Below are positions 1 to 64,000 of a stretch of 64,000 nucleotides of DNA, piece after piece. The first letter of the stretch is position 1. Every line of letters begins with the position of its first letter. Below the pieces are notes generated by a model. The model worked only from the letters and a program-made list of their open reading frames with translations. It ran no database searches and was not told where the DNA came from. Origin of the DNA: Paractinoplanes pyxinae (GTDB lineage: Bacteria > Actinomycetota > Actinomycetes > Mycobacteriales > Micromonosporaceae); assembly GCF_026626335.1 (NCBI RefSeq), contig NZ_JAPNTZ010000022.1, positions 62,001 through 126,000 of the forward strand. Direction: 5' to 3'. A program made the position numbers and the translations under genes.

Positions 1-945
1 CAGATCCTCGGTCAGCTGCGCGACGCCTATCACGCGGCCAGCGAGGCCGACACCGCCGGCCGCCTGCTTCACGAGCTGATGCAGCAGGCGCTGCGGGTCG
101 GCAAGCGGGCGCACGCCGAGACCGGCATCGACCGGGCCGGCCAGAGCGTGGTGACCGCGGCGCTCGACGTGGCCGAGGCCGAGCTGGGCGATCTGACCGG
201 CAAGCGGGCGCTGGTCGTCGGCGCGGGCGCGATGGGCGCCCTGTCGGTGGCCACCCTGACTCGGGCCGGGGTCGGCCCGCTGCGGATCACCAACCGCAGC
301 GCCGCCCGGGCCGATCGGCTGGCCGAGGCGTACGGCGCCGTCGCCGTCCCGTACGACGAGCTGGACGCCGCCCTGCGCGAGGCCGACCTGGTCGTCTCGG
401 CCACCGCGTCGACCGAGCCGGTGCTCACCCGGGCCCGGCTCGAGGCGGCGGCGCCGCTGGTCGTGCTCGACCTGGCCGTCCCGCGCGACGTGGCCCCCGA
501 CGCGACCGGCATCCCGGGCGTGACGGTGATCGACATCGACAGCCTGGCCGCCACCCGCCGCGCGATGCCGGCCGCCGCCGAGACGGCCGCGGTCGAGCAG
601 ATCGTCAGCAGCGAGGTCGATCACTTCCTGGGCTGGCTGCGCGGCGCCGACATCGCGCCCACCGTGGCCGCGCTGCGCGGTCGCGCCGAGGACGTGGTCT
701 CGGCCGAGCTGCGCAAGCTCTACTCCCGCCGGTCGGAATTCACCGAGGAGCAACGGGCCGACGTTTCCCGTACGCTGCATCGCGTCGTCCAGCAGCTGCT
801 GCACTCCCCGACCGTACGGGTGCGCCAGCTGGCCGCCGAGCCCGGCGGCGACCAGTACGCCGCCCTGCTGCGCGAGCTGTTCGACCTCGACGTGCCCCAT
901 GCCACATCCGCGAATGCGGTTCCCGAGATCGGAGGACAGGCGTGA
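1..945 (+). CDS. hemA: Glutamyl-tRNA reductase, 3' part
   Basis: The reading frame is open from base 1, so the gene begins before the window and only the last 314 codons are visible. HemA reduces glutamyl-tRNA(Glu) to glutamate-1-semialdehyde, the first committed step of C5-pathway tetrapyrrole synthesis in the cytoplasm. Visible are the NADPH Rossmann motif (VVGAGAMGALSVATL), the conserved ITNRS turn after it, the LDLAVPRDV segment and the helical C-terminal dimerisation domain. The stop overlaps the hemC start by GTGA, so the two are probably translationally coupled. The catalytic Cys and tRNA-recognition domain lie upstream of the window. Confidence 0.95.
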   Translation, partial: QILGQLRDAYHAASEADTAGRLLHELMQQALRVGKRAHAETGIDRAGQSVVTAALDVAEAELGDLTGKRALVVGAGAMGALSVATLTRAGVGPLRITNRSAARADRLAEAYGAVAVPYDELDAALREADLVVSATASTEPVLTRARLEAAAPLVVLDLAVPRDVAPDATGIPGVTVIDIDSLAATRRAMPAAAETAAVEQIVSSEVDHFLGWLRGADIAPTVAALRGRAEDVVSAELRKLYSRRSEFTEEQRADVSRTLHRVVQQLLHSPTVRVRQLAAEPGGDQYAALLRELFDLDVPHATSANAVPEIGGQA

Positions 946-1868
946 GTACCCTGCGCCTCGGCACCCGCGGCAGCACGCTGGCCCTGGCCCAGTCGCAGCT
1001 GACCGCCGACGCGCTGACCGCGGCCACCGGCCGGCCGGTCGAGCTGGTGCGCATCGTCACCCAGGGCGATCGCTCCTCGGCTCCGGTCGCCCAGCTGGGC
1101 GTGGGTGTCTTCGTCTCGGCGCTGCGGGACGCGCTGCTCGCCGGTGAGATCGACTTCGCCGTGCACTCGTACAAAGACCTGCCCACGGGCGCGCACGCGG
1201 GCCTGCACATCGCGGCCATCCCGACGCGCGAGGACCCGCGCGACGTGCTGATCGCCAAGGGCGGCAAGACGCTGGCAGAGCTTCCGCCGGGCTCCGTGAT
1301 CGGGACCGGGGCGGTGCGCCGAATCGCGCAATTGCGCGCCTTGGGCCTAGAGTTGCAGGTCACGCCGATCCGCGGGAACATCGACAGCCGGATCGCCCGG
1401 GTTCACGGACCTGAGGCCGATCTGGACGCCGTCGTTCTCGCCCGGGCCGGCGTGGCGCGAATCGGCAGGGTTGCCGAGATCGCGGAGACGCTCGACCCGA
1501 TGCTCATGCTGCCCGCCCCGGCTCAGGGCGCGCTGGCCGTGGAGTGCCGGGCCGACGACGCAGACCTGGTCGAACTGCTGGCCGCGCTCGACCACGCACC
1601 GTCCCGGGCCGCCGTCACGGCGGAACGGGCGATGCTCGCCACGCTCGAGGCCGGGTGCTCCGCCCCGGTTGCGGCACACGCCGAACTCGCCGAGGGCGAG
1701 GACGGCGACGAGATTTACCTGCGCGGTGCGGTGATCAGCCCGGATGGGGTTCGAGCCATCCGGCTGTCGCGCACCGGAACGCCCGCCGACGCGGCGGAGA
1801 TCGGCAAGGCGCTCGCCGCCGATCTCCTCGACGCCGGCGCCGACACCCTGATCGGGAGCACAGAATGA
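942..1868 (+). CDS. hemC: Porphobilinogen deaminase (hydroxymethylbilane synthase)
   Basis: 308 aa, the usual length. It polymerises four porphobilinogens into hydroxymethylbilane. The active-site Asp motif DFAVHSYKDLPT is at about residues 68-79, arginine clusters that bind substrate carboxylates include GTGAVRR, and the dipyrromethane-cofactor Cys is in LEAGCSAPVAAH (about 230-240). The start is GTG at 942, overlapping the hemA stop by 4 nt; an AGGAC stretch lies 9 nt upstream. The stop overlaps the next start by ATGA. Second gene of a tight hemA-hemC-cobA/hemD-hemB operon. Confidence 0.96.
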   Translation: MSTLRLGTRGSTLALAQSQLTADALTAATGRPVELVRIVTQGDRSSAPVAQLGVGVFVSALRDALLAGEIDFAVHSYKDLPTGAHAGLHIAAIPTREDPRDVLIAKGGKTLAELPPGSVIGTGAVRRIAQLRALGLELQVTPIRGNIDSRIARVHGPEADLDAVVLARAGVARIGRVAEIAETLDPMLMLPAPAQGALAVECRADDADLVELLAALDHAPSRAAVTAERAMLATLEAGCSAPVAAHAELAEGEDGDEIYLRGAVISPDGVRAIRLSRTGTPADAAEIGKALAADLLDAGADTLIGSTE

Positions 1869-3451
1869 CCACCCGCACCGCCCGCAAGCCAGCAGGACGC
1901 ATCGCGTTCGTCGGCGCCGGACCCGGCGATCCCGAGCTGCTGACCCGTCGCGCGCACGCCGCGCTCACCGATGCCGACCAGGTGGTCTACGACCGAGGCG
2001 TGCCCGACTCGCTGCTCACCGCCATCCGGGCCGAGGCCAAGGCGGACGCACAGTTCAGCCCGGCCGAGGGAGCGCCCGGCGACGTCGCCAAGGTGCTGCT
2101 GTCCGCGGCCAAGTCCGGCCTGTCGGCCGTGCACCTCGTGGCGGGTGACCCGTTCGGCCACGAATCCGTGGTCAAAGAGGTGCAGGCGATCGCCCGCACC
2201 GCCGTTCACTTCGAGGTCGTGCCCGGCCTGGGCCAGGCCGAGGGCGTCGCCACGTACGCCGGTGTGCCGCTGCCCGGCGTCCGGGTCACCGCCGACGTCG
2301 GCGACGTGACCGCCCTCGACTTCGACGCGCTGGCCGCGGCCGCCCTCAAGGGCTCGTTCGCGGTGGCCGTCGACGCCGGTGACCTCGCCGCCGTCCGCGA
2401 CGGCCTGCTCGCCTCGGGCGTCGAGCCCGGCACCGCGGTCGCGGTGACCGGCGACGGCACCGGCGAGACGCAGTACACGACGACGTCCACGGTCGACAGT
2501 TTCGTCGCCGCCGCGCTCGGCTTCACCGGCCGGGTCGTGCTGACCGTCGGCTCCGAGGTCTCCGAGCGCGACTCGATGAGCTGGTGGGAGAACCGGCCGC
2601 TGTACGGCTGGAAGGTGCTCGTGCCGCGCACGAAGGAGCAGGCGGGCGCGATGAGCGCGCGGCTGCGGGCCTACGGCGCCATCCCGTGCGAGGTGCCGAC
2701 CATCGCGGTCGAGCCCCCGCGCACCCCGGCCCAGATGGAGCGCGCGGTCAAGGGCCTGGTCGACGGCCGGTACGCCTGGGTCGTCTTCACCTCGGTCAAC
2801 GCCGTCCGCGCGGTGTGGGAGAAGTTCGACGAGCACGGCCTCGACGCTCGCCACTTCGGCGGCGTGAAGATCGCCTGTATCGGCGAGGCCACGGCCGCTG
2901 CGGTACGGGACTTCGGCATCCAGCCCGAGCTGATCCCGGCCGGCGAGCAGTCGAGCGAGGGCCTGCTGGCCGAGTTCTCGCCGCACGACGAGATCCTCGA
3001 CCCGGTCGGCCGGGTGCTGCTGCCCCGGGCCGACATCGCCACCGAGACGCTGGCCGCCGGCCTGATCGAGCGGGGCTGGGAGGTGGACGACGTGACCGCG
3101 TACCGGACGGTGCGGGCCGCGCCGCCGCCGGCCGAGATCCGCGACGCGATCAAGTCGGGCGGCTTCGACGCGGTGCTGTTCACCTCGTCCAGCACCGTCC
3201 GCAACCTGGTCGGCATCGCCGGCAAGCCGCACGCCCGCACGGTCGTCGCGGTGATCGGCCCCAAGACCGCCGAGACGGCCACCGAGTTCGGCCTGCGCGT
3301 CGACGTCCAGCCCCAGCACGCCTCCGTGCCGGACCTGGTCGAGGCGCTGGCGTCGTACGCGGTGGAACTGCGCGAGAAGCTGGCCGCCATGCCGGCCAAG
3401 CAGCGCCGCGGCTCCAAGGTCCAGGGCCCGACCGCACTGCGTTTCCGCTGA
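1865..3451 (+). CDS. hemD: Uroporphyrinogen-III C-methyltransferase-like / uroporphyrinogen-III synthase fusion
   Basis: 528 aa, two domains. Residues 1 to about 245 are a tetrapyrrole-methylase (CobA/SUMT) fold with the N-terminal motif VGAGPGDPELLT intact. Residues about 250-510 are uroporphyrinogen-III synthase (HemD), with YGWKVLVPRTKEQAG, VVFTSVNAV and AVLFTSSSTVRNL. HemD closes hydroxymethylbilane into uroporphyrinogen III. The ATG at 1865 overlaps the hemC stop (ATGA), which excludes longer in-frame starts inside hemC. The methylase half has lost several SUMT motifs: the expected GGDPFVFGRGGEE is AGDPFGHESVVKE. Synthase activity is therefore secure; methylation for sirohaem or cobalamin is not. 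Confidence 0.92.
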   Translation: MTTRTARKPAGRIAFVGAGPGDPELLTRRAHAALTDADQVVYDRGVPDSLLTAIRAEAKADAQFSPAEGAPGDVAKVLLSAAKSGLSAVHLVAGDPFGHESVVKEVQAIARTAVHFEVVPGLGQAEGVATYAGVPLPGVRVTADVGDVTALDFDALAAAALKGSFAVAVDAGDLAAVRDGLLASGVEPGTAVAVTGDGTGETQYTTTSTVDSFVAAALGFTGRVVLTVGSEVSERDSMSWWENRPLYGWKVLVPRTKEQAGAMSARLRAYGAIPCEVPTIAVEPPRTPAQMERAVKGLVDGRYAWVVFTSVNAVRAVWEKFDEHGLDARHFGGVKIACIGEATAAAVRDFGIQPELIPAGEQSSEGLLAEFSPHDEILDPVGRVLLPRADIATETLAAGLIERGWEVDDVTAYRTVRAAPPPAEIRDAIKSGGFDAVLFTSSSTVRNLVGIAGKPHARTVVAVIGPKTAETATEFGLRVDVQPQHASVPDLVEALASYAVELREKLAAMPAKQRRGSKVQGPTALRFR

Positions 3452-3462
3452 TCATCCCCGGT

Positions 3463-3482
3463 GCGCCGGCTGCCGCCGGCGC
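3463..3482 (+). repeat. Intercistronic hairpin hemD-hemB
   Basis: A perfect 8-bp stem (GCGCCGGC / GCCGGCGC) with loop TGCC lies in the 51-nt gap between hemD and hemB. No T-run follows. It may be a processing or attenuating hairpin inside the operon rather than a terminator, because hemB has its own good ribosome-binding site 8 bases further on. Confidence 0.5.
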
Positions 3483-3502
3483 GCCGGACTAGGGAGCACG
3501 CC

Positions 3503-4492
3503 ATGTCCTTCCCCGACGTCCGCCCGCGCCGGCTGCGGCGCTCGCCCGCCATGCGCCGGCTCGTCGAGGAGACCCGCCTCGCCCCGGCCGAGATGATCCT
3601 GCCCCTCTTCCTCAAGGAGGGGCTGACCGAGCCGCGCGAGATCAGCTCGCTGCCCGGTGTCATGCAGCACTCGCGCGACTCGCTGCGCAAGGCCGCCCAT
3701 GAGGCGGTCAGCGCCGGGGTCGGCGGGCTGATGCTGTTCGGCGTGCCGACGAGTGAGCACAAGGACCCGACGGGCTCGGCCGGGCTCGACCCGGACGGGA
3801 TCCTGAACGTCGGCATCCGGGACCTGATCGCCGAGGTGGGCGACTCCACCGTGGTGATGGGCGACCTCTGCCTGGACGAGTTCACCTCGCACGGGCACTG
3901 CGGAGTGCTGGCCGCTGACGGTTCGGTGGACAACGACGCCACCTTGGAGATCTACGCCGAGATGGCCGTGGCCCAGGCCGACGCGGGTGTCCACATGGTC
4001 GGGCCGTCCGGGATGATGGACGGCCAGATCGGGGTCATCCGGCGCGCCCTCGACAAGGCGGGCTACCAGGACGTCTCGGTGCTGGCCTACTCGGCCAAGT
4101 ACGCGGGCGCTTTCTACGGCCCGTTCCGCGAGGCCGTCGAGTCGACGCTGCAGGGTGACCGCCGTCAGTACCAGCAGGACCCGCCCAACCTGCGGGAGGC
4201 GCTGCGCGAGGTCGACCTGGACGTGGCCGAGGGCGCCGACATCGTCATGGTCAAGCCGGCCCTGCCCTACCTGGACGTGATCGCCGCGATCCGGGAGAGG
4301 GTCACCGTGCCTGTCGCGGCCTACCAGGTCTCCGGCGAGTACGCGATGGTCGAAGCGGCCGCCCGCAACGGCTGGATCGACCGGGAGCGGGTCATGCTCG
4401 AATCGCTCACCTCGATCAAGCGTGCCGGCGCCCAGATCACGCTGACCTACTGGGCCACCGAGGTCGCCCAGCTGCTGCGCGACCGGTACTAG
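3503..4492 (+). CDS. hemB: Delta-aminolevulinic acid dehydratase (porphobilinogen synthase)
   Basis: 329 aa. It condenses two 5-aminolevulinates to porphobilinogen. Both Schiff-base lysines are visible in [15 protein letters not shown] and [10 protein letters not shown]. The metal-site segment reads [14 protein letters not shown], giving Cys-Asp-Cys instead of the three Cys of zinc enzymes, as in many actinobacterial homologues. ATG 3503 was chosen because AGGGAG stands 6 nt upstream; a longer frame from 3461 has no such site. The stop shares CTAG with the convergent nuclease gene. Confidence 0.96.
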
Positions 4493-6837
4493 TCGTCGTT
4501 CCTGATGGTGCCGGTCGCGGTGCCGTCGATGAGGCGTACGGGATAAAGGGCGGCCACCTCGAGCTTGAACTGCTCGTCGTGCTCGCGCAGCCGGTCGCCG
4601 CGCACCTCGATCGGGAAGTCGACGCCGGTGGCGCCGGCCGGGATGGTGCGGCAGCCCAGGTAGGGGTCGTAGTCGGCGTACGGCAGGGTCGTCGTGCCCG
4701 GCACGGTCGCCGCGCACACCGTCAGCGCCAAGGTCAGCGGCCGGGTCAGCGTCACCGGGAAGACCATGGGCGTACGGCCGGTGTGGCCCTCGACGACGCC
4801 GGCGTCGCCCACCGACAGACCGGCCTGGGACTCGAACCGCGCCACCTGCGGATCGTGGTCGCTCAGCCCCCGCGTGGCGCCCTCCGAGTGGTCGGCGTTC
4901 ACGTGGGCCGAGCGCATCTCGATCAGGTCGCCGTGCAGGCCGTCGTTGACGAACAGCTGGTCGAGCGTCTGAGCCTGGCCGTCGAAGACGTACGAGTACG
5001 CCGATGACGGCGCCGCGGCGACCAGGTCGTCCCACAGGTTGTGCAGGCCGGTCGCATAGAGCGGGTCGAGCTGGTCACTGTCCGGCCGCGGGAAGACGTT
5101 CAGGTCGCCGCCCAGCACCACCCGGTCGTTCGGGTGGGCTACCTCGATCGCGTCGGTGATCGCCGCCCCGTACGCCGCCTGCTCGCGCCGCTGACCGACC
5201 CGGGTGTCGGGGCCGGACGAGAAGTGATTGCTGATCGCCCACAGGTGGTAGCGGTCGGACCAACCCGGCGCGGCGCGCACCTCGAACAGCGCGACCTGCG
5301 GGGCACGGGTGTAGACATTGCTGCCGTCCACACCGGTCGACCGATCGACGTCGGCCGGCAGCACCGCGTTCAGCGTCTTCGGGTTGGACACCTCGGCGTT
5401 GGCCGGCAGAGCGGCGCCGCGATAGGCGACCTGCGGTGACGATCCGAGCACGGGGTCGGTGGCGGCAGCCGCGGGCAGCGACAGCCGGTCGGTGCGGTAG
5501 AGGAATCCGGAAACGATGCCGCGGGCGTCGGCGCCGCTGCGGTCGGACGCCGCGTCGTAGGCCGGACCGCCGTTGCGGGCGATGGTCAGCGCGAGCTCTT
5601 GCAGCGTGTCCGGCTTGCCGTCCGCGTTGTCGGCCGTGCCGCAGTTCAGCGCCTTGCCGGTGACGCGGCAGATGTCCTGGTCTTCGGCCTCTTGCACCAG
5701 GATCAGGTCGGGGCTGTGCAGGTCGGCCGTCACCTGGCGGGCCAGCCGGGTCAGGCGGGTGTCGTAGTCGGCCTGGCTGCCGGGCACGTAGTCGAACGGC
5801 GGGGTGACACCCGGGCAGCCGGTGTTGCCGGTGAAGTCGCAGCCGTCGTTCGGGTCGTCGCGGAAGTCGTACAGGTTCTCGACGTTGAAGGTCGAGATCG
5901 CCAGCTCGCGTTGCCGGTTGGCGGGCCGCGGCGGGTGATTGGTGGCCGGGTCGATGCCGGGCCGGAAGGTGACGCCGGCGACCTGGATGCCGTACTTGTT
6001 GAAGGCGTAGTAGAGGCCACCGACCGCGTCGCCGGTGGTGGTGTCGAAGGTGCGCGCGGCCGGCAACTTCCCGCCCACGGCCTTGATCCCCATCGGCCCG
6101 ATCATGATCCGGTTGCCGTTGCCGTCGGCCTGGTTGTCGAGCGGGTGCGCGTCGCGAAAAACCCTTCTTGCGTACGGGTCGGTCCGCTTCAGCACGGGGT
6201 CGTCGCGGTCCACGAGCCACACCTCGGCGTCCTGTGTGGAGGCGAACGTCTTGGTGTTCGACACGACGCCGGCCCCGGCCCGCACCCGCAACTGCATGCC
6301 CTCGTGCTGTTCCCAGAACAGGTCGGCGGTGGGCTTGTCGGCGGGCGGGACGGCGTCGTCGACCCGCACCTCGGCCGGCACGTCGAGCCCGGTGGCCAGC
6401 GTGGTGACCCACTCGGCGCTGGTCAGCTGGGTCAGGTTGAAGTATTCGGCGACACGCGCGTTGATCACGATCTCGTCGCCTGCCTTGGGCGTGTAGTCGC
6501 CGATCAACGTGGTGAAAGCGCCCAGGAAGACGAAGACACCGTCGGAGCTGGCCGGGTCGCCGTCGGTGTTGCCGGTGCGGCTCTGCAGGAAGAAACCGTG
6601 CTGCTCGGCCCCGGCGCTGGTGTGCGCCAGCGTCAGCTGAGTGACCACGCCCCGCACCTGATATTTCGCGGCGCTCGAGCCGTTGCCGGTGGCCGGGGCG
6701 TAGGGGGACCGGGCGGCCGTTCCCTGCACGGCGCCGACCGTCAGCGGCTCGTCCGCGGCCTTGGCGGCGGCCTGCGCTGTGCCCGGAAAGAGGAGGGCCA
6801 CCACGGCGACCAGCGGAAACAAACGGTGACCCAGCAC
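4489..6837 (-). CDS. Secreted endonuclease/exonuclease/phosphatase-family nuclease with Calx-beta tail
   Basis: 782 aa. The Sec signal peptide is clear ([14 protein letters not shown]). An N-terminal OB-fold-like region (about 35-290) precedes an endonuclease/exonuclease/phosphatase catalytic domain (about 310-670) with [25 protein letters not shown] and the closing GLSDHDPQV, so all metal and catalytic residues are present. The last 110 residues resemble a Calx-beta domain. The layout matches ExeM/NucH-type extracellular DNases. The start is GTG with GGAGG 4 nt upstream. A role in digesting extracellular DNA is inferred. Confidence 0.85.
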
Positions 6838-6912
6838 GGCGCCTCCACCGCGACGAAGTCGCGCTCAAGGAACGTGGACCGGCGTTCGGGCGGCCGGTCG
6901 CAGAGGTTGAGC

Positions 6913-7932
6913 TTAGTCGATGGACTCCAGGCTTTGAACCAGTTGCGCGACGTCGGCCCCGTACTCGAACCAGTCGCGGTCGGCCTCGTACCCCAGCTCG
7001 GCGTTGACCTTGAGCATCGACTCGTTGTGCTGCGCGTTCCAGGTCTGCACCTCGCGCAGCCCGGGCTCGGCCGAGCGCAGCTCGAACAGCATGCGCGCCT
7101 TGATCGCCCGGTCGATGCCGTAGCCGCGGTGGTCGCGCACGACGATCGTGTCGTACTGGTCGGCACGTTCCGGATGATGGGCCGGCACGACGACCTCGGT
7201 CAGGCCGGCGACGACCTGGCTCTCGTCGTGCAGGGCGAGCACGATGTACGGCTTCAGGCCGCGCTTGTGCAGCGTGTCGAGCGAGTCGCGCAGCCGCTGC
7301 GGATCGGACGAGCGAGGCGCCAGGTCGAGGTCGTCCTCGTCGTCCGGAGCCTCGAGCTTGGCCTGCGCGTACGCCTCGAGCAGGTGGTCGGGCGGGCCGC
7401 CGGGATGGAACTCGACGCGGTAACCGGCGCCGATGCTGTTGGCCATGACAGTCAAGGCGGGCCAGTCCACGTCGGAGAGGGAGAGGACGCTGCGCGTCTC
7501 GACGAACTCGCGCTCGAAGCCCAGCGCCTCGTAGAACGCGATGGCCGGGGTGCCGCCGATGGCCTCGACCCCGATGCTGGAGAAACCCTCGAGATAGGCC
7601 CGGCGGACGGCCACCGCCACCAGTTGGCGGCCCAGCCCACGCCGGCGCAGGCGGGGCTGCACGATCACCTCGAGCACGCCGATGTCGCCGAGCAGCAGCA
7701 TGCTGATGTGGGCGAAGATCTCGCTCTCACCCTCGGGCAGACGATCGTCCTCGGCCACCCAGCTGATGCGCCGCTCGCCGGGCATGGTCTCGGAGAGATA
7801 GTCGCGGACCTGCCCGTCGACCCACGGTGGATCGTCCGGGAGATCGGCGGCGAGCACCGTGTTCACCGTCTCCACGAGCGATCGGATCTCCGCCGCCGAG
7901 GCGGTCCGGGGATCCCATTCACGCACCCTCAC
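6913..7932 (-). CDS. Tandem GNAT-domain N-acetyltransferase
   Basis: 339 aa with two GNAT folds in tandem. The first (about 1-165) has acetyl-CoA motif A VQPRLRRRGLGRQLV and the GFERE beta-bulge region. The second (about 170-335) has VVRDHRGYGIDRAIKARM and LGYEADRDWFEY. This tandem plan resembles mycothiol synthase MshD and related actinobacterial acetyltransferases, but I see no specific MshD signature, so the substrate is unknown. The start is GTG at 7932; the 88-nt gap to the next gene carries no clear ribosome-binding site. Confidence 0.8.
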   Translation of the reverse strand: MRVREWDPRTASAAEIRSLVETVNTVLAADLPDDPPWVDGQVRDYLSETMPGERRISWVAEDDRLPEGESEIFAHISMLLLGDIGVLEVIVQPRLRRRGLGRQLVAVAVRRAYLEGFSSIGVEAIGGTPAIAFYEALGFEREFVETRSVLSLSDVDWPALTVMANSIGAGYRVEFHPGGPPDHLLEAYAQAKLEAPDDEDDLDLAPRSSDPQRLRDSLDTLHKRGLKPYIVLALHDESQVVAGLTEVVVPAHHPERADQYDTIVVRDHRGYGIDRAIKARMLFELRSAEPGLREVQTWNAQHNESMLKVNAELGYEADRDWFEYGADVAQLVQSLESID

Positions 7933-8020
7933 CCGTACAGCTTGCCGGTAAGCGCACCGTCTGGGAAGTGCCGGGACCGTAAATGTGTAGGTACTGTCAC
8001 TCTGCGTGCACGATTCGGCG

Positions 8021-9625
8021 TCAACCTCGCGACCGGCGTCCGTAGTCGTTGGCGGCGTCGAAGACCTTCTGCGCGTACGGCCGGACGGCGTTGTACGAGA
8101 GAATCGCGTCCCACCAGGCGTCGGGCCGGTTCATGTCGCGTCCGCCCTGGCAGAGGTAGGTGGCCGCGGTCAGTGACGCATCGTCGATGTCGTTGGGGTC
8201 GGCCACGCCGTTGTTGTCGGCGTCCACCTTGTAGGAGTTCCAGGTGGCCGGGATGAACTGCAGCGGCCCGACCGCCCGGTCATAGGTGGTGTCCTGGTCG
8301 AGGGCGCCGCGGTCGGTGTCCGGGATCAGCTGCCGGCCGCCCTTGCCGTCGAGCGGCAACCCGAAGATCGGCGGCATGGCCGTGCCGTCGGTGGAGAGAA
8401 CAGCCCCGTTGGCCGCGCCGTGCGACGACTCGACCTTGGCCAGCGCGGCGATGGTGGTCCAGCTCAGGTGGCACGCGGGCATGGTGCGCTGAAGCACCAG
8501 TTCGGCGTAGCCGTAGGCCTGGATGGCGACCACCGGGATGCCGAGCCGCGTGCCCATCGGACCGGCCCACCCGGCCAGCGCGTCGGCCGGCCGTCCACCG
8601 TTCTGCGTGGCGGTGGTGGGGCCCAGGGTCGCGCCCGCGGCTCCCGTCGGGACGGTTCCGCTGGTGGGCAGCCCGCCGAGCGCGCCCGGCCCGGTAGGTA
8701 GCCCGCCCGGGGCCCCGGCCAGCCCGCCCGGGTCGCCCAGCACCCCGCTGCCACCCGGCGCCGGTGGCCCGGCCGACGGCACACCACCGGCGGCGTCGAG
8801 CGGGAACCCGGCGGAGGCACTGGGCGAGGGCGCCGACTGAAGAGCCTCGGGCACGAGATAGGCGCCCGCCGTCCCCGCCGCCCCGAGCAGCAGCACGGCC
8901 ATGGCCGCGGGCAGGATGAGCCGCCCGCTGGGCCGCTTGGCCCACGCTGCTGTGCTGCGCCCGGCCCGCCCCACCGCCCGGATGGGCGCGGCCCGCCGCA
9001 GCCGCCCCGCCCGGCGAACCGCCGTAGCAGCAGTAGCCGGCGACTTCGCCGCCGCCGCGCCGCCGGCCACCGCGCCGCTGCCCGCTGCACCGCCGGCCGC
9101 CGCGCTGCCGCCCGCCGTGCCGTTGGTCGCCACGCCGCCGGCCGCGGCGCCGGCTGCGGGTGTCGTGCTGCCTGCCGCTGCCGCACTGCCTGCCGTGGCG
9201 GCGTTGCCGGTCGTTGCGGGGCCGCCTGCGCCGTCGCCGCTCTTCGTTGCCGCACCACCAGCCGACGGGGTCTCGCCGGTCGGCGTTTCCTTCGTCGCCG
9301 CCGGGCCGGCCTTGGTTCCTGCTGCGCTCGTCGCCGTGACGTCTCGCGCTGCGTCCGCCTTGTCAGTGTTGGAGCCTTGAGGCGCGCTTGCGGTCGGTGT
9401 CCCTTGTGGCTTGTCGGACGGCTCCCTCTGCGCGGGAATCGCGGCCCTTTGATCAGGGCTCGGTGATGCCGCGCCGGAGCCGGGCGCCGGCTGACCGCTC
9501 GCGATTTCGGTGGGGGGTGGCTCTTCGGCCGGGGCCGCGCCGGAGCTGGCCAGCGGGCCGGCCTGGTGCGGAGCCGCAGCTCTCAGCTCGGGCCCTGCCG
9601 CCGGTTTCTCTTGCCGCTCCGCCAC
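8021..9625 (-). CDS. Membrane-anchored lytic transglycosylase (SLT/MltB-like) with long Ala/Pro-rich stalk
   Basis: About 534 aa. A cytoplasmic Ala/Gly/Thr-rich low-complexity region (about 1-210) is followed by one membrane helix (LILPAAMAVLLLGAAGTAGA), a Pro/Gly-rich linker and a C-terminal transglycosylase domain. The catalytic Glu is in ALAKVESSHG; GPLQFIPATWNSY and ILSYN are typical of the MltB/SLT_2 group. It cleaves the MurNAc-GlcNAc bond in peptidoglycan. GTG 9625 was chosen because a -10 box TAGTGT lies exactly 7 nt upstream, a leaderless arrangement; a 24-residue longer start at 9697 has no support. Confidence 0.85.
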   Translation of the reverse strand: MAERQEKPAAGPELRAAAPHQAGPLASSGAAPAEEPPPTEIASGQPAPGSGAASPSPDQRAAIPAQREPSDKPQGTPTASAPQGSNTDKADAARDVTATSAAGTKAGPAATKETPTGETPSAGGAATKSGDGAGGPATTGNAATAGSAAAAGSTTPAAGAAAGGVATNGTAGGSAAAGGAAGSGAVAGGAAAAKSPATAATAVRRAGRLRRAAPIRAVGRAGRSTAAWAKRPSGRLILPAAMAVLLLGAAGTAGAYLVPEALQSAPSPSASAGFPLDAAGGVPSAGPPAPGGSGVLGDPGGLAGAPGGLPTGPGALGGLPTSGTVPTGAAGATLGPTTATQNGGRPADALAGWAGPMGTRLGIPVVAIQAYGYAELVLQRTMPACHLSWTTIAALAKVESSHGAANGAVLSTDGTAMPPIFGLPLDGKGGRQLIPDTDRGALDQDTTYDRAVGPLQFIPATWNSYKVDADNNGVADPNDIDDASLTAATYLCQGGRDMNRPDAWWDAILSYNAVRPYAQKVFDAANDYGRRSRG

Positions 9626-9638
9626 GCGGTCGACACTA
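9623..9638 (-). promoter_or_regulatory. Leaderless promoter of the transglycosylase gene
   Basis: On the minus strand TAGTGT (9638-9633) is followed by 7 nt and GTG. The same spacing recurs through the window. No convincing -35 is seen. Confidence 0.5.
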
Positions 9639-9677
9639 CCCAACCGGTGCCCGCAGCGAGGGACCCGTGTTGAAGCC

Positions 9678-9686
9678 TGTGGATAA
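9678..9686 (-). other. DnaA-box-like nonamer
   Basis: The plus strand reads TGTGGATAA, i.e. TTATCCACA on the minus strand, a perfect classical DnaA box, between two divergent genes. A single box without an AT-rich region is not an origin; it may be a titration or regulatory site, or chance. Confidence 0.35.
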
Positions 9687-9734
9687 CTCCGGGGCAACGC
9701 ACCGGCTGACTGTCTCGCCGGTCGCCGGAGGCCC

Positions 9735-9749
9735 TACTCTTCTTCCATG
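9735..9749 (+). promoter_or_regulatory. Leaderless promoter of fmdB-type gene
   Basis: TACTCT (9735-9740) sits 6 nt upstream of ATG 9747, and no Shine-Dalgarno sequence is present. Confidence 0.55.
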
Positions 9750-9965
9750 CCGCGTTACGAGTTCCGCTGCCGTGCCTGTGGCGACACCTACGAGGTGGTC
9801 CGGTCGATGAGCGAGGCCTCCGCCCCCTCGACGTGTCCGCAGGGCCACGCCGACACGGTGAAGCTGCTCTCGACGGTCGCCGTGACCGGTCGCGGCGGCA
9901 GCGCGCCCTCCGGCCCGGCCGCGCCCGCCGGCGGCGGCTGTTGCGGCGGCGCCTGCGGCTGCTGA
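9747..9965 (+). CDS. FmdB-family zinc-ribbon protein
   Basis: 72 aa. The N-terminal FmdB/CxxC zinc ribbon starts with MPRYEFRCRACGDTYEV and has a second Cys in STCPQGH; this second knuckle is C-x-x-H rather than C-x-x-C. The C-terminus is Gly/Cys-rich (GGGCCGGACGC), common in actinobacterial members. The family was once described as formamidase-operon regulators, but no biochemical role is established. It is divergent from the transglycosylase gene and has its own leaderless promoter. A second family member lies at 49825-50187. Confidence 0.85.
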   Translation: MPRYEFRCRACGDTYEVVRSMSEASAPSTCPQGHADTVKLLSTVAVTGRGGSAPSGPAAPAGGGCCGGACGC

Positions 9966-10489
9966 CGGCTGCGCTCCGAACCCGTACCGGGGAAGCACCG
10001 GAACCGCTTATCGGAGCAGCGCTCGATATCGATTTGGTGACGACGCTCGGCCCCGATCGAGTGGCCGCGCCTCTGGGCCGACCGGTCCCGCTCCCGGATC
10101 CTGGGACATGTCGATCTTGCCCAACCCGGGCGATCACTCCTGGCTGATCTTTCTCCTTCGGCGGACCGGCAGTGCGACCAGCCGCGGAACCGCCCAAAAT
10201 ATGATGATCTAGCTGCGCGAAACGGCTAATCGGCGACCCCGGCGGACCGTCGCACAGGGTGCCTCCGGCGGGGACGCCCGAACGGTCGGCCGGAACTGGC
10301 CGACTGCGGCGTGACCCGGCTCGATCTATTTCGTTACGTCACGCGTAGTGCTGTACGAAGTCAGACAATGTCCTCCGTCCGGGGTCGGCCGTGGCGCGTG
10401 GACGGTCACTGTCCGTTTCTACGATGGTCGGTGACGCTGTGATACGTCAGCATGAGACGCGACTTCCCAAAGGGGGCGGAGGTTCAACC
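9966..10489 (+). other. 524-nt gap upstream of the cyclase gene
   Basis: No gene can be supported here. It holds a lone good -10 hexamer TATGAT at 10200-10205 in an AT-richer stretch, without a clear -35, and a 7-bp inverted repeat GTCGGCC/GGCCGAC at 10285-10304. The hexamer TACGTC, followed by A, occurs at 10335 and again near 10443. A long leader or distant regulatory sites for the cyclase gene are possible. Confidence 0.4.
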
Positions 10490-13132
10490 GTGTCGGGACG
10501 GACCGAGCTGCCGAGCGGGCTGGTGACCTTTGTGTTCACCGACATCGAGGGCTCGACGCGGTTGGCCCGGATGCTCGGCGACGACTACGGCTCGGTCCTC
10601 GGCGATCACCGCTCCGTGATGAGGGCAGCGCTGAGTGACTTCGGCGGTGTCGAGCTCTTCACGGAGGGTGACAGTTTTTTCATCGCTTTTCAGGATGCGG
10701 GCGACGCGGTCGCGGCCTGTGTGGAGGCTCAACGGCAACTGTCCGCACATGAGTGGCCAAGCTCCGAGGTCGCTCCGAAGGTCCGCATGGGCATGCACAC
10801 CGGCCCGGCCCGGCCGGTCGGCAACGAGTACGCCAGCGCCGAAGTTCACCGGGCCTCCCGGGTCGCCTCGGCCGCGCATGGCGGACAGATCCTTTGTTCC
10901 GGGGCGACGATGCTGGCCGTCCTCTCCTCCGGCGCTTCTGTGCCTTTCGCCCTCACCGTCCCGGGTCCCAGCCAGAGCCCGCAAGGCGCCGACGTCGACC
11001 TGCTCGATCTCGGCCCGTACCGCCTGCGCGGCTTCGACGACGACGAGCGTCTGTTCCAGATCCTCGCGCCCGGCCTGGACCGTGACTTCCCCGCTCCACG
11101 TACGCCGGGCGCCGCCACCCACAACCTGCCGGCCCCACTCACCGCGTTCGTCGGCCGCCGGGCCGAGCTGGCCGAGCTGACCACCCTGGTCCACCGGCAC
11201 CGCATGGTCACCGTGGCCGGGCCCGGCGGCGCGGGCAAGTCGAGGCTGGCCCTCGCCGTGGCCGAGCACCTGCTCGAGGCGTACCCGCAAGGGGTTTGGA
11301 CCGTCGACGCGCAGGACGACCTGGCCCCCGCGATCGCCGCGGCCATGGGCGTACGCACCGAGCCCGGCCGTCCGATCTTCGAGACTCTGCTGGAGCATTG
11401 CGCCGACCGCCAGATGTTGCTCGTCCTCGAGACGGCCGACGCCGCGCCGGCCGCTTGCGCCACCCTGCTCCGCCGCCTGCTCGCCCGCTGCCCCCGTCTC
11501 GATGTGCTGGTCACCAGCCGGGTGCCGCTGAACGTGCCGGGCGAGGTCGTCTGGAATCTGCCCCCGCTGTCGCCGGCCGACGTGTTCGCGCTGCTCTCCG
11601 AGCGTACGGCCGAGGCTCGCGGCAGCCGCCCGGCTCCGGTCGAGGACCATGCCGATCTGGCCCTGGTCGCGGCCCGGCTGGAGGGTTCACCGCTGGCCGC
11701 CGAGCTGGCCGCGACCCGGTTGCGCTCGCTCTCGGCCGAGCAGCTGGCCGCGCGCCTCGACGATCCGCTGGCCGCGCTCGACCCGGTCAACGCCGACGCC
11801 GGGGAGAGGCACGGCAGCCTCACCGCCAACCTGGACTGGTCGTACCGGACGCTCAGCACCCCGGCCGCCGGTCTACTTCGCCGCCTGGCCGTCTTCGCCG
11901 GCACGGTCGATCTGGGCACTGTCGAGTGGTGCGGCGTCGAGGCCCTCGGCGCGCTCTCCGAGCTGGCCGACAAGTCGCTGATCGAGCTGGTGCCGGGCCC
12001 CCGCTACCGGCTGTCGGGCCAGGTCCGGGCGTACGCTTCCCGGCGTCTCACCGCGGCCGGCGACGAACGGGCCGCCCGCGACCGGCACGTTTCCTGGGCC
12101 CTGCACACGTTGGATTCGGTCGCGGTCGACACCGACGGCCAGCCGCGCACCACGTCGCTGACCGAGCTGGCGCCGTTCGTGCCCGAGTGGCAGACCGCGC
12201 TGCGCTGGGCGGCCGAGAAGGGCAGTGTCCGGTCCGGTCTGCGGCTGGCGCTCGCTCTCGACCCGTGGTGGCGTGAGCACGGCACGGCGGCGGAGGGCCG
12301 TGCCCTGCTGACCCGCCTCTACCAGCGGCTGGACGGGGTGGACGTCGAGCCGGCCGTTCTCGCGTACGCCCACCTGGTGCACGCCGGCCTGGCCGACGAC
12401 CGGACCGAGCGCACCCGCTTCCTCGATCGCGCCGAGCGGATCGCCCGCGCCGAGGAGGACCACGCGCTGCTGGTCCGCGCCCTGGCCGGGCATCGCAGCA
12501 CGTTGATCGAGGCCGGCCACTACGACCAGGCCGAGCGGCTGTGCCGCGATGTGATCGCCGAGGCCGACCGCTGCGGCGTTTCCGAGGCGGCCCTGCCCGC
12601 GGTGATCGCCCTGGCCGAGCTGCTGTGGCGCCGGGACGAGCTGACCTCGGCGGCCGAGTTGCTGGGGGCGGCCCGGCAGGCCGAGGCGAGCTGTCCCGAA
12701 CACCGGGGCAAGCGGACCGTCGACTGGCTGCTGGGCATGGTCGCGCTGCGCCGGGGCGACCTGGTGGCGGCACACGACCACCTGGTGGTGGCGCTGCGTT
12801 CGCGGCTGCGGCACGGGTTCAGCGGCGCGGCGGCCGACGCCGTGGCGGCCATCGCGGTGCGCTGCGCGCTCGGCGGCGACCTGACGACGGCCGCTGTGCT
12901 GTTCGGCGGGGCCGAGGCGGCACGGGGCGCCCGCCGGACGGAGATGTTCGGGCGCTTCTGGTCGTCCCAGCAACTTTCCCTGCGTACGGCGTTGGGAGAT
13001 GCCGCCTTCGACGTCGCCTACGCCGACGGGGTCGGTCTGGGCTTCGACCGGATCGTCGCCATGGCCTTGGCCGTCGAGCACCCCGACCTCGAGGACGGCG
13101 CCGCCCGTTTCGCGGGAACCCTGCGCGGCTAG
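10490..13132 (+). CDS. Class III nucleotide cyclase-like / NB-ARC ATPase (STAND) regulator
   Basis: 880 aa. Order: class III cyclase homology domain (about 1-170), AAA/NB-ARC ATPase (about 210-500, Walker A GPGGAGKSR, Walker B-like LLVLET), then helical TPR-like repeats to the end. There is no C-terminal HTH. In the cyclase domain one metal Asp is in FTDIEGST and the second in EGDSFF, but the adenine-recognising Lys is Phe (LFTEGD) and the transition-state Asn is His (EVHRASRV). Activity is doubtful, as for related mycobacterial proteins. GTG 10490 was chosen for the strong GGGCGGAGG 7 nt before it. The stop shares CTAG with the convergent gene. Confidence 0.82.
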   Translation: MSGRTELPSGLVTFVFTDIEGSTRLARMLGDDYGSVLGDHRSVMRAALSDFGGVELFTEGDSFFIAFQDAGDAVAACVEAQRQLSAHEWPSSEVAPKVRMGMHTGPARPVGNEYASAEVHRASRVASAAHGGQILCSGATMLAVLSSGASVPFALTVPGPSQSPQGADVDLLDLGPYRLRGFDDDERLFQILAPGLDRDFPAPRTPGAATHNLPAPLTAFVGRRAELAELTTLVHRHRMVTVAGPGGAGKSRLALAVAEHLLEAYPQGVWTVDAQDDLAPAIAAAMGVRTEPGRPIFETLLEHCADRQMLLVLETADAAPAACATLLRRLLARCPRLDVLVTSRVPLNVPGEVVWNLPPLSPADVFALLSERTAEARGSRPAPVEDHADLALVAARLEGSPLAAELAATRLRSLSAEQLAARLDDPLAALDPVNADAGERHGSLTANLDWSYRTLSTPAAGLLRRLAVFAGTVDLGTVEWCGVEALGALSELADKSLIELVPGPRYRLSGQVRAYASRRLTAAGDERAARDRHVSWALHTLDSVAVDTDGQPRTTSLTELAPFVPEWQTALRWAAEKGSVRSGLRLALALDPWWREHGTAAEGRALLTRLYQRLDGVDVEPAVLAYAHLVHAGLADDRTERTRFLDRAERIARAEEDHALLVRALAGHRSTLIEAGHYDQAERLCRDVIAEADRCGVSEAALPAVIALAELLWRRDELTSAAELLGAARQAEASCPEHRGKRTVDWLLGMVALRRGDLVAAHDHLVVALRSRLRHGFSGAAADAVAAIAVRCALGGDLTTAAVLFGGAEAARGARRTEMFGRFWSSQQLSLRTALGDAAFDVAYADGVGLGFDRIVAMALAVEHPDLEDGAARFAGTLRG

Positions 13133-13629
13133 CGGTCGCGCATCAAAGTGGCGGCCCGGTTGATGTCGGCCTGGCGGACGGCAGTCACCGAGCCGAAGAG
13201 GTACACCGCCTGGTAATAAGTCCAGGCCACGGTGTAACAAGCGGCCCGTACGGCGATGTGGTGCCGCACGCAGACGCGCTTCATGTCGGCGTAGAACGTG
13301 TCGTCCACGCGCGCCTTGTTGGCCCGGAACTGCCCCAGGTCTTTGTAGTTGCGGTAGCCGAAGTCGTGGTGCCGGCAGGCGATGGTGAAGTCGAACCCGA
13401 GCGGCCGTTCGGGGCTGGCCGAGCAGTCGTCGGTGGACCAGTCGAAGCCGTACTCCTTCCAGGGCCCCCGGTCGAGGCGGGCCGCGTTCCAGGCGGCGTA
13501 GCTGGCCTTGGTGGGTTGCGTCCAACCGGCCAGGACGGCCGGCTTGTCGGCGGTGGTGGCCCGGGCGATCCCGGCGGGGGCGACGAGAGCCAGCGCCAGG
13601 GCGAGGATGAGAACGATGCGTCGGGTCAT
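13129..13629 (-). CDS. Secreted prokaryotic phospholipase A2
   Basis: 166 aa from ATG 13629. A signal peptide (LILALALALVAPAGIARA) precedes a compact domain with the PLA2 Ca2+/His motif: DDCSASP, then CRHHDFGYRNYK carrying the catalytic His-Asp pair, and four further Cys-bearing positions for disulfides (VCVRHHI, AACYTV). It hydrolyses the sn-2 ester of phospholipids outside the cell, as the Streptomyces violaceoruber enzyme does. A longer frame to 13665 adds residues ahead of the signal peptide and is not favoured. The stop overlaps the cyclase gene by CTAG. Confidence 0.88.
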   Translation of the reverse strand: MTRRIVLILALALALVAPAGIARATTADKPAVLAGWTQPTKASYAAWNAARLDRGPWKEYGFDWSTDDCSASPERPLGFDFTIACRHHDFGYRNYKDLGQFRANKARVDDTFYADMKRVCVRHHIAVRAACYTVAWTYYQAVYLFGSVTAVRQADINRAATLMRDR

Positions 13630-13767
13630 GCCCGCAGTGTTCGAACCCGGTTCGGCCATATACAACGCCGTCTATCCCGCTTTTCCTAAGCGTGCCGAAC
13701 TGCGTAGTTGATGTTCCTGAACGATGATTAATGTGATGTCCTGGGTGGTCGTCCCAGCCTCGATCGC

Positions 13768-13782
13768 TATGGTGTCACCGTG
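13768..13782 (+). promoter_or_regulatory. Promoter of the uORF-kch transcript
   Basis: TATGGT (13768-13773) lies 6 nt upstream of GTG 13780, the leaderless spacing used across this window. It is the only good -10 between the two neighbouring genes. Confidence 0.45.
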
Positions 13783-13797
13783 CGGGTCGTCACATGA
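13780..13797 (+). CDS. Five-codon leaderless upstream ORF (MRVVT)
   Basis: GTG CGG GTC GTC ACA TGA. The GTG stands 6 nt after a -10 box and the TGA overlaps the K+ channel ATG as ATGA. The channel ATG itself has no Shine-Dalgarno sequence. The arrangement suggests that ribosomes load on the leaderless GTG and re-initiate at the channel start. Coding is inferred from this geometry only. Confidence 0.35.
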   Translation: MRVVT

Positions 13798-14807
13798 TCA
13801 ACATCCCCAAGGTCCGGCAGGGACCGCTGCGCGCGCTCGGCATCCGGCTGGCGCTCGCGATAACGCTCGTCCTGGTCACGGTCCTGGTCATCTACGCCGA
13901 CCGGGACGGCTACCGCGATGTCAACGAGGACGGGCTGACCCTGCTCGACTGCTTCTACTACGCGGTCGTGTCGCTCTCCACCACCGGGTACGGCGACATC
14001 ACGCCGTTCACCCCGCACGCCCGGCTGGTGAACGTCCTGTTCATCACCCCGGCTCGCGTGCTCTTCCTGATCATCCTGGTCGGCACCACCCTCGAGGTGC
14101 TCACCGACCAATATCGCAACAGCCTGCGGGTCAGCCGGTGGAGGCGACAGTTGAAGGACCACATCATCATCTGCGGTTACGGCACCAAGGGCCGGGCCGC
14201 CGTCGCCGCGCTGCTCGAGACGGGGTACGACAAGTCGCGGATCGTCCTGGTCGAGAGCCGGCCCGACGGCGTGCGCCAGGCCGTGGCCAACGGACTCGTC
14301 GTCATCGAGGGCAACGCCACCCGCTCCGCGGTGCTGCTCGAGGCCGACGTCAAGAACTGCAAGGCGGTCATCATCGCGACCGACACCGACGAGGCGTCGG
14401 TGCTGATCTCGCTGACCGTCCGCCAGCTCACCGCCGGCCAGGTGCGGATCATCGCCTCGGTCCGCGAGCAAGAGAACGCCGCCCTGCTCAAGCAGAGCGG
14501 CGCCCACCACGTCATTGTCTCGTCGGCCACCGCCGGCCGGCTGCTGGGCCTCACGACCACCGCGCCGCCGCTCATCGACGTGGTGGAAGACCTGCTCACT
14601 CCCGGTCAGGGCATGGCCCTGGCGATGCGCAGCGCCGAACGGGCCGAGGTGGGCCAGAACCCGCGCCAGCTGCAGACCCTGGTCGTCGCGCTGATCCGCC
14701 GGGGCAAGGTGCTGCCGCTGGGCGGCGAGCAGTCCGTCACCATCGAGACCGGCGACATGATCGTCTACATCCGCGACGAGAAGAGCGACGTCAACGTCGC
14801 CGTCTAG
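13794..14807 (+). CDS. Two-TM potassium channel with RCK (TrkA-N/TrkA-C) domains
   Basis: 337 aa. TM1 (about 15-37), pore helix and selectivity filter STTGYGDITP (about 62-71), TM2 (about 80-105), then a cytoplasmic RCK domain with Rossmann motif IIICGYGTKGRAAVAALL and a TrkA-C lobe ending near 337. It conducts K+ gated by ligand binding to the RCK ring, as in MthK-type channels. ATG 13794 has no ribosome-binding site and overlaps a short upstream ORF. The stop shares CTAG with the convergent methyltransferase. Confidence 0.9.
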   Translation: MINIPKVRQGPLRALGIRLALAITLVLVTVLVIYADRDGYRDVNEDGLTLLDCFYYAVVSLSTTGYGDITPFTPHARLVNVLFITPARVLFLIILVGTTLEVLTDQYRNSLRVSRWRRQLKDHIIICGYGTKGRAAVAALLETGYDKSRIVLVESRPDGVRQAVANGLVVIEGNATRSAVLLEADVKNCKAVIIATDTDEASVLISLTVRQLTAGQVRIIASVREQENAALLKQSGAHHVIVSSATAGRLLGLTTTAPPLIDVVEDLLTPGQGMALAMRSAERAEVGQNPRQLQTLVVALIRRGKVLPLGGEQSVTIETGDMIVYIRDEKSDVNVAV

Positions 14808-15598
14808 GTGACCTTCCGGCCGACCCCGGCGAACTCGGAGACCTTGTCGGTGATGCCGGGGTGCGCCGGGTCGGGCCGCCATGCCGAGCAGGTCACGACC
14901 CCAGGTTCGAGCAGTTCGAGGCCGGTGAAGTAGGCGGCGATCTCGTCCCGGGTGCGGGCCGTGATCGGCGCCGCGCCGCTCTCGTTCCACTGTTTCATCG
15001 ACTTCTCGACCGCGGGCCCGTTGACCTCTGTGGTCGGGTGCGAGAGAACCAGGTAGCTGCCGGCCGGTACGGCCCCGACCAGCCGGCGCACCACGGCGGT
15101 CGCCTCGGCGTCGTCGATCAGGAAGTTGACGATGCCCGACAGGATGATCGCGACCGGCCGCTCGAAGTCGAGCGTGCGGGCCGCCGCGCTCAGGATGGCG
15201 GCCGGGTCGCGCAGGTCGGCGTCGATGTAGTCGGTGGCGCCCTGCGGGGTGCTGGTCAGCAACGCCCGCGCGTGGACCAGGACCATGGGGTCGTTGTCGA
15301 CGTAGACGACGCGGCTCTCGGGGGCGACGGCCTGAGCCACCTCGTGGGTGTTGTCGGCGGTGGGCAGCCCGGTGCCGATGTCGAGGAACTGGCGGATGCC
15401 CGCCTCGCCGGCCAGGTGGCGGACCGCGCGGCCCAGGAACTCGCGGTTGGCCCGGGCCGACTGCACCAGCTCGGGCATGAGGGCCAAAGCGTACTCGGCC
15501 GCCTCGCGGTCGGCGGCGAAGTTGTCCTTGCCGCCGAGCAGGTAGTTCCACACGCGTGCGGAGTGGGCGACCTCGGTGTTGAGCTCAGGATCGGTCAC
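14804..15598 (-). CDS. SAM-dependent methyltransferase, DUF574/Methyltransf_19 family
   Basis: 264 aa from GTG 15598. Typical opening ARVWNYLLGGKDNFAADRE, SAM motif FLDIGTGLPTADNTHEVA, VVYVDNDPMVLVHARALL and AIILSGIVNFL. This family is greatly expanded in Streptomyces and Micromonosporaceae; substrates are unknown. The GTG was chosen because family members begin just before the ARVWNYLLGGK motif and GGGGG lies upstream; -10-like TAGGAT is about 30 nt further. A 49-residue longer frame looks non-native. Confidence 0.85.
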   Translation of the reverse strand: MTDPELNTEVAHSARVWNYLLGGKDNFAADREAAEYALALMPELVQSARANREFLGRAVRHLAGEAGIRQFLDIGTGLPTADNTHEVAQAVAPESRVVYVDNDPMVLVHARALLTSTPQGATDYIDADLRDPAAILSAAARTLDFERPVAIILSGIVNFLIDDAEATAVVRRLVGAVPAGSYLVLSHPTTEVNGPAVEKSMKQWNESGAAPITARTRDEIAAYFTGLELLEPGVVTCSAWRPDPAHPGITDKVSEFAGVGRKVT

Positions 15599-15662
15599 GG
15601 CAAGACCCCCGGCAGGAAGAGGACTGCATCCTACCGAGGGTCGTGCCGCGAGACGAGAGTCC

Positions 15663-16694
15663 TTAGAGGATCGTCCAGGTATCGGCCTTGTTGAGCAGGC
15701 CGTCGAGCATCTGCTCCGGAGTGCCCTCGGCCGTCGCCTTGGCATCGACCAGCTGCTTGGTGATCAGCTCGTCGTAGGACGGGCGCTGCACGTTGCGGAA
15801 CACCCCGATCGGCGTGGTGCCGAGATCGGAGCCGGACAGCCGCGACAGGGCGAACGCGTACGCCGGGTCGTCCACCGTGGCGTCGTGGACCAGCGCCTGA
15901 CCGCCCTCTTCCACCTTGAGACCGAAGCTGCCGGCCGGGTGGGTCACCGAGAACTGCTTGTCGGCGCCGAAGGTGATCGGCTCGCCCTGCTCGAGGCGGA
16001 TCAGGTGGTCTTCCCGGGTGGTCGAGTCCTTGATCAGCTCGAACGCGCCGTCGTTGAAGATGTTGCAGTTCTGATAGATCTCGACGAACGCCGAACCCTC
16101 GTGCTGAGCCGCCGCCCGCATCACCGACTGCAGGTGCTTGGCGTCCGAGTCGATGGTCCGGGCGACAAAGGTGGCCTCCGCGCCCAGGGCCAGCGAGATC
16201 GGGTTGAACGGCGAGTCGGCCGAGCCGGCCGGGGTCGACTTCGTGATCTTGCCGAGCTCGGAGGTGGGGCTGTATTGCCCCTTGGTCAGGCCGTAGATCC
16301 GGTTGTTGAACAGCAGGATCTTGAGGTTGACGTTGCGACGCAGGGCGTGGATCAGATGGTTACCGCCGATCGACAGCGCGTCGCCGTCGCCGGTCACGAC
16401 CCACACCGACAGGTCGGGCCGCGACACCGAGAGCCCGGTGGCGATGGCCGGCGCCCGCCCGTGGATCGAGTGCATGCCGTACGTGTTCATGTAGTACGGG
16501 AAGCGTGAGGAGCAGCCGATCCCGGAGACGAACACGATGTTCTCGCGCGGGATGCCCAGCTCGGGCATGAACCGCTGCATGGCGGCCAGGATCGAGTAGT
16601 CGCCGCAGCCGGGGCACCAGCGAACTTCCTGGTCGGACTTGAAGTCCTTGGCGGTGAGGTTGACCGGAGTCAACGGAATCGTCGGGCTAGCCAT
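15663..16694 (-). CDS. korB: 2-oxoglutarate:ferredoxin oxidoreductase, beta subunit
   Basis: 343 aa. It carries the thiamine-pyrophosphate site (VVTGDGDALSIGGNHLIHAL to NNRIYGLTKGQ) and the [4Fe-4S] cysteines (WCPGCGDY, GIGCSSR, NCNIFNDGAF). With KorA it decarboxylates 2-oxoglutarate to succinyl-CoA and reduces ferredoxin. The start ATG overlaps the korA stop by 8 nt, so the subunits are co-translated. Substrate preference for 2-oxoglutarate over pyruvate is inferred from the family common in actinobacteria. Confidence 0.93.
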   Translation of the reverse strand: MASPTIPLTPVNLTAKDFKSDQEVRWCPGCGDYSILAAMQRFMPELGIPRENIVFVSGIGCSSRFPYYMNTYGMHSIHGRAPAIATGLSVSRPDLSVWVVTGDGDALSIGGNHLIHALRRNVNLKILLFNNRIYGLTKGQYSPTSELGKITKSTPAGSADSPFNPISLALGAEATFVARTIDSDAKHLQSVMRAAAQHEGSAFVEIYQNCNIFNDGAFELIKDSTTREDHLIRLEQGEPITFGADKQFSVTHPAGSFGLKVEEGGQALVHDATVDDPAYAFALSRLSGSDLGTTPIGVFRNVQRPSYDELITKQLVDAKATAEGTPEQMLDGLLNKADTWTIL

Positions 16695-18540
16695 TCTTGA
16701 CCACGTCCTCGAGCATGTTCTCCAGCGTCGCGGCGGTGAAGGGCAGGCCGCTGACCTGGTTGAAGGGGACCGCGTCGACCAGGTATTTCGCGCGGATCAC
16801 GTGAGCGAGCTGGCCCAGGTTCATCTCGGGGATGACGACCTTGTCGTACGCCGCCAGCACCTCACCCAGGTTGGCCGGCAGCGGCGCCAGGTGGCGCAGG
16901 TGGGCCTGGGCGATCGGCAGACCCCGTTGCCGCAGCGCCCGGCAGGCGGCGCCGATCGGGCCGTACGTCGAGCCCCAGCCCAGCACCAGCACGCGCGCGT
17001 TCTCGTCGGCGTCCTCGACCTCGACGTCGGGCACCGGGATGGCTTCGATGCGGGCGGCCCGGGTGCGCACCATGTGCTCGTGGTTGGCCGGGTCGTACGA
17101 GATGTCGCCGGTCTTGTCGGCCTTCTCGAGCCCGCCGATGCGGTGCTCGAGCCCGGCCGTGCCCGGGATGGCCCACGGGCGGGCCATGGTCTCGGGGTCG
17201 CGCAGGTAGGGCAGGAAGCGGCCGTCCTCGCCGTTGGGCTCGGTCGTGAACTCGACCGAGATGTCGGGCAGCTCGTCGGCCGAGGGCAGCAGCCAGGGCT
17301 CGGAGCCGTTGGCCACGTAGTTGTCCGACAGCAGGATGACCGGCGTGCGGTACTTCAGCGCGATGCGGGCCGCTTCGATCGCCGCGTGGAAGCAGTCGGA
17401 CGGCGACTTGGGGGCGATCACCGCGAGCGGCGCCTCGCCGTGCCGGCCGAACAGCGCCATGTTGAGGTCGGCCTGCTCGGTCTTGGTCGGCATGCCGGTG
17501 GACGGGCCGGCCCGCTGCACGTCGACGATGACCAGCGGCAGCTCGAGCGCGATGGCCAGCGAGATCGTCTCGCCCTTGAGCGCCACGCCGGGGCCGCTCG
17601 TGGTGGTGACGCCCAGGGCGCCGCCGTACGAAGCGCCGACCGCGGCGCCGATGGCGGCGATCTCGTCCTCGGCCTGGACCGTCGTGATGCCGAACTTCTT
17701 GTGCTTGGACAGCTCGTGCAGGATGTCGGAGGCCGGGGTGATCGGGTACGCGCCCAGGAACAGCGGCAGCTTGGACCGCACACTGGCCGCCACCAGGCCC
17801 AGGGCGAGCGCCTGGTTGCCGGTGATGTTCCGGTAGGTGCCCGGCTTCATCCGGGCCGGCTTGACCTCGTACCGGACGGTGAAGCTCTCCGTCGTCTCGC
17901 CGAAGTTCCAGCCGGCCTGGAAGGCCGCCTTGTTGGCCGCGACCAGGTCGGGGCGCTTGGCGAACTTGGTCTCGAGGAAGCGCAGAGTCGACTCGAACGG
18001 GCGCGAGTACATCCAGCTCAGCAAGCCCAGCGCGAACATGTTCTTGGCGCGCTCGCCGTCCTTCTTGGCCACGCCCAGCTCGGCCAGCGCGCCCACCGTC
18101 ATCGAGGTGAGGGCGACCGGGTGCACGGCGTAGTCGGACAGCGAGCCGTCCTCGAGCGGGCTCGCCGCGTAGCCCACCTTGGCCAGGTTGCGCTTGGTGA
18201 ACTCGTCGGTATTGACGATGATGTCGGCGCCCGACGGCAGGTCGGCCAGGTTGGCCTTGAGCGCGGCCGGGTTCATCGCGACCAGCACGTTGGGCGAGTC
18301 ACCCGGGGTCAGGATGTCGTAATCCGCGAAATGCACCTGGAAGCTCGACACGCCGGGCAGAGTGCCGGCGGGAGCGCGGATCTCGGCCGGGAAGTTGGGC
18401 AGGGTGGAGATGTCGTTGCCCAGCTGCGCGGTTTCCGAGGTGAATCGGTCACCGGTCAGCTGCATGCCGTCGCCCGAGTCGCCGGCGAACCGGATGACCA
18501 CCCGGTCCAGCTGTTCGACTCGCTTCGCTCCAGCGGACAC
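16687..18540 (-). CDS. korA: 2-oxoglutarate:ferredoxin oxidoreductase, fused gamma-alpha subunit
   Basis: 617 aa. The N-terminal gamma domain (about 10-190, VIRFAGDSGDGMQLTGDRF) is fused to the alpha subunit pyrimidine-binding and TPP-pocket domains (about 215-610, TVQAEDEIAAIGAAVGASY, TTTSGPGVALKGE). GTG 18540 is preferred because GGGAGG lies 8 nt upstream; the GTG at 18546 would be only 2 nt from it. It is divergent from nuoA across a 181-nt region. Confidence 0.93.
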   Translation of the reverse strand: MSAGAKRVEQLDRVVIRFAGDSGDGMQLTGDRFTSETAQLGNDISTLPNFPAEIRAPAGTLPGVSSFQVHFADYDILTPGDSPNVLVAMNPAALKANLADLPSGADIIVNTDEFTKRNLAKVGYAASPLEDGSLSDYAVHPVALTSMTVGALAELGVAKKDGERAKNMFALGLLSWMYSRPFESTLRFLETKFAKRPDLVAANKAAFQAGWNFGETTESFTVRYEVKPARMKPGTYRNITGNQALALGLVAASVRSKLPLFLGAYPITPASDILHELSKHKKFGITTVQAEDEIAAIGAAVGASYGGALGVTTTSGPGVALKGETISLAIALELPLVIVDVQRAGPSTGMPTKTEQADLNMALFGRHGEAPLAVIAPKSPSDCFHAAIEAARIALKYRTPVILLSDNYVANGSEPWLLPSADELPDISVEFTTEPNGEDGRFLPYLRDPETMARPWAIPGTAGLEHRIGGLEKADKTGDISYDPANHEHMVRTRAARIEAIPVPDVEVEDADENARVLVLGWGSTYGPIGAACRALRQRGLPIAQAHLRHLAPLPANLGEVLAAYDKVVIPEMNLGQLAHVIRAKYLVDAVPFNQVSGLPFTAATLENMLEDVVKNG

Positions 18541-18707
18541 GTTCACAACCTCCCATTGGGGGCCGGCCGGCGGGAAAGAGCACATCGATGGGCGGCCCGC
18601 TCTTCGTCAGTTCCAGCCTACGTCGCCGCTCCTTACGAGCCGGGACAGGCCGTTGACCACAGTAGCCAGGTGAGGCTTGCCTGAACCACCGGAGTCCACT
18701 ATCCGGC

Positions 18708-18724
18708 TACCCTGAACGATCGTG
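18708..18724 (+). promoter_or_regulatory. Probable leaderless promoter of nuoA
   Basis: TACCCT (18708-18713) is 8 nt upstream of GTG 18722; no ribosome-binding site is present. Confidence 0.45.
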
Positions 18725-19099
18725 GACGGGTATCTGGGTTCTTACGCCACGCTGGGCCTGGTGGCGGCGGCCGGCGTGCTCGTCTTCGTGGGCGCGTTCG
18801 GGGCCAACAAGCTGCTCCGCCCGGCCGCCCCGGCCCAGCCACCGGGCAAGTACGTGGCCTACGAGAGCGGCATCGACCCGGTCGGCGGCGACTGGGCCCA
18901 GGCCCAGATCAGGTACTACGTCTACGCGTACCTCTACGTTCTCTTCGCGGTCGAGGCTGTTTTTCTTTTCCCGTGGGCCGTCGTTTTCGACCTTCCGGGC
19001 TTCGGCTGGGCCACCGTGACCGAGATGGGGGTCTTCGTGGCCGTCCTCGCCCTGGGCATCCTCTACGCCTGGCGAAAAAAGATCCTGACCTGGACGTAG
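18722..19099 (+). CDS. nuoA: NADH-quinone oxidoreductase subunit A, isolated copy
   Basis: 125 aa with three membrane helices (about 8-30, 62-85, 92-115). Family signatures are YVAYESGIDPVGGDWAQAQIR and YAYLYVLFAVEAVFLFPW, including the conserved acidic residue in TM2. NuoA belongs to the proton-pumping membrane arm of complex I. No nuoB follows: the next genes are unrelated. In Streptomyces a second partial nuo cluster lies next to korAB, so this copy may be a relic or remaining part of such a cluster. Confidence 0.88.
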   Translation: MDGYLGSYATLGLVAAAGVLVFVGAFGANKLLRPAAPAQPPGKYVAYESGIDPVGGDWAQAQIRYYVYAYLYVLFAVEAVFLFPWAVVFDLPGFGWATVTEMGVFVAVLALGILYAWRKKILTWT

Positions 19100-19155
19100 T
19101 CCCCCGGGCCCGGGCGTGTCGGGGTGGCGGACTCGCCACGCGCTGTCCGACATGC

Positions 19156-19171
19156 CAACATTCAGCGCATG
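19156..19171 (+). promoter_or_regulatory. Probable leaderless promoter, -10 variant
   Basis: CAACAT (19156-19161) is 7 nt before ATG 19169. It is weaker than the TANNNT type. Confidence 0.35.
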
Positions 19172-19642
19172 GGCCAGCTTCTCCTCTTCATAGTCGTGGC
19201 ATTGGTCGTGGCCGCGATCGTGTTCGGCGTGACCGTGATGATCGGTGGCGGCGACAACGCATTGACGCCCGTCGAGCCGGACGGGGCCGCCGTGCCCCTG
19301 CCCAGCGACCGGCCGCTCGGTGAGGAGGACGTCTCGCGCACCCGGTTCGACACCGCCTGGCGGGGCTACCGCATGTCCCAGGTCGACCAGGCGCTGCAGC
19401 GGGCCGCCTACGACATCGGCTACAAGGGCGAGCTCATCGGCGTGCTCGAGGCCGAGGTGGCGGCGCTGCGCGAGGGCCGCACGGCCGACGCCGACGTGCT
19501 CCGCAAGGCGCGCGAGGCCGCGATCGCCCCGGCCGAGGTCGTGCCGGCCCAGCCCGACCTGCAGATCGAGGTGAACCGCGAGCCCGACGTGGTCTCCGCG
19601 GACGCCCCTGCCCCGCGTGCCGAGCCGGCGGAGCCGCGATGA
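19169..19642 (+). CDS. Membrane protein with DivIVA-type domain
   Basis: 157 aa. One N-terminal membrane helix (LLLFIVVALVVAAIVFGVTV) is followed by a linker and a short DivIVA-like motif (TRFDTAWRGYRMSQVDQALQ, about 65-85) with a helical stretch; the tail is acidic and Pro/Ala-rich. DivIVA-type motifs in actinobacteria mark proteins at curved membrane or poles, but no role is known for this one. ATG 19169 was chosen because the upstream frame (from 19124) adds only a polar segment ahead of the helix. The stop overlaps the next start by ATGA. Confidence 0.75.
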   Translation: MGQLLLFIVVALVVAAIVFGVTVMIGGGDNALTPVEPDGAAVPLPSDRPLGEEDVSRTRFDTAWRGYRMSQVDQALQRAAYDIGYKGELIGVLEAEVAALREGRTADADVLRKAREAAIAPAEVVPAQPDLQIEVNREPDVVSADAPAPRAEPAEPR

Positions 19643-20136
19643 GCGCGACCGGACCGGCCGACGGGCTCGGCGACGCCGCCCGGCCCGGCACCGGCGAGGT
19701 CACCGCCACGGTGATCGTCAACGCGCCCGCCTCGAAGGTCTTCGCCGCGTTCCTGAGCTGGGAGAAGCAGGGCGACTGGATCCCGCTGACCAAGGTCCGG
19801 GTGGTCGAGGGCGACGGCGGCGAGGGCAGCCTGGTCGAGGCGGTGACCGCGCTCGGCCCGGCGGTGCTGCGCGACGAGTTGCGCGTGGTCAAGGTCAATC
19901 CACCGTACGAGGTGCGCGTCGTGCACTGCGGCAAGGTGCTGCGGGGGCCCGGCACGATGCGCTGCACGGCCATGTCGGGCGACCGCACCCAGGTTGTGCT
20001 GCACGAGTGGTTCCACCTGCCGGCCGGCCCGGTCGGCAAGCTGGCCTGGCCGGTGGTCTGGCCCGGCTCCAAGCTGGGCTTCACCGGCGCGCTGAAGAAG
20101 TTCGGCCGGCTGGTCGAGGAGGGCCGCCTGCCCTGA
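19639..20136 (+). CDS. SRPBCC (START-like) family protein
   Basis: 165 aa. The fold signature is the opening beta strand with VIVNAPASKVFAAFLSWEKQGDWIP and the later HEWFHLPAGPVGKLAWPVVWP. Such proteins bind hydrophobic ligands in a helix-grip cavity; ligand unknown. It overlaps the DivIVA-like gene by 4 nt and is probably co-translated with it. Confidence 0.78.
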   Translation: MSATGPADGLGDAARPGTGEVTATVIVNAPASKVFAAFLSWEKQGDWIPLTKVRVVEGDGGEGSLVEAVTALGPAVLRDELRVVKVNPPYEVRVVHCGKVLRGPGTMRCTAMSGDRTQVVLHEWFHLPAGPVGKLAWPVVWPGSKLGFTGALKKFGRLVEEGRLP

Positions 20137-20157
20137 GTTTCTGTCGGACCCCCGCTC

Positions 20158-20173
20158 TACGGTGGTCGCCATG
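20158..20173 (+). promoter_or_regulatory. Leaderless promoter of tag
   Basis: TACGGT (20158-20163) is 7 nt upstream of ATG 20171. Confidence 0.5.
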
Positions 20174-20821
20174 ACAGACACTTCGGCGTTCGGCGCACCG
20201 CAGCCCGGCGTCGCCCCGGCCGCGCTGCTCGAGGCCGGCCTGGTGATCGGCGACGACGGCCGGCCCCGCTGCTTCTGGGGCGGCAGCACGCCCGACTACG
20301 TGGCCTATCACGACGACGAGTGGGGCCGCCCGGTCCACGGCGACGACCGCATCTTCGAGCGCATGTGCCTCGAGGCGTTCCAGTCCGGCCTGGCTTGGAT
20401 CACCATCCTGCGCAAACGCCCGGCCTTCCGGGCCGCCTTCGCCGGCTTCTCGATCGACAAGGTGGCCGCCTTCGGCGAGAAGGACGCGGCCCGCCTGATG
20501 ACCGACGCCGGCATCGTCCGCAACCGCATGAAGATCGACGCCGCGCTGCACAACGCCCGCGTCGCCGCCGACCTGCCCGGCGGCCTCTCCGAGCTGTTGT
20601 GGTCCTACGCTCCTGCCCCGCGCCCGCCGCGCCCCGCCAGCCGGGCCGAGGTGCCGGCCACCACGGCCGAGTCCAAGGCCATGGCCAAAGACCTCAAGAA
20701 GCGCGGCTTCCGCTTCGTCGGCCCCACCACGGCGTACGCGTTGATGCAGGCCACCGGCATGGTCGACGACCACGTGGCGGGCTGCTGGGTGCCACCGCTC
20801 GGCCCCGATCCGGCCGCATGA
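20171..20821 (+). CDS. tag: DNA-3-methyladenine glycosylase I
   Basis: 216 aa. It removes 3-methyladenine from alkylated DNA. The zinc-snap residues are present: Cys in RCFWGG, His in YHDDEWGRP, then His and Cys in MVDDHVAGCW. The base-binding segments FERMCLEAFQSGLAW and FRFVGPTTAYALMQATGMV are also seen. ATG 20171 is chosen over 20162 because of the leaderless -10 spacing. Confidence 0.93.
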   Translation: MTDTSAFGAPQPGVAPAALLEAGLVIGDDGRPRCFWGGSTPDYVAYHDDEWGRPVHGDDRIFERMCLEAFQSGLAWITILRKRPAFRAAFAGFSIDKVAAFGEKDAARLMTDAGIVRNRMKIDAALHNARVAADLPGGLSELLWSYAPAPRPPRPASRAEVPATTAESKAMAKDLKKRGFRFVGPTTAYALMQATGMVDDHVAGCWVPPLGPDPAA

Positions 20822-20856
20822 CGCGCCGGAAACCGGCCCGTGATGAGATGGAACGC

Positions 20857-21399
20857 ATGGCGCAGTGGGCGGTGATCATTCCGGCGGAACGGTGGGCGAC
20901 CGAGCGGCTCTTCCACCACGACACGGTGACGGTGTCGGGTGGCGCGGGCCCGGTCGAGCCCGACGACGAGGTGCTGCTCGTCGTCGGCGGCGAGGTCGTG
21001 GCGGTGGCCCACGCGCTCAAGGCCGACGGTGACGACCTGGTTCTGGCCTACCTGCGCCGCGCCTTCGACGAGCCGGTGCCGGCCGGCGAGCTGCACCTCG
21101 ACGAGCACGACGTCCGCATCGCCGGCGTCGACCCCGCGGTGTTCCGCCGGCTCGCGGGCGCCGTCGGCGGCTCGGCGACCGTCGCCGCGAAGAAGACGTG
21201 GCTGGTCAGCGTCGCCCTCCCGATCGAGGCGCAGACCCCGGCCGAGGCGGTCCGCCAGTTCTGGTCGCACGTGCTCGAACTCGGCCCGGCCGAGCTGCCC
21301 ACCTACGTCTGGCCCTCCGGCGACGAACTGGCCATGCAGGCCTTCGTCCTCGGCGAAGAGGCCAACCAGGATCCCGAGGAAGAGGACGACGAGGATTGA
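20857..21399 (+). CDS. Conserved hypothetical protein with acidic tail
   Basis: 180 aa, function not recognised. It starts MAQWAVIIPAERWATERLF, has a central beta-rich region and ends in a run of Glu/Asp. The start is uncertain: ATG 20857 has a -10-like TGAGAT 7 nt upstream, whereas ATG 20818 overlaps the tag stop by ATGA and would add 13 residues. No signal peptide or membrane helix is visible. Confidence 0.65.
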   Translation: MAQWAVIIPAERWATERLFHHDTVTVSGGAGPVEPDDEVLLVVGGEVVAVAHALKADGDDLVLAYLRRAFDEPVPAGELHLDEHDVRIAGVDPAVFRRLAGAVGGSATVAAKKTWLVSVALPIEAQTPAEAVRQFWSHVLELGPAELPTYVWPSGDELAMQAFVLGEEANQDPEEEDDED

Positions 21400-21401
21400 C
21401 T

Positions 21402-22303
<902 letters not shown>

Positions 22304-22360
22304 TCGCCGCCTGAGCTTGCTGGTCGCCGCTTCGCGGCTCCGGGATTTCGCCCCGGGGAG

Positions 22361-22426
22361 GTCAATGACTTGGGCACCAAAAACGGCCTCGCTTCGCTAG
22401 CCGTTTTTGGCACCCAAGTCATTGAC
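22361..22426. terminator. 66-bp near-palindrome and flanking hairpins between convergent genes
   Basis: Two 27-nt arms (22361-22387 and 22400-22426) pair except for a central CA/CA mismatch, around a 12-nt loop. Arms end in AAAAACGGC / GCCGTTTTT, so each strand shows a T-run inside the stem. Smaller hairpins flank it: GCCGC-TTC-GCGGC at about 22326-22338 and GCGACCGA-CT-TCGGTCGC at 22429-22446. It separates the trypsin gene from the convergent hydratase gene; a bidirectional terminator is likely, but the size also fits a REP-like element. Confidence 0.6.
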
Positions 22427-22456
22427 GGGCGACCGACTTCGGTCGCGGTCAAAGCT

Positions 22457-23245
22457 TCAGCGACCTTCGAAGACGGGCTTCTGCTTGGCCACGAACGCGG
22501 ACACCGCTGCCTTGTGGTCGGCCGTGGCGCCGCAGATGGCCTGGGCCTGGGCCTCGGCCGCGAGCGCGTCGGACAGCGTGCCGGCGTCCCCGATCGAGAG
22601 CTCCCGCTTGATCGCCCCGTAGGCCACAGTCGGCCCCGCGGCCAGGCGTTCGGCCAGCTCGTGGGCCTTCGGCAGCACCTGCTCGTCGTCGTCGGTCAAC
22701 TGCGAGAGCAGACCCATCTCGTACGCCCGCTCGGCCCGCACCGGCTCGGCCAGCAGCAGCAGCTCGAGCGCCCGCGCGTGCCCGACGATCCGCGGCAGCG
22801 ACCACGAGACGCCGCTGTCGCCGGCCAGCCCCACGTTGGCGAAGGCCATCAGGATGGACGTCTTGGGCCCGCCGATCCGGAAGTCGGCCAGCAGCGCGAA
22901 CGACGCGCCCGCCCCGGCCGCCGCCCCGCGCACCGCCGCCACCACCGGCTTGGGCATGCTGGCCAGCCGCTGCGCGATCGGGTTGTAGTGCACCCGCACG
23001 GTGTCCAGGTCGGTGCGGCCCGAGGCGAGCTGCTGCTCGTGCTCGCGCAGGTCCTGCCCCACGCAGAACGCCTTGCCCGCGCCGGCCAGCACGATCGCCC
23101 GGCACGACTTGTCGCTCTCGAGCGAGGCCAGCGTGTCACGCAGCGCCTCTTTGAGCTCGACGGTGAGGGCGTTCATGGCGTCGGGGCGGTTGAGCGTGAG
23201 CGTGACGACGGCGCCGTTGCGGTCGACGAGCAGGGAGTCTGTCAT
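22457..23245 (-). CDS. Enoyl-CoA hydratase/isomerase (crotonase) family protein
   Basis: 262 aa. Crotonase oxyanion-hole segments are AGAGKAFCVGQDLREHEQ (first) and VRGAAAGAGASFALLADFRI (second). A catalytic acid corresponding to the hydratase Glu near 140 is replaced by DSGVSWSLPRIVG, with Asp; PaaG-type isomerases use Asp at this place. It starts directly behind the PaaX-type gene (ATGA overlap), which suggests a role in phenylacetyl-CoA or a similar aromatic acyl-CoA route. No other paa gene is near. Confidence 0.85.
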   Translation of the reverse strand: MTDSLLVDRNGAVVTLTLNRPDAMNALTVELKEALRDTLASLESDKSCRAIVLAGAGKAFCVGQDLREHEQQLASGRTDLDTVRVHYNPIAQRLASMPKPVVAAVRGAAAGAGASFALLADFRIGGPKTSILMAFANVGLAGDSGVSWSLPRIVGHARALELLLLAEPVRAERAYEMGLLSQLTDDDEQVLPKAHELAERLAAGPTVAYGAIKRELSIGDAGTLSDALAAEAQAQAICGATADHKAAVSAFVAKQKPVFEGR

Positions 23246-24051
23246 GGCTCTGAGAATCCCACACGGCTGCGAGTGGCCGGGTGAAGGCATCGTTCGACAT
23301 AACGATCGGCGGCCGGCCGCAGACGGGCCGCGTGGCGGTCGAAGAAACCCGCCGCCACAGCGCCGGCCCAGCGCGGGGGCAGCAAGGACGCGGGCAACTG
23401 CGGATCGCGGAACAGGAACGAGCGCCAGGCGTGCACGAGGTGGAAGCGGGCCGCGTACGCCTCCTCGTCGGTGCTGCGGGCGTTGACCGCCGTGACCACC
23501 GGACGCAGGTCGGACACGAAATCCTCGTACGACCGGGCCAGTCCCGGCAGGTCCCAGGCCCGCCCGACCACCTCGGCGGCGCCGGGCGACCCCGCCGCGT
23601 GGCTGGCGCTGAAGCGCTCGTACCTGATCCCGGCCTCGGTGAGCACGGCGTCGGCCTCCTCGGCGGCCCGGGGCGCGACCCAGGCGTGCTCGCCCAGCGC
23701 CCCGTACCCGAGGAAGGCCAGCCGCGCCGCCTCGCGCTTGCCGAGCGAGCCGTGGACCAGGACCAGGTCGAACCGCCCGTCCCAGCCCGACCGGCTGGTG
23801 CGGTAGATCCGGGCGGCCGCCTCGTCGAGCCGCCGCGCGGCCTTCGGGGTGAGCAGATAGCCCGGCCCGGAGACCAGTCGCATGGGGTGCAGCCAGCCCT
23901 GACGCACCATCCGGGAGATCGCCGTGCGTACCGCGGGCGGCGCTATGCCCAGCGGCGCAAGCAGTCTGACCAGGGCCGCGACCGGTGCGCGCCCGCCCCT
24001 CGGCCGCAGGTAGTCGCCGTACAGGTCGAAGAGTGCCGACCGCGCCTGCAT
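23242..24051 (-). CDS. PaaX-family transcriptional repressor
   Basis: 269 aa. N-terminal winged HTH (QARSALFDLYGDYLRPRGG to AVRTAISRMVRQGWL), central PaaX domain and C-terminal PaaX_C region (YAARFHLVHAWRSFLFRDP). In E. coli PaaX represses phenylacetate catabolism and is released by phenylacetyl-CoA. Its stop overlaps the hydratase start. ATG 24051 was chosen because family proteins begin here; a -10-like CACAAT is 8 nt upstream and lies inside a perfect inverted repeat. Confidence 0.87.
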   Translation of the reverse strand: MQARSALFDLYGDYLRPRGGRAPVAALVRLLAPLGIAPPAVRTAISRMVRQGWLHPMRLVSGPGYLLTPKAARRLDEAAARIYRTSRSGWDGRFDLVLVHGSLGKREAARLAFLGYGALGEHAWVAPRAAEEADAVLTEAGIRYERFSASHAAGSPGAAEVVGRAWDLPGLARSYEDFVSDLRPVVTAVNARSTDEEAYAARFHLVHAWRSFLFRDPQLPASLLPPRWAGAVAAGFFDRHAARLRPAADRYVERCLHPATRSRVGFSEP

Positions 24052-24061
24052 GACCGCACAT

Positions 24062-24100
24062 TGTGACAGCCCGAAAGACGATATGCTAGACGCTGTCACA
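24062..24100. promoter_or_regulatory. Candidate PaaX operator
   Basis: TGTGACAGC (24062-24070) and GCTGTCACA (24092-24100) form a perfect 9-bp inverted repeat, centres 30 bp apart, just upstream of the regulator start. The proximal arm overlaps the apparent -10. This is the expected layout of an autorepressor site. Confidence 0.5.
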
Positions 24101-24221
24101 TCCGCCCGGGCTGGGTTTGGGTTCGCCGGTGTTCATCAGGGAAAATGTTTGATCGGCACGGTGGGCCGGGTCGCGTCAGCACGCGCAATGGCCCTCGGCC
24201 GCCGGTCGGAAACGAGGTATG

Positions 24222-24249
24222 ACGCCGTGTGGGGCTGAGCACACGGCGT
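24222..24249 (+). repeat. Perfect stem-loop upstream of the DUF3117 gene
   Basis: ACGCCGTGTG and CACACGGCGT form a perfect 10-bp stem with loop GGGCTGAG, ending 58 nt before the DUF3117 ATG. No T-run follows. It could be a regulator site or an RNA element in the leader; -10-like TATGAC at 24219 overlaps its left edge. Confidence 0.45.
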
Positions 24250-24307
24250 AAGAAGTGGCTGTGGGGCAACCCACCGACACCCTGATGTAGGTCTGAGGGG
24301 AGACAAG

Positions 24308-24475
24308 ATGGCGGCGATGAAGCCGCGGACGGGCGATGGTCCGCTGGAGGTCACCAAGGAGGGTCGGGGCATCGTCATGCGTGTCCCGCTGGAAGGTGGT
24401 GGCCGTCTCGTCGTTGAGATGACTCCGGACGAGGCCAGCGCACTGGGTGATGCGTTGAAGTCCATCGCCGGCTGA
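24308..24475 (+). CDS. DUF3117 family small protein
   Basis: 55 aa, starting MAAMKPRTGDGPLEVTKEGR and ending in a Gly-rich beta hairpin followed by a short helix. This family occurs as a single small gene in nearly all actinobacteria and its function is unknown. GAGGGGAG lies about 5 nt before the ATG. It stands directly ahead of the leucyl aminopeptidase gene, 78 nt away. Confidence 0.9.
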   Translation: MAAMKPRTGDGPLEVTKEGRGIVMRVPLEGGGRLVVEMTPDEASALGDALKSIAG

Positions 24476-24553
24476 CGTTTCACCGCGAGCCCGCCGGTAC
24501 GGTACCGCCCGGACCGGCGGGCTTTCCACGTCTTCGAGAAAGGTCACGCTCTC

Positions 24554-25981
24554 GTGTATCCGATCCGGCTGACCGACCGCCTCGACGACGACCGGACCCG
24601 TGTCGTGCCCATCGGCGCGTCGGGTCCACTGTCGCACGCCGATGGCGAGATCGGTGCCGAGATTGCCGAGCTGGCCCCGGCAGGCCAGCCGGCGGGCACG
24701 CTGCAAGAGTTTCCCCGTCCGTTGCGGCGCCCGGCCCGGGTGCTGCTGGTGGCGGTGGGCGCGGGTGACGAGGCGGGCTGGCGCGCTGCCGGAGCAGCCG
24801 TGGCCCGGCACCTGCCCGGCGACGAAGAGCTTCAGGTGCTCCTGGGCGAGGCGGCCTCCGACGAGGCCGTACGCGGGATGGCCGAGGGGCTGTGGCTGGG
24901 CGGCTATCGCTATCGCGACGGCCGCGAGGAACCCCGGTCGGCTGAGGCCGAGCTCGTCACTGACGCTTTCCCTGCGTACGAGGGAAGCCTCACCCAAGCC
25001 CAAGCGGGCGCTCGGGCGACGTGGCTGGCCCGCGACCTGACGAACACCCCGCCCTCGATCAAGAACCCCGACTGGATGGCCGAGGAGGTCAGCGGGGCCG
25101 CCGCCAAACGTCCCGGCACCGGCGTCCGGGTGCTGTCCGGCGCCGAGCTCGAGCGCTTCGGCGGCCTGCGCGCGGTCGGCGGCGGTTCCAAGTTCCGGCC
25201 CTGCCTGGTCGAGCTGACCTGGGCCCCGCCCGCCGCGACCACCCACGTGGTGCTGGTCGGCAAGGGCATCACGTTCGACAGCGGCGGCATCTCGATCAAG
25301 ACCCGCGAGGGCATGAAGCGGATGAAGAACGACATGGCCGGTGCGGCCGCGGTCGCCGCCGCCACCCTGGGCGCGGCCGAGCTGGGCCTGCCCGTCCGCA
25401 TCACCGCCCTGCTGCCGCTGGCCGAGAACGCGGTCAGCGGCTCCGCCTACCGCCCGGGCGACGTGATCACCCACTACGACGGCACCACCAGCGAGTCGAC
25501 CAACTCGGACGCCGAGGGCCGGCTGGTGCTGGCCGACGCCCTGGGCTACGCGGCCGAGCTCGAACCGGACGTGGTGATCGACCTGGCCACCCTCACCGGC
25601 GCCGCCCCGGTGGCTCTCGGGCCGAGCATCGCCGCCCTCTACAGCGAGAACGACGAGCTCGCCACGGCTCTGCGGCAGGCCGGCGCCGAAGCGGGCGAGC
25701 GGATGTGGCGCATGCCACTCAACCCGGACTACCGCGAACTGCTGCGCAGCGACCTGGCCGACCGGCACAGCTCGCCGACCCACGGCGGGGGCATGGCCGC
25801 GCTCTTCCTGCGCGAGTTCACCGGCCCCTACACCGACCGCTGGGCCCACCTCGACATCGCCGGCCCGGCCTGGACCGACACCGGCGAGGGTGAGCTGACC
25901 CGGGGCGGCACCGGGTGGGGCGTACGGATGCTGTTGCGCTACCTGTCAGCGCTTGACGGCGGCCAGCAAGCCCGCGCCTGA
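24554..25981 (+). CDS. pepA: Leucyl aminopeptidase (M17 family)
   Basis: 475 aa. The variable N-terminal domain (about 1-160) is followed by the M17 catalytic domain. Metal ligands and catalytic Lys are in VGKGITFDSGGISIK, KNDMAGAA and NSDAEGRLVLADAL; the bicarbonate-binding Arg is in the last. It is a cytoplasmic di-metal exopeptidase for N-terminal Leu and others. The GTG start has GAGAAAGG about 11 nt upstream. Its 3' end overlaps the convergent methyltransferase by 36 nt. Confidence 0.94.
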   Translation: MYPIRLTDRLDDDRTRVVPIGASGPLSHADGEIGAEIAELAPAGQPAGTLQEFPRPLRRPARVLLVAVGAGDEAGWRAAGAAVARHLPGDEELQVLLGEAASDEAVRGMAEGLWLGGYRYRDGREEPRSAEAELVTDAFPAYEGSLTQAQAGARATWLARDLTNTPPSIKNPDWMAEEVSGAAAKRPGTGVRVLSGAELERFGGLRAVGGGSKFRPCLVELTWAPPAATTHVVLVGKGITFDSGGISIKTREGMKRMKNDMAGAAAVAAATLGAAELGLPVRITALLPLAENAVSGSAYRPGDVITHYDGTTSESTNSDAEGRLVLADALGYAAELEPDVVIDLATLTGAAPVALGPSIAALYSENDELATALRQAGAEAGERMWRMPLNPDYRELLRSDLADRHSSPTHGGGMAALFLREFTGPYTDRWAHLDIAGPAWTDTGEGELTRGGTGWGVRMLLRYLSALDGGQQARA

Positions 25982-26647
25982 GGGCACCACGGCCGGAATC
26001 CACTCCTCGGACTCGCGCACGGCCCGCAGCGTCTCGCGGACGGTCAGCGTGTCCACGTCCCGGGCCGCCGGGTCGCTGATCCGCCCATTCGCCATCGCGC
26101 CGTTGACCAGCAGCACCCCGCCCGGCCGGAGCAGGCGCAGGGCGGCCTCGGCACAAGCGCCGAACTCGGTCACGTCGGCGTCCACGAAGACCAGGTCGTA
26201 CGCACCGTCGGCCAGCCGGGGCAGCACGTCCAGCGCGCGGCCGGTGATGATCCGGGTGCGCGAGGGGGCGAAGCCGGCCTCGACGAAGATGCGCCGGGCG
26301 ATCCGCTGGTGCTCGTTCTCGACGTCGATCGTGGTCAGGACCCCGTCGGAGCGCATGCCACGCAGCAGCCATACCCCGCTGACCCCGGCGCCGGTGCCGA
26401 TCTCGACCACCGCCTTGGCGCTGCCGGCCGCCGCGAGCAGCCTCAGCACCGAGCCGGCGGCCGCGCTGACGCTGTCCAGGCCCAGCTCGATCGCCAGGCT
26501 GCGGGCGGTCTGCAGCACGATGTCCTCGCTGGCGTACGCCTCGGCGAACTGCATGGCCTGACCCGTCGACGGGCCGGGCCGGGCTGACGGGACGATGACG
26601 ACCTCCGTGGCGGTTGGCGGACGAACGTGGCTGCGACCCACGTCCAT
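25946..26647 (-). CDS. O-methyltransferase (Rv1220c-like)
   Basis: 233 aa. SAM motif AVVEIGTGAGVSGVWLLRGM, then LTTIDVENEHQRIAR and YDLVFVDADVTEF, as in class I O-methyltransferases related to catechol O-methyltransferase. It resembles M. tuberculosis Rv1220c, which also sits upstream of htrA and tatB. ATG 26647 follows a -10 box TACTCT by 8 nt; a longer frame to 26806 would run into the htrA start region. The last 36 nt overlap pepA. Confidence 0.85.
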   Translation of the reverse strand: MDVGRSHVRPPTATEVVIVPSARPGPSTGQAMQFAEAYASEDIVLQTARSLAIELGLDSVSAAAGSVLRLLAAAGSAKAVVEIGTGAGVSGVWLLRGMRSDGVLTTIDVENEHQRIARRIFVEAGFAPSRTRIITGRALDVLPRLADGAYDLVFVDADVTEFGACAEAALRLLRPGGVLLVNGAMANGRISDPAARDVDTLTVRETLRAVRESEEWIPAVVPSGAGLLAAVKR

Positions 26648-26661
26648 CGGATAGAAGAGTA
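26645..26661 (-). promoter_or_regulatory. Probable leaderless promoter of the O-methyltransferase
   Basis: On the minus strand TACTCT (26661-26656) is 8 nt before ATG 26647. Confidence 0.4.
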
Positions 26662-26762
26662 TTTGGGCCGTCGATGCATAAACAGGCCGGGGCAGGGCGT
26701 CATCCAGGATCCGTGTCATCCTGGAGAGGGAGCTCGGGGAGGAATTGAGTGGAGGCACCGAC

Positions 26763-28016
26763 GTGACCGACGGCTGGAACGCGCGTCCCACTCCGCCACC
26801 CGCCAATGGTCAGCCCGTCCCACCAGATTCGCCGTGGTGGTCCGACGCGCTCGCTGACCCGTGGCGCGACCCGTACGCGCCGACCGCCGTCGTGCTGCAG
26901 CAGCCGCAGTCGACCGGCGGGCCGCCGCCCGAGCCCGTGGTCAACCCGGACGCGCCCCGCCGCTCCTTCACCCCGATCCTGCTCATCTGCCTGATCACCG
27001 CCCTGCTCGCGGGCGGTCTGGGCGGCACCCTGGGCTACGTCTTCGCCGTCCGTGGCGGCGTCGCGACCGGTGGCGGCTCCGCTCTCGGGGCGGCCGCCGA
27101 GGACCCGCCGGCCGCGGCCAACCGGGCGCCCGACTCGCTGGCCGGCGTGGCCGGAAAGGTGCTCCCCAGCGTGGTCACCGTCCGGGTCACCGGCGCGATC
27201 GGCTCCGGCTTCGTGGTCTCGGCCAACGGCTACGTGATCACCAACGACCACGTCGTCGAGGGCGCCGACGACACCATGTCGGTGTCGTTCAGCGACGGCT
27301 CCACCGCCAAGGCCGAGCTGGTCGGCCGCGACCCCCAGTCCGACGTGGCTGTGATCAAAGTCGCCAAGAGCGGCCTCACCCCGGTCGCCCTGGGCAACTC
27401 CGACTCGATCGCCGTGGGCGACCCGGTGCTCGCCTTCGGCTCCCCGCTGGCGCTGGTCAACACGGTGACGGCCGGGATCGTCAGCGCGGTCGACCGCACC
27501 ATCGAGGCCGGCGACGCGGGCACCACCCGCTACTACGCGGCCATCCAGACCGACGCCGCGGTCAACCAGGGCAACTCGGGCGGCCCGCTGGTCAACGCGG
27601 GCGGCCAGGTCATCGGGGTCAACTCGGTGATCCGCTCGGTCGGCGGCACCGAGACCGAGGCCGGCAACATCGGGCTCGCCTTCGCCATCCCGATCAACCA
27701 GGCCAAGCGCGTCGCGCAGGACATCATCGACCACGGCAAGGCCCGGCGTACGGTCATCGGGGCCGAGGTGGCGACCGGGGGCACCAGCACGTCGGGCGCC
27801 CGGCTGCGGTCGGTCGAACCGTCCGGGCCGGCCGGCGCCGCCGGTCTCAAGGCCGGTGACACGGTCACCAAGCTCGACGGGCACCTGCTCGAGGACGGCA
27901 CCGACCTGATCGCCCTGGTGCGCAAATACCCGCCGGGCACCGTCGTCTCGGTGGAGTACCGTCGCGGAACGAAGACGCAGTCCGCCTCAGTGACATTGGC
28001 CGCCGACTCCAACTGA
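26763..28016 (+). CDS. htrA: HtrA/DegP-type membrane-anchored serine protease with PDZ domain
   Basis: 417 aa. A Pro-rich cytoplasmic N-terminus (about 1-75), one membrane helix (ILLICLITALLAGGLGGTLGY), a trypsin-like protease domain with His in ITNDHVV, Asp in QSDVAVIKV and Ser in GNSGGPLV, and one C-terminal PDZ domain (about 320-410). It degrades misfolded envelope proteins. GTG 26763 has GGAGG 7 nt upstream; TTG 26745 is a possible longer start, but its ribosome-binding site is only 2 nt away. Followed by tatB, as in mycobacteria. Confidence 0.92.
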   Translation: MTDGWNARPTPPPANGQPVPPDSPWWSDALADPWRDPYAPTAVVLQQPQSTGGPPPEPVVNPDAPRRSFTPILLICLITALLAGGLGGTLGYVFAVRGGVATGGGSALGAAAEDPPAAANRAPDSLAGVAGKVLPSVVTVRVTGAIGSGFVVSANGYVITNDHVVEGADDTMSVSFSDGSTAKAELVGRDPQSDVAVIKVAKSGLTPVALGNSDSIAVGDPVLAFGSPLALVNTVTAGIVSAVDRTIEAGDAGTTRYYAAIQTDAAVNQGNSGGPLVNAGGQVIGVNSVIRSVGGTETEAGNIGLAFAIPINQAKRVAQDIIDHGKARRTVIGAEVATGGTSTSGARLRSVEPSGPAGAAGLKAGDTVTKLDGHLLEDGTDLIALVRKYPPGTVVSVEYRRGTKTQSASVTLAADSN

Positions 28017-28082
28017 TCGCCTCGGGGACTGCATTCGGCCACCTCGCGTGCGTAGGCTTGGCCCCGGAACCTGGGAGGCCAC

Positions 28083-28502
28083 ATGTTCGAGAATCTGAAC
28101 TGGTGGGAGATCGGCGCGCTGCTCATGCTGGCGCTGCTGATCTTCGGTGAGCGTCTGCCCAAGGTCATCGGCGACGGCCTGCGCATGCTGCGCGGCCTGC
28201 GGGCGATGGCGCAGAACGCGACCACCGACCTCAACCGCGAGCTGGGCACCGACCTTCAGCTGCAGGACCTGCACCCCAAGGCGTTCATCCGCAAGCACCT
28301 GCTGAGCGAGGAGGACGAGGCGGCGATCCGCAAGCCGCTGCAGGGCCTCTTCGACGACGTGAAGCAGGACCTGAACGGCGTCCGCAGCGACCTCACCGAC
28401 GTCGCCGCAGCCGCCGACATCAAGAACAACCGCACGGCCTCGGACTCCGCGTCGACCGCAGTGACGCCGGCCGCCCGCAAGTTCGACCTCGACGCGACAT
28501 AG
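28083..28502 (+). CDS. tatB: Twin-arginine translocase subunit TatB
   Basis: 139 aa. The N-terminal membrane helix with the polar Glu (LNWWEIGALLMLALLIFGER) and the following Leu-Pro hinge (RLPKVIGDGLRMLRGLRAM) and amphipathic helix are typical. The cytoplasmic tail is longer than in TatA. With TatC it receives folded twin-arginine precursors. GGGAGG lies 4 nt before ATG; an upstream TAGGCT may be the -10. Confidence 0.93.
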   Translation: MFENLNWWEIGALLMLALLIFGERLPKVIGDGLRMLRGLRAMAQNATTDLNRELGTDLQLQDLHPKAFIRKHLLSEEDEAAIRKPLQGLFDDVKQDLNGVRSDLTDVAAAADIKNNRTASDSASTAVTPAARKFDLDAT

Positions 28503-28511
28503 ACGCGAAAC

Positions 28512-28537
28512 GGCCCCCGCTCAGAAGAGCGAGGGCC
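28512..28537. terminator. Bidirectional terminator tatB/mrp
   Basis: An 11-bp stem with one mismatch (GGCCCCCGCTC / GAGCGAGGGCC) and loop AGAA lies between the convergent tatB and mrp genes. Confidence 0.7.
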
Positions 28538-28553
28538 GGTCGGGTGTCGATGC

Positions 28554-29702
28554 CTATCGGCGTGCGTTGACCATGAGGCCCAGCGGCTTGCCGACCAGGG
28601 ACTCCCGGCGTACGGCCAGCTTGTTGGCCACCGCGTCGAGTGCCTGAGCGGCCGGGGCGTCCGGCGCGGCCAGCACGATCGGGTCGCCGGCGTCGCCCGC
28701 CTCGCGCACCCGGGTGTCGAGCGGAATCTGACCGAGCAGCGGCACCGACGCGCCCACCGTGGTGGTCAGCGAATCGGCGACCTTCTGCCCGCCGCCCTCA
28801 CCGAAGACCTCCATGCGCGAGCCGTCCGGCAGCTCGAGCCAGGACATGTTCTCGACCACGCCGACCAGGCGCTGGTGGGTCTGCATGGCGATCGCGCCGG
28901 CCCGCTCGGCCACCTCGGCCGCGGCCGTCTGCGGCGTGGTGACGACCAGGATCTCGGCGTTGGGCAGCAGCTGGGCCAGCGAGATGGCCACGTCACCGGT
29001 GCCCGGGGGCAGGTCGAGCAGCAGCACGTCCAGGTCGCCCCAGTAGACGTCGGCCAGGAACTGCTGCAACGCGCGGTGCAGCATCGGCCCGCGCCACACC
29101 ACGGCCGCGTTGCCCGCGGTGAACATGCCGATCGAGATCACCTTCACGCCGTGCGACTGCGGCGGCATGATCATGTCTTCGACCCGGGTCGGGCGGCCGT
29201 CGACGCCGAGCATGCGGGGCACCGAGTGGCCGTAGATGTCCGCGTCGATCACGCCGACCGAGAGCCCGCGCTTGGCCAGGGCCGCGGCCAGGTTGACGGT
29301 CACGCTGGACTTGCCGACGCCGCCCTTGCCGCTGGCCACCGCGTACACCCGCGTGCGGGAGCCGGGCTGGGCGAAGGGAATGACCGGTTCCGCCGCCGCG
29401 CCACCACCGCGCAGCGTGGTCTGCAGGGCCTTGCGCTGTTCCTCGTCCATCACGCCGAAGTCGACGGTCACCGACGTGATGCCGGGGATCGCGGTGAGGG
29501 CGGCCGTGATGTCGTTGTTGAGCTTGTCCCGCAGCGGGCAGCCGGCCACGGTCAGCAGTAACTCGACCCGGACCGTGCCCTCGGCGACGGTGAAGCCCTT
29601 GACCATGCCGAGGTCGGTGATCGGGCGGCGGATCTCGGGGTCGTCGACGGTGGCCAGCGCGGCCTGGATCGCGTCCTCGACGGTGGAGGCGGGAGCGGAC
29701 AT
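28554..29702 (-). CDS. mrp: Mrp/NBP35-family P-loop ATPase, iron-sulfur cluster carrier
   Basis: 382 aa. An N-terminal MIP18/DUF59 domain (about 1-100) precedes the deviant Walker A GKGGVGKSSVTVNLA and a MinD-like ATPase. The CxxC motif that many Mrp proteins use to bridge a cluster after ENMS is absent; the segment reads VENMSWLELPDGSRMEVFG. Cluster delivery is therefore inferred from the family only. ATG 29702 follows TAGCAT by 7 nt and is preferred over 29711. Confidence 0.9.
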   Translation of the reverse strand: MSAPASTVEDAIQAALATVDDPEIRRPITDLGMVKGFTVAEGTVRVELLLTVAGCPLRDKLNNDITAALTAIPGITSVTVDFGVMDEEQRKALQTTLRGGGAAAEPVIPFAQPGSRTRVYAVASGKGGVGKSSVTVNLAAALAKRGLSVGVIDADIYGHSVPRMLGVDGRPTRVEDMIMPPQSHGVKVISIGMFTAGNAAVVWRGPMLHRALQQFLADVYWGDLDVLLLDLPPGTGDVAISLAQLLPNAEILVVTTPQTAAAEVAERAGAIAMQTHQRLVGVVENMSWLELPDGSRMEVFGEGGGQKVADSLTTTVGASVPLLGQIPLDTRVREAGDAGDPIVLAAPDAPAAQALDAVANKLAVRRESLVGKPLGLMVNARR

Positions 29703-29715
29703 GATGCCCATGCTA
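29700..29715 (-). promoter_or_regulatory. Leaderless promoter of mrp
   Basis: On the minus strand TAGCAT (29715-29710) lies 7 nt before ATG 29702, just after the DUF1003 stop. mrp may thus be transcribed separately from its upstream neighbours. Confidence 0.45.
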
Positions 29716-29723
29716 CGTCGGGC

Positions 29724-30278
29724 TCATCGGCGTTCTTCGTCCCACTCCTTGCGATCCTCCTCCCACTCCGAGCGGGCTCTCTTGTCCCGCCGGTGGGCGG
29801 CTTCGTCCAGCTCATCGGCGAGGCGGGACAGCTCGGAGCGCAGGAAGTCGCGGGTGGCGACCTCGCCCAGCGCGATCCGGAGCGAGGCGATCTCGCGGGC
29901 CAGGTATTCGGTGTCCGCCTTCTGCATGGCGGCCCGCCGGCGATCCTCTTCCATGGCCAGGCGGTCACGGTCGGTCTGGCGGTTCTGCGCGAGCAGGATC
30001 AGCGGCGCCGCGTACGACGCCTGCAGGGACAAGATCAAGGTCAGGAACGTGAAGGTGTACGGGTCGAAGCGCAGGTTGGCCGGCGCCAGCGTGTTCCAGG
30101 CGAACCAGGCGGTGATCACCAAGGTCATCCAGACGATGAACTGGGCCGTGCCCATGTACCGCGCGATGCCCTCGGACCAGCGGCCGAAGGCTTCGGGATC
30201 GAAGCGGGGCAGCCGTACCCGGCCCGGCTCGACGGGCTGGTCGAGGCGGTCGAGGCGCTCGCGGCGGGGATCGGTCAC
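29724..30278 (-). CDS. DUF1003 membrane protein
   Basis: 184 aa. Two membrane helices (about 45-68 and 75-100, with FLTLILSLQASYAAPLILLAQNRQ) followed by a long charged coiled-coil-like tail rich in Arg and Glu. The DUF1003 signature QNRQTDRDR is clear. Function unknown. Its GTG start overlaps the stop of the CBS-domain gene (GTGA), and M. tuberculosis has the same pair (Rv1232c-Rv1231c), which points to a common job perhaps in divalent-cation handling. Confidence 0.85.
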   Translation of the reverse strand: MTDPRRERLDRLDQPVEPGRVRLPRFDPEAFGRWSEGIARYMGTAQFIVWMTLVITAWFAWNTLAPANLRFDPYTFTFLTLILSLQASYAAPLILLAQNRQTDRDRLAMEEDRRRAAMQKADTEYLAREIASLRIALGEVATRDFLRSELSRLADELDEAAHRRDKRARSEWEEDRKEWDEERR

Positions 30279-31552
30279 AGCACGACCTCGTCGTTCTCGC
30301 TCAGGTCGCGGTCACGCCAGTCGCGCGGCAGCGAGTGGTCGAGCACGTCGTCGACCGTGACCGCGCCCACCAGCCGGCGGGTGGAGTCGACCACCGGCAT
30401 CGCGACCAGGTCGTACGTCGCCATCCGCTTGGTGATTTCGGCCAGCGACGTCTCGGGGCGCAGCGGCTCGAGGTCGGAGTCGACGATGCCGCCGAGGATG
30501 GAGGCGGGCGGTTCGCGCAGCAGCCGCTGGAAGTGCACCATGCCCAGATACTTGCCGGTCGGCGTGGCCGAGGGGGCGCGCGCCACGAACACCTGCGCGG
30601 CCACCACCGGCGACAACTCCGGCTCCCGGATGCGGGCCAGCGCCTCGGCCACCGTCGAGTCGGGCGTCATGATCACCGGCTCCGAGGTCATCACGCTGCC
30701 CGCCGTACCGGGACGGTATTCGAGCAGCTGGCGGACCGGGTCGGCCTCGTCCGGCTCCATCAGGTCGAGCAGCACCGACTGCTCGGCCTTGGGCAGCTCG
30801 CCGAGCAGGTCGGCCGCGTCGTCCGGGTCCATCCGCTCGAGCACGTCGGCGGCGCGTTCCCGGTCGAGGCGTACGAGAATCTCGACCTGGTCGTGCTCGG
30901 GCAGCTCTTCCAGCACGTCGGCCAGCGTGCGGTCGCTCAGCGCGGCGGCCACCTCGTTACGGCGGGCGTCCGGCAGATCCTGCAGGGCGTTCGCCATGTC
31001 GGCCGGCTTCATCTGCTCGAGCAGCGCCAGCAGGTTGGAGGTGCCCTGGGTGTCGGTCGGCCCGATCAGGCCGCGCACCCGGTCGTAGTCGGCCTGGAAG
31101 ACGTGCCCGCGGCGGGCCAGCCGCCCGGTCATGCCGCGCACGGCGAGCCGGGTCACCAGCCACTCGTTGTTGCGGTTGAGCTCCATGCCGATGTCGACGA
31201 CAGTGCTCGGCATGGCCGGCCCGTCGCCCGACTCGGGGGCCACTGTCACCCGCCGGTCGAGCAGGTCTTCCACCACCAGCAGCTCGTTCGGCCGCTTCTC
31301 GAACCGGCGCAGGTTGAGCACGCCGCTGGCCAGCACGACCGCCTCGGCGTCCATCGACGTCACCCGCCCGATCGGCAGGAAGATCCGCCGGCGCAACGCC
31401 ATCTCGGCCACCAGGCCGACCACCTGCGGCGGCCGGTTCGTCGTACGCAGCCGCACCACGGCGTCGCGCACCCGTCCGACCCGGTCGCCGTTGGGGTCGA
31501 ACACGGGCAGCCCGGCGAGCCGGGCCAGATAAACCCTCGTCCCCATGGTCAC
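30275..31552 (-). CDS. PRC-barrel / MgtE_N / CBS-domain protein without channel domain
   Basis: 425 aa. Order: a PRC-barrel-like N-terminal part (about 1-100), the MgtE N-terminal superhelical domain (about 165-280; repeats such as LADVLEELPEHDQVEILVRL and DDAADLLGEL) and two CBS motifs (about 285-410, MTSEPVIMTPDSTVAEAL; MATYDLVAMPVVD). The five-helix Mg2+ channel of MgtE is missing, so it is a soluble sensor-like module. The GTG start is leaderless: TAGGCT lies 6 nt upstream. Confidence 0.87.
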   Translation of the reverse strand: MTMGTRVYLARLAGLPVFDPNGDRVGRVRDAVVRLRTTNRPPQVVGLVAEMALRRRIFLPIGRVTSMDAEAVVLASGVLNLRRFEKRPNELLVVEDLLDRRVTVAPESGDGPAMPSTVVDIGMELNRNNEWLVTRLAVRGMTGRLARRGHVFQADYDRVRGLIGPTDTQGTSNLLALLEQMKPADMANALQDLPDARRNEVAAALSDRTLADVLEELPEHDQVEILVRLDRERAADVLERMDPDDAADLLGELPKAEQSVLLDLMEPDEADPVRQLLEYRPGTAGSVMTSEPVIMTPDSTVAEALARIREPELSPVVAAQVFVARAPSATPTGKYLGMVHFQRLLREPPASILGGIVDSDLEPLRPETSLAEITKRMATYDLVAMPVVDSTRRLVGAVTVDDVLDHSLPRDWRDRDLSENDEVVL

Positions 31553-31586
31553 GGGTCCAGCCTAGGTTAGGGTCCGGACATGTCAG
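31546..31586. promoter_or_regulatory. Back-to-back leaderless promoters
   Basis: Minus promoter: -35 CTGACA (31586-31581), 16-nt spacer, -10 TAGGCT (31564-31559), 6 nt, GTG 31552. Plus promoter: -35-like TGGTCA (31546-31551), 16-nt spacer, -10 TAGGGT (31568-31573), 6 nt, ATG 31580. The two -10 boxes are 3 bp apart and each -35 lies at or within the other gene's start codon region. Confidence 0.6.
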
Positions 31587-32452
31587 GAGTGACGTACGAG
31601 ATCGTCGACGTGTTCACTGATCGGCCGTTCGCGGGCAACCCGCTCGCGGTGGTCTACAACGCCACCGATCTCGCCGCCGACCAGATGCACACCCTGGCCC
31701 GCGAGTTCAACCTGGCCGAGACCGTTTTCGTGCTCCCGCCGACCGACCTGTCGGCAACCTACCGGGCCCGCATCTTCACCCCCGAAAAAGAGCTCCCGTT
31801 CGCCGGCCACCCCAGCGTCGGCGCCGCAGTGACCTCGATGCGGCGCGGCCTGTTTCCCCCGGGAGAGGTGATCCAGGAGTGCGGCGCCGGCCTGCTGCCG
31901 ATCACCGTGCGGGAGTCCGGCTCGGCCACGTTGACCGGCGGAACCCCGCAGCTGGGCGATCCCCTCGACCCGGCGATGCTGCTGCAGTTGGCCGGTCTGA
32001 CGGCCGACGATCTAGCCGAGGGCACCCCGCGGTGGGCCGGGTGCGGTCTCGACTGGGCTTTCCTTCCCGTACGGCGTGAAGCCCTGACCGACGTCCGGAT
32101 CGACGCGCCGGCCGCGCTCCAGGCCGGCGTGACCGACCTCTGCGTCTTCTCATGGTCCCCGTCGACGTCCGAGGCGCATTCCCGAGTCTTCGTACCCGGC
32201 GGCGCCGTACCCGAAGATCCCGCCACCGGCTCCGCCGCCCTCGGCCTGGGCGTGTGGCTGGTAGGCGCCGGCCTGTTGCCAGCCGACGGCACCTCTTCCT
32301 ACCGCGTGCACCAGGGCATCGAGATGAAGCGCCCATCCCTGCTGGAGTGCACAGTCACCGCCGCCAACGGAGCGGCCACCGCAGCCACCGTCGCCGGCCA
32401 CGTCTGCCCCATAGCCAAGGGCGAAATCATCGTCCCGCCGTTCATCGGATAG
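31580..32452 (+). CDS. PhzF-family epimerase/isomerase
   Basis: 290 aa. The two-lobed DapF-like fold is shown by VDVFTDRPFAGNPLAVV, the catalytic Glu47 in FNLAETVFV, FTPEKELPFAGHPS and the C-terminal EDPATGSAALGLG anion-binding loop. PhzF isomerises trans-2,3-dihydro-3-hydroxyanthranilate in phenazine synthesis, but most homologues outside such clusters have unknown substrates, and no phenazine gene is nearby. Confidence 0.9.
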   Translation: MSGVTYEIVDVFTDRPFAGNPLAVVYNATDLAADQMHTLAREFNLAETVFVLPPTDLSATYRARIFTPEKELPFAGHPSVGAAVTSMRRGLFPPGEVIQECGAGLLPITVRESGSATLTGGTPQLGDPLDPAMLLQLAGLTADDLAEGTPRWAGCGLDWAFLPVRREALTDVRIDAPAALQAGVTDLCVFSWSPSTSEAHSRVFVPGGAVPEDPATGSAALGLGVWLVGAGLLPADGTSSYRVHQGIEMKRPSLLECTVTAANGAATAATVAGHVCPIAKGEIIVPPFIG

Positions 32453-32559
32453 CCCCTGAACAGGCGTTTCTTAAATTCTTCAGGCGAGCCCCATCCCTAA
32501 CCCCCACCCGCCTCGGGGAGCGGTGGTGACCTTACGCGGTGTCAAGCCGTGAGAGCGGG

Positions 32560-32588
32560 TTGTCCACAGCGCCGCGGACTTGTCCACA
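32560..32588 (+). other. Pair of actinobacterial DnaA boxes
   Basis: TTGTCCACA occurs at 32560-32568 and again at 32580-32588, same orientation, 20 bp apart (about two helical turns), in the gap between phzF and the next gene. This is the consensus nonamer of high-GC actinobacteria. No dnaA or dnaN is near, so it is not the origin; a DnaA titration or regulatory site is possible. Confidence 0.5.
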
Positions 32589-32597
32589 GGGTCTTGA

Positions 32598-33095
32598 TTA
32601 GCGGCGCTTGACCTTGTGCAGGCGGAACGGGCGTCGAGTCTCGACTCGGGCCGGGGTGTCACGCGGCTCGGCCGCACCCGAATCGGCCGGCAGATCGGGG
32701 GCTGACACCGGCGGTTCGTTCTCGACCGGCGTCAGGCGGACGACTGCGCAACCCGAAGCGGCCCAGCGCGCCACCACCTCGTCGGCTGTGCCTGACGCAT
32801 TCAGGCGCTTGGCGGCCAGCTGCGGGGCCACCTCGTTCCACTCGTCGCTGCCGGGGGACAGGCGGGTTGCGGCGGCCTCGGTGATCACGATGAGGCCGCC
32901 GTTGTCGCCGCGCAGGCGGACGGTCGCCCGCGACGCCTCGGCGAGGCCCGGCGCGAACTGCTCATCCGGGCCGCTGACCACTACCAGCGTGCCGTCGAGC
33001 GGCATCACCCAGAGCGCCAAGGCCGGGCCGTCGCCGACGGAGATCCAGGCCAAGGCGGCCTTCTTGAGCGCCTCTTCGAGCACCGCGGAAGTCAC
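32598..33095 (-). CDS. Conserved hypothetical, possible FMN-binding split-barrel protein
   Basis: 165 aa. The first 125 residues show alternating beta strands (LALWVMPLDGTLVVVSG, ATVRLRGDNGGLIVITEAA) and WNEVAPQLAAKRLN, loosely like pyridoxamine-phosphate-oxidase-type split barrels of actinobacteria. The tail is Pro-rich then strongly basic (RRPFRLHKVKRR). The start is GTG 33095, with GAGGAT 6 nt upstream. Function unknown. Confidence 0.6.
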   Translation of the reverse strand: MTSAVLEEALKKAALAWISVGDGPALALWVMPLDGTLVVVSGPDEQFAPGLAEASRATVRLRGDNGGLIVITEAAATRLSPGSDEWNEVAPQLAAKRLNASGTADEVVARWAASGCAVVRLTPVENEPPVSAPDLPADSGAAEPRDTPARVETRRPFRLHKVKRR

Positions 33096-33177
33096 CGCGC
33101 CATCCTCGCACGCCGCGGCGACTCCGAAAGCGCGAGCAAGCCGCGGCCGCTACAAACACGCAAGCCCGCCGTGGCGA

Positions 33178-33897
33178 TTACACCGTTGCGGGCTGGCGGG
33201 CGCCCGCGATCAGGGTGCGGTCGACCAGGCTGACCAGTTCCGTAAGGGAGCGGACCGTCCGCCCGGCGAAGTTGGTGTCGGCGTCGAAGACCAGGTGGTT
33301 GGCCAGGTCGGGGGCGGCCAGCCGGACCGGGGTCATGCCGACCGCGGCGGCGCCGGTCAGCTCGTGGCTGCCGCCGTCGCCCACGTACAGGCATTCGTCC
33401 GGTGCCACGCCCAGCTGCTGGCACGCGGCCAGGTAGATGCGCGGGTCGGGTTTGCAGACACCCAGGCGTACGGAGAAAACGGTCGTGTCCAGCAGCGGGG
33501 CCACCGGCAAACTGGGCAGGAAGGCGGGCAGCTCGTGCGTGCAGTCGCTGATCAGCGCGGTGGCCAGGCCGCGCCGCTTGATCGCGTCGAGCGCGCTCAC
33601 CGCGTCGTCGCGCAGGCGGGTGTCGGCCTTGAGCGCGTCGACCCGGGCCGGCACGCCTGCCCGCAGCTGCTCGGAGCGGGGGCGGCCGCCGGCCTGCTCG
33701 ATCACGAAACGTAGGGTGGCCTCGGCGGACCCGTAGCGGCCGCGGGCGCGGGCTCGGAACGTACGGTCGAGCACCCCGTTGACCGCGTCGGGATCGGCGC
33801 CGAGGGCTCGGGCGATCTCCGCATGTTGGGGACCACGCTGGACGGATCGGGTCAACGTGCCGAAGAAGTCGAACACGACCGCACGGTATGCGGGCAC
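33178..33897 (-). CDS. HAD-superfamily hydrolase
   Basis: 239 aa. HAD motifs: I VVFDFFGTLT, II TALISDC, III CKPDPRIY with the conserved Lys, IV LYVGDGGSHEL. Motif I lacks the second Asp of the DxD pair (Phe instead), as in haloacid-dehalogenase-like members rather than typical phosphatases, so the reaction is uncertain. GTG start; GGGAGG about 10 nt upstream. Confidence 0.85.
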   Translation of the reverse strand: MPAYRAVVFDFFGTLTRSVQRGPQHAEIARALGADPDAVNGVLDRTFRARARGRYGSAEATLRFVIEQAGGRPRSEQLRAGVPARVDALKADTRLRDDAVSALDAIKRRGLATALISDCTHELPAFLPSLPVAPLLDTTVFSVRLGVCKPDPRIYLAACQQLGVAPDECLYVGDGGSHELTGAAAVGMTPVRLAAPDLANHLVFDADTNFAGRTVRSLTELVSLVDRTLIAGARQPATV

Positions 33898-34033
33898 GGC
33901 GAAACGCCTCCCAGTACATAGAGGGGGGTGAAAGGGGCGGGAAACCTCGGTGACTGTAACGACACCATCACTTTCCGTTCAATAGGGGTTCGCAAACTGT
34001 GGCGCATCAGTCCGCAAGAACCGACGGCCAGGG

Positions 34034-34948
34034 ATGAATGAGCGCTCATCGGCCCGTTTGCCGACTGTTCTGGCTCTCACCGTGGCGGTCCTCGCCGTCT
34101 CGTCCTCGGCTCCGCTGATCGCCTTCGCGGCTGCTCCGGCCCTGGCTATCGCCTTCTGGCGGAACGCGGCGGCGACCGTCGTGCTGACGCCTATTACGTA
34201 CGGACCCAGACGCGCGGAGTTCTTCGGTGCGTCACGGCGGGCGAAGCTTTTCGGGGTGCTCGCCGGGGTGGCCCTGGCCGCCCACTTCGCCACCTGGATG
34301 CCCAGCGTCCAGCTCGGCTCGGTGGCCACGTCGTCCGCCCTGGTCGCGACCCAGCCGGTGTGGCAGGGCCTGATTGCGGCCGCGCAGGGCCGGCGCCCGT
34401 CGACCGCCGCCTGGATCGGCATCGGGCTGGCCGTGGCCGGCGCCGCCTGGGCCACCGGGGCCGACATCAACGTCTCCCCGCAGGCCGTGTTGGCCGATGT
34501 CCTGGCCTTGCTGGGCGGGGTCTTCGCGGCGATCTACACGGCCCTCGGCGAGCGCGCCCGCACCGAGTTGCGCACCACCACATACACCTGGATCTGTTAC
34601 GGCGTCTGCGCGGTGATCCTGCTGGTGGTGTGCCTGGCCGCCGGCCTCGACCTCGGCGGCTACGACAACCACACCTGGGCCGCGATCCTGGGTCTGGTGG
34701 TGGGCGCCCAGTTGCTGGGTCATTCGATGTTCAGCTACGCCCTCGAGCACACGTCGGCCACCACCGTCAGCGTCCTGGGCCTGGTCGAGGTGCCCGGGGC
34801 GGCCCTGCTGGCCTGGATCTGGCTGGGGCAGGAGCCGCGCGCGGCCGCCCTGCCCGGCGTCGCCCTGCTGCTGGCCGGGGTCGCGGTGTTCATCCTCGGC
34901 GCCGCCCGCTCGGCCCGTCCGGCGGTGGATCCCACGCTCCCCGACTGA
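34034..34948 (+). CDS. EamA/DMT-family transporter
   Basis: 304 aa with about ten membrane helices in two EamA halves, e.g. LALTVAVLAVSSSAPLIAFA, GVLAGVALAAHFATWM and the second-half VSVLGLVEVPGAALLAWIWL with the conserved EP/VP-type motif. Members export or import small metabolites; the substrate is unknown. ATG 34034 has only a weak AGGG upstream. Confidence 0.87.
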   Translation: MNERSSARLPTVLALTVAVLAVSSSAPLIAFAAAPALAIAFWRNAAATVVLTPITYGPRRAEFFGASRRAKLFGVLAGVALAAHFATWMPSVQLGSVATSSALVATQPVWQGLIAAAQGRRPSTAAWIGIGLAVAGAAWATGADINVSPQAVLADVLALLGGVFAAIYTALGERARTELRTTTYTWICYGVCAVILLVVCLAAGLDLGGYDNHTWAAILGLVVGAQLLGHSMFSYALEHTSATTVSVLGLVEVPGAALLAWIWLGQEPRAAALPGVALLLAGVAVFILGAARSARPAVDPTLPD

Positions 34949-35046
34949 CCCCTTCCCATTTGCGCGATTCGGGGCTTTCGGTCGTTGAGTGAGGCGGGCG
35001 CACGCCTGGCGGCTCGAGCCGCCGCCGGGTAGAAGGGGGGAATGCG

Positions 35047-35688
35047 ATGCATGGGTCTCGATTCCGGATCGGCTGTCTCGCCGTGCTGGCGGTGGTCCTC
35101 GTGATCGGCGGCTGCGCCGATTCGGCCGGCGACCAGCCCGCCGACGGCCCCGGCCTGACCGGCGGCTGGAGCACGGCCGGCTGCGAGTTTCTGCGCCTGC
35201 CGGAGCGGATGGCCGTTGCCGGGGTGGCCATGCCGGTGACCCCGGCCAAGCTCCAGGCGGCCATGGACCGCATCGACAACGCGGGCCGGGGCGAGTTCAG
35301 CGCCAGCTTCGCCGGCCTCGAGGTCGATCAGGAGAACATCCGCGCGATCATCTACCGGGTGCCGTCGGCCGCCTTCGATGAGTTCATCCGCCAGGCCGCG
35401 GAAGACACCTGCATCATCGTCCGCGACGCGCCGCACTCCGCCACCGACCTGGCCGTCTGGCACGACCGGGTGCTGGCCGACCTGGCCTTCTGGACGCACT
35501 CCGGCATCCGCATCGTCTCGGTCGGCGCGCGTCACGACGGTGCCGGCGTCGAGATCGGCACCCAGGATCTGGAACAGGCCCGAACCGAACTCACAGCCCG
35601 CTACGGTCCCGAAGCTCCGCTGCTCTTCGTGCAGGAGGCCCCGGTCCGCCCGCTGACCAACCCGACCGCCACCCCGCGCGACAACTGA
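35047..35688 (+). CDS. Putative lipoprotein
   Basis: 213 aa. The N-terminus is a lipoprotein signal (IGCLAVLAVVLVIGGCADS) with lipobox VIGGC and modified Cys at about 23. The mature part is a soluble domain with a second Cys pair (AGCEF, DTCII) that could form a disulfide. No family recognised. A purine-rich GAAGGGGGG lies upstream. Confidence 0.75.
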   Translation: MHGSRFRIGCLAVLAVVLVIGGCADSAGDQPADGPGLTGGWSTAGCEFLRLPERMAVAGVAMPVTPAKLQAAMDRIDNAGRGEFSASFAGLEVDQENIRAIIYRVPSAAFDEFIRQAAEDTCIIVRDAPHSATDLAVWHDRVLADLAFWTHSGIRIVSVGARHDGAGVEIGTQDLEQARTELTARYGPEAPLLFVQEAPVRPLTNPTATPRDN

Positions 35689-35903
35689 GCCGGTGCCACC
35701 GGAGGGGTCGGTTCTTCGGACGGAACCGTGAGTGAAGGTGGGAATGGCGTCCCTGGGGCTGCTCGGGTGGAAACGGACTGAGAGGATGGCCCGGGGCCTG
35801 CGCCACGCCGGCTGCGCTGTCCGCCCGGTCGCGCCTACCCGGGCCGGGACAGCCGCGGTCGCCGCGCCCGGGCCGAGGGGTCGTCGAAGAGGTGGAGGTC
35901 CAG

Positions 35904-36695
35904 GTGGAGGCTGAGGAGTCGCAGGAAGCGCCGGTCACATTGCGGCTGGACGGAAAGGTCGCCCTGGTCACGGGGGCCGGCAGCCCCGACGGGATCGGCT
36001 ATGCGACGGCGCGCCGCCTGCGTGACCTCGGGGCGCGGGTGGCGATCGTGTCGACCACCCGGCGGATCCACGAGCGGGCGTCCGAGCTCAGCGTCACCGG
36101 GTTCGTCGCCGACCTCACCGACGAGGCCGAGGTGGGCGCGCTCGCCGACGCCATCTCCGACCAGCTCGGCGACGTCGAGGTGCTGGTCAACAACGCCGGC
36201 CTGACCAGCCGGGCCAGCCCCGAGATCCTGCGGCCGGTCTCCCAGCTCACCTACGACGAGTGGAAGAGCGAGATCGACCGCAACTTGAGTACGGCGTTCC
36301 TGTGCAGCCGCGCCTTTCAGGGCGGCATGGCCGAGCAGGGCTGGGGCCGCATCGTGAACCTGGCGGCCACGGCCGGCCCGGTCAACGCCCTCCCGACCGA
36401 GGCCGCATACGCAGCGGCGAAGGCCGGCGTCGTCGGTCTGACCCGCGCGCTGGCCATGGAGTTGGTCGCCGACGGCGTCAACGTCAACTGCGTGGCGCCG
36501 GGCACGATCTACACCGCCGCCTCCACGGTGACCGAGATCAAGCAGGGCCTGGGCACCCCGATCGGCCGCCCCGGCACCCCGGACGAGGTCGCCGCGGCCA
36601 TCGCGTTCCTCTGCTCGCCCGCCGCCTCCTACATCACCGGCCAGATGCTGGTGGTCGACGGCGGCAACAGCGTCCGCGAGGCCGAATTCCGCTGA
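35904..36695 (+). CDS. Short-chain dehydrogenase/reductase
   Basis: 263 aa. NAD(P)-binding [20 protein letters not shown], catalytic Tyr-Lys in AAYAAAKAG, and the C-terminal [11 protein letters not shown] close to FabG. The catalytic Ser 13 residues before the Tyr is Thr (NLAATAG), a conservative change. GTG 35904 has GGAGG 5 nt upstream; GTG 35892 would add 4 residues. The gene stands alone, so the substrate cannot be inferred. Confidence 0.85.
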
Positions 36696-36756
36696 CCGCC
36701 CGTCTTCGCGCGGCGCGAACAGCGCGGCGGCTGAGCTAGGCGTGCTTGTCTCGCGC

Positions 36757-36780
36757 GGTCGGCCGGGTGACCGGCCGACC
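36757..36780. terminator. Bidirectional terminator SDR/DUF4190
   Basis: A perfect 10-bp stem GGTCGGCCGG / CCGGCCGACC with loop GTGA, extended by flanking CGCGC/GCGCG, lies between two convergent genes. Confidence 0.7.
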
Positions 36781-36818
36781 GGCGCGGCGTGCGAGCTGCG
36801 GGCGCCGGCCCGCGTCGC

Positions 36819-37358
36819 TCACGGGCTGGTGCTGGAGGCGCCGACCGCGATGACGGCGACGACCACGTAGAACGCACAGATCAGCACGTAGATGCTGGTG
36901 AAGATGTAGCCGAGCCAGAGGCCGGCCGTGGCCAGGCCCTCGCCCTGCTCGCCGGTCTGGCGGATCTGCTTCTTCGCCACGTGGCCCATGACGATGCCCG
37001 CGGGCGCGAACACGAACGCGAACACCAGCGACAGGATCGCCATGGTGTTGGTCGTGGCCACCGGGGCGTAGGGCTGCTGACCGTAGCCGGGCTGCCCGTA
37101 CGGCTGCTTGTACGCCTCTTGCCCGTACGCCGCCGGCTGCCCGTACGGCTGCCCGCTCGACGGCTGCGACCCGTACGGCTGCCCGCTGGAGGGCGCACCG
37201 TAGGGCTGCCCGTACGGCTGGCCGCTGGACGGCTGCGAACCGTAGGGCTGCCCGCTCGACGGCTCGGCCGAGTACGGCGTGGTCGGGTCGTACGGCTGCT
37301 GCCCGTACGGCTGCTGCGGCTGATATGGATCCGGTGTGCCACCGGGTGGGTAAGTCAT
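36819..37358 (-). CDS. DUF4190 membrane protein with PYGQ-repeat N-terminus
   Basis: 179 aa. Residues 1 to about 100 are a low-complexity tract of Pro-Tyr-Gly-Gln/Ser-Ser-Gly units. Two membrane helices follow ([40 protein letters not shown]) with the DUF4190 pattern GHVAKKQIR between them. Function unknown; such proteins are common in actinobacteria. ATG 37358 has GAGGAGG 5 nt upstream. Confidence 0.85.
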
Positions 37359-37488
37359 CAAGTCCTCCTCGTTCCCGGGCACCGTACTAGCCCGGGCGCC
37401 GGAGAGAACACGATAGGCGTACGTGTCCGCAGGTTGCGACGGCAATCGGACTGACGCGACCCGATTCCGCCCCGTCGGCGGGCCTGCC

Positions 37489-37896
37489 TCAGGGCAGCTT
37501 CGTCAGGCTGCCCACGGCTCGCTCGACCGCCAGGCACCGGTCTTCGACGTAGTCCAGGCCCGCCTCTTCGGCGATGCGCCGCGCCTCGGCCGAGAAGATG
37601 CCGCTCTGCAGCCACACCGCGGGCGCCTTGATCGCGACTGCCTGTCGCACCACCTCGACCGCGTCCCGCGCGGGCCGGAACACGTTGACCAGGTCGACCG
37701 GCTCGTCGAGGTCGGCCAGCGTCGCGACGGTGGGGACCCCGAACACCTCGTCGACGAACGGGTTGACCGGGATGATCCGCCAGCCGTGCCGCAGCATCTG
37801 GAGCGGAACCGTGTGAGCCGGCTTGAACGGGTCACGTGACGCGCCGACCACGGCGATGACGTTCGCCTCGGCCAGGATCTGCTGTGCATCCCTCAT
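37489..37896 (-). CDS. CoA-binding Rossmann-fold protein
   Basis: 135 aa. The single CoA_binding domain begins [19 protein letters not shown] and includes [20 protein letters not shown] and AVWLQSGI, as in the YccU/YneT group. CoA binding is a family property; the role is unknown. ATG 37896 follows TACAGT by 7 nt, so it can be transcribed apart from the radical SAM gene 14 nt upstream. Confidence 0.88.
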
Positions 37897-37909
37897 GCGA
37901 TCGACTGTA
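37894..37909 (-). promoter_or_regulatory. Leaderless promoter of the CoA-binding gene
   Basis: On the minus strand TACAGT (37909-37904) is 7 nt before ATG 37896, squeezed between the stop of the radical SAM gene and this start. Confidence 0.5.
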
Positions 37910-37910
37910 G

Positions 37911-39854
37911 TCACAGCAAAGTCAGTTGCCGGTCGTCCTGCACCTCCTGCTTCGTCTCGGGTTCGATGGCCCGGGCCTCGCCGGGGCCGGCCCGGTGGAG
38001 GCCGTGCCGCCGGGCCGCGACGCGCACCCGGGCGGTGACCTCCCGCTGATAGGCCTGCGGCGTGTAGGACCCGTTGCCGTAGAGCTCGCGATAGCGCGGC
38101 GCCAGATCGGGCCGGGTGCTGGTGAGCCAGGCCGCGTACCACTCCCGGGCGCCGGGCCGCAGATGCAGCGGAAGCGGGGAGACGCTGGTGGCGCCCGAGG
38201 CTGCGATCGCCGCCACCGTCTCGTCGATGGACTCGTCGGAGTCGGTGAGGCCGGGCAGGATCGGCGCCATCAGCACACCGACCTCGAAACCGGCGTCGGT
38301 CAGCCGGCGCACCGCGTCGAGCCGCCGGCGGGGACTGGGCGTGCCCGACTCGACCGCCCGCCACACCTGCTCGTCGACGAAGCCCACCGAGAACGACAGG
38401 CCGACCCGGGTCATCTCGGCCGCCTGGGTGAGCAGCTCGAGGTCGCGCAGGATCAGCGTGCCCTTGGTGAGGATCGAGAACGGGTTGGCGTGGTCGCGCA
38501 GGGCGGCCAGGATCTCGGGCATCAGCCGGTAGCGGCCCTCGGCGCGCTGGTAGACGTCGACATTGGTGCCCATGGCGATCGGCGCGCCCGACCAGCGCGG
38601 GGCGGCCAGCTCGCGGCGGATCAGCTCGCCCGCGTTGACCTTGACCACCACCTTGGTGTCGAAGTCGTGGCCGGTGTCGAGGTCGAGATAGCTGTGCGTG
38701 TGGCGGGCGAAGCAGTTGTGACTGACCACGCCGTCGGCGATGAAGTCGCCCGTGCCGGTGGAGATGTCGAACAGCGGCAGGGTGAGCCCCAGGTCTTCGA
38801 TGTCGACCACGGCCAGCTGCCGCCCGGCGCGCACGCCGACCCCGGACGCGTCGAGCGGAGCGCCGTCGATGCCCGTGAGGTGCCGGAAACGCAGGGCCGC
38901 CCACAGGTCGCGGTCGATCTCGACCGTGCCCGTGCCGCCGCCGCGCACCCGCACGGGAGTGCGGCTGGGCAGGCCGAGGTGCGTCAGTGCCTCGGTCACC
39001 CGGGCCAGGAACAGCCGGTCGGCGCCGGCGAAGCTGATCGCCAGCCGGTCGGCCTGGCCCACGGCGCCGAAGGCGCCGGCCAGGAAGCCCCGATACCAGT
39101 CTGAAGTGGGCAGCTCGGGCCAGCGCAGGGCCTCGTGCAGCAGGACGTCTTCCAGATAGCCGTCGGCCCGCACCCAGGCGTCGCCCGCCCGGGCCGGCAC
39201 GCCGCCGGTGTCGCCGCGGCCCGCGTCGCCCCGGATCAGGCCGCACAGGAAGCCCATCTGATAGTCCGGGGACTCTTTGGGCGGCTCGGCGAAGTGGCCG
39301 ACGCCGAACATGAGGTCACCCACGGCCAGGGCGGGCTGGTGCGGCTCGGCCGGGCTGACGTGGCGCCAGCCGCGGTCGGTCAGGAAGCGGTGGTCGCCGC
39401 TGGCCACCAGGCGGGTGCCGTCGGCCAGGGTGACCCGGAACGCGGTCTTGGTGGTGGACCAGTGGTCGAGCACGGTGGTGGGGACGTAGCGGCGGGTGGA
39501 GCCGGCGCCCATCGTGCCCATGATCGCGTCACCGGGGCGCAGGTCGGCCAGCCGCCGGGTGGCGCCGTCGGCCATCAGGATCGGAGTGTCGCCCGAGAGG
39601 CAGTAGGCGCACGCGTGGGAGCAGCCCCGATAGGGATTGATGGTGAACTCGAACGGCACCCGCGACGCCCCGGGAACCCGGTTGATCAGGCTCTTCGCCC
39701 GGATCTCGTAGAACGTCATGCCGGCGAAGCCGGGGGTGTCGAACGTGCGGACCGTGGCGCCGGGCAGCGCCAACGGCAGGGGTGGTGCCGCCGGCGCTGC
39801 CCTGTCGAGGAGCGAGTCGCCGTCGGACGGGGCCGACAGGTTGGACCATCGCAT
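37911..39854 (-). CDS. Intein-containing Rv2578c-family radical SAM protein
   Basis: 647 aa precursor. The extein opens MRWSNLSAPSD and reaches the radical-SAM cysteines C78 and C82 (RGCSHACAY). At the third cysteine an intein of 296 residues (85-380) intervenes; the downstream extein resumes CFARHTHSYLDLDTGHDFDT. After splicing the 351-aa product has the complete CxxxCxxC for a [4Fe-4S] cluster and the later GVLMAPILPGLTDS region. M. tuberculosis Rv2578c is the nearest relative I recognise; its reaction is unknown and it belongs to the SOS regulon there. A perfect LexA-type box lies 9 nt upstream here. Confidence 0.92.
   Translation of the reverse strand: MRWSNLSAPSDGDSLLDRAAPAAPPLPLALPGATVRTFDTPGFAGMTFYEIRAKSLINRVPGASRVPFEFTINPYRGCSHACAYCLSGDTPILMADGATRRLADLRPGDAIMGTMGAGSTRRYVPTTVLDHWSTTKTAFRVTLADGTRLVASGDHRFLTDRGWRHVSPAEPHQPALAVGDLMFGVGHFAEPPKESPDYQMGFLCGLIRGDAGRGDTGGVPARAGDAWVRADGYLEDVLLHEALRWPELPTSDWYRGFLAGAFGAVGQADRLAISFAGADRLFLARVTEALTHLGLPSRTPVRVRGGGTGTVEIDRDLWAALRFRHLTGIDGAPLDASGVGVRAGRQLAVVDIEDLGLTLPLFDISTGTGDFIADGVVSHNCFARHTHSYLDLDTGHDFDTKVVVKVNAGELIRRELAAPRWSGAPIAMGTNVDVYQRAEGRYRLMPEILAALRDHANPFSILTKGTLILRDLELLTQAAEMTRVGLSFSVGFVDEQVWRAVESGTPSPRRRLDAVRRLTDAGFEVGVLMAPILPGLTDSDESIDETVAAIAASGATSVSPLPLHLRPGAREWYAAWLTSTRPDLAPRYRELYGNGSYTPQAYQREVTARVRVAARRHGLHRAGPGEARAIEPETKQEVQDDRQLTLL
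38715..39602 (-). other. Intein with degenerate LAGLIDADG endonuclease
   Basis: 296 residues within the radical SAM precursor. Splicing residues are all present: Cys1 in CLSGDTPIL, block B His in GDHRFLTDRGW, block F FIADGVVSHN with penultimate His and terminal Asn, and extein +1 Cys. The middle holds two weak LAGLIDADG-like helices, GFLCGLIRGDAG (first acid kept) and GFLAGAFGAVG (acid lost), so it is probably a splicing-competent intein with a dead or dying homing nuclease. The residue before Cys1 is Tyr of the radical-SAM motif. Confidence 0.9.
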
Positions 39855-39863
39855 GGCAAGGAT

Positions 39864-39879
39864 TCGAACACATGTTCGA
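39864..39879. promoter_or_regulatory. LexA (SOS) box
   Basis: TCGAAC-ACAT-GTTCGA, a perfect palindrome matching the actinobacterial and Bacillus SOS consensus, ends 9 nt before the radical SAM start codon. It should place this gene under LexA repression and DNA-damage induction. Confidence 0.8.
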
Positions 39880-39936
39880 TCTGCTTGTCCAGTCAGCTTC
39901 GAGCGTGTCGCCGGCGGCGTGCCGAGGGCGTGAAAA

Positions 39937-39965
39937 GGCCCGCGAACCGAACCGGTTCGCGGGCC
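39937..39965 (-). terminator. Rho-independent terminator of trxA
   Basis: A perfect 12-bp stem GGCCCGCGAACC / GGTTCGCGGGCC with a 5-nt loop, followed on the minus strand by TTTTC. It lies 22 nt past the thioredoxin stop and isolates it from the radical SAM gene. Confidence 0.85.
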
Positions 39966-39987
39966 TGACGAGGAAAAACTTGGGTGA

Positions 39988-40350
39988 TCAGTGGCTGTGG
40001 GCGGCCAGCTGCTGACGGACGTCGTCCATGTCCAGCTTCTCGACCTGCTCGATCAGGTTCTCCAGGGCGGACTCGGGAAGAGCGCCCGGCTGGGAGAAGA
40101 CGATCACGCCGTCGCGGATCGCCATGATCGTGGGGATCGAGCGGATGTCGAACTTCGCGGCCAGAGCCTGCTCGGCCTCGGTGTCGACCTTGCCGAAGGT
40201 GATGTCGGTGTGCTTCTCGGAAGACCGCTCGTAGGTCGGAGCGAAGCGGACGCACGGCCCGCACCAGCTCGCCCAGAAGTCGACCAGGACGATGCCGTCC
40301 TTGCCGGTGACCTCATCGAAGTTCTCAGCGGTCAGCGCAGTCGTCGCCAT
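39988..40350 (-). CDS. trxA: Thioredoxin
   Basis: 120 aa. Classical Trx fold with active site FWASWCGPC (Cys30, Cys33), the cis-Pro in RSIPTIMAIRDG, and a short His-ending tail. It reduces disulfides using electrons from thioredoxin reductase, which is not in this window. ATG 40350 has GGAG a few nt upstream; an earlier ATG at 40365 would add five residues. A sigma-R type promoter stands about 40 nt upstream. Confidence 0.95.
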   Translation of the reverse strand: MATTALTAENFDEVTGKDGIVLVDFWASWCGPCVRFAPTYERSSEKHTDITFGKVDTEAEQALAAKFDIRSIPTIMAIRDGVIVFSQPGALPESALENLIEQVEKLDMDDVRQQLAAHSH

Positions 40351-40389
40351 GATGTCTCCGTCCACGGGAATTTGGCATTCGTGCGGTGA

Positions 40390-40416
40390 AACCCCTAGTT
40401 CCCTCCAGCCATTCCC
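40390..40416 (-). promoter_or_regulatory. Sigma-R type (disulfide stress) promoter of trxA
   Basis: On the minus strand GGGAAT (40416-40411), 18 nt, then GTT (40392-40390), an exact match to the actinomycete SigR/SigH consensus GGGAAT-N18-GTT. The expected transcript start is roughly 30 nt before the trxA ATG. Confidence 0.75.
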
Positions 40417-40639
40417 GGTGGGAGCCCGGACGACACGTGGTCTGGAGCACCAAATCGGGACGCGGTGTGGGCTTGGGACAACTCATCGTAACGATTAGTG
40501 AGGAGAGCGCTCACCGTATCGAGCCAACTTGTGATGCCCGTTTTGCAGCTGGTAATCCGGACATGGCGGGAACGGTCGCCCGGTACGCCGCTGACCTCGG
40601 AGATCCTTCTCGCCGTACGTAATAGGAAGGATTGTTAAA

Positions 40640-40655
40640 TGTGAACTGTGTCACA
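40640..40655. promoter_or_regulatory. CRP-type binding site
   Basis: TGTGA-ACTGTG-TCACA has both perfect half-sites and the 6-nt spacer of CRP/GlxR sites. It lies about 150 nt upstream of the spoU promoter and 290 nt upstream of trxA; the target gene is unclear. Confidence 0.55.
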
Positions 40656-40790
40656 GGTGAGGAACCTTCACATGGATACGCAGGGTGAGGCAGACTCTGC
40701 TGCATCAAAGCGTGGGCGGCGGGCGCCGGGGAGGGCCCCGCCGCTCATTGCGTCTCCACCCTCTTCTCGTGGCCGCCGCGCCCGGTTGGG

Positions 40791-40807
40791 TAGCGTAACC
40801 GCCCATG
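40791..40807 (+). promoter_or_regulatory. Probable leaderless promoter of spoU gene
   Basis: TAGCGT (40791-40796) is 8 nt before ATG 40805. Confidence 0.45.
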
Positions 40808-41437
40808 ATTGCCGCCGAGGACGAGTCCGCCGAGGTCGGTGTGGGCCCCTGGACGGGCGAGCGCCCCGACGACCCCCGCTACGACCCTGAGCTGCTGGCC
40901 GAGGGCGATCGGCGCAACGTCGTCGACCGTTACCGCTACTGGCGCCGCGAGGCCGTCGTCGCCGATCTGGACACCCGCCGGCACGAGTTCCACGTGGCCA
41001 TCGAGAACTGGCAGCACGATTTCAACATCGGCACGGTGGTGCGTAACGCCAACGCCTTCCTGGCCGCCGAGGTGCACATCGTCGGGCTCCGGCGGTGGAA
41101 CCGGCGTGGAGCCATGGTCACCGACCGTTACCAGCACGTGCGTCACCACTCCACGATCGAAGAGTTCGTGGCCTGGGCGGCCGAGTCGGACCTGCCGGTG
41201 ATCGGCATCGACAACCTGCCGGGCTCCAAGCCGATGGAGACGGTCACTCTTCCGAGGCGCTGCGTGCTGCTCTTCGGGCAGGAGGGCCCCGGGCTGTCGT
41301 CGCCGGCTCGGGCGGCGTGCGCCGAGCTGTTCTCGATTGCCCAGTACGGGTCGACCCGCTCGATCAACGCCGGGGTTGCCAGCGGCATCGCCATGCACGC
41401 CTGGATACGCGCGCACGCGGGACCCCCGCCCGGGTGA
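40805..41437 (+). CDS. SpoU/TrmH-family RNA 2'-O-methyltransferase
   Basis: 210 aa. SPOUT motifs are complete: 1 DFNIGTVVRNANAF with catalytic Arg, 2 LLFGQEGPGLS, 3 IAQYGSTRSINAGVASGIAM, forming the trefoil-knot SAM site. An N-terminal extension of about 65 residues precedes the domain. It methylates a ribose in tRNA or rRNA; the target cannot be read from sequence. Confidence 0.92.
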   Translation: MIAAEDESAEVGVGPWTGERPDDPRYDPELLAEGDRRNVVDRYRYWRREAVVADLDTRRHEFHVAIENWQHDFNIGTVVRNANAFLAAEVHIVGLRRWNRRGAMVTDRYQHVRHHSTIEEFVAWAAESDLPVIGIDNLPGSKPMETVTLPRRCVLLFGQEGPGLSSPARAACAELFSIAQYGSTRSINAGVASGIAMHAWIRAHAGPPPG

Positions 41438-41471
41438 ATCTCGCTCATACGCCCGGGTTCTGCGGATTCGC

Positions 41472-41510
41472 TTGACGCGGCCTGCCGGGGGACGCACGGT
41501 AAGAGGCGTG
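41472..41510 (+). promoter_or_regulatory. Promoter of the DUF6758-like gene
   Basis: TTGACG (41472-41477), 17-nt spacer, CACGGT (41495-41500), 7 nt, GTG 41508. The -35 is good, the -10 weak, and the start would be leaderless. Confidence 0.45.
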
Positions 41511-42197
41511 GGTGTCACAGTGAGTTGCCCCAGATGCGGTGCACAGGTGCGCAAGCCCGACCTGATGCACACCGACTGGCGCTGTGACAACTGCGGCGAG
41601 GTGCCACCTTTCCACGTGGCCGAGCACATCAACGCCGACATCGTCGAGAGCATGCTGCTCCGCCAGGCCGGCTCGGCCGAGAAGACCCCGTTCTGGTGCC
41701 CGTGGCCGTTGCCCACCGGGTGGATGGTCACCGGCGTCGGCTGGGCGGGGGACGACCGTACGGGTGTACGCGCGACAGCCATCGCCTGCAGCGGCCCCGA
41801 CCCGCTCGGCGGCGGCCCGGCCGACGTCGTGCTGATCGCCGAGCAACCGGGCGTCGGGCTGGGCACCAGATTCGGCGGGATTCCCGGCATCGACCCAGGT
41901 CACCTCATCGCCGACGCGCTCACCTCGGCCAACGGCCACCCTGGACCGCACGCCAAGATCCGGGCCGGCGGGCACCCCACTCCACTGTGGTGCGTCAAGT
42001 CCCCGGAAGATCGAAGCGCGTACGTGAGTGAGGCGAAAGGAATGTGGCTCTATGCGGTAGCGTGGCCGGCAAGCGCGGGCTACTTCCTCGCGGAGCACGT
42101 CGTCCTGCACGACCTCTGCGAGGGGGTTCCGTCCGAGCTCGTGTACGGAGCGCCGTCGCCGTACCTGCAGGGCAAGACCAGCCAAGTTGGCCCCTGA
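41508..42197 (+). CDS. Zinc-ribbon protein, DUF6758-like
   Basis: 229 aa. An N-terminal C4 zinc ribbon (VSCPRCGAQV to WRCDNCGEVPPF) leads into a conserved domain with PFWCPWPLPTGWMVTGVGWA, TAIACSGPDPLGGGPADVVL and MWLYAVAWPASAGYFLAEH. Actinobacteria widely have such a protein beside PHP and RecB-like genes, as here. Function unknown. An internal GTG at 41520 is an alternative start. Confidence 0.72.
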   Translation: MGVTVSCPRCGAQVRKPDLMHTDWRCDNCGEVPPFHVAEHINADIVESMLLRQAGSAEKTPFWCPWPLPTGWMVTGVGWAGDDRTGVRATAIACSGPDPLGGGPADVVLIAEQPGVGLGTRFGGIPGIDPGHLIADALTSANGHPGPHAKIRAGGHPTPLWCVKSPEDRSAYVSEAKGMWLYAVAWPASAGYFLAEHVVLHDLCEGVPSELVYGAPSPYLQGKTSQVGP

Positions 42198-42313
42198 CCT
42201 GCGGATATGGAATCGGCTTTTCGGCCACATTGTTCACACCGAGCGACGAAGCTGATACCGTCAGTACTGCCGCGGCGCTGACCGTCACCCGCACCCACAG
42301 GAGAAGGCCCGCC

Positions 42314-42472
42314 ATGATCAAGAAGGTTCTGACCTGGCTTGGTATCGCGTTCTTGATCTTTTTCATCGCCTTCAACCCGAACTCGGCGGCATCGGTCTTC
42401 GAGTCCCTCGGAGGCACGATCGCCGATATTGCCCGGGGCTTCGGCACGTTCTTCACGAACCTGGTCGCTTAG
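42314..42472 (+). CDS. Small membrane protein, 52 aa
   Basis: One hydrophobic helix at residues 6-20 (LTWLGIAFLIFFIAF) after MIKKV, then an amphipathic tail ending GTFFTNLVA. GGAGAAGG stands 7 nt upstream of the ATG, good support for translation. Family not recognised. Its stop TAG is also the first three bases of the -10 box of the next gene. Confidence 0.75.
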   Translation: MIKKVLTWLGIAFLIFFIAFNPNSAASVFESLGGTIADIARGFGTFFTNLVA

Positions 42473-42484
42473 CATTCCCACATG
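42470..42484 (+). promoter_or_regulatory. Leaderless promoter of the PH-domain gene
   Basis: TAGCAT (42470-42475) overlaps the previous stop codon and lies 6 nt before ATG 42482. Confidence 0.5.
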
Positions 42485-43369
42485 GGTGGTCCAGCTGAGC
42501 CGCACGAGCCTCGAGGCGAGGGCGCCGGGCGCCCTCGGGACGACGACGAGAATTTCGGGTTCACCGACCCGGCGTTCGATGAGGACCTCGACTACGCGCG
42601 GCGGCGTCGCGCCTATGCGGACGGTCCCGGTTTCTCGCCTGATGCCGGCTACTCACCCGACGCGGGCTACTCCGAGAACGCCGGTTACGCGCGCAGCACC
42701 GCCTATCGCGACGATGCCGTCTACGACGACGGCGGCGACGAGTACGAGGCGCCCGTCTTCACCGAGGAAGAGCTCGAAGGCCTGGGCCCCGAGGGTGGCG
42801 GCGGCCCGCGCCGGGTGCTGCCGCTCGAGGACGAACCGACCACTCTGGTCGCCCGCTATCTGTTCCCCACCGAGCGCTACCGCGGTGAGTGGAAGAGGCA
42901 CTGGATCCACCTCTCGACCCCGTTGGGCATCGGCGCCGGCGCCACTCTCGCGCTGGGCTACCTGGCCGGCTTCCTGACCCGGCAAGACATCAACGGTCTG
43001 GTGACGGTGGCCGTGCTGATCTGGCTGGCCGTGATCAGCTGGGTCGCCTGGAAGGTCTTCGACTGGTACTTCGACCGCTTCATTCTGACCAACAAGCGCG
43101 TCATGGTCGTCAACGGCATCATCACCCGCCGGGTGGCCATGATGCCGCTGCTGCGGGTCACCGACATGAAGTACGAGCAGTCCGCGCTCGGCCGCCTGCT
43201 GAGCTACGGCACGTTCGTTCTCGAGTCGGCCGGTCAGGACCAGGCGCTCCGTGAGGTCAAGCACCTGCCCAACCCCAACGAGCTCTACCTGCGCGTGGTC
43301 GAAGAGATGTACGAGCCGCAGGCGGTCGAGGCGCGTCTGGGCAAGGACACCGACGGCGACGACGCCTGA
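42482..43369 (+). CDS. Bacterial PH-domain (bPH2/DUF304) membrane protein
   Basis: 295 aa. A long acidic, Tyr-rich N-terminus (about 1-115, with PDAGY/ENAGY repeats) is followed by two membrane helices (about 140-160, 168-188) and the bPH2 domain (about 190-280, DRFILTNKRVMVVNGIITRRV, ALGRLLSYGTFVLESAGQ). Role unknown; such proteins are common envelope components. Confidence 0.87.
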   Translation: MGGPAEPHEPRGEGAGRPRDDDENFGFTDPAFDEDLDYARRRRAYADGPGFSPDAGYSPDAGYSENAGYARSTAYRDDAVYDDGGDEYEAPVFTEEELEGLGPEGGGGPRRVLPLEDEPTTLVARYLFPTERYRGEWKRHWIHLSTPLGIGAGATLALGYLAGFLTRQDINGLVTVAVLIWLAVISWVAWKVFDWYFDRFILTNKRVMVVNGIITRRVAMMPLLRVTDMKYEQSALGRLLSYGTFVLESAGQDQALREVKHLPNPNELYLRVVEEMYEPQAVEARLGKDTDGDDA

Positions 43370-43429
43370 TCTTCCGGCTGTGACGAAGGGATCGCGCCGG
43401 GGAGGCGGCAGGGTGTGGCCTCGGGCCGG

Positions 43430-43444
43430 TAGCGTTTTGCGGTG
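43430..43444 (+). promoter_or_regulatory. Leaderless promoter of the PHP gene
   Basis: TAGCGT (43430-43435) is 6 nt before GTG 43442; no ribosome-binding site. Confidence 0.55.
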
Positions 43445-44296
43445 ACCCGAATCGACCTGCACTGCCACTCCACGGCCAGCGACGGCACGTTCACGCCCGC
43501 CGAGCTGGTCCGGGCCGGTGCGGCGGCCGGGCTCGACGTCATGGCGATCACCGATCACGACACCACCGGCGGCTGGCAGGCGGCGGCGCAGGCCCGGCCC
43601 GACGGGCTGCGGCTGGTGCGCGGGGCCGAGCTGTCGTGCCGCTGGCTGGGGGCCGAGCAGTGGCCGATCGCGCTGCACATGCTGGCCTACCTTTTCGACC
43701 CGGACGAGCCACGCCTCGCCGCCGACCTGGCCCGCATGCGCGTCGACCGGGAGCAGCGGGCCGAGAAGATCGTGGCCAAGCTGGCCGCCGACGGGGTGCC
43801 GATCACCTGGGGCGAGGTGCACGGCTACGCCGCCGGGGGGTCGGTCGGGCGGCCGCACATCGCCCAGGCGCTGATCAGGGCCGGGCTGGTGCGGACGACC
43901 AACGAGGCGTTCGCCTCGAGGTGGCTGGGTGCTCGTTACTTCGTACCGAAATCGGACCTTGACGTTTTCGAAGCCGTGCGAGCGGTTCGGGCCGCGGGTG
44001 GGGTGACCGTTTTCGCCCATCCGCGAGCGACGGTTCGGGGGCGCGTGGTGCCCGACGAGCTGATCATTCAGCTGGCCGACGCGGGGCTGTTCGGGCTCGA
44101 GGCCGATCATGAGGATCACTCACCGGCCGAGCGGGCGCACGTGCGTGAACTCGCCGAGGATCTGGGACTCGTGGTCACCGGGTCGTCCGACTTTCACGGC
44201 ACGCACAAGACGGTGCAGCTCGGCGACTATCTGACCGACCCCGAGGCGTACGAGAAAATCGTCTCGGCCGCGACCGGAGTGCCGGTGCTGGGGTGA
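43442..44296 (+). CDS. PHP-domain phosphoesterase
   Basis: 284 aa. The four PHP metal motifs are clear: DLHCHSTASDG, AITDHDT, FAHPRA and SSDFHGTHK, with Glu in RGAELSC. Closest known type is the YciV/RNase AM group, which acts on 3',5'-bisphosphonucleotides or the 5' ends of RNA. Cytoplasmic. The start is leaderless. Confidence 0.9.
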   Translation: MTRIDLHCHSTASDGTFTPAELVRAGAAAGLDVMAITDHDTTGGWQAAAQARPDGLRLVRGAELSCRWLGAEQWPIALHMLAYLFDPDEPRLAADLARMRVDREQRAEKIVAKLAADGVPITWGEVHGYAAGGSVGRPHIAQALIRAGLVRTTNEAFASRWLGARYFVPKSDLDVFEAVRAVRAAGGVTVFAHPRATVRGRVVPDELIIQLADAGLFGLEADHEDHSPAERAHVRELAEDLGLVVTGSSDFHGTHKTVQLGDYLTDPEAYEKIVSAATGVPVLG

Positions 44297-44336
44297 CGCT
44301 GGACGCATCGAACTGCGTCCGGGCGGGCTCGACCCC

Positions 44337-44351
44337 TAACGTGATCGGGTG
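44337..44351 (+). promoter_or_regulatory. Leaderless promoter of the MarC gene
   Basis: TAACGT (44337-44342) is 6 nt before GTG 44349. Confidence 0.5.
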
Positions 44352-44966
44352 AATCTGAAGCTGCTCGGCGAAGTCTTCGTGACCTTGCTGGTGATCGTCG
44401 ACCCGCCCGGCATGGTGCCGGTGTTCCTGGCGCTGACCGGGACGATGGACGGGCGCGCCCGGATGAAGGCGGGCACCCAGGCGGTGCTGCTCGCGCTCGG
44501 TGTGATCATCGGCTTCGCGGTGGCCGGGCAGACGCTGCTCGACTATCTGCACGTGGAGCTGCCGGCCCTGCAGGGCGCGGGCGGTCTGCTGCTCATCCTG
44601 GTCGCGTTGCAGCTGCTCACGGGCAAAGCCGACGAGCCGTCGGACCAGGGCGGCACCAGCAACGTGGCCCTGGTGCCGATCGGCACGCCGCTGCTGGCCG
44701 GGCCGGGCGCGATCGTGGCGACCATGCTGTTCGTGCGCCGGGCCGAGGGAGCGGACGAATACCTGATCATCGGCGTCGGCATTCTGCTGGTCATGCTGAC
44801 CGTGTGGCTGGTGCTGCGGTTCTCCGGCGGCATCGTGAAGCTGCTGCGCCCGGCCGGCATCGAGGTGCTGACGCGAATCGCCGGCCTGCTGCTGGCGGCC
44901 ATCGCGGTGCAGCTGATCGCGGACGCTATCGATGCTTTCGTCCAGCTGTATCTGGCTCAGGGCTGA
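44349..44966 (+). CDS. MarC-family integral membrane protein
   Basis: 205 aa with six membrane helices. Family signatures: VDPPGMVPVFLALT near the N-terminus and PIGTPLLAGPGAIVATMLF in the middle, the NPxG-like loops of the MarC/UPF0056 fold. Transport function is suspected but not established. Confidence 0.9.
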   Translation: MNLKLLGEVFVTLLVIVDPPGMVPVFLALTGTMDGRARMKAGTQAVLLALGVIIGFAVAGQTLLDYLHVELPALQGAGGLLLILVALQLLTGKADEPSDQGGTSNVALVPIGTPLLAGPGAIVATMLFVRRAEGADEYLIIGVGILLVMLTVWLVLRFSGGIVKLLRPAGIEVLTRIAGLLLAAIAVQLIADAIDAFVQLYLAQG

Positions 44967-44990
44967 CGCGTTTCTGTCGTACCCGGCTGG

Positions 44991-45005
44991 CAGGATTGTC
45001 CTGTG
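44991..45005 (+). promoter_or_regulatory. Probable leaderless promoter of the RecB-like gene
   Basis: CAGGAT (44991-44996) is 6 nt before GTG 45003. Confidence 0.4.
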
Positions 45006-45887
45006 CCCTCCACCAGACCCCCCAGTGTGGTTCCCGAGCAGCTCGGCTTCGCCGGCATGCCCGAGCGGCTCTTCGTGTGCACGCCCAGCAAGCTCGGGGC
45101 GTTCGCCGACTGTCCTCGGCGCTACCGCTACTCATATGTCGACCGGCCGGCTCCGCCCAAGGGTCCGCCGTGGGCACACAACTCGCTGGGCGCGAGCGTC
45201 CACACCGCCCTGAAGAACTGGTATGCGGTGCCGGCCGACAGCCGCGATGAGTCGGCGCTGCCCCGGCTGCTGAAAGCGACTTGGGTACGCGAGGGCTACC
45301 GTGACGTCGACCAGGAGCGCACGACGTACCGGGCGGCCCTGCGCTGGCTCGAGACCTACGTGCACGGCCTCGACCCGGCCGACGAGCCGCTGGGCGTCGA
45401 ACGGGTGGTCGCCACCAAGACGGCGGTGCTGGCCTTCAACGGCCGGGCCGACCGCATCGACGCCCGCCGCGGCCCCGACGGTCCCGAGGCGGTGATCGTC
45501 GACTACAAGACCGGCCGCTCCGGGCTCGACGCCGGCGACGCTCGCGGTTCGCAGGCTCTGGCCCTCTACGCGTACGCGGCCTCGCGCGTCTTCCGCCGTC
45601 CGAGCTACCGCGTCGAGCTGCACCACCTGCCCACCGCGACGGTTGTCTCGCACGAGCACACCGAAGAGTCGCTGGCCCGCCAGGTCCGCCGGGCGGAACA
45701 GACGGCCCGCGACATCATGGCCGCCGAAAAGGCCGTGGCATCCGGCGCCGACCCCGACGCCGAGTTCCCGACCAATCCGGGGGCGCTCTGCTCGTGGTGC
45801 GACTTCCGCAAGTCGTGCCCCACCGGCCAGGACGTCCCGGCCAAAGACCCGTGGACGGCGGTGGAACACCTGACCGCCACCGCCTGA
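45003..45887 (+). CDS. RecB-family (PD-(D/E)XK) exonuclease with Fe-S cysteines
   Basis: 294 aa. Nuclease motifs: SLGASVHTAL (His), GRADRID (Asp), VIVDYKTGRSG (Asp-x-Lys). Cysteines at the N-terminus (FADCPRRYRYS) and C-terminus (CSWCDFRKSC) match the split four-Cys [4Fe-4S] staple of AddB/Cas4-type nucleases. A stand-alone single-strand exonuclease in repair is likely. No CRISPR genes are near, so Cas4 is not implied. Confidence 0.88.
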   Translation: MPSTRPPSVVPEQLGFAGMPERLFVCTPSKLGAFADCPRRYRYSYVDRPAPPKGPPWAHNSLGASVHTALKNWYAVPADSRDESALPRLLKATWVREGYRDVDQERTTYRAALRWLETYVHGLDPADEPLGVERVVATKTAVLAFNGRADRIDARRGPDGPEAVIVDYKTGRSGLDAGDARGSQALALYAYAASRVFRRPSYRVELHHLPTATVVSHEHTEESLARQVRRAEQTARDIMAAEKAVASGADPDAEFPTNPGALCSWCDFRKSCPTGQDVPAKDPWTAVEHLTATA

Positions 45888-46318
45888 GTGCAGACCGGCT
45901 CGGCCTGGCCCGTTGGGCCGCTCGCCGGTCGGCGCCAGCGTGGCCCGGTTCGGCCTGGCCGTTGGGCTCTTCGCCGGCGGGCCCCAGTGTGGCCTGGTTC
46001 GGGCTGGCCTGTTGGGCTCTTCGCCGGTCAGCGCCAGCGTGGCCCGGTTCGGTCTGCCCGCTGGGCTGGTCGGCTCGGCTCGGGCAGTTGGGCTGCCCGG
46101 TGTCGGCGTGCTCGGGTGGGCCAGCTGTCCGTGACGCCAGCGCGGGCCAGGGCGGCTCGGCTGGCCCGCTGGGCTGGTCGGCTCGGCTGGGGCAGTTCAG
46201 CTGGTCGGCTCGCGTAGATGGGCTGCCCGATGTCGGCGTGCTCGGGTGGGCTAGCTGTGGGTGGCGCCGGCGCAGGCCAGGCGGCTTGGCGCATCGGTGG
46301 GGTGCGGTATCGGGTGGG
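45888..46318. repeat. Decayed tandem-repeat region downstream of the MpaB gene
   Basis: No gene is supported. Three about 50-bp units run head to tail (45912-45960, 45961-46010, 46011-46060; core GTTGGGCTCTTCGCCGG). Then two about 110-125-bp units (46061-46168 and 46169 to about 46290) each end in a diverged copy of the last 40-60 bases of the MpaB gene (AGCTGT, GGCGCGGGCCAGG, CGGCTTGGCGCAT). Open frames through this region are repeat artefacts. Confidence 0.7.
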
Positions 46319-47179
46319 CTAGCTGTCGGTGACTCCGGCGCGGGCCAGGGCGGCCTGGCGCATGGGGGCGGTGCGGTACTTGCGAGGCAGGGTGTTGAGC
46401 ACTGTGGCCAGCAGCAGGCGGATGCCACGGACTGATAGGTCGGCGGTTACGTCGGTGGTGGGCCAGCCGAGGCCGCCGTAGAGGCGCCGGGCCCAGGGCG
46501 GCAGCAGGCCGATCGCGGTGCTGGCGACGCCGAGGTACGCCCATCGGGCCGGGCCCAGTGTGAGGCTCAGCCGTAGGGCACGGTTGCCGAAAAAGTCGGG
46601 CACCGGGGGCACGGTGAGGAAGGCGGCCGTCTCGGCGCCGTCGCGGGTGAGGGTCAGCTCGGGGCGCATGGCCTCGTAGTAGGCCTCGACCTCGGCGGCC
46701 GTGGCGGGCACCGTCGACGGGTCCAGGCCGACCAGCTCGGCCGCTCGGAGCTGCTCGGTGTAGTACTGGTCGACCTCGTCGGGGGTCAGCTTCAGCCCGG
46801 CCCGGGTCGCGGTGGTGAGGAACGACTCGACCTCGGCCACGTGCACCCAGCGCAGCAGGTCCGGCTCGTCGATGCGGAACGTCTCGCCCGTGCGCGGGTC
46901 GGTGGCGGTCATGCGCGAATGCAGCCGGCGCAGGCGGCTCGAGGCCCGCTCGACCTCTTCGGTGGTGCCGTAGATGACCGTGCCCACGTAGTCCGAGGTC
47001 CTGTTGAGGCGGCCCCACGGGTCGGCCCGGAATCCCGAGTTCTGCGCGACGCCGGCCACGGCCCTGGGGTGCAGCGCCTGCAGGTAGAGCGAGCGCAGGC
47101 CGCCGAGCAGGAGGATCGGTTCGCTGTGCAGCTTCCAGGTGACCGAATCCGGCCCGAACAACCCGACGTCGACGCTCAT
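46319..47179 (-). CDS. Oxygenase MpaB-family protein (DUF2236)
   Basis: 286 aa from ATG 47179. The family pattern is clear: ILLLGGLRSLYLQALHPRAVAGV, the RLNRTSDYVGTVIYGT segment and the His in LRWVHVAEVESFL. MpaB-type and latex-clearing proteins bind haem b through conserved His/Arg residues and oxidise isoprenoid chains; that activity is inferred from family only. A -10-like CACTGT lies 7 nt before ATG. The last coding bases have been copied into the repeat array downstream. Confidence 0.83.
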   Translation of the reverse strand: MSVDVGLFGPDSVTWKLHSEPILLLGGLRSLYLQALHPRAVAGVAQNSGFRADPWGRLNRTSDYVGTVIYGTTEEVERASSRLRRLHSRMTATDPRTGETFRIDEPDLLRWVHVAEVESFLTTATRAGLKLTPDEVDQYYTEQLRAAELVGLDPSTVPATAAEVEAYYEAMRPELTLTRDGAETAAFLTVPPVPDFFGNRALRLSLTLGPARWAYLGVASTAIGLLPPWARRLYGGLGWPTTDVTADLSVRGIRLLLATVLNTLPRKYRTAPMRQAALARAGVTDS

Positions 47180-47192
47180 GCCTTCCACAGTG
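47177..47192 (-). promoter_or_regulatory. Possible leaderless promoter of the MpaB gene
   Basis: On the minus strand CACTGT (47192-47187) is 7 nt before ATG. The intervening GGAAGG could alternatively serve as a ribosome-binding site. Confidence 0.3.
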
Positions 47193-47330
47193 CCACGCCC
47201 GGCGCCCAAAGTTGAACTCGTTCAGTTTATTTTCGGCCCGCTCGCAGTCGCGAGTCGGATGCACCTCCGCCAAACGACCGCGGCGCGGCGGGCGGCGCTG
47301 GGGTGTCGGCGGCTCTGGGTGCTGGGCGGG

Positions 47331-47762
47331 TCAGGCGGAGTCGGTGGCTCGGCGGGCCTGGCACGCGGGACAGAGGCCCCAGAAGGTCACCTCGGCCTCG
47401 TCCAGTTCGAAGCCGTGTGACGTGGCCGGGGTCAGGCAGGGGCGGTCGCCGACCGTGCAGTCGACGTCGGCTATCTCGCCGCAGCCGCGGCAGACGATGT
47501 GGTGGTGGTTGTCGCCCACGCGGGCCTCGTAGCGGGCGGGGCTGCCGGCCGGTTCCAGGCGGCGGGCCAGGCCGGCGCGGGACAGGGCGCCCAGCACGTC
47601 GTACACGGCCTGGGTCGAGACCGAGTCGAGGCGGGTGCGGGCCCGGCGGGCGATTTCGTCGACCTCGAGGTGGCCGCCCTCGGTGAGGATGTCGAGCACG
47701 GCGAGGCGCGGCTTGGTGACCCGCAGGCCGTGCTCGCGCAGCAAGTTTTCGCCGGTGGACAT
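47331..47762 (-). CDS. Fur-family metal/peroxide-responsive repressor
   Basis: 143 aa. Winged helix (LREHGLRVTKPRLAVLDIL, VSTQAVYDVLGALSRAGL), the metal/peroxide-sensing His cluster GDNHHHIVCRGCG and the C-terminal CPAC giving a Cys4 structural zinc site. This looks like FurA/CatR or Zur-like regulators. No katG or metal transporter is adjacent, so the regulon is unknown. The start region has ATTGCTCAAT, a near-palindrome that may be autoregulatory. Confidence 0.88.
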   Translation of the reverse strand: MSTGENLLREHGLRVTKPRLAVLDILTEGGHLEVDEIARRARTRLDSVSTQAVYDVLGALSRAGLARRLEPAGSPARYEARVGDNHHHIVCRGCGEIADVDCTVGDRPCLTPATSHGFELDEAEVTFWGLCPACQARRATDSA

Positions 47763-47955
47763 TGCTCAATGACAACACGGTTCGTCCGAAACCCCAACCG
47801 CTTGATCGTCTGAGAGGCTGGTCGGACGCCAGTTGGTCAAGATCGGCCAAAGCGGTGAACCGGGACCGGCCGGCAGGCGTACGCGGAGGCAGGGCAATGC
47901 TTGCGTCGTCAGATACTTCTAAGCTGGCGGCTTGACCTGATCATGAGGAGGCGTC

Positions 47956-48432
47956 GTGTTCGACCAGATCAACGGCCTGCCGGTGCACGCGCTCGTGCTG
48001 CACGCGGCGGTCGTTTTCGTCCCGTTGCTCGCGCTGGGGGCGGTGGTCTACGCGCTGGTGCCCCGCTGGCGGCCCCGGATGGGCTGGGCGCTCGGCCTGC
48101 TGGCGATCATCGCGCCGGTGACCGCCTTCGTGACGATGGCCTCGGGCACGAAGCTCTACAACCGCCTGCTCGACCAGGGGATGAGCGGCCCCGGCAAGGA
48201 GATTCTCGACGACCACATGGGCTTCGGCACGCTGACGGCCTGGTTCACGCTCGCGCTGGGCGTGGTGAGCCTCGTGATGGTGGCCCTGACGTGGCGACGT
48301 GGCAGCACCCGCCTCCCCCTCCCGGGCGAACTCGGCGGCGCCGTGGCGTTGATCGTCCTGGCCGCGGTCTCGGGCTACTTCGTCTTCAAGACCGGCGACT
48401 CCGGCGCCACCGCCGTGTGGGGCACCTACTGA
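47956..48432 (+). CDS. DUF2231-like four-helix membrane protein
   Basis: 158 aa. Opening FDQINGLPVHALVLHAAVVFVP with paired His, then four membrane helices (about 12-34, 42-62, 90-110, 125-145). The pattern matches DUF2231 membrane proteins with possible haem- or metal-binding His residues; function unknown. GTG start with AGGAGG 4-5 nt upstream. Confidence 0.8.
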   Translation: MFDQINGLPVHALVLHAAVVFVPLLALGAVVYALVPRWRPRMGWALGLLAIIAPVTAFVTMASGTKLYNRLLDQGMSGPGKEILDDHMGFGTLTAWFTLALGVVSLVMVALTWRRGSTRLPLPGELGGAVALIVLAAVSGYFVFKTGDSGATAVWGTY

Positions 48433-48446
48433 ACCCCGGACCAAAC

Positions 48447-48480
48447 GAACGCCCCGGAGTGCTGCCACTCCGGGGCGTTC
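48447..48480. terminator. Bidirectional terminator
   Basis: A perfect 15-bp stem GAACGCCCCGGAGTG / CACTCCGGGGCGTTC with loop CTGC lies between the convergent membrane-protein genes. It is the longest perfect hairpin noted in the window. Confidence 0.85.
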
Positions 48481-48496
48481 GCCGTTGAAGCGCCGG

Positions 48497-48820
48497 TCAG
48501 AAGAGGAGGCGGACGCACAGCAGGCACATCAGGATCAGGGCGATGGCGCCGGCCACCAGGCCTACGCCGTAGGTGACCGTGCGGGCCGAGCCCTCGGAGT
48601 CGTCGAGGTCGTCCATGTCTTGCGGGGGCAGGCTGCGCGGCGGGGGCGGGGTGGCGATCGTGGGGGGACGCCAGTTGGCCGACGGGGGTGGGGTGCGTGG
48701 CGGTCCGGGGTACGTGGGACCGGGCGGCGGGCCAGGCTCCGGCTCCCCGGCGGGCCCGGCGGAGTGAGGATCCGGTCGCTGCCAGTACGCGTCGTCCGGG
48801 ACGCCGGTGGGGGTGGTCAC
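48497..48820 (-). CDS. Small Pro-rich tail-anchored membrane protein
   Basis: 107 aa from GTG 48820. Residues 1-70 are Pro-rich (GPPPGPTYPGPPRTPPPS), then an acidic patch (DMDDLDDSEGS) and a single C-terminal helix (VGLVAGAIALILMCLLCVRLLF). No family recognised. TACCGT lies 8 nt upstream of the GTG. A longer frame to 49072 is antisense to the next gene and not supported. Confidence 0.6.
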   Translation of the reverse strand: MTTPTGVPDDAYWQRPDPHSAGPAGEPEPGPPPGPTYPGPPRTPPPSANWRPPTIATPPPPRSLPPQDMDDLDDSEGSARTVTYGVGLVAGAIALILMCLLCVRLLF

Positions 48821-48834
48821 GTTCACCGACGGTA
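48818..48834 (-). promoter_or_regulatory. Probable leaderless promoter
   Basis: On the minus strand TACCGT (48834-48829) is 8 nt before GTG 48820. Confidence 0.35.
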
Positions 48835-48871
48835 CAGCCGCAGGGGGAAGACTTGGGCAGCGGCGCGGGCC

Positions 48872-48887
48872 TACCCTCGTAGGCGTG
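48872..48887 (+). promoter_or_regulatory. Leaderless promoter of the small acidic protein
   Basis: TACCCT (48872-48877) is 7 nt before GTG 48885. It is divergent from the promoter at 48818-48834. Confidence 0.45.
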
Positions 48888-49061
48888 GACATCCTGGATG
48901 AGCCCGAGCGCGACAGCGACGCCGAGCGCGAGGTCGACTTCGAATCGGAAGAGGCGGCCGTCCTGCCCGACCAGACCCGCGACGACACCGAGCGGGGCTG
49001 GGGCGAGCGGTCGTACGACAATGACGACCGCCTGCTGGAGGACCGCCCGCCGCACTGGTGA
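48885..49061 (+). CDS. Small acidic protein, 58 aa
   Basis: Begins MDILDEPERDSDAEREVDF and ends RLLEDRPPHW; very rich in Asp, Glu and Arg, without hydrophobic segments. Family not recognised with certainty; it recalls short actinobacterial hypotheticals. Support comes from the leaderless -10 spacing and codon use typical of this genome. Confidence 0.6.
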   Translation: MDILDEPERDSDAEREVDFESEEAAVLPDQTRDDTERGWGERSYDNDDRLLEDRPPHW

Positions 49062-49088
49062 GCGCCGGTCATGACCGCGGCCCTGCGC

Positions 49089-49616
49089 TCAGCCGGGGCG
49101 GATCAGCACGGTGAAGCTCTGGCCGGGAGCGGCGACGGCGCGTTGAGCCTCGGTGGGGGAGAGCGCCAGCAACAGACCGCCGGCCGTCGGGTCGTCGGGC
49201 GAGGTCACCTGCAGGACCAGGGCCGACTGGGCCACCGGCTCGGTGCTGCCGTCGGCGTCGTCGAGGCGTAGCAGGTCGACCCGGTTGCCCGGCTCGACCA
49301 GGGCCAGAGCGGCCGGATCGGACAGGCGGACGGGAACGCCCATGCTGCCGCTGGGGATCGATGGGGACGCCGCCGGAGCCGAAGGGGCTGCGGCGGGGAC
49401 CGTGTAGGCCGGCGGGTCGCACGTCGGTGGGGGCGACCACGACACCAGAGCGGCGGCCCCCAGCAGGATCGCGACTACTGCGAGGCGTAGCAGCAGGCCG
49501 CGGGCCGGTGGGCGCCAGCGCACGGGATCGAGACGACCGTCGCCGCCGTCGCGGCTCGGCGATCCCGGCGCCGGGGGCAGGGCCGAGCCCAGCCGGGCCG
49601 AGCTGGATCTGCCCAT
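49089..49616 (-). CDS. SAF-domain protein, CpaB/RcpC-like
   Basis: 175 aa. A short basic N-terminus, one membrane helix (LLLRLAVVAILLGAAALVSW), a Pro/Ala-rich linker and a SAF-like domain (about 100-175; GVPVRLSDPAALALVEPGNRVDLL, AVAAPGQSFTVLIRPG). CpaB/RcpC proteins belong to Flp/Tad pilus assembly, but no other tad gene is present. The start is chosen as ATG 49616 with GGAAGGGGCAGG upstream. Confidence 0.75.
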   Translation of the reverse strand: MGRSSSARLGSALPPAPGSPSRDGGDGRLDPVRWRPPARGLLLRLAVVAILLGAAALVSWSPPPTCDPPAYTVPAAAPSAPAASPSIPSGSMGVPVRLSDPAALALVEPGNRVDLLRLDDADGSTEPVAQSALVLQVTSPDDPTAGGLLLALSPTEAQRAVAAPGQSFTVLIRPG

Positions 49617-49701
49617 GGTCCTGCCCCTTCCGCTCTGGCGTCGCGGTCTGGCGGCGCCGGACGAGACGCTAGGCGTTCGGCGAGGTCGCCCGCCGGAGCC
49701 C

Positions 49702-49727
49702 TGTGGATAGAGCGGAAATGTGGATAA
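49702..49727 (-). other. Two DnaA-box-like nonamers
   Basis: TGTGGATAG (49702-49710) and TGTGGATAA (49719-49727) are in direct orientation, 17 bp apart; as reverse complements they read CTATCCACA and TTATCCACA. They lie upstream of the SAF-domain gene. Confidence 0.4.
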
Positions 49728-49782
49728 CCGCGTCGCACGCCCGCGATCTGCTAGGGGAGGCGGCGCGGGCTGAAGCACGACA

Positions 49783-49813
49783 AACCGCGCCGGGCCGGTG
49801 GCCGGGCGCGGTT
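49783..49813 (-). terminator. Terminator of the second fmdB-type gene
   Basis: A 9-bp stem AACCGCGCC / GGCGCGGTT with an inner GGCC/GGCC pairing, 12 nt after the stop and followed on the minus strand by TTTGTC. Confidence 0.6.
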
Positions 49814-49824
49814 CGTGGGGTGGG

Positions 49825-50187
49825 TCAGGAGGCGGAGGTGGCCTTCGCGCTGCTTCCCGAGCTCGAGGACGACGACGTGGACGTAGACGTCGAAGTCGAC
49901 GACGAGGAAGACGAGGTCGAGGACGACTCGCTGGATGAAGAGGACGTCGACGTCGCGTCGCTCTTCTTGGCGGTCTCGTTGCTTCCGGACTTTTCGGCGC
50001 TCACGTTGCCGGAGCGGGAGTCGTTCCGGTAGAAGCCCGAGCCCTTGAAGACGATGCCGACCGAGTTGAAGACCTTGCGGAGCTTGCCGGCGCAATTCGG
50101 GCACTCGGTGAGCGCCGGGTCGGAGAACGACTGCACGGCTTCGAGCTGGTGTCCGCACTCGGTGCAGGCGTACTGGTAGGTAGGCAC
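49825..50187 (-). CDS. FmdB-family zinc-ribbon protein with poly-Ser tail
   Basis: 120 aa. The zinc ribbon is complete (MPTYQYACTECGH, LTECPNCAGKLRKVF) and FKGSGFYRND follows, as in the family. Residues about 65-120 are an extreme low-complexity tail of Ser with Thr, Glu and Ala. GTG 50187 has GGAGGAG close upstream. The neighbours (SAF protein, 5-FTHF cyclo-ligase, galU) match the arrangement seen in other actinomycetes. Function unknown. Confidence 0.87.
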   Translation of the reverse strand: MPTYQYACTECGHQLEAVQSFSDPALTECPNCAGKLRKVFNSVGIVFKGSGFYRNDSRSGNVSAEKSGSNETAKKSDATSTSSSSSESSSTSSSSSSTSTSTSTSSSSSSGSSAKATSAS

Positions 50188-50306
50188 GGCTCCTCCGGAT
50201 TCGTCGGCTGCTGGCACTCGCCAACTCCGAGTGCCAATGTTGCGCCATCGGAGGTCATTTCGTCCACTCGGCCCGGCGTCTGAGCGCTCACACCCGTCGG
50301 CGGGAA

Positions 50307-50915
50307 TCAGCGGGCGGCAAAAACGGTCAGGCCGCCGCCGGGGGTGATTACCGCATGGACCGGGCGGTCGTGCGGCTCGGCCGGCACCGCGTCGACCAGT
50401 TCGCCGTCGTGCAGCAGCGCCACCACCAGCGGTCCTCCTGATTCCGGCAGTCGCGCCAGCGCCCGGTCGTACGAGCCACCCCCGCGGCCGAGGCGGAGGC
50501 CGCGCCGATCGACCGCGAGAGCCGGCACGAGAACGACGTCGGCCGTGGCGACCGCCGACACGCCCAGCCGAGGTCCGGCGGGTTCCAGCAGGCCACGGGG
50601 CCCGGCGGCCAGCTCCGAGGAGTAGTCGGCCCACTCCAGGTCGCCGTCCGGGAGCAGCACCGGCAGCAGTACCCGCGCCTGTGCGGCCAGCGCCGCCAGC
50701 AGCGACGAGCCGCCCGGTTCGGAGCCGATCGGGACGTACGACGCCACCACGGCCGCCCCCTCCCGGCGTACGAGGGAAAGGGTTTGACCCTGAATCTGTG
50801 CGGCGGCCGCCGCTAGCTCGTTGGACGAGAGAGAGCGACGGGAAGTGAGGAGCCGATTGCGGAGTGCGATCTTGGCGGACCGAGATTCTTCCGCTTCACC
50901 GGTTAAATCGGACAT
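50307..50915 (-). CDS. 5-formyltetrahydrofolate cyclo-ligase
   Basis: 202 aa. It converts 5-formyl-THF to 5,10-methenyl-THF with ATP. Motifs: AKIALRNRLLTSRRSLS (N-terminal Lys/Arg for ATP phosphates), VVASYVPIGSEPGGSSLL and the ATP/Mg loop LGRGGGSYDRAL. ATG 50915 has AAGGGGGG upstream. It is divergent from the diguanylate cyclase gene. Confidence 0.9.
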   Translation of the reverse strand: MSDLTGEAEESRSAKIALRNRLLTSRRSLSSNELAAAAAQIQGQTLSLVRREGAAVVASYVPIGSEPGGSSLLAALAAQARVLLPVLLPDGDLEWADYSSELAAGPRGLLEPAGPRLGVSAVATADVVLVPALAVDRRGLRLGRGGGSYDRALARLPESGGPLVVALLHDGELVDAVPAEPHDRPVHAVITPGGGLTVFAAR

Positions 50916-50997
50916 GGAACACCCCCCTTGTGAAAAGCGGCAAACGGTGCACACTATGTCAGCATCGCTCCGAAATGGGCCACCACCGGGAGGATGC

Positions 50998-52917
50998 GTG
51001 ACGCTACGGGGCCGTCTGACCACCGCGTTTTTGGTGGTCGTGCTCGGCCCGGTCCTGCTCGGGGCCATTTTCGTCGCCGTCACGGTCGCCGCGGTGAACC
51101 GGGATCGGAGCGCCGAGCGGCTTGACCATGCCACGGCCACGGTCCGCACCGGCATCGCGGCCACCTGCCGGCAACTGCAGGCCGCGGCCGACGCGGTGGC
51201 GGTGGTGCCCGCGCGGGACCGATCGGCGGTGGCCGACCAGCTGATCGCTCGCGGTCTGGCCACCAAGATCCAGATGGACGCTCCGGCCGGCGGACAGGAC
51301 TGCGCCCACCCGGCCGACGGGCCCGTCACCGCGATCGCGGCCCGCTCGGTCACCGGCGACCTCACCGTCACCGCGGGTCAGACGGTCGATCAGGACTTCC
51401 TCGAACGCTTGTCGGCGGCTGCCGGCGCGCGAGTCGCGCTGACCGGCCGGGACGGGGGCCGGGTGCTGACGCCCGAGCCCGGCCAGCCCCTTCCTCTCAC
51501 CCTCACGGTTCCCCAGAACAAACCGATTTTCCTGTACGTCGTACTGCTCGCCGTGGTTCTGTCGGTGGCCGTCGTCGCCGTGCTGGTCGCCCGCGGGCTG
51601 GCCCACTCGACCACCCGTCCGCTCGGCGAGCTGGCCTGGGCGGCCGGCCGGGTGGCCGACGGCGATCTGAACACGCGCGTCCCCATCCCGCACCCCGACG
51701 AGCTGGGCCGCCTGGCCGCCAGCTTCAACCGGATGACCCGGGAGCTGCAGGCCTACGTCCAGGCCCTGACCGCGAGCCGGGATCAGCTGCGCGGCCACCT
51801 CGCGATCCTCGGCGAGACCCTTTCCAGTACGCATGACCTGCACCGGATCCTGCAGGTCATCCTGCGGACGGCGCTGGCCGCCACCGGGGCCCGGGCCGGC
51901 CTGGTGCTGCTCATCGACCGCCCCGCCGGGCAGCTGGTCGCGCAGTGCGGCATCGGCCTGGCCGGTCGCTGGGACGTGCCCGACAGCGAGCTGCCCCAGC
52001 AGCGCCTGCCGCTCGGTGAGGGCGTGCTGGGCGGGGTCGCCGCGACCGGTGAACCGCGTCGTGGCCAGGGCGAACTCGCCTCGGCCGAGCCGCCCTGCCT
52101 GTCCTATGTGGCGGTGCCGATCTGCGCCCCGGGCATTCCCGAGGAGCCCGGCGACCCGGCGCCCTTCCCCGAGACGCTGGGTGTGCTGGCCCTCTACGAC
52201 CGGGTGGGCGGCGACCGGTTCGACGACTCCGACCTCAGCACGCTGCGCACTTTCGCCGGTCAGGCCGGGGTGGCCGTACACAATGTCCGGCTGCACGAGG
52301 AGGCGCAGCGGCTCTCGCTCACCGACCCGCTGACCGGGCTCTGGAACTACCGCTACCTGCACGAGTCGCTGCGCCGCGAGGTGGAGCGGGCCAGCCGCTT
52401 CGGGCGCATGCTGGCCGTGCTGGTGCTTGACCTCGACCACTTCAAGGACGTCAACGACACGTACGGGCACGCGGCCGGGGACGCGGTGCTGGGCGAGTTC
52501 GCCCGCCGCATCCGGGTCGGCCTGCGCGAGGTGGACGTGGCCTTCCGGCAGGGCGGTGAGGAGTTCGTGGTGCTGCTGCCCGAGACCGACGCGTACGGCG
52601 GAGCCATAGTCGCCGAACGTCTGGGCGCCGCCGTCCGCGACCACCCGGTGAGCTTCGACGGCCTCACAGTGCCGATCAGCGTCTCCATCGGAGTGGCGGT
52701 CTATCCGGAGCACGGTGAGAATTCACCGCAGGTGCTCGCGGCGGCCGACCGAGCCCTGTATGCGGCCAAAAACGCCGGACGCGACACATATCGGTTGGCC
52801 GAGCCCGCGGATGTGACGAAGTCGGGGGTTTCGCCAGGTGATCATGGTGGAGATTGTGATCCCGCGCCGGCCGTGCCCAGCGGGCCACGACCGCCGCAAC
52901 ACAGGCGTGGCCGATAG
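50998..52917 (+). CDS. Membrane diguanylate cyclase (HAMP-GAF-GGDEF)
   Basis: 639 aa. TM1 (about 9-30), periplasmic sensor region (about 35-175), TM2 (about 178-200), HAMP (about 201-255), GAF (about 275-450) and GGDEF (about 465-620). The active site reads RQGGEEFVVLLP, and the inhibitory RxxD I-site (REVD) stands five residues before it, so an active, product-inhibited c-di-GMP synthase is expected. GTG 50998 has GGGAGG 4 nt upstream; ATG 50956 is an alternative. Confidence 0.9.
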   Translation: MTLRGRLTTAFLVVVLGPVLLGAIFVAVTVAAVNRDRSAERLDHATATVRTGIAATCRQLQAAADAVAVVPARDRSAVADQLIARGLATKIQMDAPAGGQDCAHPADGPVTAIAARSVTGDLTVTAGQTVDQDFLERLSAAAGARVALTGRDGGRVLTPEPGQPLPLTLTVPQNKPIFLYVVLLAVVLSVAVVAVLVARGLAHSTTRPLGELAWAAGRVADGDLNTRVPIPHPDELGRLAASFNRMTRELQAYVQALTASRDQLRGHLAILGETLSSTHDLHRILQVILRTALAATGARAGLVLLIDRPAGQLVAQCGIGLAGRWDVPDSELPQQRLPLGEGVLGGVAATGEPRRGQGELASAEPPCLSYVAVPICAPGIPEEPGDPAPFPETLGVLALYDRVGGDRFDDSDLSTLRTFAGQAGVAVHNVRLHEEAQRLSLTDPLTGLWNYRYLHESLRREVERASRFGRMLAVLVLDLDHFKDVNDTYGHAAGDAVLGEFARRIRVGLREVDVAFRQGGEEFVVLLPETDAYGGAIVAERLGAAVRDHPVSFDGLTVPISVSIGVAVYPEHGENSPQVLAAADRALYAAKNAGRDTYRLAEPADVTKSGVSPGDHGGDCDPAPAVPSGPRPPQHRRGR

Positions 52918-52956
52918 TCTCGCGGCATAGCACGGGCACGACTGAGCGAAGGTGCG

Positions 52957-53874
52957 GTGACCTGGATGACCTCGAACGCGCACGAGTCCGGCCGGCGGGC
53001 GGTGAAGGCTGTCATCCCGGCGGCCGGCCTGGCGACCCGGTTCCTGCCGGCCACCAAGGCCGTGCCCAAGGAACTGCTGCCGGTCGTCGACCGGCCCGTG
53101 CTGCAGTACATCGTCGAGGAAGCGGCCGCCGCCGGCATCACCGACGTCCTGCTGGTCACCGGCCGGGGCAAGACGTCGATGGTCGACCACTTCGACCGCC
53201 GGCCCGACGTCGAGGACAGGCTCGAGAAGAAGGGCGACCACGAGCGGCTGGCCGCCGTACGCCGGACGAGCGAACTGGCCGACATCTACACCGTCCGCCA
53301 GGGCGAGGCGCTGGGCCTGGGCCACGCGGTGGGCACCGCTGCATCACACATCGGCGACCAGCCCTTCGCCGTGCTGCTCGGCGACGAGTTCGTCGAGCCG
53401 GACAAGCCACTGCTGCCCGACATGATCGATCTCCAGGCCCGTACGGGGGGAATTGTTCTGGCCCTGGGCGAGGTGAAGCCTGAAGAGACGTCGCGCTACG
53501 GCATCGCTGCCGTCTCGGCCGAGAACGACGGCGTGGTCGAGGTGACCGGGCTCGTCGAGAAGCCCGCCCCCGAGGAAGCGCCGAGCAACCTGGCCGTCCT
53601 GGGCCGCTACATCCTGCCGGCGAGCATCTTCGAGGCCATCAAGGACACCAAGCCCGGCAGCGGCGGCGAGATCCAGCTGACCGACGCCATGGCCCAGCTG
53701 CTGGCCGACGGCGTTCCCGTGCACGCCATCGTCTACCGCGGCCACCGCTACGACACCGGCATGCCGCTGGGCTACCTGCAGACGGTCGTGATGCTGGCGG
53801 CCAAGCGCGACGACCTGGGCGAGGAGTTCCGGAGCTGGCTGGCCGAGTTCGTCGCCGGCGGTGCGAGGGGATGA
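52957..53874 (+). CDS. galU: UTP-glucose-1-phosphate uridylyltransferase
   Basis: 305 aa. It makes UDP-glucose. Nucleotide-binding PAAGLATRFLPATKAVPKELLP, then VLLGDEFV, LVEKPAPEEAPSNLAVLGRYI and GGEIQLTDAM are all typical. GTG 52957 or ATG 52966 are both possible; TAGTCT at 52915 may be the -10. The stop overlaps glp by 4 nt (ATGA), so they are co-expressed. Confidence 0.94.
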   Translation: MTWMTSNAHESGRRAVKAVIPAAGLATRFLPATKAVPKELLPVVDRPVLQYIVEEAAAAGITDVLLVTGRGKTSMVDHFDRRPDVEDRLEKKGDHERLAAVRRTSELADIYTVRQGEALGLGHAVGTAASHIGDQPFAVLLGDEFVEPDKPLLPDMIDLQARTGGIVLALGEVKPEETSRYGIAAVSAENDGVVEVTGLVEKPAPEEAPSNLAVLGRYILPASIFEAIKDTKPGSGGEIQLTDAMAQLLADGVPVHAIVYRGHRYDTGMPLGYLQTVVMLAAKRDDLGEEFRSWLAEFVAGGARG

Positions 53875-55175
53875 CGGCCACGGCCGATGCCGAGGCGGCC
53901 GCCAACGAGCTGAAGCCTCTCGCCGAATACCTGGGCAGCGTGCTGCGCAGGCTCCGGGCGCTGCCTCCGCTCGACCTCGACCTCACCCAGGCCCACGGCA
54001 ACGTGCTGGCCAACGACGTGCTGGCGCCGCACCCCTACCCGGCCTTCGACCAGGCCGCGATCGACGGGTACGCGGCCCGCTGGGAAGACCTGTCCGGAGC
54101 CGGACGAGTCGGATCGCATCCGTCCCGGGGGTTCGAGGGCGGGCGGCCGGTGCGGCTCAACGTCGTAGGCGACCTCGGCGCGGCCAGCTGGCGGCCGGTG
54201 CGCATCAACCCCGGCACCTGCTTCTCGGTGGCCGCGGGGGCGCCGCTGCCGATCGGCGCCGACGTGGTCGTCCCCGTGCACTGGACCGATCAGGGCATGG
54301 CCGCGGTCGAGATCCTGCACGCGCCGAAGCGTGGTTCGGGCGTACGCCGGGCCGGTGACGAAATAGCGTCCGGGCAGGTGCTGGCGCCGGCCGGGGCCTA
54401 CGTCACGCCGCCCATGGTGGCCACCTTCGCCGCCTCCGGCATCGGGCACGTCGTGGTGCGGCCCAGCCCCCGCGTCGTGGTCGTGGCCACCGGCGACGAA
54501 CTGGTCGACGTGGGCCGGCCCAGCCAGCCCGGGCAGGTGGTCGACGCCAACTCGCACGCGCTGACGGCCGCCGCGGTCGAAGCGGGCGCCCTGGCGTACC
54601 GGATCGGCATCTGCGACGACGACCCGGAAGGCCTGCGCGGCCTGCTGGAGGACCAGACCCTGCGGGCCGACCTGATCATCACCACCGGCGGCACCGGCAC
54701 CGGCCCGGGCGACATGCTGCGGCGGGTGCTCTCCCGCCGCGACCCGGGCCGGGGCACCGTGGAGTTCACCGACGTCGCGCTCTGCCCGGGCACCACGCTG
54801 GGCTTCGGCACCGTCGGCGGCGAAGAGGTGCCGGTCGTGTGCCTGCCCGGCGAGCCCGGGGCCGCACTCATCGGCTTCGAAGTGCTCGCCCGCCCGGTCA
54901 TCCAGCTGCTGGCCGGGGCCGAACCGGTGTTCCGGCCCAGCGTCAAGGCCCACCTGCTCGAGACGGTGTCGTCGCCCGGCGGCCTGCGCGAGTTCCGGCC
55001 GGCCCACGTGGCGGAGCGGCGCGGCGGCGGACATACGGTGCAACCGCTGGCCGGCGGGCCGTACACTCTCTCCGGCCTGGCCGAGGCCAACGGACTGCTG
55101 GTGCTCGGCGAACGGGTCACCACGGCGGCCGCCGGCTCGACCGTTGACGTGCTGTTACTCGACCGGAGGCGATGA
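53871..55175 (+). CDS. glp: Gephyrin-like molybdotransferase Glp (MoeA family)
   Basis: 434 aa, MoeA fold: domain with FDQAAIDGYAARW, MPT-binding ITTGGTGTGPGDMLRRVL and VCLPGEPGAALIGF, and C-terminal beta domain. The family inserts Mo into molybdopterin, but in Corynebacterium the copy beside glpR moonlights by binding FtsZ and the membrane receptor GlpR in cell division. Here galU-glp-rimJ-glpR are contiguous, which favours that group. It overlaps galU and the acetyltransferase by about 4 nt each. Confidence 0.88.
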   Translation: MTATADAEAAANELKPLAEYLGSVLRRLRALPPLDLDLTQAHGNVLANDVLAPHPYPAFDQAAIDGYAARWEDLSGAGRVGSHPSRGFEGGRPVRLNVVGDLGAASWRPVRINPGTCFSVAAGAPLPIGADVVVPVHWTDQGMAAVEILHAPKRGSGVRRAGDEIASGQVLAPAGAYVTPPMVATFAASGIGHVVVRPSPRVVVVATGDELVDVGRPSQPGQVVDANSHALTAAAVEAGALAYRIGICDDDPEGLRGLLEDQTLRADLIITTGGTGTGPGDMLRRVLSRRDPGRGTVEFTDVALCPGTTLGFGTVGGEEVPVVCLPGEPGAALIGFEVLARPVIQLLAGAEPVFRPSVKAHLLETVSSPGGLREFRPAHVAERRGGGHTVQPLAGGPYTLSGLAEANGLLVLGERVTTAAAGSTVDVLLLDRRR

Positions 55176-55792
55176 TGCTGGGGTCCACACCCGGATGGCC
55201 CGCCGTGCTGGCGGACGGTCCGGTGGTGTTGCGGCCCTACAAGCGGGGTGACGGCCGGGCCTGGTCCGAGGTGCGCATCGCGAACCAGAAGTGGCTCGCC
55301 CCCTGGGAATCGGCGCCGCCCGGTCCCTGGTCCGAGATGAACTCCACGCGCGCCTACAGCTACGTCTACCAGGACATGCGGCGGTCGGCCCGGCGCGGCG
55401 AAAGCATGCCCTTCGCGGTCTGCTACAACGACCAGCTGGTCGGCCACCTCAACCTGGGCAACATCGTGCGACGGGCCTTCAGTTCGGCGTACGCGGGATA
55501 CTGGGTCGACCATCGGGTGGCCGGCCGTGGCGTCATCCCGACCGCCCTCGCGCTCGCCGTCGATCACGCCTTCGGCCCCGGCGGCCTGCACCGCATCGAG
55601 GTCAACATCCGGCCCGAGAACCACCCGTCCCGCCGCGTGGTCGAGAAGCTGGGCTTCCGCGAGGAGGCGTACCACCAGCGCTACATGCACATCGACGGCA
55701 CTTGGCGCGATCATCTTGGATATGCCCTGACCAGCGAGGAAATCGCGGCCGAGGGCGGCCTGATGGCCCGGTGGCGGCGCGTGCGGGCCTGA
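55172..55792 (+). CDS. RimJ/RimL-family N-acetyltransferase
   Basis: 206 aa. GNAT fold with VVLRPYKRGDGRAWSEVR, motif A VDHRVAGRGVIPTALALAVD, HRIEVNIRPENHPSRRVVEKLGF and a C-terminal YMHIDGTWRDHLGYALT, as in the ribosomal-protein acetyltransferase group. Overlap with glp by ATGATG makes the exact start 55172 or 55175. Substrate unknown. Confidence 0.9.
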   Translation: MMLGSTPGWPAVLADGPVVLRPYKRGDGRAWSEVRIANQKWLAPWESAPPGPWSEMNSTRAYSYVYQDMRRSARRGESMPFAVCYNDQLVGHLNLGNIVRRAFSSAYAGYWVDHRVAGRGVIPTALALAVDHAFGPGGLHRIEVNIRPENHPSRRVVEKLGFREEAYHQRYMHIDGTWRDHLGYALTSEEIAAEGGLMARWRRVRA

Positions 55793-55948
55793 CCCCCGTT
55801 GTGCCGAATGATCCTTACGCCCGACACGCCCGGCGCGTCGAGCATGTTTCCGCAGCTCGCGCCCGTAGCCTCGGGGAGATTGGGTCTTGCGGTCCGCCAC
55901 CGTAGACGTGTAATGGCGGGCCGCCCGTAGCTGACGGGAGGGGTGAGG

Positions 55949-56677
55949 GTGCCGACCTCGGTGCTCCTCGCCGTCCTCGCCGCGGCCGGACTGCTCGCCC
56001 TCGCACCGGCGCTCGTTCGCCGGTACGACGCCACCGAGCGGCTCGCCGCGGAGCGGGCGTCGTCGACGGCGAGGGTGCTGCAGCGCCACCGCCGTCGTCG
56101 CACTGTGCCCGGACGCCGACCGATCAACCCTGGACGCCTGGTCACGGTTACGGTTCCCGCGGTCACGGAAAAGCCACAGCGCCGCCTGCGCCTGGTCACA
56201 CCCGGCCGCCGCCCGGCCCGGCGCGCGCCGCAGCGCCGGCACACCCCGGCGGTCGTCCGCCGCCGCCGGGTCTTCGCCGCGCTGCTGCTGCTCAACGTCA
56301 TCGAGCTGATCGGCGTGGCGGCGGTCGGACCCGGCTTCTGGATCGGCTTCGCGGTGACCGGCATGCTGCTCGCCTTCGACCTGGTGCACCTGCGCAACCG
56401 GGCCCTGGCCGACCGCCGCCGGCGCCGCATCGAGGCCCGCGAGGCGGCATGGCTGGCCGCCCAGCAGGCCATGGTCCGCCGGGAACAGGCCCGGCGAGCA
56501 CGCGACCGCCGCGAGAAGCAGAAGCAACTGGCCGCCCAGCGGGAAGCCGCCCGCCGCACGGCCATGGGCCTGGACCGCGACGAGCCACCGGCCGCCGCGC
56601 CGTCGGTCTACTACCGCCGGGCCGGAGGGTTGCGCGGGCGGGCCTACGAGGCAGGCGGACGGCACCACACCGCATAG
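55949..56677 (+). CDS. glpR: Gephyrin-like molybdotransferase receptor GlpR
   Basis: 242 aa. The N-terminal helix (SVLLAVLAAAGLLALAPALV), an Arg-rich cytoplasmic segment, two closely spaced membrane helices (about 108-145, VFAALLLLNVIELIGVAAVG and FWIGFAVTGMLLAFDLVHL) and a long basic coiled-coil tail ending near VYYRRAGG. Position two genes after glp and this layout match GlpR of corynebacteria, the membrane partner of Glp at the division site. GTG 55949 has GGGAGG 7 nt upstream; GTG 55943 is too close to it. Confidence 0.75.
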   Translation: MPTSVLLAVLAAAGLLALAPALVRRYDATERLAAERASSTARVLQRHRRRRTVPGRRPINPGRLVTVTVPAVTEKPQRRLRLVTPGRRPARRAPQRRHTPAVVRRRRVFAALLLLNVIELIGVAAVGPGFWIGFAVTGMLLAFDLVHLRNRALADRRRRRIEAREAAWLAAQQAMVRREQARRARDRREKQKQLAAQREAARRTAMGLDRDEPPAAAPSVYYRRAGGLRGRAYEAGGRHHTA

Positions 56678-56756
56678 GTGGGGCCGGTTCGCGACGCGAG
56701 TCCGGAACCTGTTAATGTTGCTGCGGTTCCCCGGACAACTGTCCGAGGGCTGGTAA

Positions 56757-56830
56757 GGGGCTGTGGCGCAGTCTGGTAGCGCACCTCGTTCGCATCGAGG
56801 GGGTCTGGGGTTCAAATCCCCACAGCTCCA
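56757..56830 (+). tRNA. tRNA-Ala (anticodon CGC)
   Basis: A full cloverleaf can be drawn: acceptor GGGGCTG/CAGCTCC with the G3-U70 pair that marks alanine, D stem GCGC/GCGC, anticodon stem CCTCG/CGAGG with loop TTCGCAT (anticodon CGC, reading GCG), and T stem TGGGG/CCCCA with loop TTCAAAT. The discriminator base is A and CCA is not encoded. Confidence 0.93.
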
Positions 56831-56838
56831 CGAGTCGA

Positions 56839-56877
56839 AGGCGACCTTGTCCGCGGAAAGCGCGGACCTGGTCGCCT
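56839..56877 (+). terminator. Terminator hairpin of the tRNA gene
   Basis: AGGCGACC-TT-GTCCGCG-GAAAG-CGCGGAC-CT-GGTCGCCT: two perfect stems of 8 and 7 bp separated by a 2x2 internal loop, starting 8 nt after the tRNA. Downstream is an AT-rich CATAT. Confidence 0.75.
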
Positions 56878-56890
56878 CGTCATATCTGCT

Positions 56891-56968
56891 CAGGGGGCCG
56901 AGCCCCCTGAAACCCCACGTTGCGGCTGGCGTCTGCTGGGCGGGTGGTTCGGCAGGGCTAGCGCCCTG
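56891..56968 (+). repeat. Two related hairpins after the tRNA
   Basis: CAGGGGGC-CGA-GCCCCCTG (56891-56909) and CAGGGC-TAGC-GCCCTG (56953-56968), each followed by GAAA(A)CCC. The shared layout suggests two diverged copies of one short interspersed element rather than unrelated terminators. Confidence 0.45.
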
Positions 56969-56992
56969 AAAACCCAGGCGGCGGTGAAGGCC

Positions 56993-57029
56993 GTGACGTT
57001 GCGGGGTGCGACTTTACGATTCATTCGTG
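56993..57029 (+). promoter_or_regulatory. Leaderless promoter of the 57027 gene
   Basis: -35-like GTGACG (56993-56998), 16-nt spacer, -10 TACGAT (57015-57020), 6 nt, GTG 57027. Confidence 0.5.
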
Positions 57030-57461
57030 TCGTTTACTGATTACTTCTTGGCGCCTGGTGACAGCATTGCGGTCACTGCGGCTGATGACGGGGGGCCCGT
57101 CTCCACCGAGCTGCCGACGGTCGAGGCTAAGCACATCGATCCTGTGGTCAACATGGGGAATCTCGAGTCCGTGCTGACCGGGGTCCCGTACGACGTCGTC
57201 CTGGCGCAGCCGCGGCACGGCAAGGCGGTCACTGACGTTTCCGGCGAGGTGGAGCACGTCGTCGTCGCCGTGACCGACACCTTGCGGGACGCCTTGGCTG
57301 CCGCGTCCCACGACACTCTCTACGACGCCGCGGTGCGGCTGGCTGCCACCGAGGAACTGGCCGGCTTCGAGCCCGCCGGCATCGCCGACTTTCTGCATCG
57401 CCTGGCGGCGCTTGCTCGGCGGGCGGACGGGTGGCACCTCTACTGCTATTGGTCGCTTTAG
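57027..57461 (+). CDS. Conserved hypothetical protein
   Basis: 144 aa, beginning MSFTDYFLAPGDSIAVTAAD; mixed alpha/beta, soluble, without recognised motifs. It ends ADGWHLYCYWSL. GTG 57027 is chosen for its leaderless -10; a start at 57006 would place the promoter inside the gene. The stop overlaps the convergent gene by 4 nt (TTAG). It looks like small actinobacterial hypotheticals but I cannot name a family. Confidence 0.65.
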   Translation: MSFTDYFLAPGDSIAVTAADDGGPVSTELPTVEAKHIDPVVNMGNLESVLTGVPYDVVLAQPRHGKAVTDVSGEVEHVVVAVTDTLRDALAAASHDTLYDAAVRLAATEELAGFEPAGIADFLHRLAALARRADGWHLYCYWSL

Positions 57462-57772
57462 CGTTTCGGGTCGTCCGGCGGTGGGGGGTCGAAGGTCAGC
57501 GTCAACGTGCTTCGGTAGGCGGCGCTGGGCTGCGAGGTTGTGATGCGGTCGACGGGGTCGCGGTCGGCCGGCCAGAAGCGGAGGGCGCGGAACGTGTAGC
57601 CGTCCTGGTGGGCCGGTTCCCACTCCAGTCGGACCGGCAGGCCGGGCGTGAACGGGGGCTCGCCGGCGGCGGCGCTGAAGTGGGCCCAGCAACCGCCGGG
57701 GGTGTGGGGGGAGTCGATGACGCCCCAGCCCTCGTCCTCGTTCCAGACGCGGATCGTTCCGAGGTCGGCCAT
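57458..57772 (-). CDS. Cold-shock-domain-like protein
   Basis: 104 aa. The N-terminal 65 residues resemble a cold-shock OB fold: GTIRVWNEDEGWGVIDS corresponds to the RNP1 region and GCWAHFSAAAG to RNP2, though the aromatic RNP residues are altered. A polar Pro-rich tail follows. Nucleic-acid binding is inferred. ATG 57772 rather than 57793 because the domain begins at once. Confidence 0.7.
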   Translation of the reverse strand: MADLGTIRVWNEDEGWGVIDSPHTPGGCWAHFSAAAGEPPFTPGLPVRLEWEPAHQDGYTFRALRFWPADRDPVDRITTSQPSAAYRSTLTLTFDPPPPDDPKR

Positions 57773-57789
57773 GCCGGAATCCTTGGGCG

Positions 57790-58566
57790 TCACCAGACGG
57801 TCCAGCCTCCGTCGACCACGACGTTCGTGCCGGTGGTGTAGCTGGAACGCGGGGACGCCAGGTAGAGAACCGTTGTGGCGATCTCGGTGGCGTCGCCGAC
57901 CCGGCCCAGAGGGGTCTGCTGGGCCAGGCGGGCCAGCAGGGCCGGATCGCCGCCCTCGCCGGGGAACGGGCCGGGCGTCACGCAGTTGACCCGGATGCCG
58001 GACGGGCCCAGCTCGACCGCCGCGTAGCGGGTGAGCTGCACCAAGCCGGCCTTGACGGCGCCGTAGTAGGGCGGGTTGCCCGCCTCGGGGGTGTCGTACA
58101 GCTGCGGCTTGGGGCTGACCACGCCGTACATCGAAGCCACGTTGATGATCGACGGGGAGCCGTCGGTGGCCTCCAGCAGGTCGCGGGTGGCGTCCAGCAG
58201 GCGCTGGAACGCACCCAGCGCCAGATCGGCCGCCGCCAGGTAGTCGGACGGCGTCGACGACCGCAGCGAGCCGCCCTTGCCGACGTGCGCGTTGTGCACC
58301 AGCACGTCCAGCCGGCCCTGCTCCTCGCGCAGGCGGGCGCCGAGCGCGGCCACGTCCTCGTCGACGGTGACGTCGCAGCGCGCGGCCCGGCAGCGGTCGC
58401 CCAGCTTCTCGGCCAGGGCGTCGAGGCGGCCCTGGTCGCGGCCGACCAGATAGGTGATCGCGCCCGCCCCGGCCAGGGCCTCGGCCATCACCTGGCCCAG
58501 GCGGCCGGTCGCGCCGGTCACCACGGCCACCCGCCCGCTCAGGCCGAACAGGTCTTCGAGATTCAT
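57790..58566 (-). CDS. Short-chain dehydrogenase/reductase
   Basis: 258 aa. Cofactor motif VVTGATGRLGQVMAEAL, VLVHNAHVG in place of NNAG, catalytic Ser in INVASMYG, Tyr-x3-Lys in PYYGAVKAG, and TTGTNVVVDGGWTVW at the end. This SDR type is often met in sugar (e.g. nonulosonic acid) or cell-surface clusters. Its ATG overlaps the stop of the upstream aldo/keto reductase (ATGA), so they act together. Confidence 0.87.
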   Translation of the reverse strand: MNLEDLFGLSGRVAVVTGATGRLGQVMAEALAGAGAITYLVGRDQGRLDALAEKLGDRCRAARCDVTVDEDVAALGARLREEQGRLDVLVHNAHVGKGGSLRSSTPSDYLAAADLALGAFQRLLDATRDLLEATDGSPSIINVASMYGVVSPKPQLYDTPEAGNPPYYGAVKAGLVQLTRYAAVELGPSGIRVNCVTPGPFPGEGGDPALLARLAQQTPLGRVGDATEIATTVLYLASPRSSYTTGTNVVVDGGWTVW

Positions 58567-59456
58567 GCGTTCCACCGGCTGGGGTCGAGCAGCGCCACCG
58601 GCATCTCGGGCAGCGCGGCCAGCGCCTGCTCCCGTTCGGCGTCGGTCAGCGGCTTGCGGCTGATCAGGTCGGCGTTGCGGCGCAGCTGGTCCTCGGTCTC
58701 GGCGCCCACGACGAGCGAGGTGACCCAGGGCAGCGACAGCAGATAGGCCAGGCACAGGTCCGTACGGTCCTCGCGCCCGAACTCGACGGCCAGGCGGTCG
58801 AGGGTGGCGACCACGGCGTCGCGCTCGGCGTCGGGCAGGTGCGGCCACTTCACGGTGCTGCCCGCGGCGAGCAGCCCCTGCAGGTAGGCGCTGCGAACGG
58901 TGACCACGATGTCCGGGACCTCGATGGAAAGCCACCGCTTGTCGAGGATGTTGCAGGGCAGCTGGACATAGCCCAGGTCGGGCAGCGTGAGCACCTGGCG
59001 CAGCTCGTCCGGGGACTGCACCGACACCCCGATCCGGTCGGCCTCGCCCGCCTCCAGGAGAGCCCGCAGGTCGGACCACCCGGCGGAAGCGTCGGCCGCG
59101 CGGTGCAGCAGCACAGTCAGCGGCCCCTCGACCCTCAACATAGAGCGGCTGGTGGCCAGGCTTTCGCGTACGGAAGCACCCGGCCCGATCTTGGTGATGA
59201 CGGACAGGCCGAGCCCGGGCAGCGCGGCCCCCAGCCGGCGCTCGCTCTCGCCGTACGCCCGGGCGGTGTCGACGTGGGTGACGCCGAGGTCGCGGGCCGC
59301 GGTCAGCATGCGCACGGTGGCGTCGTCGTCCGGCACGCCGGTGCGGTTGGCGATGCCGTACGCCCCACCGAGCTGAGCCGTGCCCAGAACCAGCGCCGAC
59401 TGGCGGTAGGCGCCCCGCGCCCGGACCGGCACGACCGGCCCCGCCTGGTCTTTCAT
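58563..59456 (-). CDS. Aldo/keto reductase
   Basis: 297 aa. LGTAQLGGAYGIANRTG at the start, then the catalytic tetrad Asp and Tyr in HVDTARAYGESE, Lys in VITKIG and His in VLLHRA; C-terminal SLVVGAETEDQLRRN binds the cofactor. ATG 59456 has GGAGGG 6 nt upstream. Paired with the SDR behind it; a joint role in modifying a surface sugar is inferred, not shown. Confidence 0.87.
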   Translation of the reverse strand: MKDQAGPVVPVRARGAYRQSALVLGTAQLGGAYGIANRTGVPDDDATVRMLTAARDLGVTHVDTARAYGESERRLGAALPGLGLSVITKIGPGASVRESLATSRSMLRVEGPLTVLLHRAADASAGWSDLRALLEAGEADRIGVSVQSPDELRQVLTLPDLGYVQLPCNILDKRWLSIEVPDIVVTVRSAYLQGLLAAGSTVKWPHLPDAERDAVVATLDRLAVEFGREDRTDLCLAYLLSLPWVTSLVVGAETEDQLRRNADLISRKPLTDAEREQALAALPEMPVALLDPSRWNA

Positions 59457-59569
59457 CAGTTGCCCTCCGCCGGCGCCGACGCCGTTAGTTGATATCTCTT
59501 CCGATCGGTACAATCGCACGCCGTACGCCCCGAACGTATCGCCCACCGCTGCGCTGTCTGGATGAGGGT

Positions 59570-60439
59570 ATGCACCACGCCAACTACTACTACGGTCACG
59601 CTCACCTGCTTGCCCGTTACGCCCAGCTGGACGATTGGATGCACCCGCCGCGCATGCAGGGTTACCTGCAGCACGGGTGGAACATCGGCGACGGCCTGGC
59701 CCCCGGTGTCCCGTTCGTCGACGGCAGCCGCCTGCTGGTCTGGAGCGAGCAGGTGCGCCGCCGCGCCTGGTCGCAGGGCCGCCGCGACGTCATCGCCATC
59801 GGCTCGCCGTTCGCCTATCTCCTCGAGATGGACGAGACGCCGGTCGACGAGTCGAAGCGCGACGGCACCATCTTCTACCCCTTCCACGGCTGGGAGGGAC
59901 AGGAGGTCATGGGTGACCACCAGCGCCTGATCGACGAGCTCAAGGCCAACGAGACCGGCCCGCTGACGGTCTGCCTGTACTGGAACGAGCACAAGGTGCG
60001 GGCGATCCGCCGGCTGTACGAGAAGGCCGGCTTCCGGGTCATCTGCCACGGCTACCGCGGCTTCTGGTGGCGCGACCACGACCGCGACTTCCTGGTCCGC
60101 CAGCTGGCCGAGCTGCGCCGGCACAAGCGCGTCGTCTCCAACCGCCTGTGCAGCGCGATCTGGTACGGCCTGCTGGCCGGCGCGCAGGGCGCGGTCTACG
60201 GCGACCCGATGGTGCTCGAGAACGCCGACCCCACGTTCGGCGGCGAGCCCCGGCTGCGGCGGCAGTGGCCCGAGGTGTACGGCGTCGACCCCGATCCGAT
60301 CGCGGCCCGCAAGGTGGCCGAGGTCGAGCTGGGCGCCGACATCCTCTGCACCCCGGAAGAGCTGCGCACCCACCTGGGCTGGCCGGTCGCCACGCAGCCG
60401 CTCAAGCAGTGGCACCGGGCGGCTCCGCTGACCGCCTGA
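59570..60439 (+). CDS. Unknown protein, possibly GT-B-like surface-carbohydrate enzyme
   Basis: 289 aa, starting MHHANYYYGHAHLLARYAQL. No membrane helix. The segments QGYLQHGWNIGDG and VVSNRLCSAIWYGLLAGAQG with VYGDPM recall capsule or sialic-acid-type glycosyltransferases and export proteins, where a late Ser/Asn-rich loop binds nucleotide sugar, but this is weak. It diverges from the aldo/keto reductase-SDR pair. A longer start (TTG 59489) is possible. Confidence 0.55.
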   Translation: MHHANYYYGHAHLLARYAQLDDWMHPPRMQGYLQHGWNIGDGLAPGVPFVDGSRLLVWSEQVRRRAWSQGRRDVIAIGSPFAYLLEMDETPVDESKRDGTIFYPFHGWEGQEVMGDHQRLIDELKANETGPLTVCLYWNEHKVRAIRRLYEKAGFRVICHGYRGFWWRDHDRDFLVRQLAELRRHKRVVSNRLCSAIWYGLLAGAQGAVYGDPMVLENADPTFGGEPRLRRQWPEVYGVDPDPIAARKVAEVELGADILCTPEELRTHLGWPVATQPLKQWHRAAPLTA

Positions 60440-60509
60440 GGGGCTGTCCGAAAAGCCGGGACTGCTACTTTCGTGTGGTACCTCTGAAGCAAGCCTTCGG
60501 AGGTGCCCC

Positions 60510-61754
60510 ATGAAAGCTCCCCAGCCCGAGAACGAGACCGACCGGCTCGCCGCGCTGTACGCGCTCGACATTCTCGACAGCGAACCGGAGCAGGACTTCG
60601 ACGACATCGTCGCGCTCGCGTCCAACGTCTGCGGCACCCCGATGTCGCTGGTGACCCTGCTCGACACCGACCGCCAGTGGTTCAAGGCGCGCGTCGGCGT
60701 CGAGCAGTCCGGGACCGACCGCGATGTCTCGTTCTGCTCCCACGCGATCCTCGGGCGCGACCTGATGGTCGTGCCGGACGCGACCAAGGATCAGCGCTTC
60801 GCCGACAACCCGCTGGTCACCGGGCCGATGGGCATCCGGTTCTACGCCGGCGCCCCGCTGGTCACCACCGACGGCTTCGCGCTGGGCACCCTGTGCGTGG
60901 TCGACGACGAACCCCGCCGGCTCGACATCGAACAGTTGCAGGCGCTGCGGGCACTGGCCCGCCAGGTGACCTCGCAGATGGAGATGCGCCGGCACGCGGT
61001 CGCCCTGGCCAACACGACGGCCCGGCTGCAGGAGCTCGAGCGGCGCAAGGACGAGCTGGCCGGGCTGCTCGGCGGTGATCTCCGGGCGCCGCTGCGCCTG
61101 ATCTCGGCGTACGTGGAAAAGCTGGGAACCACCGGCCGGCACGACGCCGACATGGCCGAGCTGGTGGCCCGCGCGACCTCCGGACACATCCGCGGCTTCC
61201 TCGACCTGCTGCACCACCTGTCGCAGATGGCCGAGGCCGGTTTCGGGGCCGAGAGCCTGCACATGCGGCAGATCGACCTCACCCGCATCACCCGGCAGGC
61301 GGTCGAGGCGGTCCGGCCGATCGCGGCCACCAAGCAGATCTGGATTCTCAACCAGGCCGGCGGGCCCGCGCTGCCGATCATCGCCGATCCGGTCCGGCTC
61401 GAGCAGGTGCTCACCCACCTGCTGTTCGCGGCGGTGAAGTACACGCCGTCGGGCGGGCGGGTGCGCGTCGGCACCGACATCGAGTCCGGACCGGCCGTCC
61501 GCCTCGACGACATGGACATGCCCGACGGGATGCGGCCCGAGCTGTTCCCGCACCTGTACTACGGCGCGATCGCCAACCCGGCCACCGTGCCCGGGCCGGA
61601 CCGCGGGCTGGCTGTGGCCAAGAAGATCCTGGACGCGCACCACGCCACCGTGGCGCTGTCGGACCGGCCCGGCGACGGCACCTCGCTGCACGTGGTGTTC
61701 CCATCGGCTGACCGCAACCCGGCCGCGATGCTCGACGCCCTGATCGCCGCCTAG
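60510..61754 (+). CDS. GAF-domain protein with degenerate histidine-kinase core
   Basis: 414 aa. The GAF domain (about 10-165, opening DRLAALYALDILDSEPEQDF) matches the type seen in GAF-HisKA sensors. A HisKA-like hairpin (about 178-245) reads LLGGDLRAPLRL where the H-box should be SHELRTPL, so the phospho-acceptor His is missing. The ATPase-like region has HLLFAAVKYTPSGG, lacking the N-box Asn, and DDMDMPDG instead of DxGxG. GGAGG is 6 nt before the ATG. Confidence 0.82.
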   Translation: MKAPQPENETDRLAALYALDILDSEPEQDFDDIVALASNVCGTPMSLVTLLDTDRQWFKARVGVEQSGTDRDVSFCSHAILGRDLMVVPDATKDQRFADNPLVTGPMGIRFYAGAPLVTTDGFALGTLCVVDDEPRRLDIEQLQALRALARQVTSQMEMRRHAVALANTTARLQELERRKDELAGLLGGDLRAPLRLISAYVEKLGTTGRHDADMAELVARATSGHIRGFLDLLHHLSQMAEAGFGAESLHMRQIDLTRITRQAVEAVRPIAATKQIWILNQAGGPALPIIADPVRLEQVLTHLLFAAVKYTPSGGRVRVGTDIESGPAVRLDDMDMPDGMRPELFPHLYYGAIANPATVPGPDRGLAVAKKILDAHHATVALSDRPGDGTSLHVVFPSADRNPAAMLDALIAA

Positions 61755-61766
61755 CCGTACGACACA

Positions 61767-61813
61767 TCGGCCCGCGCCCACCTCGGCTGCAGTTCGAGGG
61801 GGACGCGGGCCGA
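61767..61813. terminator. Bidirectional terminator
   Basis: TCGGCCCGCG / CGCGGGCCGA forms a perfect 10-bp stem, with a weaker inner CCTCG/CGAGG pairing, between the convergent GAF and glycosyltransferase genes. Confidence 0.65.
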
Positions 61814-61838
61814 CGCATTCACCCGGCGGGGGCCGGGC

Positions 61839-64000
61839 TCACCCGGTGTAGACCGGGCCGGAGCCGCCACCCGGGGGCGAGCCGGCTGACGGAAGATCCT
61901 CGGGATCGAGGTCACGAACGGCCTGGGACGGCACCGCGGGCCGGGCGTTGGCGCGGCCCGCCGCCGGGTGATGCTCGACCGTGATCTGGCCCAGCGTCGA
62001 CGGCCACGTGTCCACGGGCGGCGCGACGGACTGCTGCGGCGCCGGCGGCACGGTGGCCGCCCGGGCGCCCAGACCGGCCCGGTGCAGCTTGTGCCACCGC
62101 AGCCGGCCGCCGGTCATCGCCGTGGTCGCCGACTGCATGAGCACCAGGTACATCAGCTGGCGATAGGCGAACTGCTGCAACGGCAGCCGCCACAACGGCT
62201 TGAGCGATTCCCGGTCGAAGCGGAACGCCACCGCCGCCGTGAACAGCTGCAGGGCCAGCATGCCGAGCCAGGCCACCACGGTCTCCTCGAGCTCCCAGAA
62301 GACCAGGCCGTAGAGCAGCATGATGTCGACCACCGGGGCGAGCATCGGCAGGGCCACACCGAACAGCGCCAGGAAGGGCAGGCCGACCCGGCCGAACCGG
62401 CCCGACGGACCCTTGTCGAACAGCGCCCGGCGGTGCTTCCACATCGCCTGCATGGTGCCGTAGCTCCACCGGTAGCGCTGGCGGTACAGCTGCTCCAAAG
62501 TGGCCGGCGCCTCGGTCCACGCCTTCGCGTTCTCGGCGTAGACGACCCGCCAGCCCGCCCGCAGCATGGCCATCGTGACGTCGGTGTCCTCGGCCAGCGT
62601 CTCGTCGCTGATCCCGCCGACCTGGGCCAGCGCCTCGCGGCGGAACGCGCCGATCGCGCCGGGCACGGTCGGCATGATGCCCAGCACCTCGTACAGGCGG
62701 CGGTCGAGGTTGAAGCCGATCACGTACTCGATGTGCTGCCAGGCGGCGACCATCTTCTCGCGGTTGCCGACCTTGACGTTGCCGGCGATCGCGCCCACCG
62801 ACGGGTCGGCGAACGGCTGCACCAGGTTGCGGATCGAGTCCGGCTCGAAGATCGTGTCGCCGTCGACGGTGACGATGAGGTTGTGCCGGGCCAGGGCGAT
62901 GCCGGTGTTCAGGGCGTTCGACTTGCCGCCGTTGGGCACCCGGACGACTCGTACGTTGGGCAATCGCATCTGCTCGACCAGGGCGGCCGTGCCGTCGGTG
63001 GAGCCGTCGTCGACCACCACAACCTCGATCTGCGGATAGTCGCCCCCGGCCAGCGACTGCACGGCGGCCTCGATGCCCTCCTTCTCGTTGTAGGCGGGCA
63101 CGATCACCGACACCGGCTCGGTCACCTCGGGACCCCAGCTCCAGCCGGGCTTGCGCCGCTGCCGGGTGTGGCGGGTCGCGAGCAGCAGCAACAACGCCGT
63201 ACGACCGATGGTGAGCACGCCGACCACGAGGAACAGGACGGCGATGACCCAGACGAGACCGTCGGCCAGCCGCACGGTCCAGATCACCGCGCTGCCGCGC
63301 CAGACGTCACTGCCCGCGGCGGCCGGGTTCTCCGGCAGCTCCGGCACGGGCTTGGCGCCGGCTGCGGCGGCCTGGTTGCTCTGCTCGATCGTGCGGTTCA
63401 GGCCCTCGGTGACCGTGGTGAAGACGTAGCCGCGGGCCTTCATCATCGGGATGAACTTGCGCAGCGCCTCGATGGTCTGGGCCCGGTCGCCGCCGGCGTC
63501 GTGGAACAGGATGACGGCCGAGGTCTCGCCGGGCGGGGTCGCGTTCTTGATGATCCGGTCGACGCCGGGCCGCTGCCAGTCCTGGCTGTCGGTGTCGTTG
63601 ACGACGACCAGGTAGCCCTGCCGGCCCGCGTTCTTGATGATCTTCCAGTTGTCGTCGTCGATGGCCGCGTTCATCGACGAGTACGGGAAGCGGGCCAGGT
63701 TGGTGTGCACCCCGGTGGCCCGGGCGATCGCGACCTGCGTCTGGGACAGCTCCAGGGTGCGCCGCCAGGGCGCGAGCAGCTGCAGGTTGGGGTGGGTGAA
63801 GGTGTGCAGGCCGAGCTCGTTGCCGTCGTCGGTGACCCGCTTGGCCAGGGCCGGATGCCGGGCCACCTCGGAGCCGACGACGAAGAACGTGCCGTGCGCG
63901 CCGTTCTCCTTGAGCACGTCGAGGACGCGCGGTGTCCACGTCGGATCGGGGCCGTCGTCGAAGGTGAGCGCGATGGTCTTGGGTGGCATGCGGCTGGTGC
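61839..64000 (-). CDS. Polysaccharide deacetylase / family 2 glycosyltransferase fusion, 5' end cut
   Basis: At least 716 aa; the frame stays open to base 64000, so the N-terminus may lie outside the window. A NodB deacetylase domain (KTIALTFDDGPDPTW, FTHPNL, FPYSSMN, LFHDAGGD) is followed by a membrane helix (about 232-265) and a GT2 domain (VSVIVPAYNEKEG, VVDDGSTDGT, VDGDTIFEP, EDTDVTMAML, RQRYRWSYG) with two or more C-terminal helices. Such fusions make and deacetylate a beta-linked GlcNAc-type surface polymer. The catalytic His-x3-His metal site (HTFTHPNL) is present. Confidence 0.9.
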   Translation of the reverse strand, partial: TSRMPPKTIALTFDDGPDPTWTPRVLDVLKENGAHGTFFVVGSEVARHPALAKRVTDDGNELGLHTFTHPNLQLLAPWRRTLELSQTQVAIARATGVHTNLARFPYSSMNAAIDDDNWKIIKNAGRQGYLVVVNDTDSQDWQRPGVDRIIKNATPPGETSAVILFHDAGGDRAQTIEALRKFIPMMKARGYVFTTVTEGLNRTIEQSNQAAAAGAKPVPELPENPAAAGSDVWRGSAVIWTVRLADGLVWVIAVLFLVVGVLTIGRTALLLLLATRHTRQRRKPGWSWGPEVTEPVSVIVPAYNEKEGIEAAVQSLAGGDYPQIEVVVVDDGSTDGTAALVEQMRLPNVRVVRVPNGGKSNALNTGIALARHNLIVTVDGDTIFEPDSIRNLVQPFADPSVGAIAGNVKVGNREKMVAAWQHIEYVIGFNLDRRLYEVLGIMPTVPGAIGAFRREALAQVGGISDETLAEDTDVTMAMLRAGWRVVYAENAKAWTEAPATLEQLYRQRYRWSYGTMQAMWKHRRALFDKGPSGRFGRVGLPFLALFGVALPMLAPVVDIMLLYGLVFWELEETVVAWLGMLALQLFTAAVAFRFDRESLKPLWRLPLQQFAYRQLMYLVLMQSATTAMTGGRLRWHKLHRAGLGARAATVPPAPQQSVAPPVDTWPSTLGQITVEHHPAAGRANARPAVPSQAVRDLDPEDLPSAGSPPGGGSGPVYTG

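Follow-up and report, generated by a model that had tools for sequence, protein, structure and literature searches.

In mycobacteria, a 5′ ATG or GTG has been described as both necessary and sufficient for leaderless initiation, and leaderless small ORFs that are coupled to the following gene by an RTGA overlap have been reported as over-represented (Shell 2015, PMC4633059). For Actinoplanes sp. SE50/110, 1179 leaderless transcription start sites (TSS) and the -10 motif TAnnnT have been reported, as well as an nGGAGn motif in 93.2% of the leadered transcripts with a 5′-UTR longer than 10 nt (PMC7682106). Tests of termination-reinitiation in Haloferax have indicated that a Shine-Dalgarno (SD) sequence is not essential for this process (Huber 2019, PMC6728339). 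In the open-licence literature no paper was found on a bacterial potassium channel with translational coupling to an upstream ORF, and none on a leaderless uORF of Micromonospora.

Here, the start region of a K+ channel gene located in a stretch of DNA of 64,000 nt (the window, i.e. the whole stretch that was analysed) was compared with the start regions of its relatives. The coupled mini-ORF architecture is not a new kind but joins the class described in mycobacteria (Shell 2015, PMC4633059); judged from sequence, the mini-ORF adds to this class of coupled leaderless small ORFs a new member with deep conservation. It shares with the mycobacterial cases a putatively leaderless RTG that opens an ORF of 5-50 aa, the TGA of which forms RTGA with the next start, and, as in some of these cases, a conserved architecture goes together with an unconserved peptide. 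It differs in that a single gene was tracked in another family, across 183 loci, that the window ORF, with 5 codons, is as small as the class allows, and that its apparent descent from an in-frame N-terminus can be seen. Moreover, TSS and ribosome occupancy were measured by Shell 2015, whereas here both are inferred, with TANNNT at 6-7 nt serving as a proxy for the TSS. With the overlapping pairs treated by Huber 2019 (PMC6728339) the locus has in common the ATGA overlap and a downstream translation that would be coupled to upstream termination; in the pairs reported there both partners are annotated genes, whereas here the upstream partner is an ORF of 5-21 codons with an unconserved peptide.

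Relatives sampled

The channel ortholog was present in all 67 genus genomes searched. The genus is taken to be near Actinoplanes and the family to be Micromonosporaceae. Within the family, 272 of 354 genomes, belonging to 17 of 44 genera, matched the channel at E ≤ 1e-90, and start regions were collected from 182 of these 272 genomes, covering all 17 genera. Of the resulting 183 loci, 68 lie inside the genus, where one genome contributes two, and 115 belong to other genera of the family. For the comparison outside this clade, 63 loci were used, namely 21 more distant family homologs and 42 loci from other families. The former consist of 16 loci from 59 family genomes chosen among those without a match at 1e-90, plus five genus paralogs, and the latter are part of 147 genomes with matches. 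Among plasmid records, 76 had channel matches, none of them at an identity of at least 60%.

The channel start in the window

The channel gene (13794..14807, + strand) encodes a two-TM K+ channel of 337 aa with a TrkA-N/RCK domain. Both domains of an Ion_trans_2 plus TrkA_N K+ channel exceeded the Pfam gathering score (Ion_trans_2, PF07885, 6.8e-13, 48.7 bits at a cut-off of 22.5; TrkA_N, PF02254, 4.8e-27, 95 bits at a cut-off of 23.8). In the list of ORFs, the ATG at 13794 is the first start of this reading frame after the preceding stop. Upstream of it on the same strand, a -10 box TATGGT (13768..13773), which follows the TANNNT motif common to the relatives, is separated by the 6-nt spacer GTCACC (13774-13779) from a GTG (13780-13782), the first base of which (13780) is the predicted TSS. 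This GTG opens the candidate leaderless mini-ORF GTG CGG GTC GTC ACA TGA (MRVVT*, 13780..13797), and its TGA (13795-13797) overlaps the channel ATG (13794-13796) in the tetramer ATGA (13794..13797). A preliminary description of this DNA had named the -10 box, the 6 nt, the GTG, the peptide MRVVT and the ATGA overlap, and direct reading of the sequence found all of them correct; its five-codon uORF stands for the window and not as a family-wide length, which ranges from 5 to 21 codons in the relatives.

The spacing of 6 nt, which had been described as the one used for many leaderless starts of this genome, holds within the window, where TANNNT is commonest at this distance. The count covered 51 long GC3-biased ORFs, picked by a crude filter and not by a gene finder, with 390 candidate in-frame starts between them; the motif was found six times at 6 nt, twice at 7 nt and three times at 8 nt, and no more than twice at any of the remaining spacings from 0 to 19 nt. 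Inspection by eye gave no -35 matching nTGACn at the usual distance from the -10 box of the channel. A conserved block, TGATGTCCTG (13734..13743, + strand), is located about 24-25 nt upstream of the -10; it occurs with 0-2 mismatches in 48 of the 67 coupled loci of the genus, where it begins 34 or 35 nt before the -10, and these counts favour near relatives because the motif was taken from the window. The block is perhaps an activator site, and it lies too far upstream for a -35.

The closest upstream gene, a putative phospholipase A2 with the prokaryotic phospholipase A2 domain PF09056, is divergent and lies on the opposite strand (13129-13665, - strand), so that the channel transcript is expected to begin in the short gap that contains the -10 box. 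Further upstream, a large cyclase/AAA-ATPase gene is located on the + strand (10391-13132). A survey of the window for coupled mini-ORFs returned, besides the channel mini-ORF, one weak candidate at the start of the latter gene with a spacing of 5 nt, TACGAT-5-GTG ACG CTG TGA, which lies inside its N-terminal region and is possibly due to chance. Downstream of the channel, a gene of the S-adenosyl methyltransferase family (PF04672; 14804-15745, - strand) is convergent with it; their stop-codon ends share four bases (14804-14807).

Conservation of start, frame and junction

The arrangement in which TANNNT is followed after 6-7 nt by a GTG, and the mini-ORF runs without interruption into the RTGA of the channel, was found in 174 of the 183 loci and in 14 of the 17 genera (67 of 68 loci in the genus, 107 of 115 outside it). 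The spacing between TANNNT and GTG is 6 nt in 164 and 7 nt in 10 of these coupled loci. The mini-ORF starts with GTG in 174/174 and is interrupted in 0/174 cases, and the junction tetramer is always RTGA (GTGA in 120 loci, ATGA in 54). With 5-21 codons, the mini-ORFs of the relatives lie within the range of the small ORFs of Shell 2015 (5-50 codons, ATG or GTG start), the TGA being placed inside the RTGA of the downstream start in the same way (ATGA in the window; 174/174). The five-codon form is the shortest seen and occurs in two genera (g1 and g7). The A of RTGA is contributed by an Ile at channel codon 2, which could be conserved for protein reasons.

The distance from the GTG to the channel start is 14 nt in 53 loci, 32 nt in 49, 35 nt in 42, 17 nt in 20, 20 nt in 6, 29 nt in 3 and 62 nt in 1 (L239, counted among the 174), and all of these distances equal 2 mod 3. 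On a FastTree tree of this one protein, in which the loci are related and 81 of 195 inner branches are open, parsimony gave 15 length changes; this number fell to 13 and 10 when branches with support below 80 and 95, respectively, were collapsed. All length changes are multiples of three; if indels ignored the frame, the probability that all of them keep it would be about (1/3)^10 to (1/3)^15. When the frame was left free and the spacing fixed at 6-7 nt, 182 RTG or TTG codons were obtained in 178 of the 183 loci, of which 174 stop in RTGA, seven share the frame of the channel (those of L119, L121 and L240, plus four additional, more distal ones in coupled loci) and one, in L244, is in the third frame. 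The preliminary description had named a non-conserved uORF frame as an observation that would refute it; the frame into RTGA is kept in 174/183 loci over at least 10-15 length changes.

Loci lacking the arrangement

Nine of the 183 loci have no coupled mini-ORF (L065, L073, L104, L109, L119, L121, L238, L240 and L244). In L119 and L240, TANNNT is located 7 nt directly before the channel's own start, i.e. the channel is predicted to be directly leaderless. L121, which forms the deepest branch of the clade with moderate support (95, SH-aLRT 85 in the better model), has a predicted leaderless GTG in frame with the channel that gives an 11-codon extension, and L073 carries AGGAGG before the channel start and no mini-ORF. 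The GTG is replaced by GTA in L065, with an in-frame GTG six bases upstream, by GTC in L109 and L238, with the frame kept, and by GAC in L104 and L244. L244 has one base fewer than L104, and its frame is lost, which would not be surprising once no start codon is present. L104, L109 and L238 each contain an in-frame ATG within the former -10, 12 bases upstream, which could open the ORF only with transcription starting still further upstream; inspection of the start regions identified no clear substitute start route in L065, L104, L109, L238 and L244. Five of the seven loci of genus g13 are exceptions (L104, L109, L238, L240, L244), and L098 and L236 are intact. This genus loses the mini-ORF in several ways, by mutation of the start, loss of the frame, or a deletion that would leave the channel directly leaderless.

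Initiation at the channel gene

The best reading of the locus, to which we assign a probability of about 0.85, is leaderless initiation at the mini-ORF, followed by termination and re-initiation at the channel. The conserved -10 geometry suggests that transcription starts at or beside G13780; the mRNA would then begin with GUG and, by analogy with mycobacteria, the ribosome would initiate without a leader. After translation of five codons it would terminate at the UGA within AUGA, and the terminating ribosome or its 30S subunit would shift back to the overlapping AUG and re-initiate on the channel. The mini-ORF would thus be a device that relays or delivers ribosomes to a channel lacking an SD of its own. 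As far as the comparison reaches, this interpretation, which had been put forward in the preliminary description, is supported, and translation of the channel would on this account depend on re-initiation.

The earlier observation that the channel start has no ribosome-binding site was borne out, as SD pairing in the relatives equals the shuffled level. The best anti-SD duplex at the window start has -3.7 kcal/mol (17 nt at -20 to -4), and the median for the 174 coupled loci is -6.6 compared with -6.5 for shuffled sequence. One of the tetramers GGAG, GAGG or AGGA is present between -16 and -4 in 58/174 coupled loci and a five-letter SD match in 10/174, so that some relatives may add SD initiation.

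The GGAG-like tetramers in these 58 relatives would also suit a very short untranslated leader, in which the transcript would begin at G13780, the GTG would be unused and initiation would occur directly at the ATG at 13794 behind a leader of 14 nt. Untranslated leaders of about 14 nt exist, which counts in favour of this explanation. It is nevertheless very unlikely, since it accounts neither for a distance that stays at 2 mod 3 through 10-15 length changes, nor for the invariant GTG as first codon in the coupled loci, nor for the lack of SD enrichment.

Codon changes and peptide drift

In the four length groups, the numbers of changes at codon positions 1/2/3 of the mini-ORF are 14/19/13, 5/19/11, 13/55/38 and 51/86/58. 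Second positions change more than third positions in all four groups, and therefore no ordinary selection for the amino acid sequence is visible. First positions change less than both others in three of the four groups, and per column in all four, and the base use is coding-like, with 48% G at position 1 and 83% G+C at position 3. Owing to the slow first positions and this base use, a weaker constraint on codons is conceivable, and some constraint on the codons of the mini-ORF may exist. The locus follows the pattern of Shell 2015 in that the architecture is kept, with the frame maintained over 10-15 length changes, and the peptide diverges.

Leaderless regulatory uORFs have been proposed in mycobacteria (PMC4633059), and the smaller number of changes per column at first codon positions would agree with a regulatory leader peptide or attenuator, where the peptide would stall the ribosome on a signal and thereby repress or release the channel. 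However, the peptides vary in sequence and in length (5-21 codons), with second positions changing more than third, so that neither the regulatory codons nor the peptide of an attenuator are conserved. Moreover, no single-amino-acid run common to the listed peptides was seen by eye, and the 14 nt from GTG to channel start in the window leave little room for an attenuator hairpin. The attenuator reading was rejected as highly unlikely on account of the peptide drift. A drifting peptide combined with the retained GTG, frame and RTGA rather suggests that the mini-ORF acts as a ribosome relay.

Origin of the mini-ORF

In the distant family homologs L152-L172 (42-48% identity), TANNNT-6/7-RTG is found in the channel frame in 21/21 loci. 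L168-L172 represent a second channel, 43-45% identical, which is present in 5/67 genus genomes and has TANNNT-6/7-RTG in frame in 5/5 cases. In the loci from other families, an in-frame start codon is located upstream of the aligned start in 42/42, and in-frame TANNNT-5/8-RTG is present in 8/42 and absent in 34. Judged by domain type, the mycobacterial channels MchK (MSMEG_1945) and Rv3200c and C. glutamicum CglK (PMC9025972) are taken to belong to the same K+ channel family as the window channel. None of the 42 other-family loci with their in-frame upstream starts is coupled. Over the whole outside-clade comparison, a coupled mini-ORF was found in 0/63 loci.

Given the in-frame extensions in homologs outside the clade, a frame change is the probable origin of the mini-ORF. 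In the simplest history, an ancestral channel with an N-terminal extension, leaderless at least in this family, underwent such a change, by which the extension would have become the mini-ORF and one codon of the earlier protein the new channel start. As the in-frame motif is carried by only 8/42 other-family loci, the case for a leaderless in-frame ancestor is based chiefly on L121 and the 21 loci of the family. The probable source of the mini-ORF is the in-frame N-terminal part of such a channel, a polarity with moderate tree support.

The same in-frame extensions in homologs outside the clade and in its deepest member, L121, would be compatible with a programmed -1 frameshift, in which a ribosome coming from the GTG slips before the TGA and produces an N-terminally extended channel. 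The codon before the TGA varies (ACA, CCA, AAA, CAG, CGG and others), and consequently no conserved slippery site is kept; moreover, the junction contains an ATG or GTG in 174/174 coupled loci. Because of this variability of the junction the frameshift reading was rejected and is hardly credible. A chance alignment of GTG and ATGA, for which it can be said that one five-codon ORF arises easily at random, has a practically negligible probability and is refuted by the conservation of the arrangement in 174/183 loci.

Implications of the proposed coupled start

The coupled leaderless mini-ORFs of mycobacteria are known from RNA and ribosome data, and the importance of the coupling was left as a proposal there (PMC4633059). 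At the channel locus, frame, start and junction persisted through at least 10-15 length changes and the peptide drifted, which constitutes evolutionary evidence that coupling is selected, and the channel mini-ORF stands out by how clearly its conservation can be shown. The five-codon mini-ORF may represent a practical lower limit of size, and a gene finder ignoring such short ORFs would presumably record a leader of 14-35 nt. The natural variants at the locus, which are in-frame leaderless, directly leaderless or AGGAGG-bearing, allow testing why the gene uses a relay.

Intracellular K+ affects ribosome stability. It is conceivable, and on balance unlikely, that most members of the clade have fixed an obligatory two-step start, the output of which would depend on RRF/IF3 recycling and possibly on intracellular K+. 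If such a two-step start were true, the channel would be translatable under reduced SD-dependent initiation, and the mini-ORF would be a built-in feedback on channel dose.
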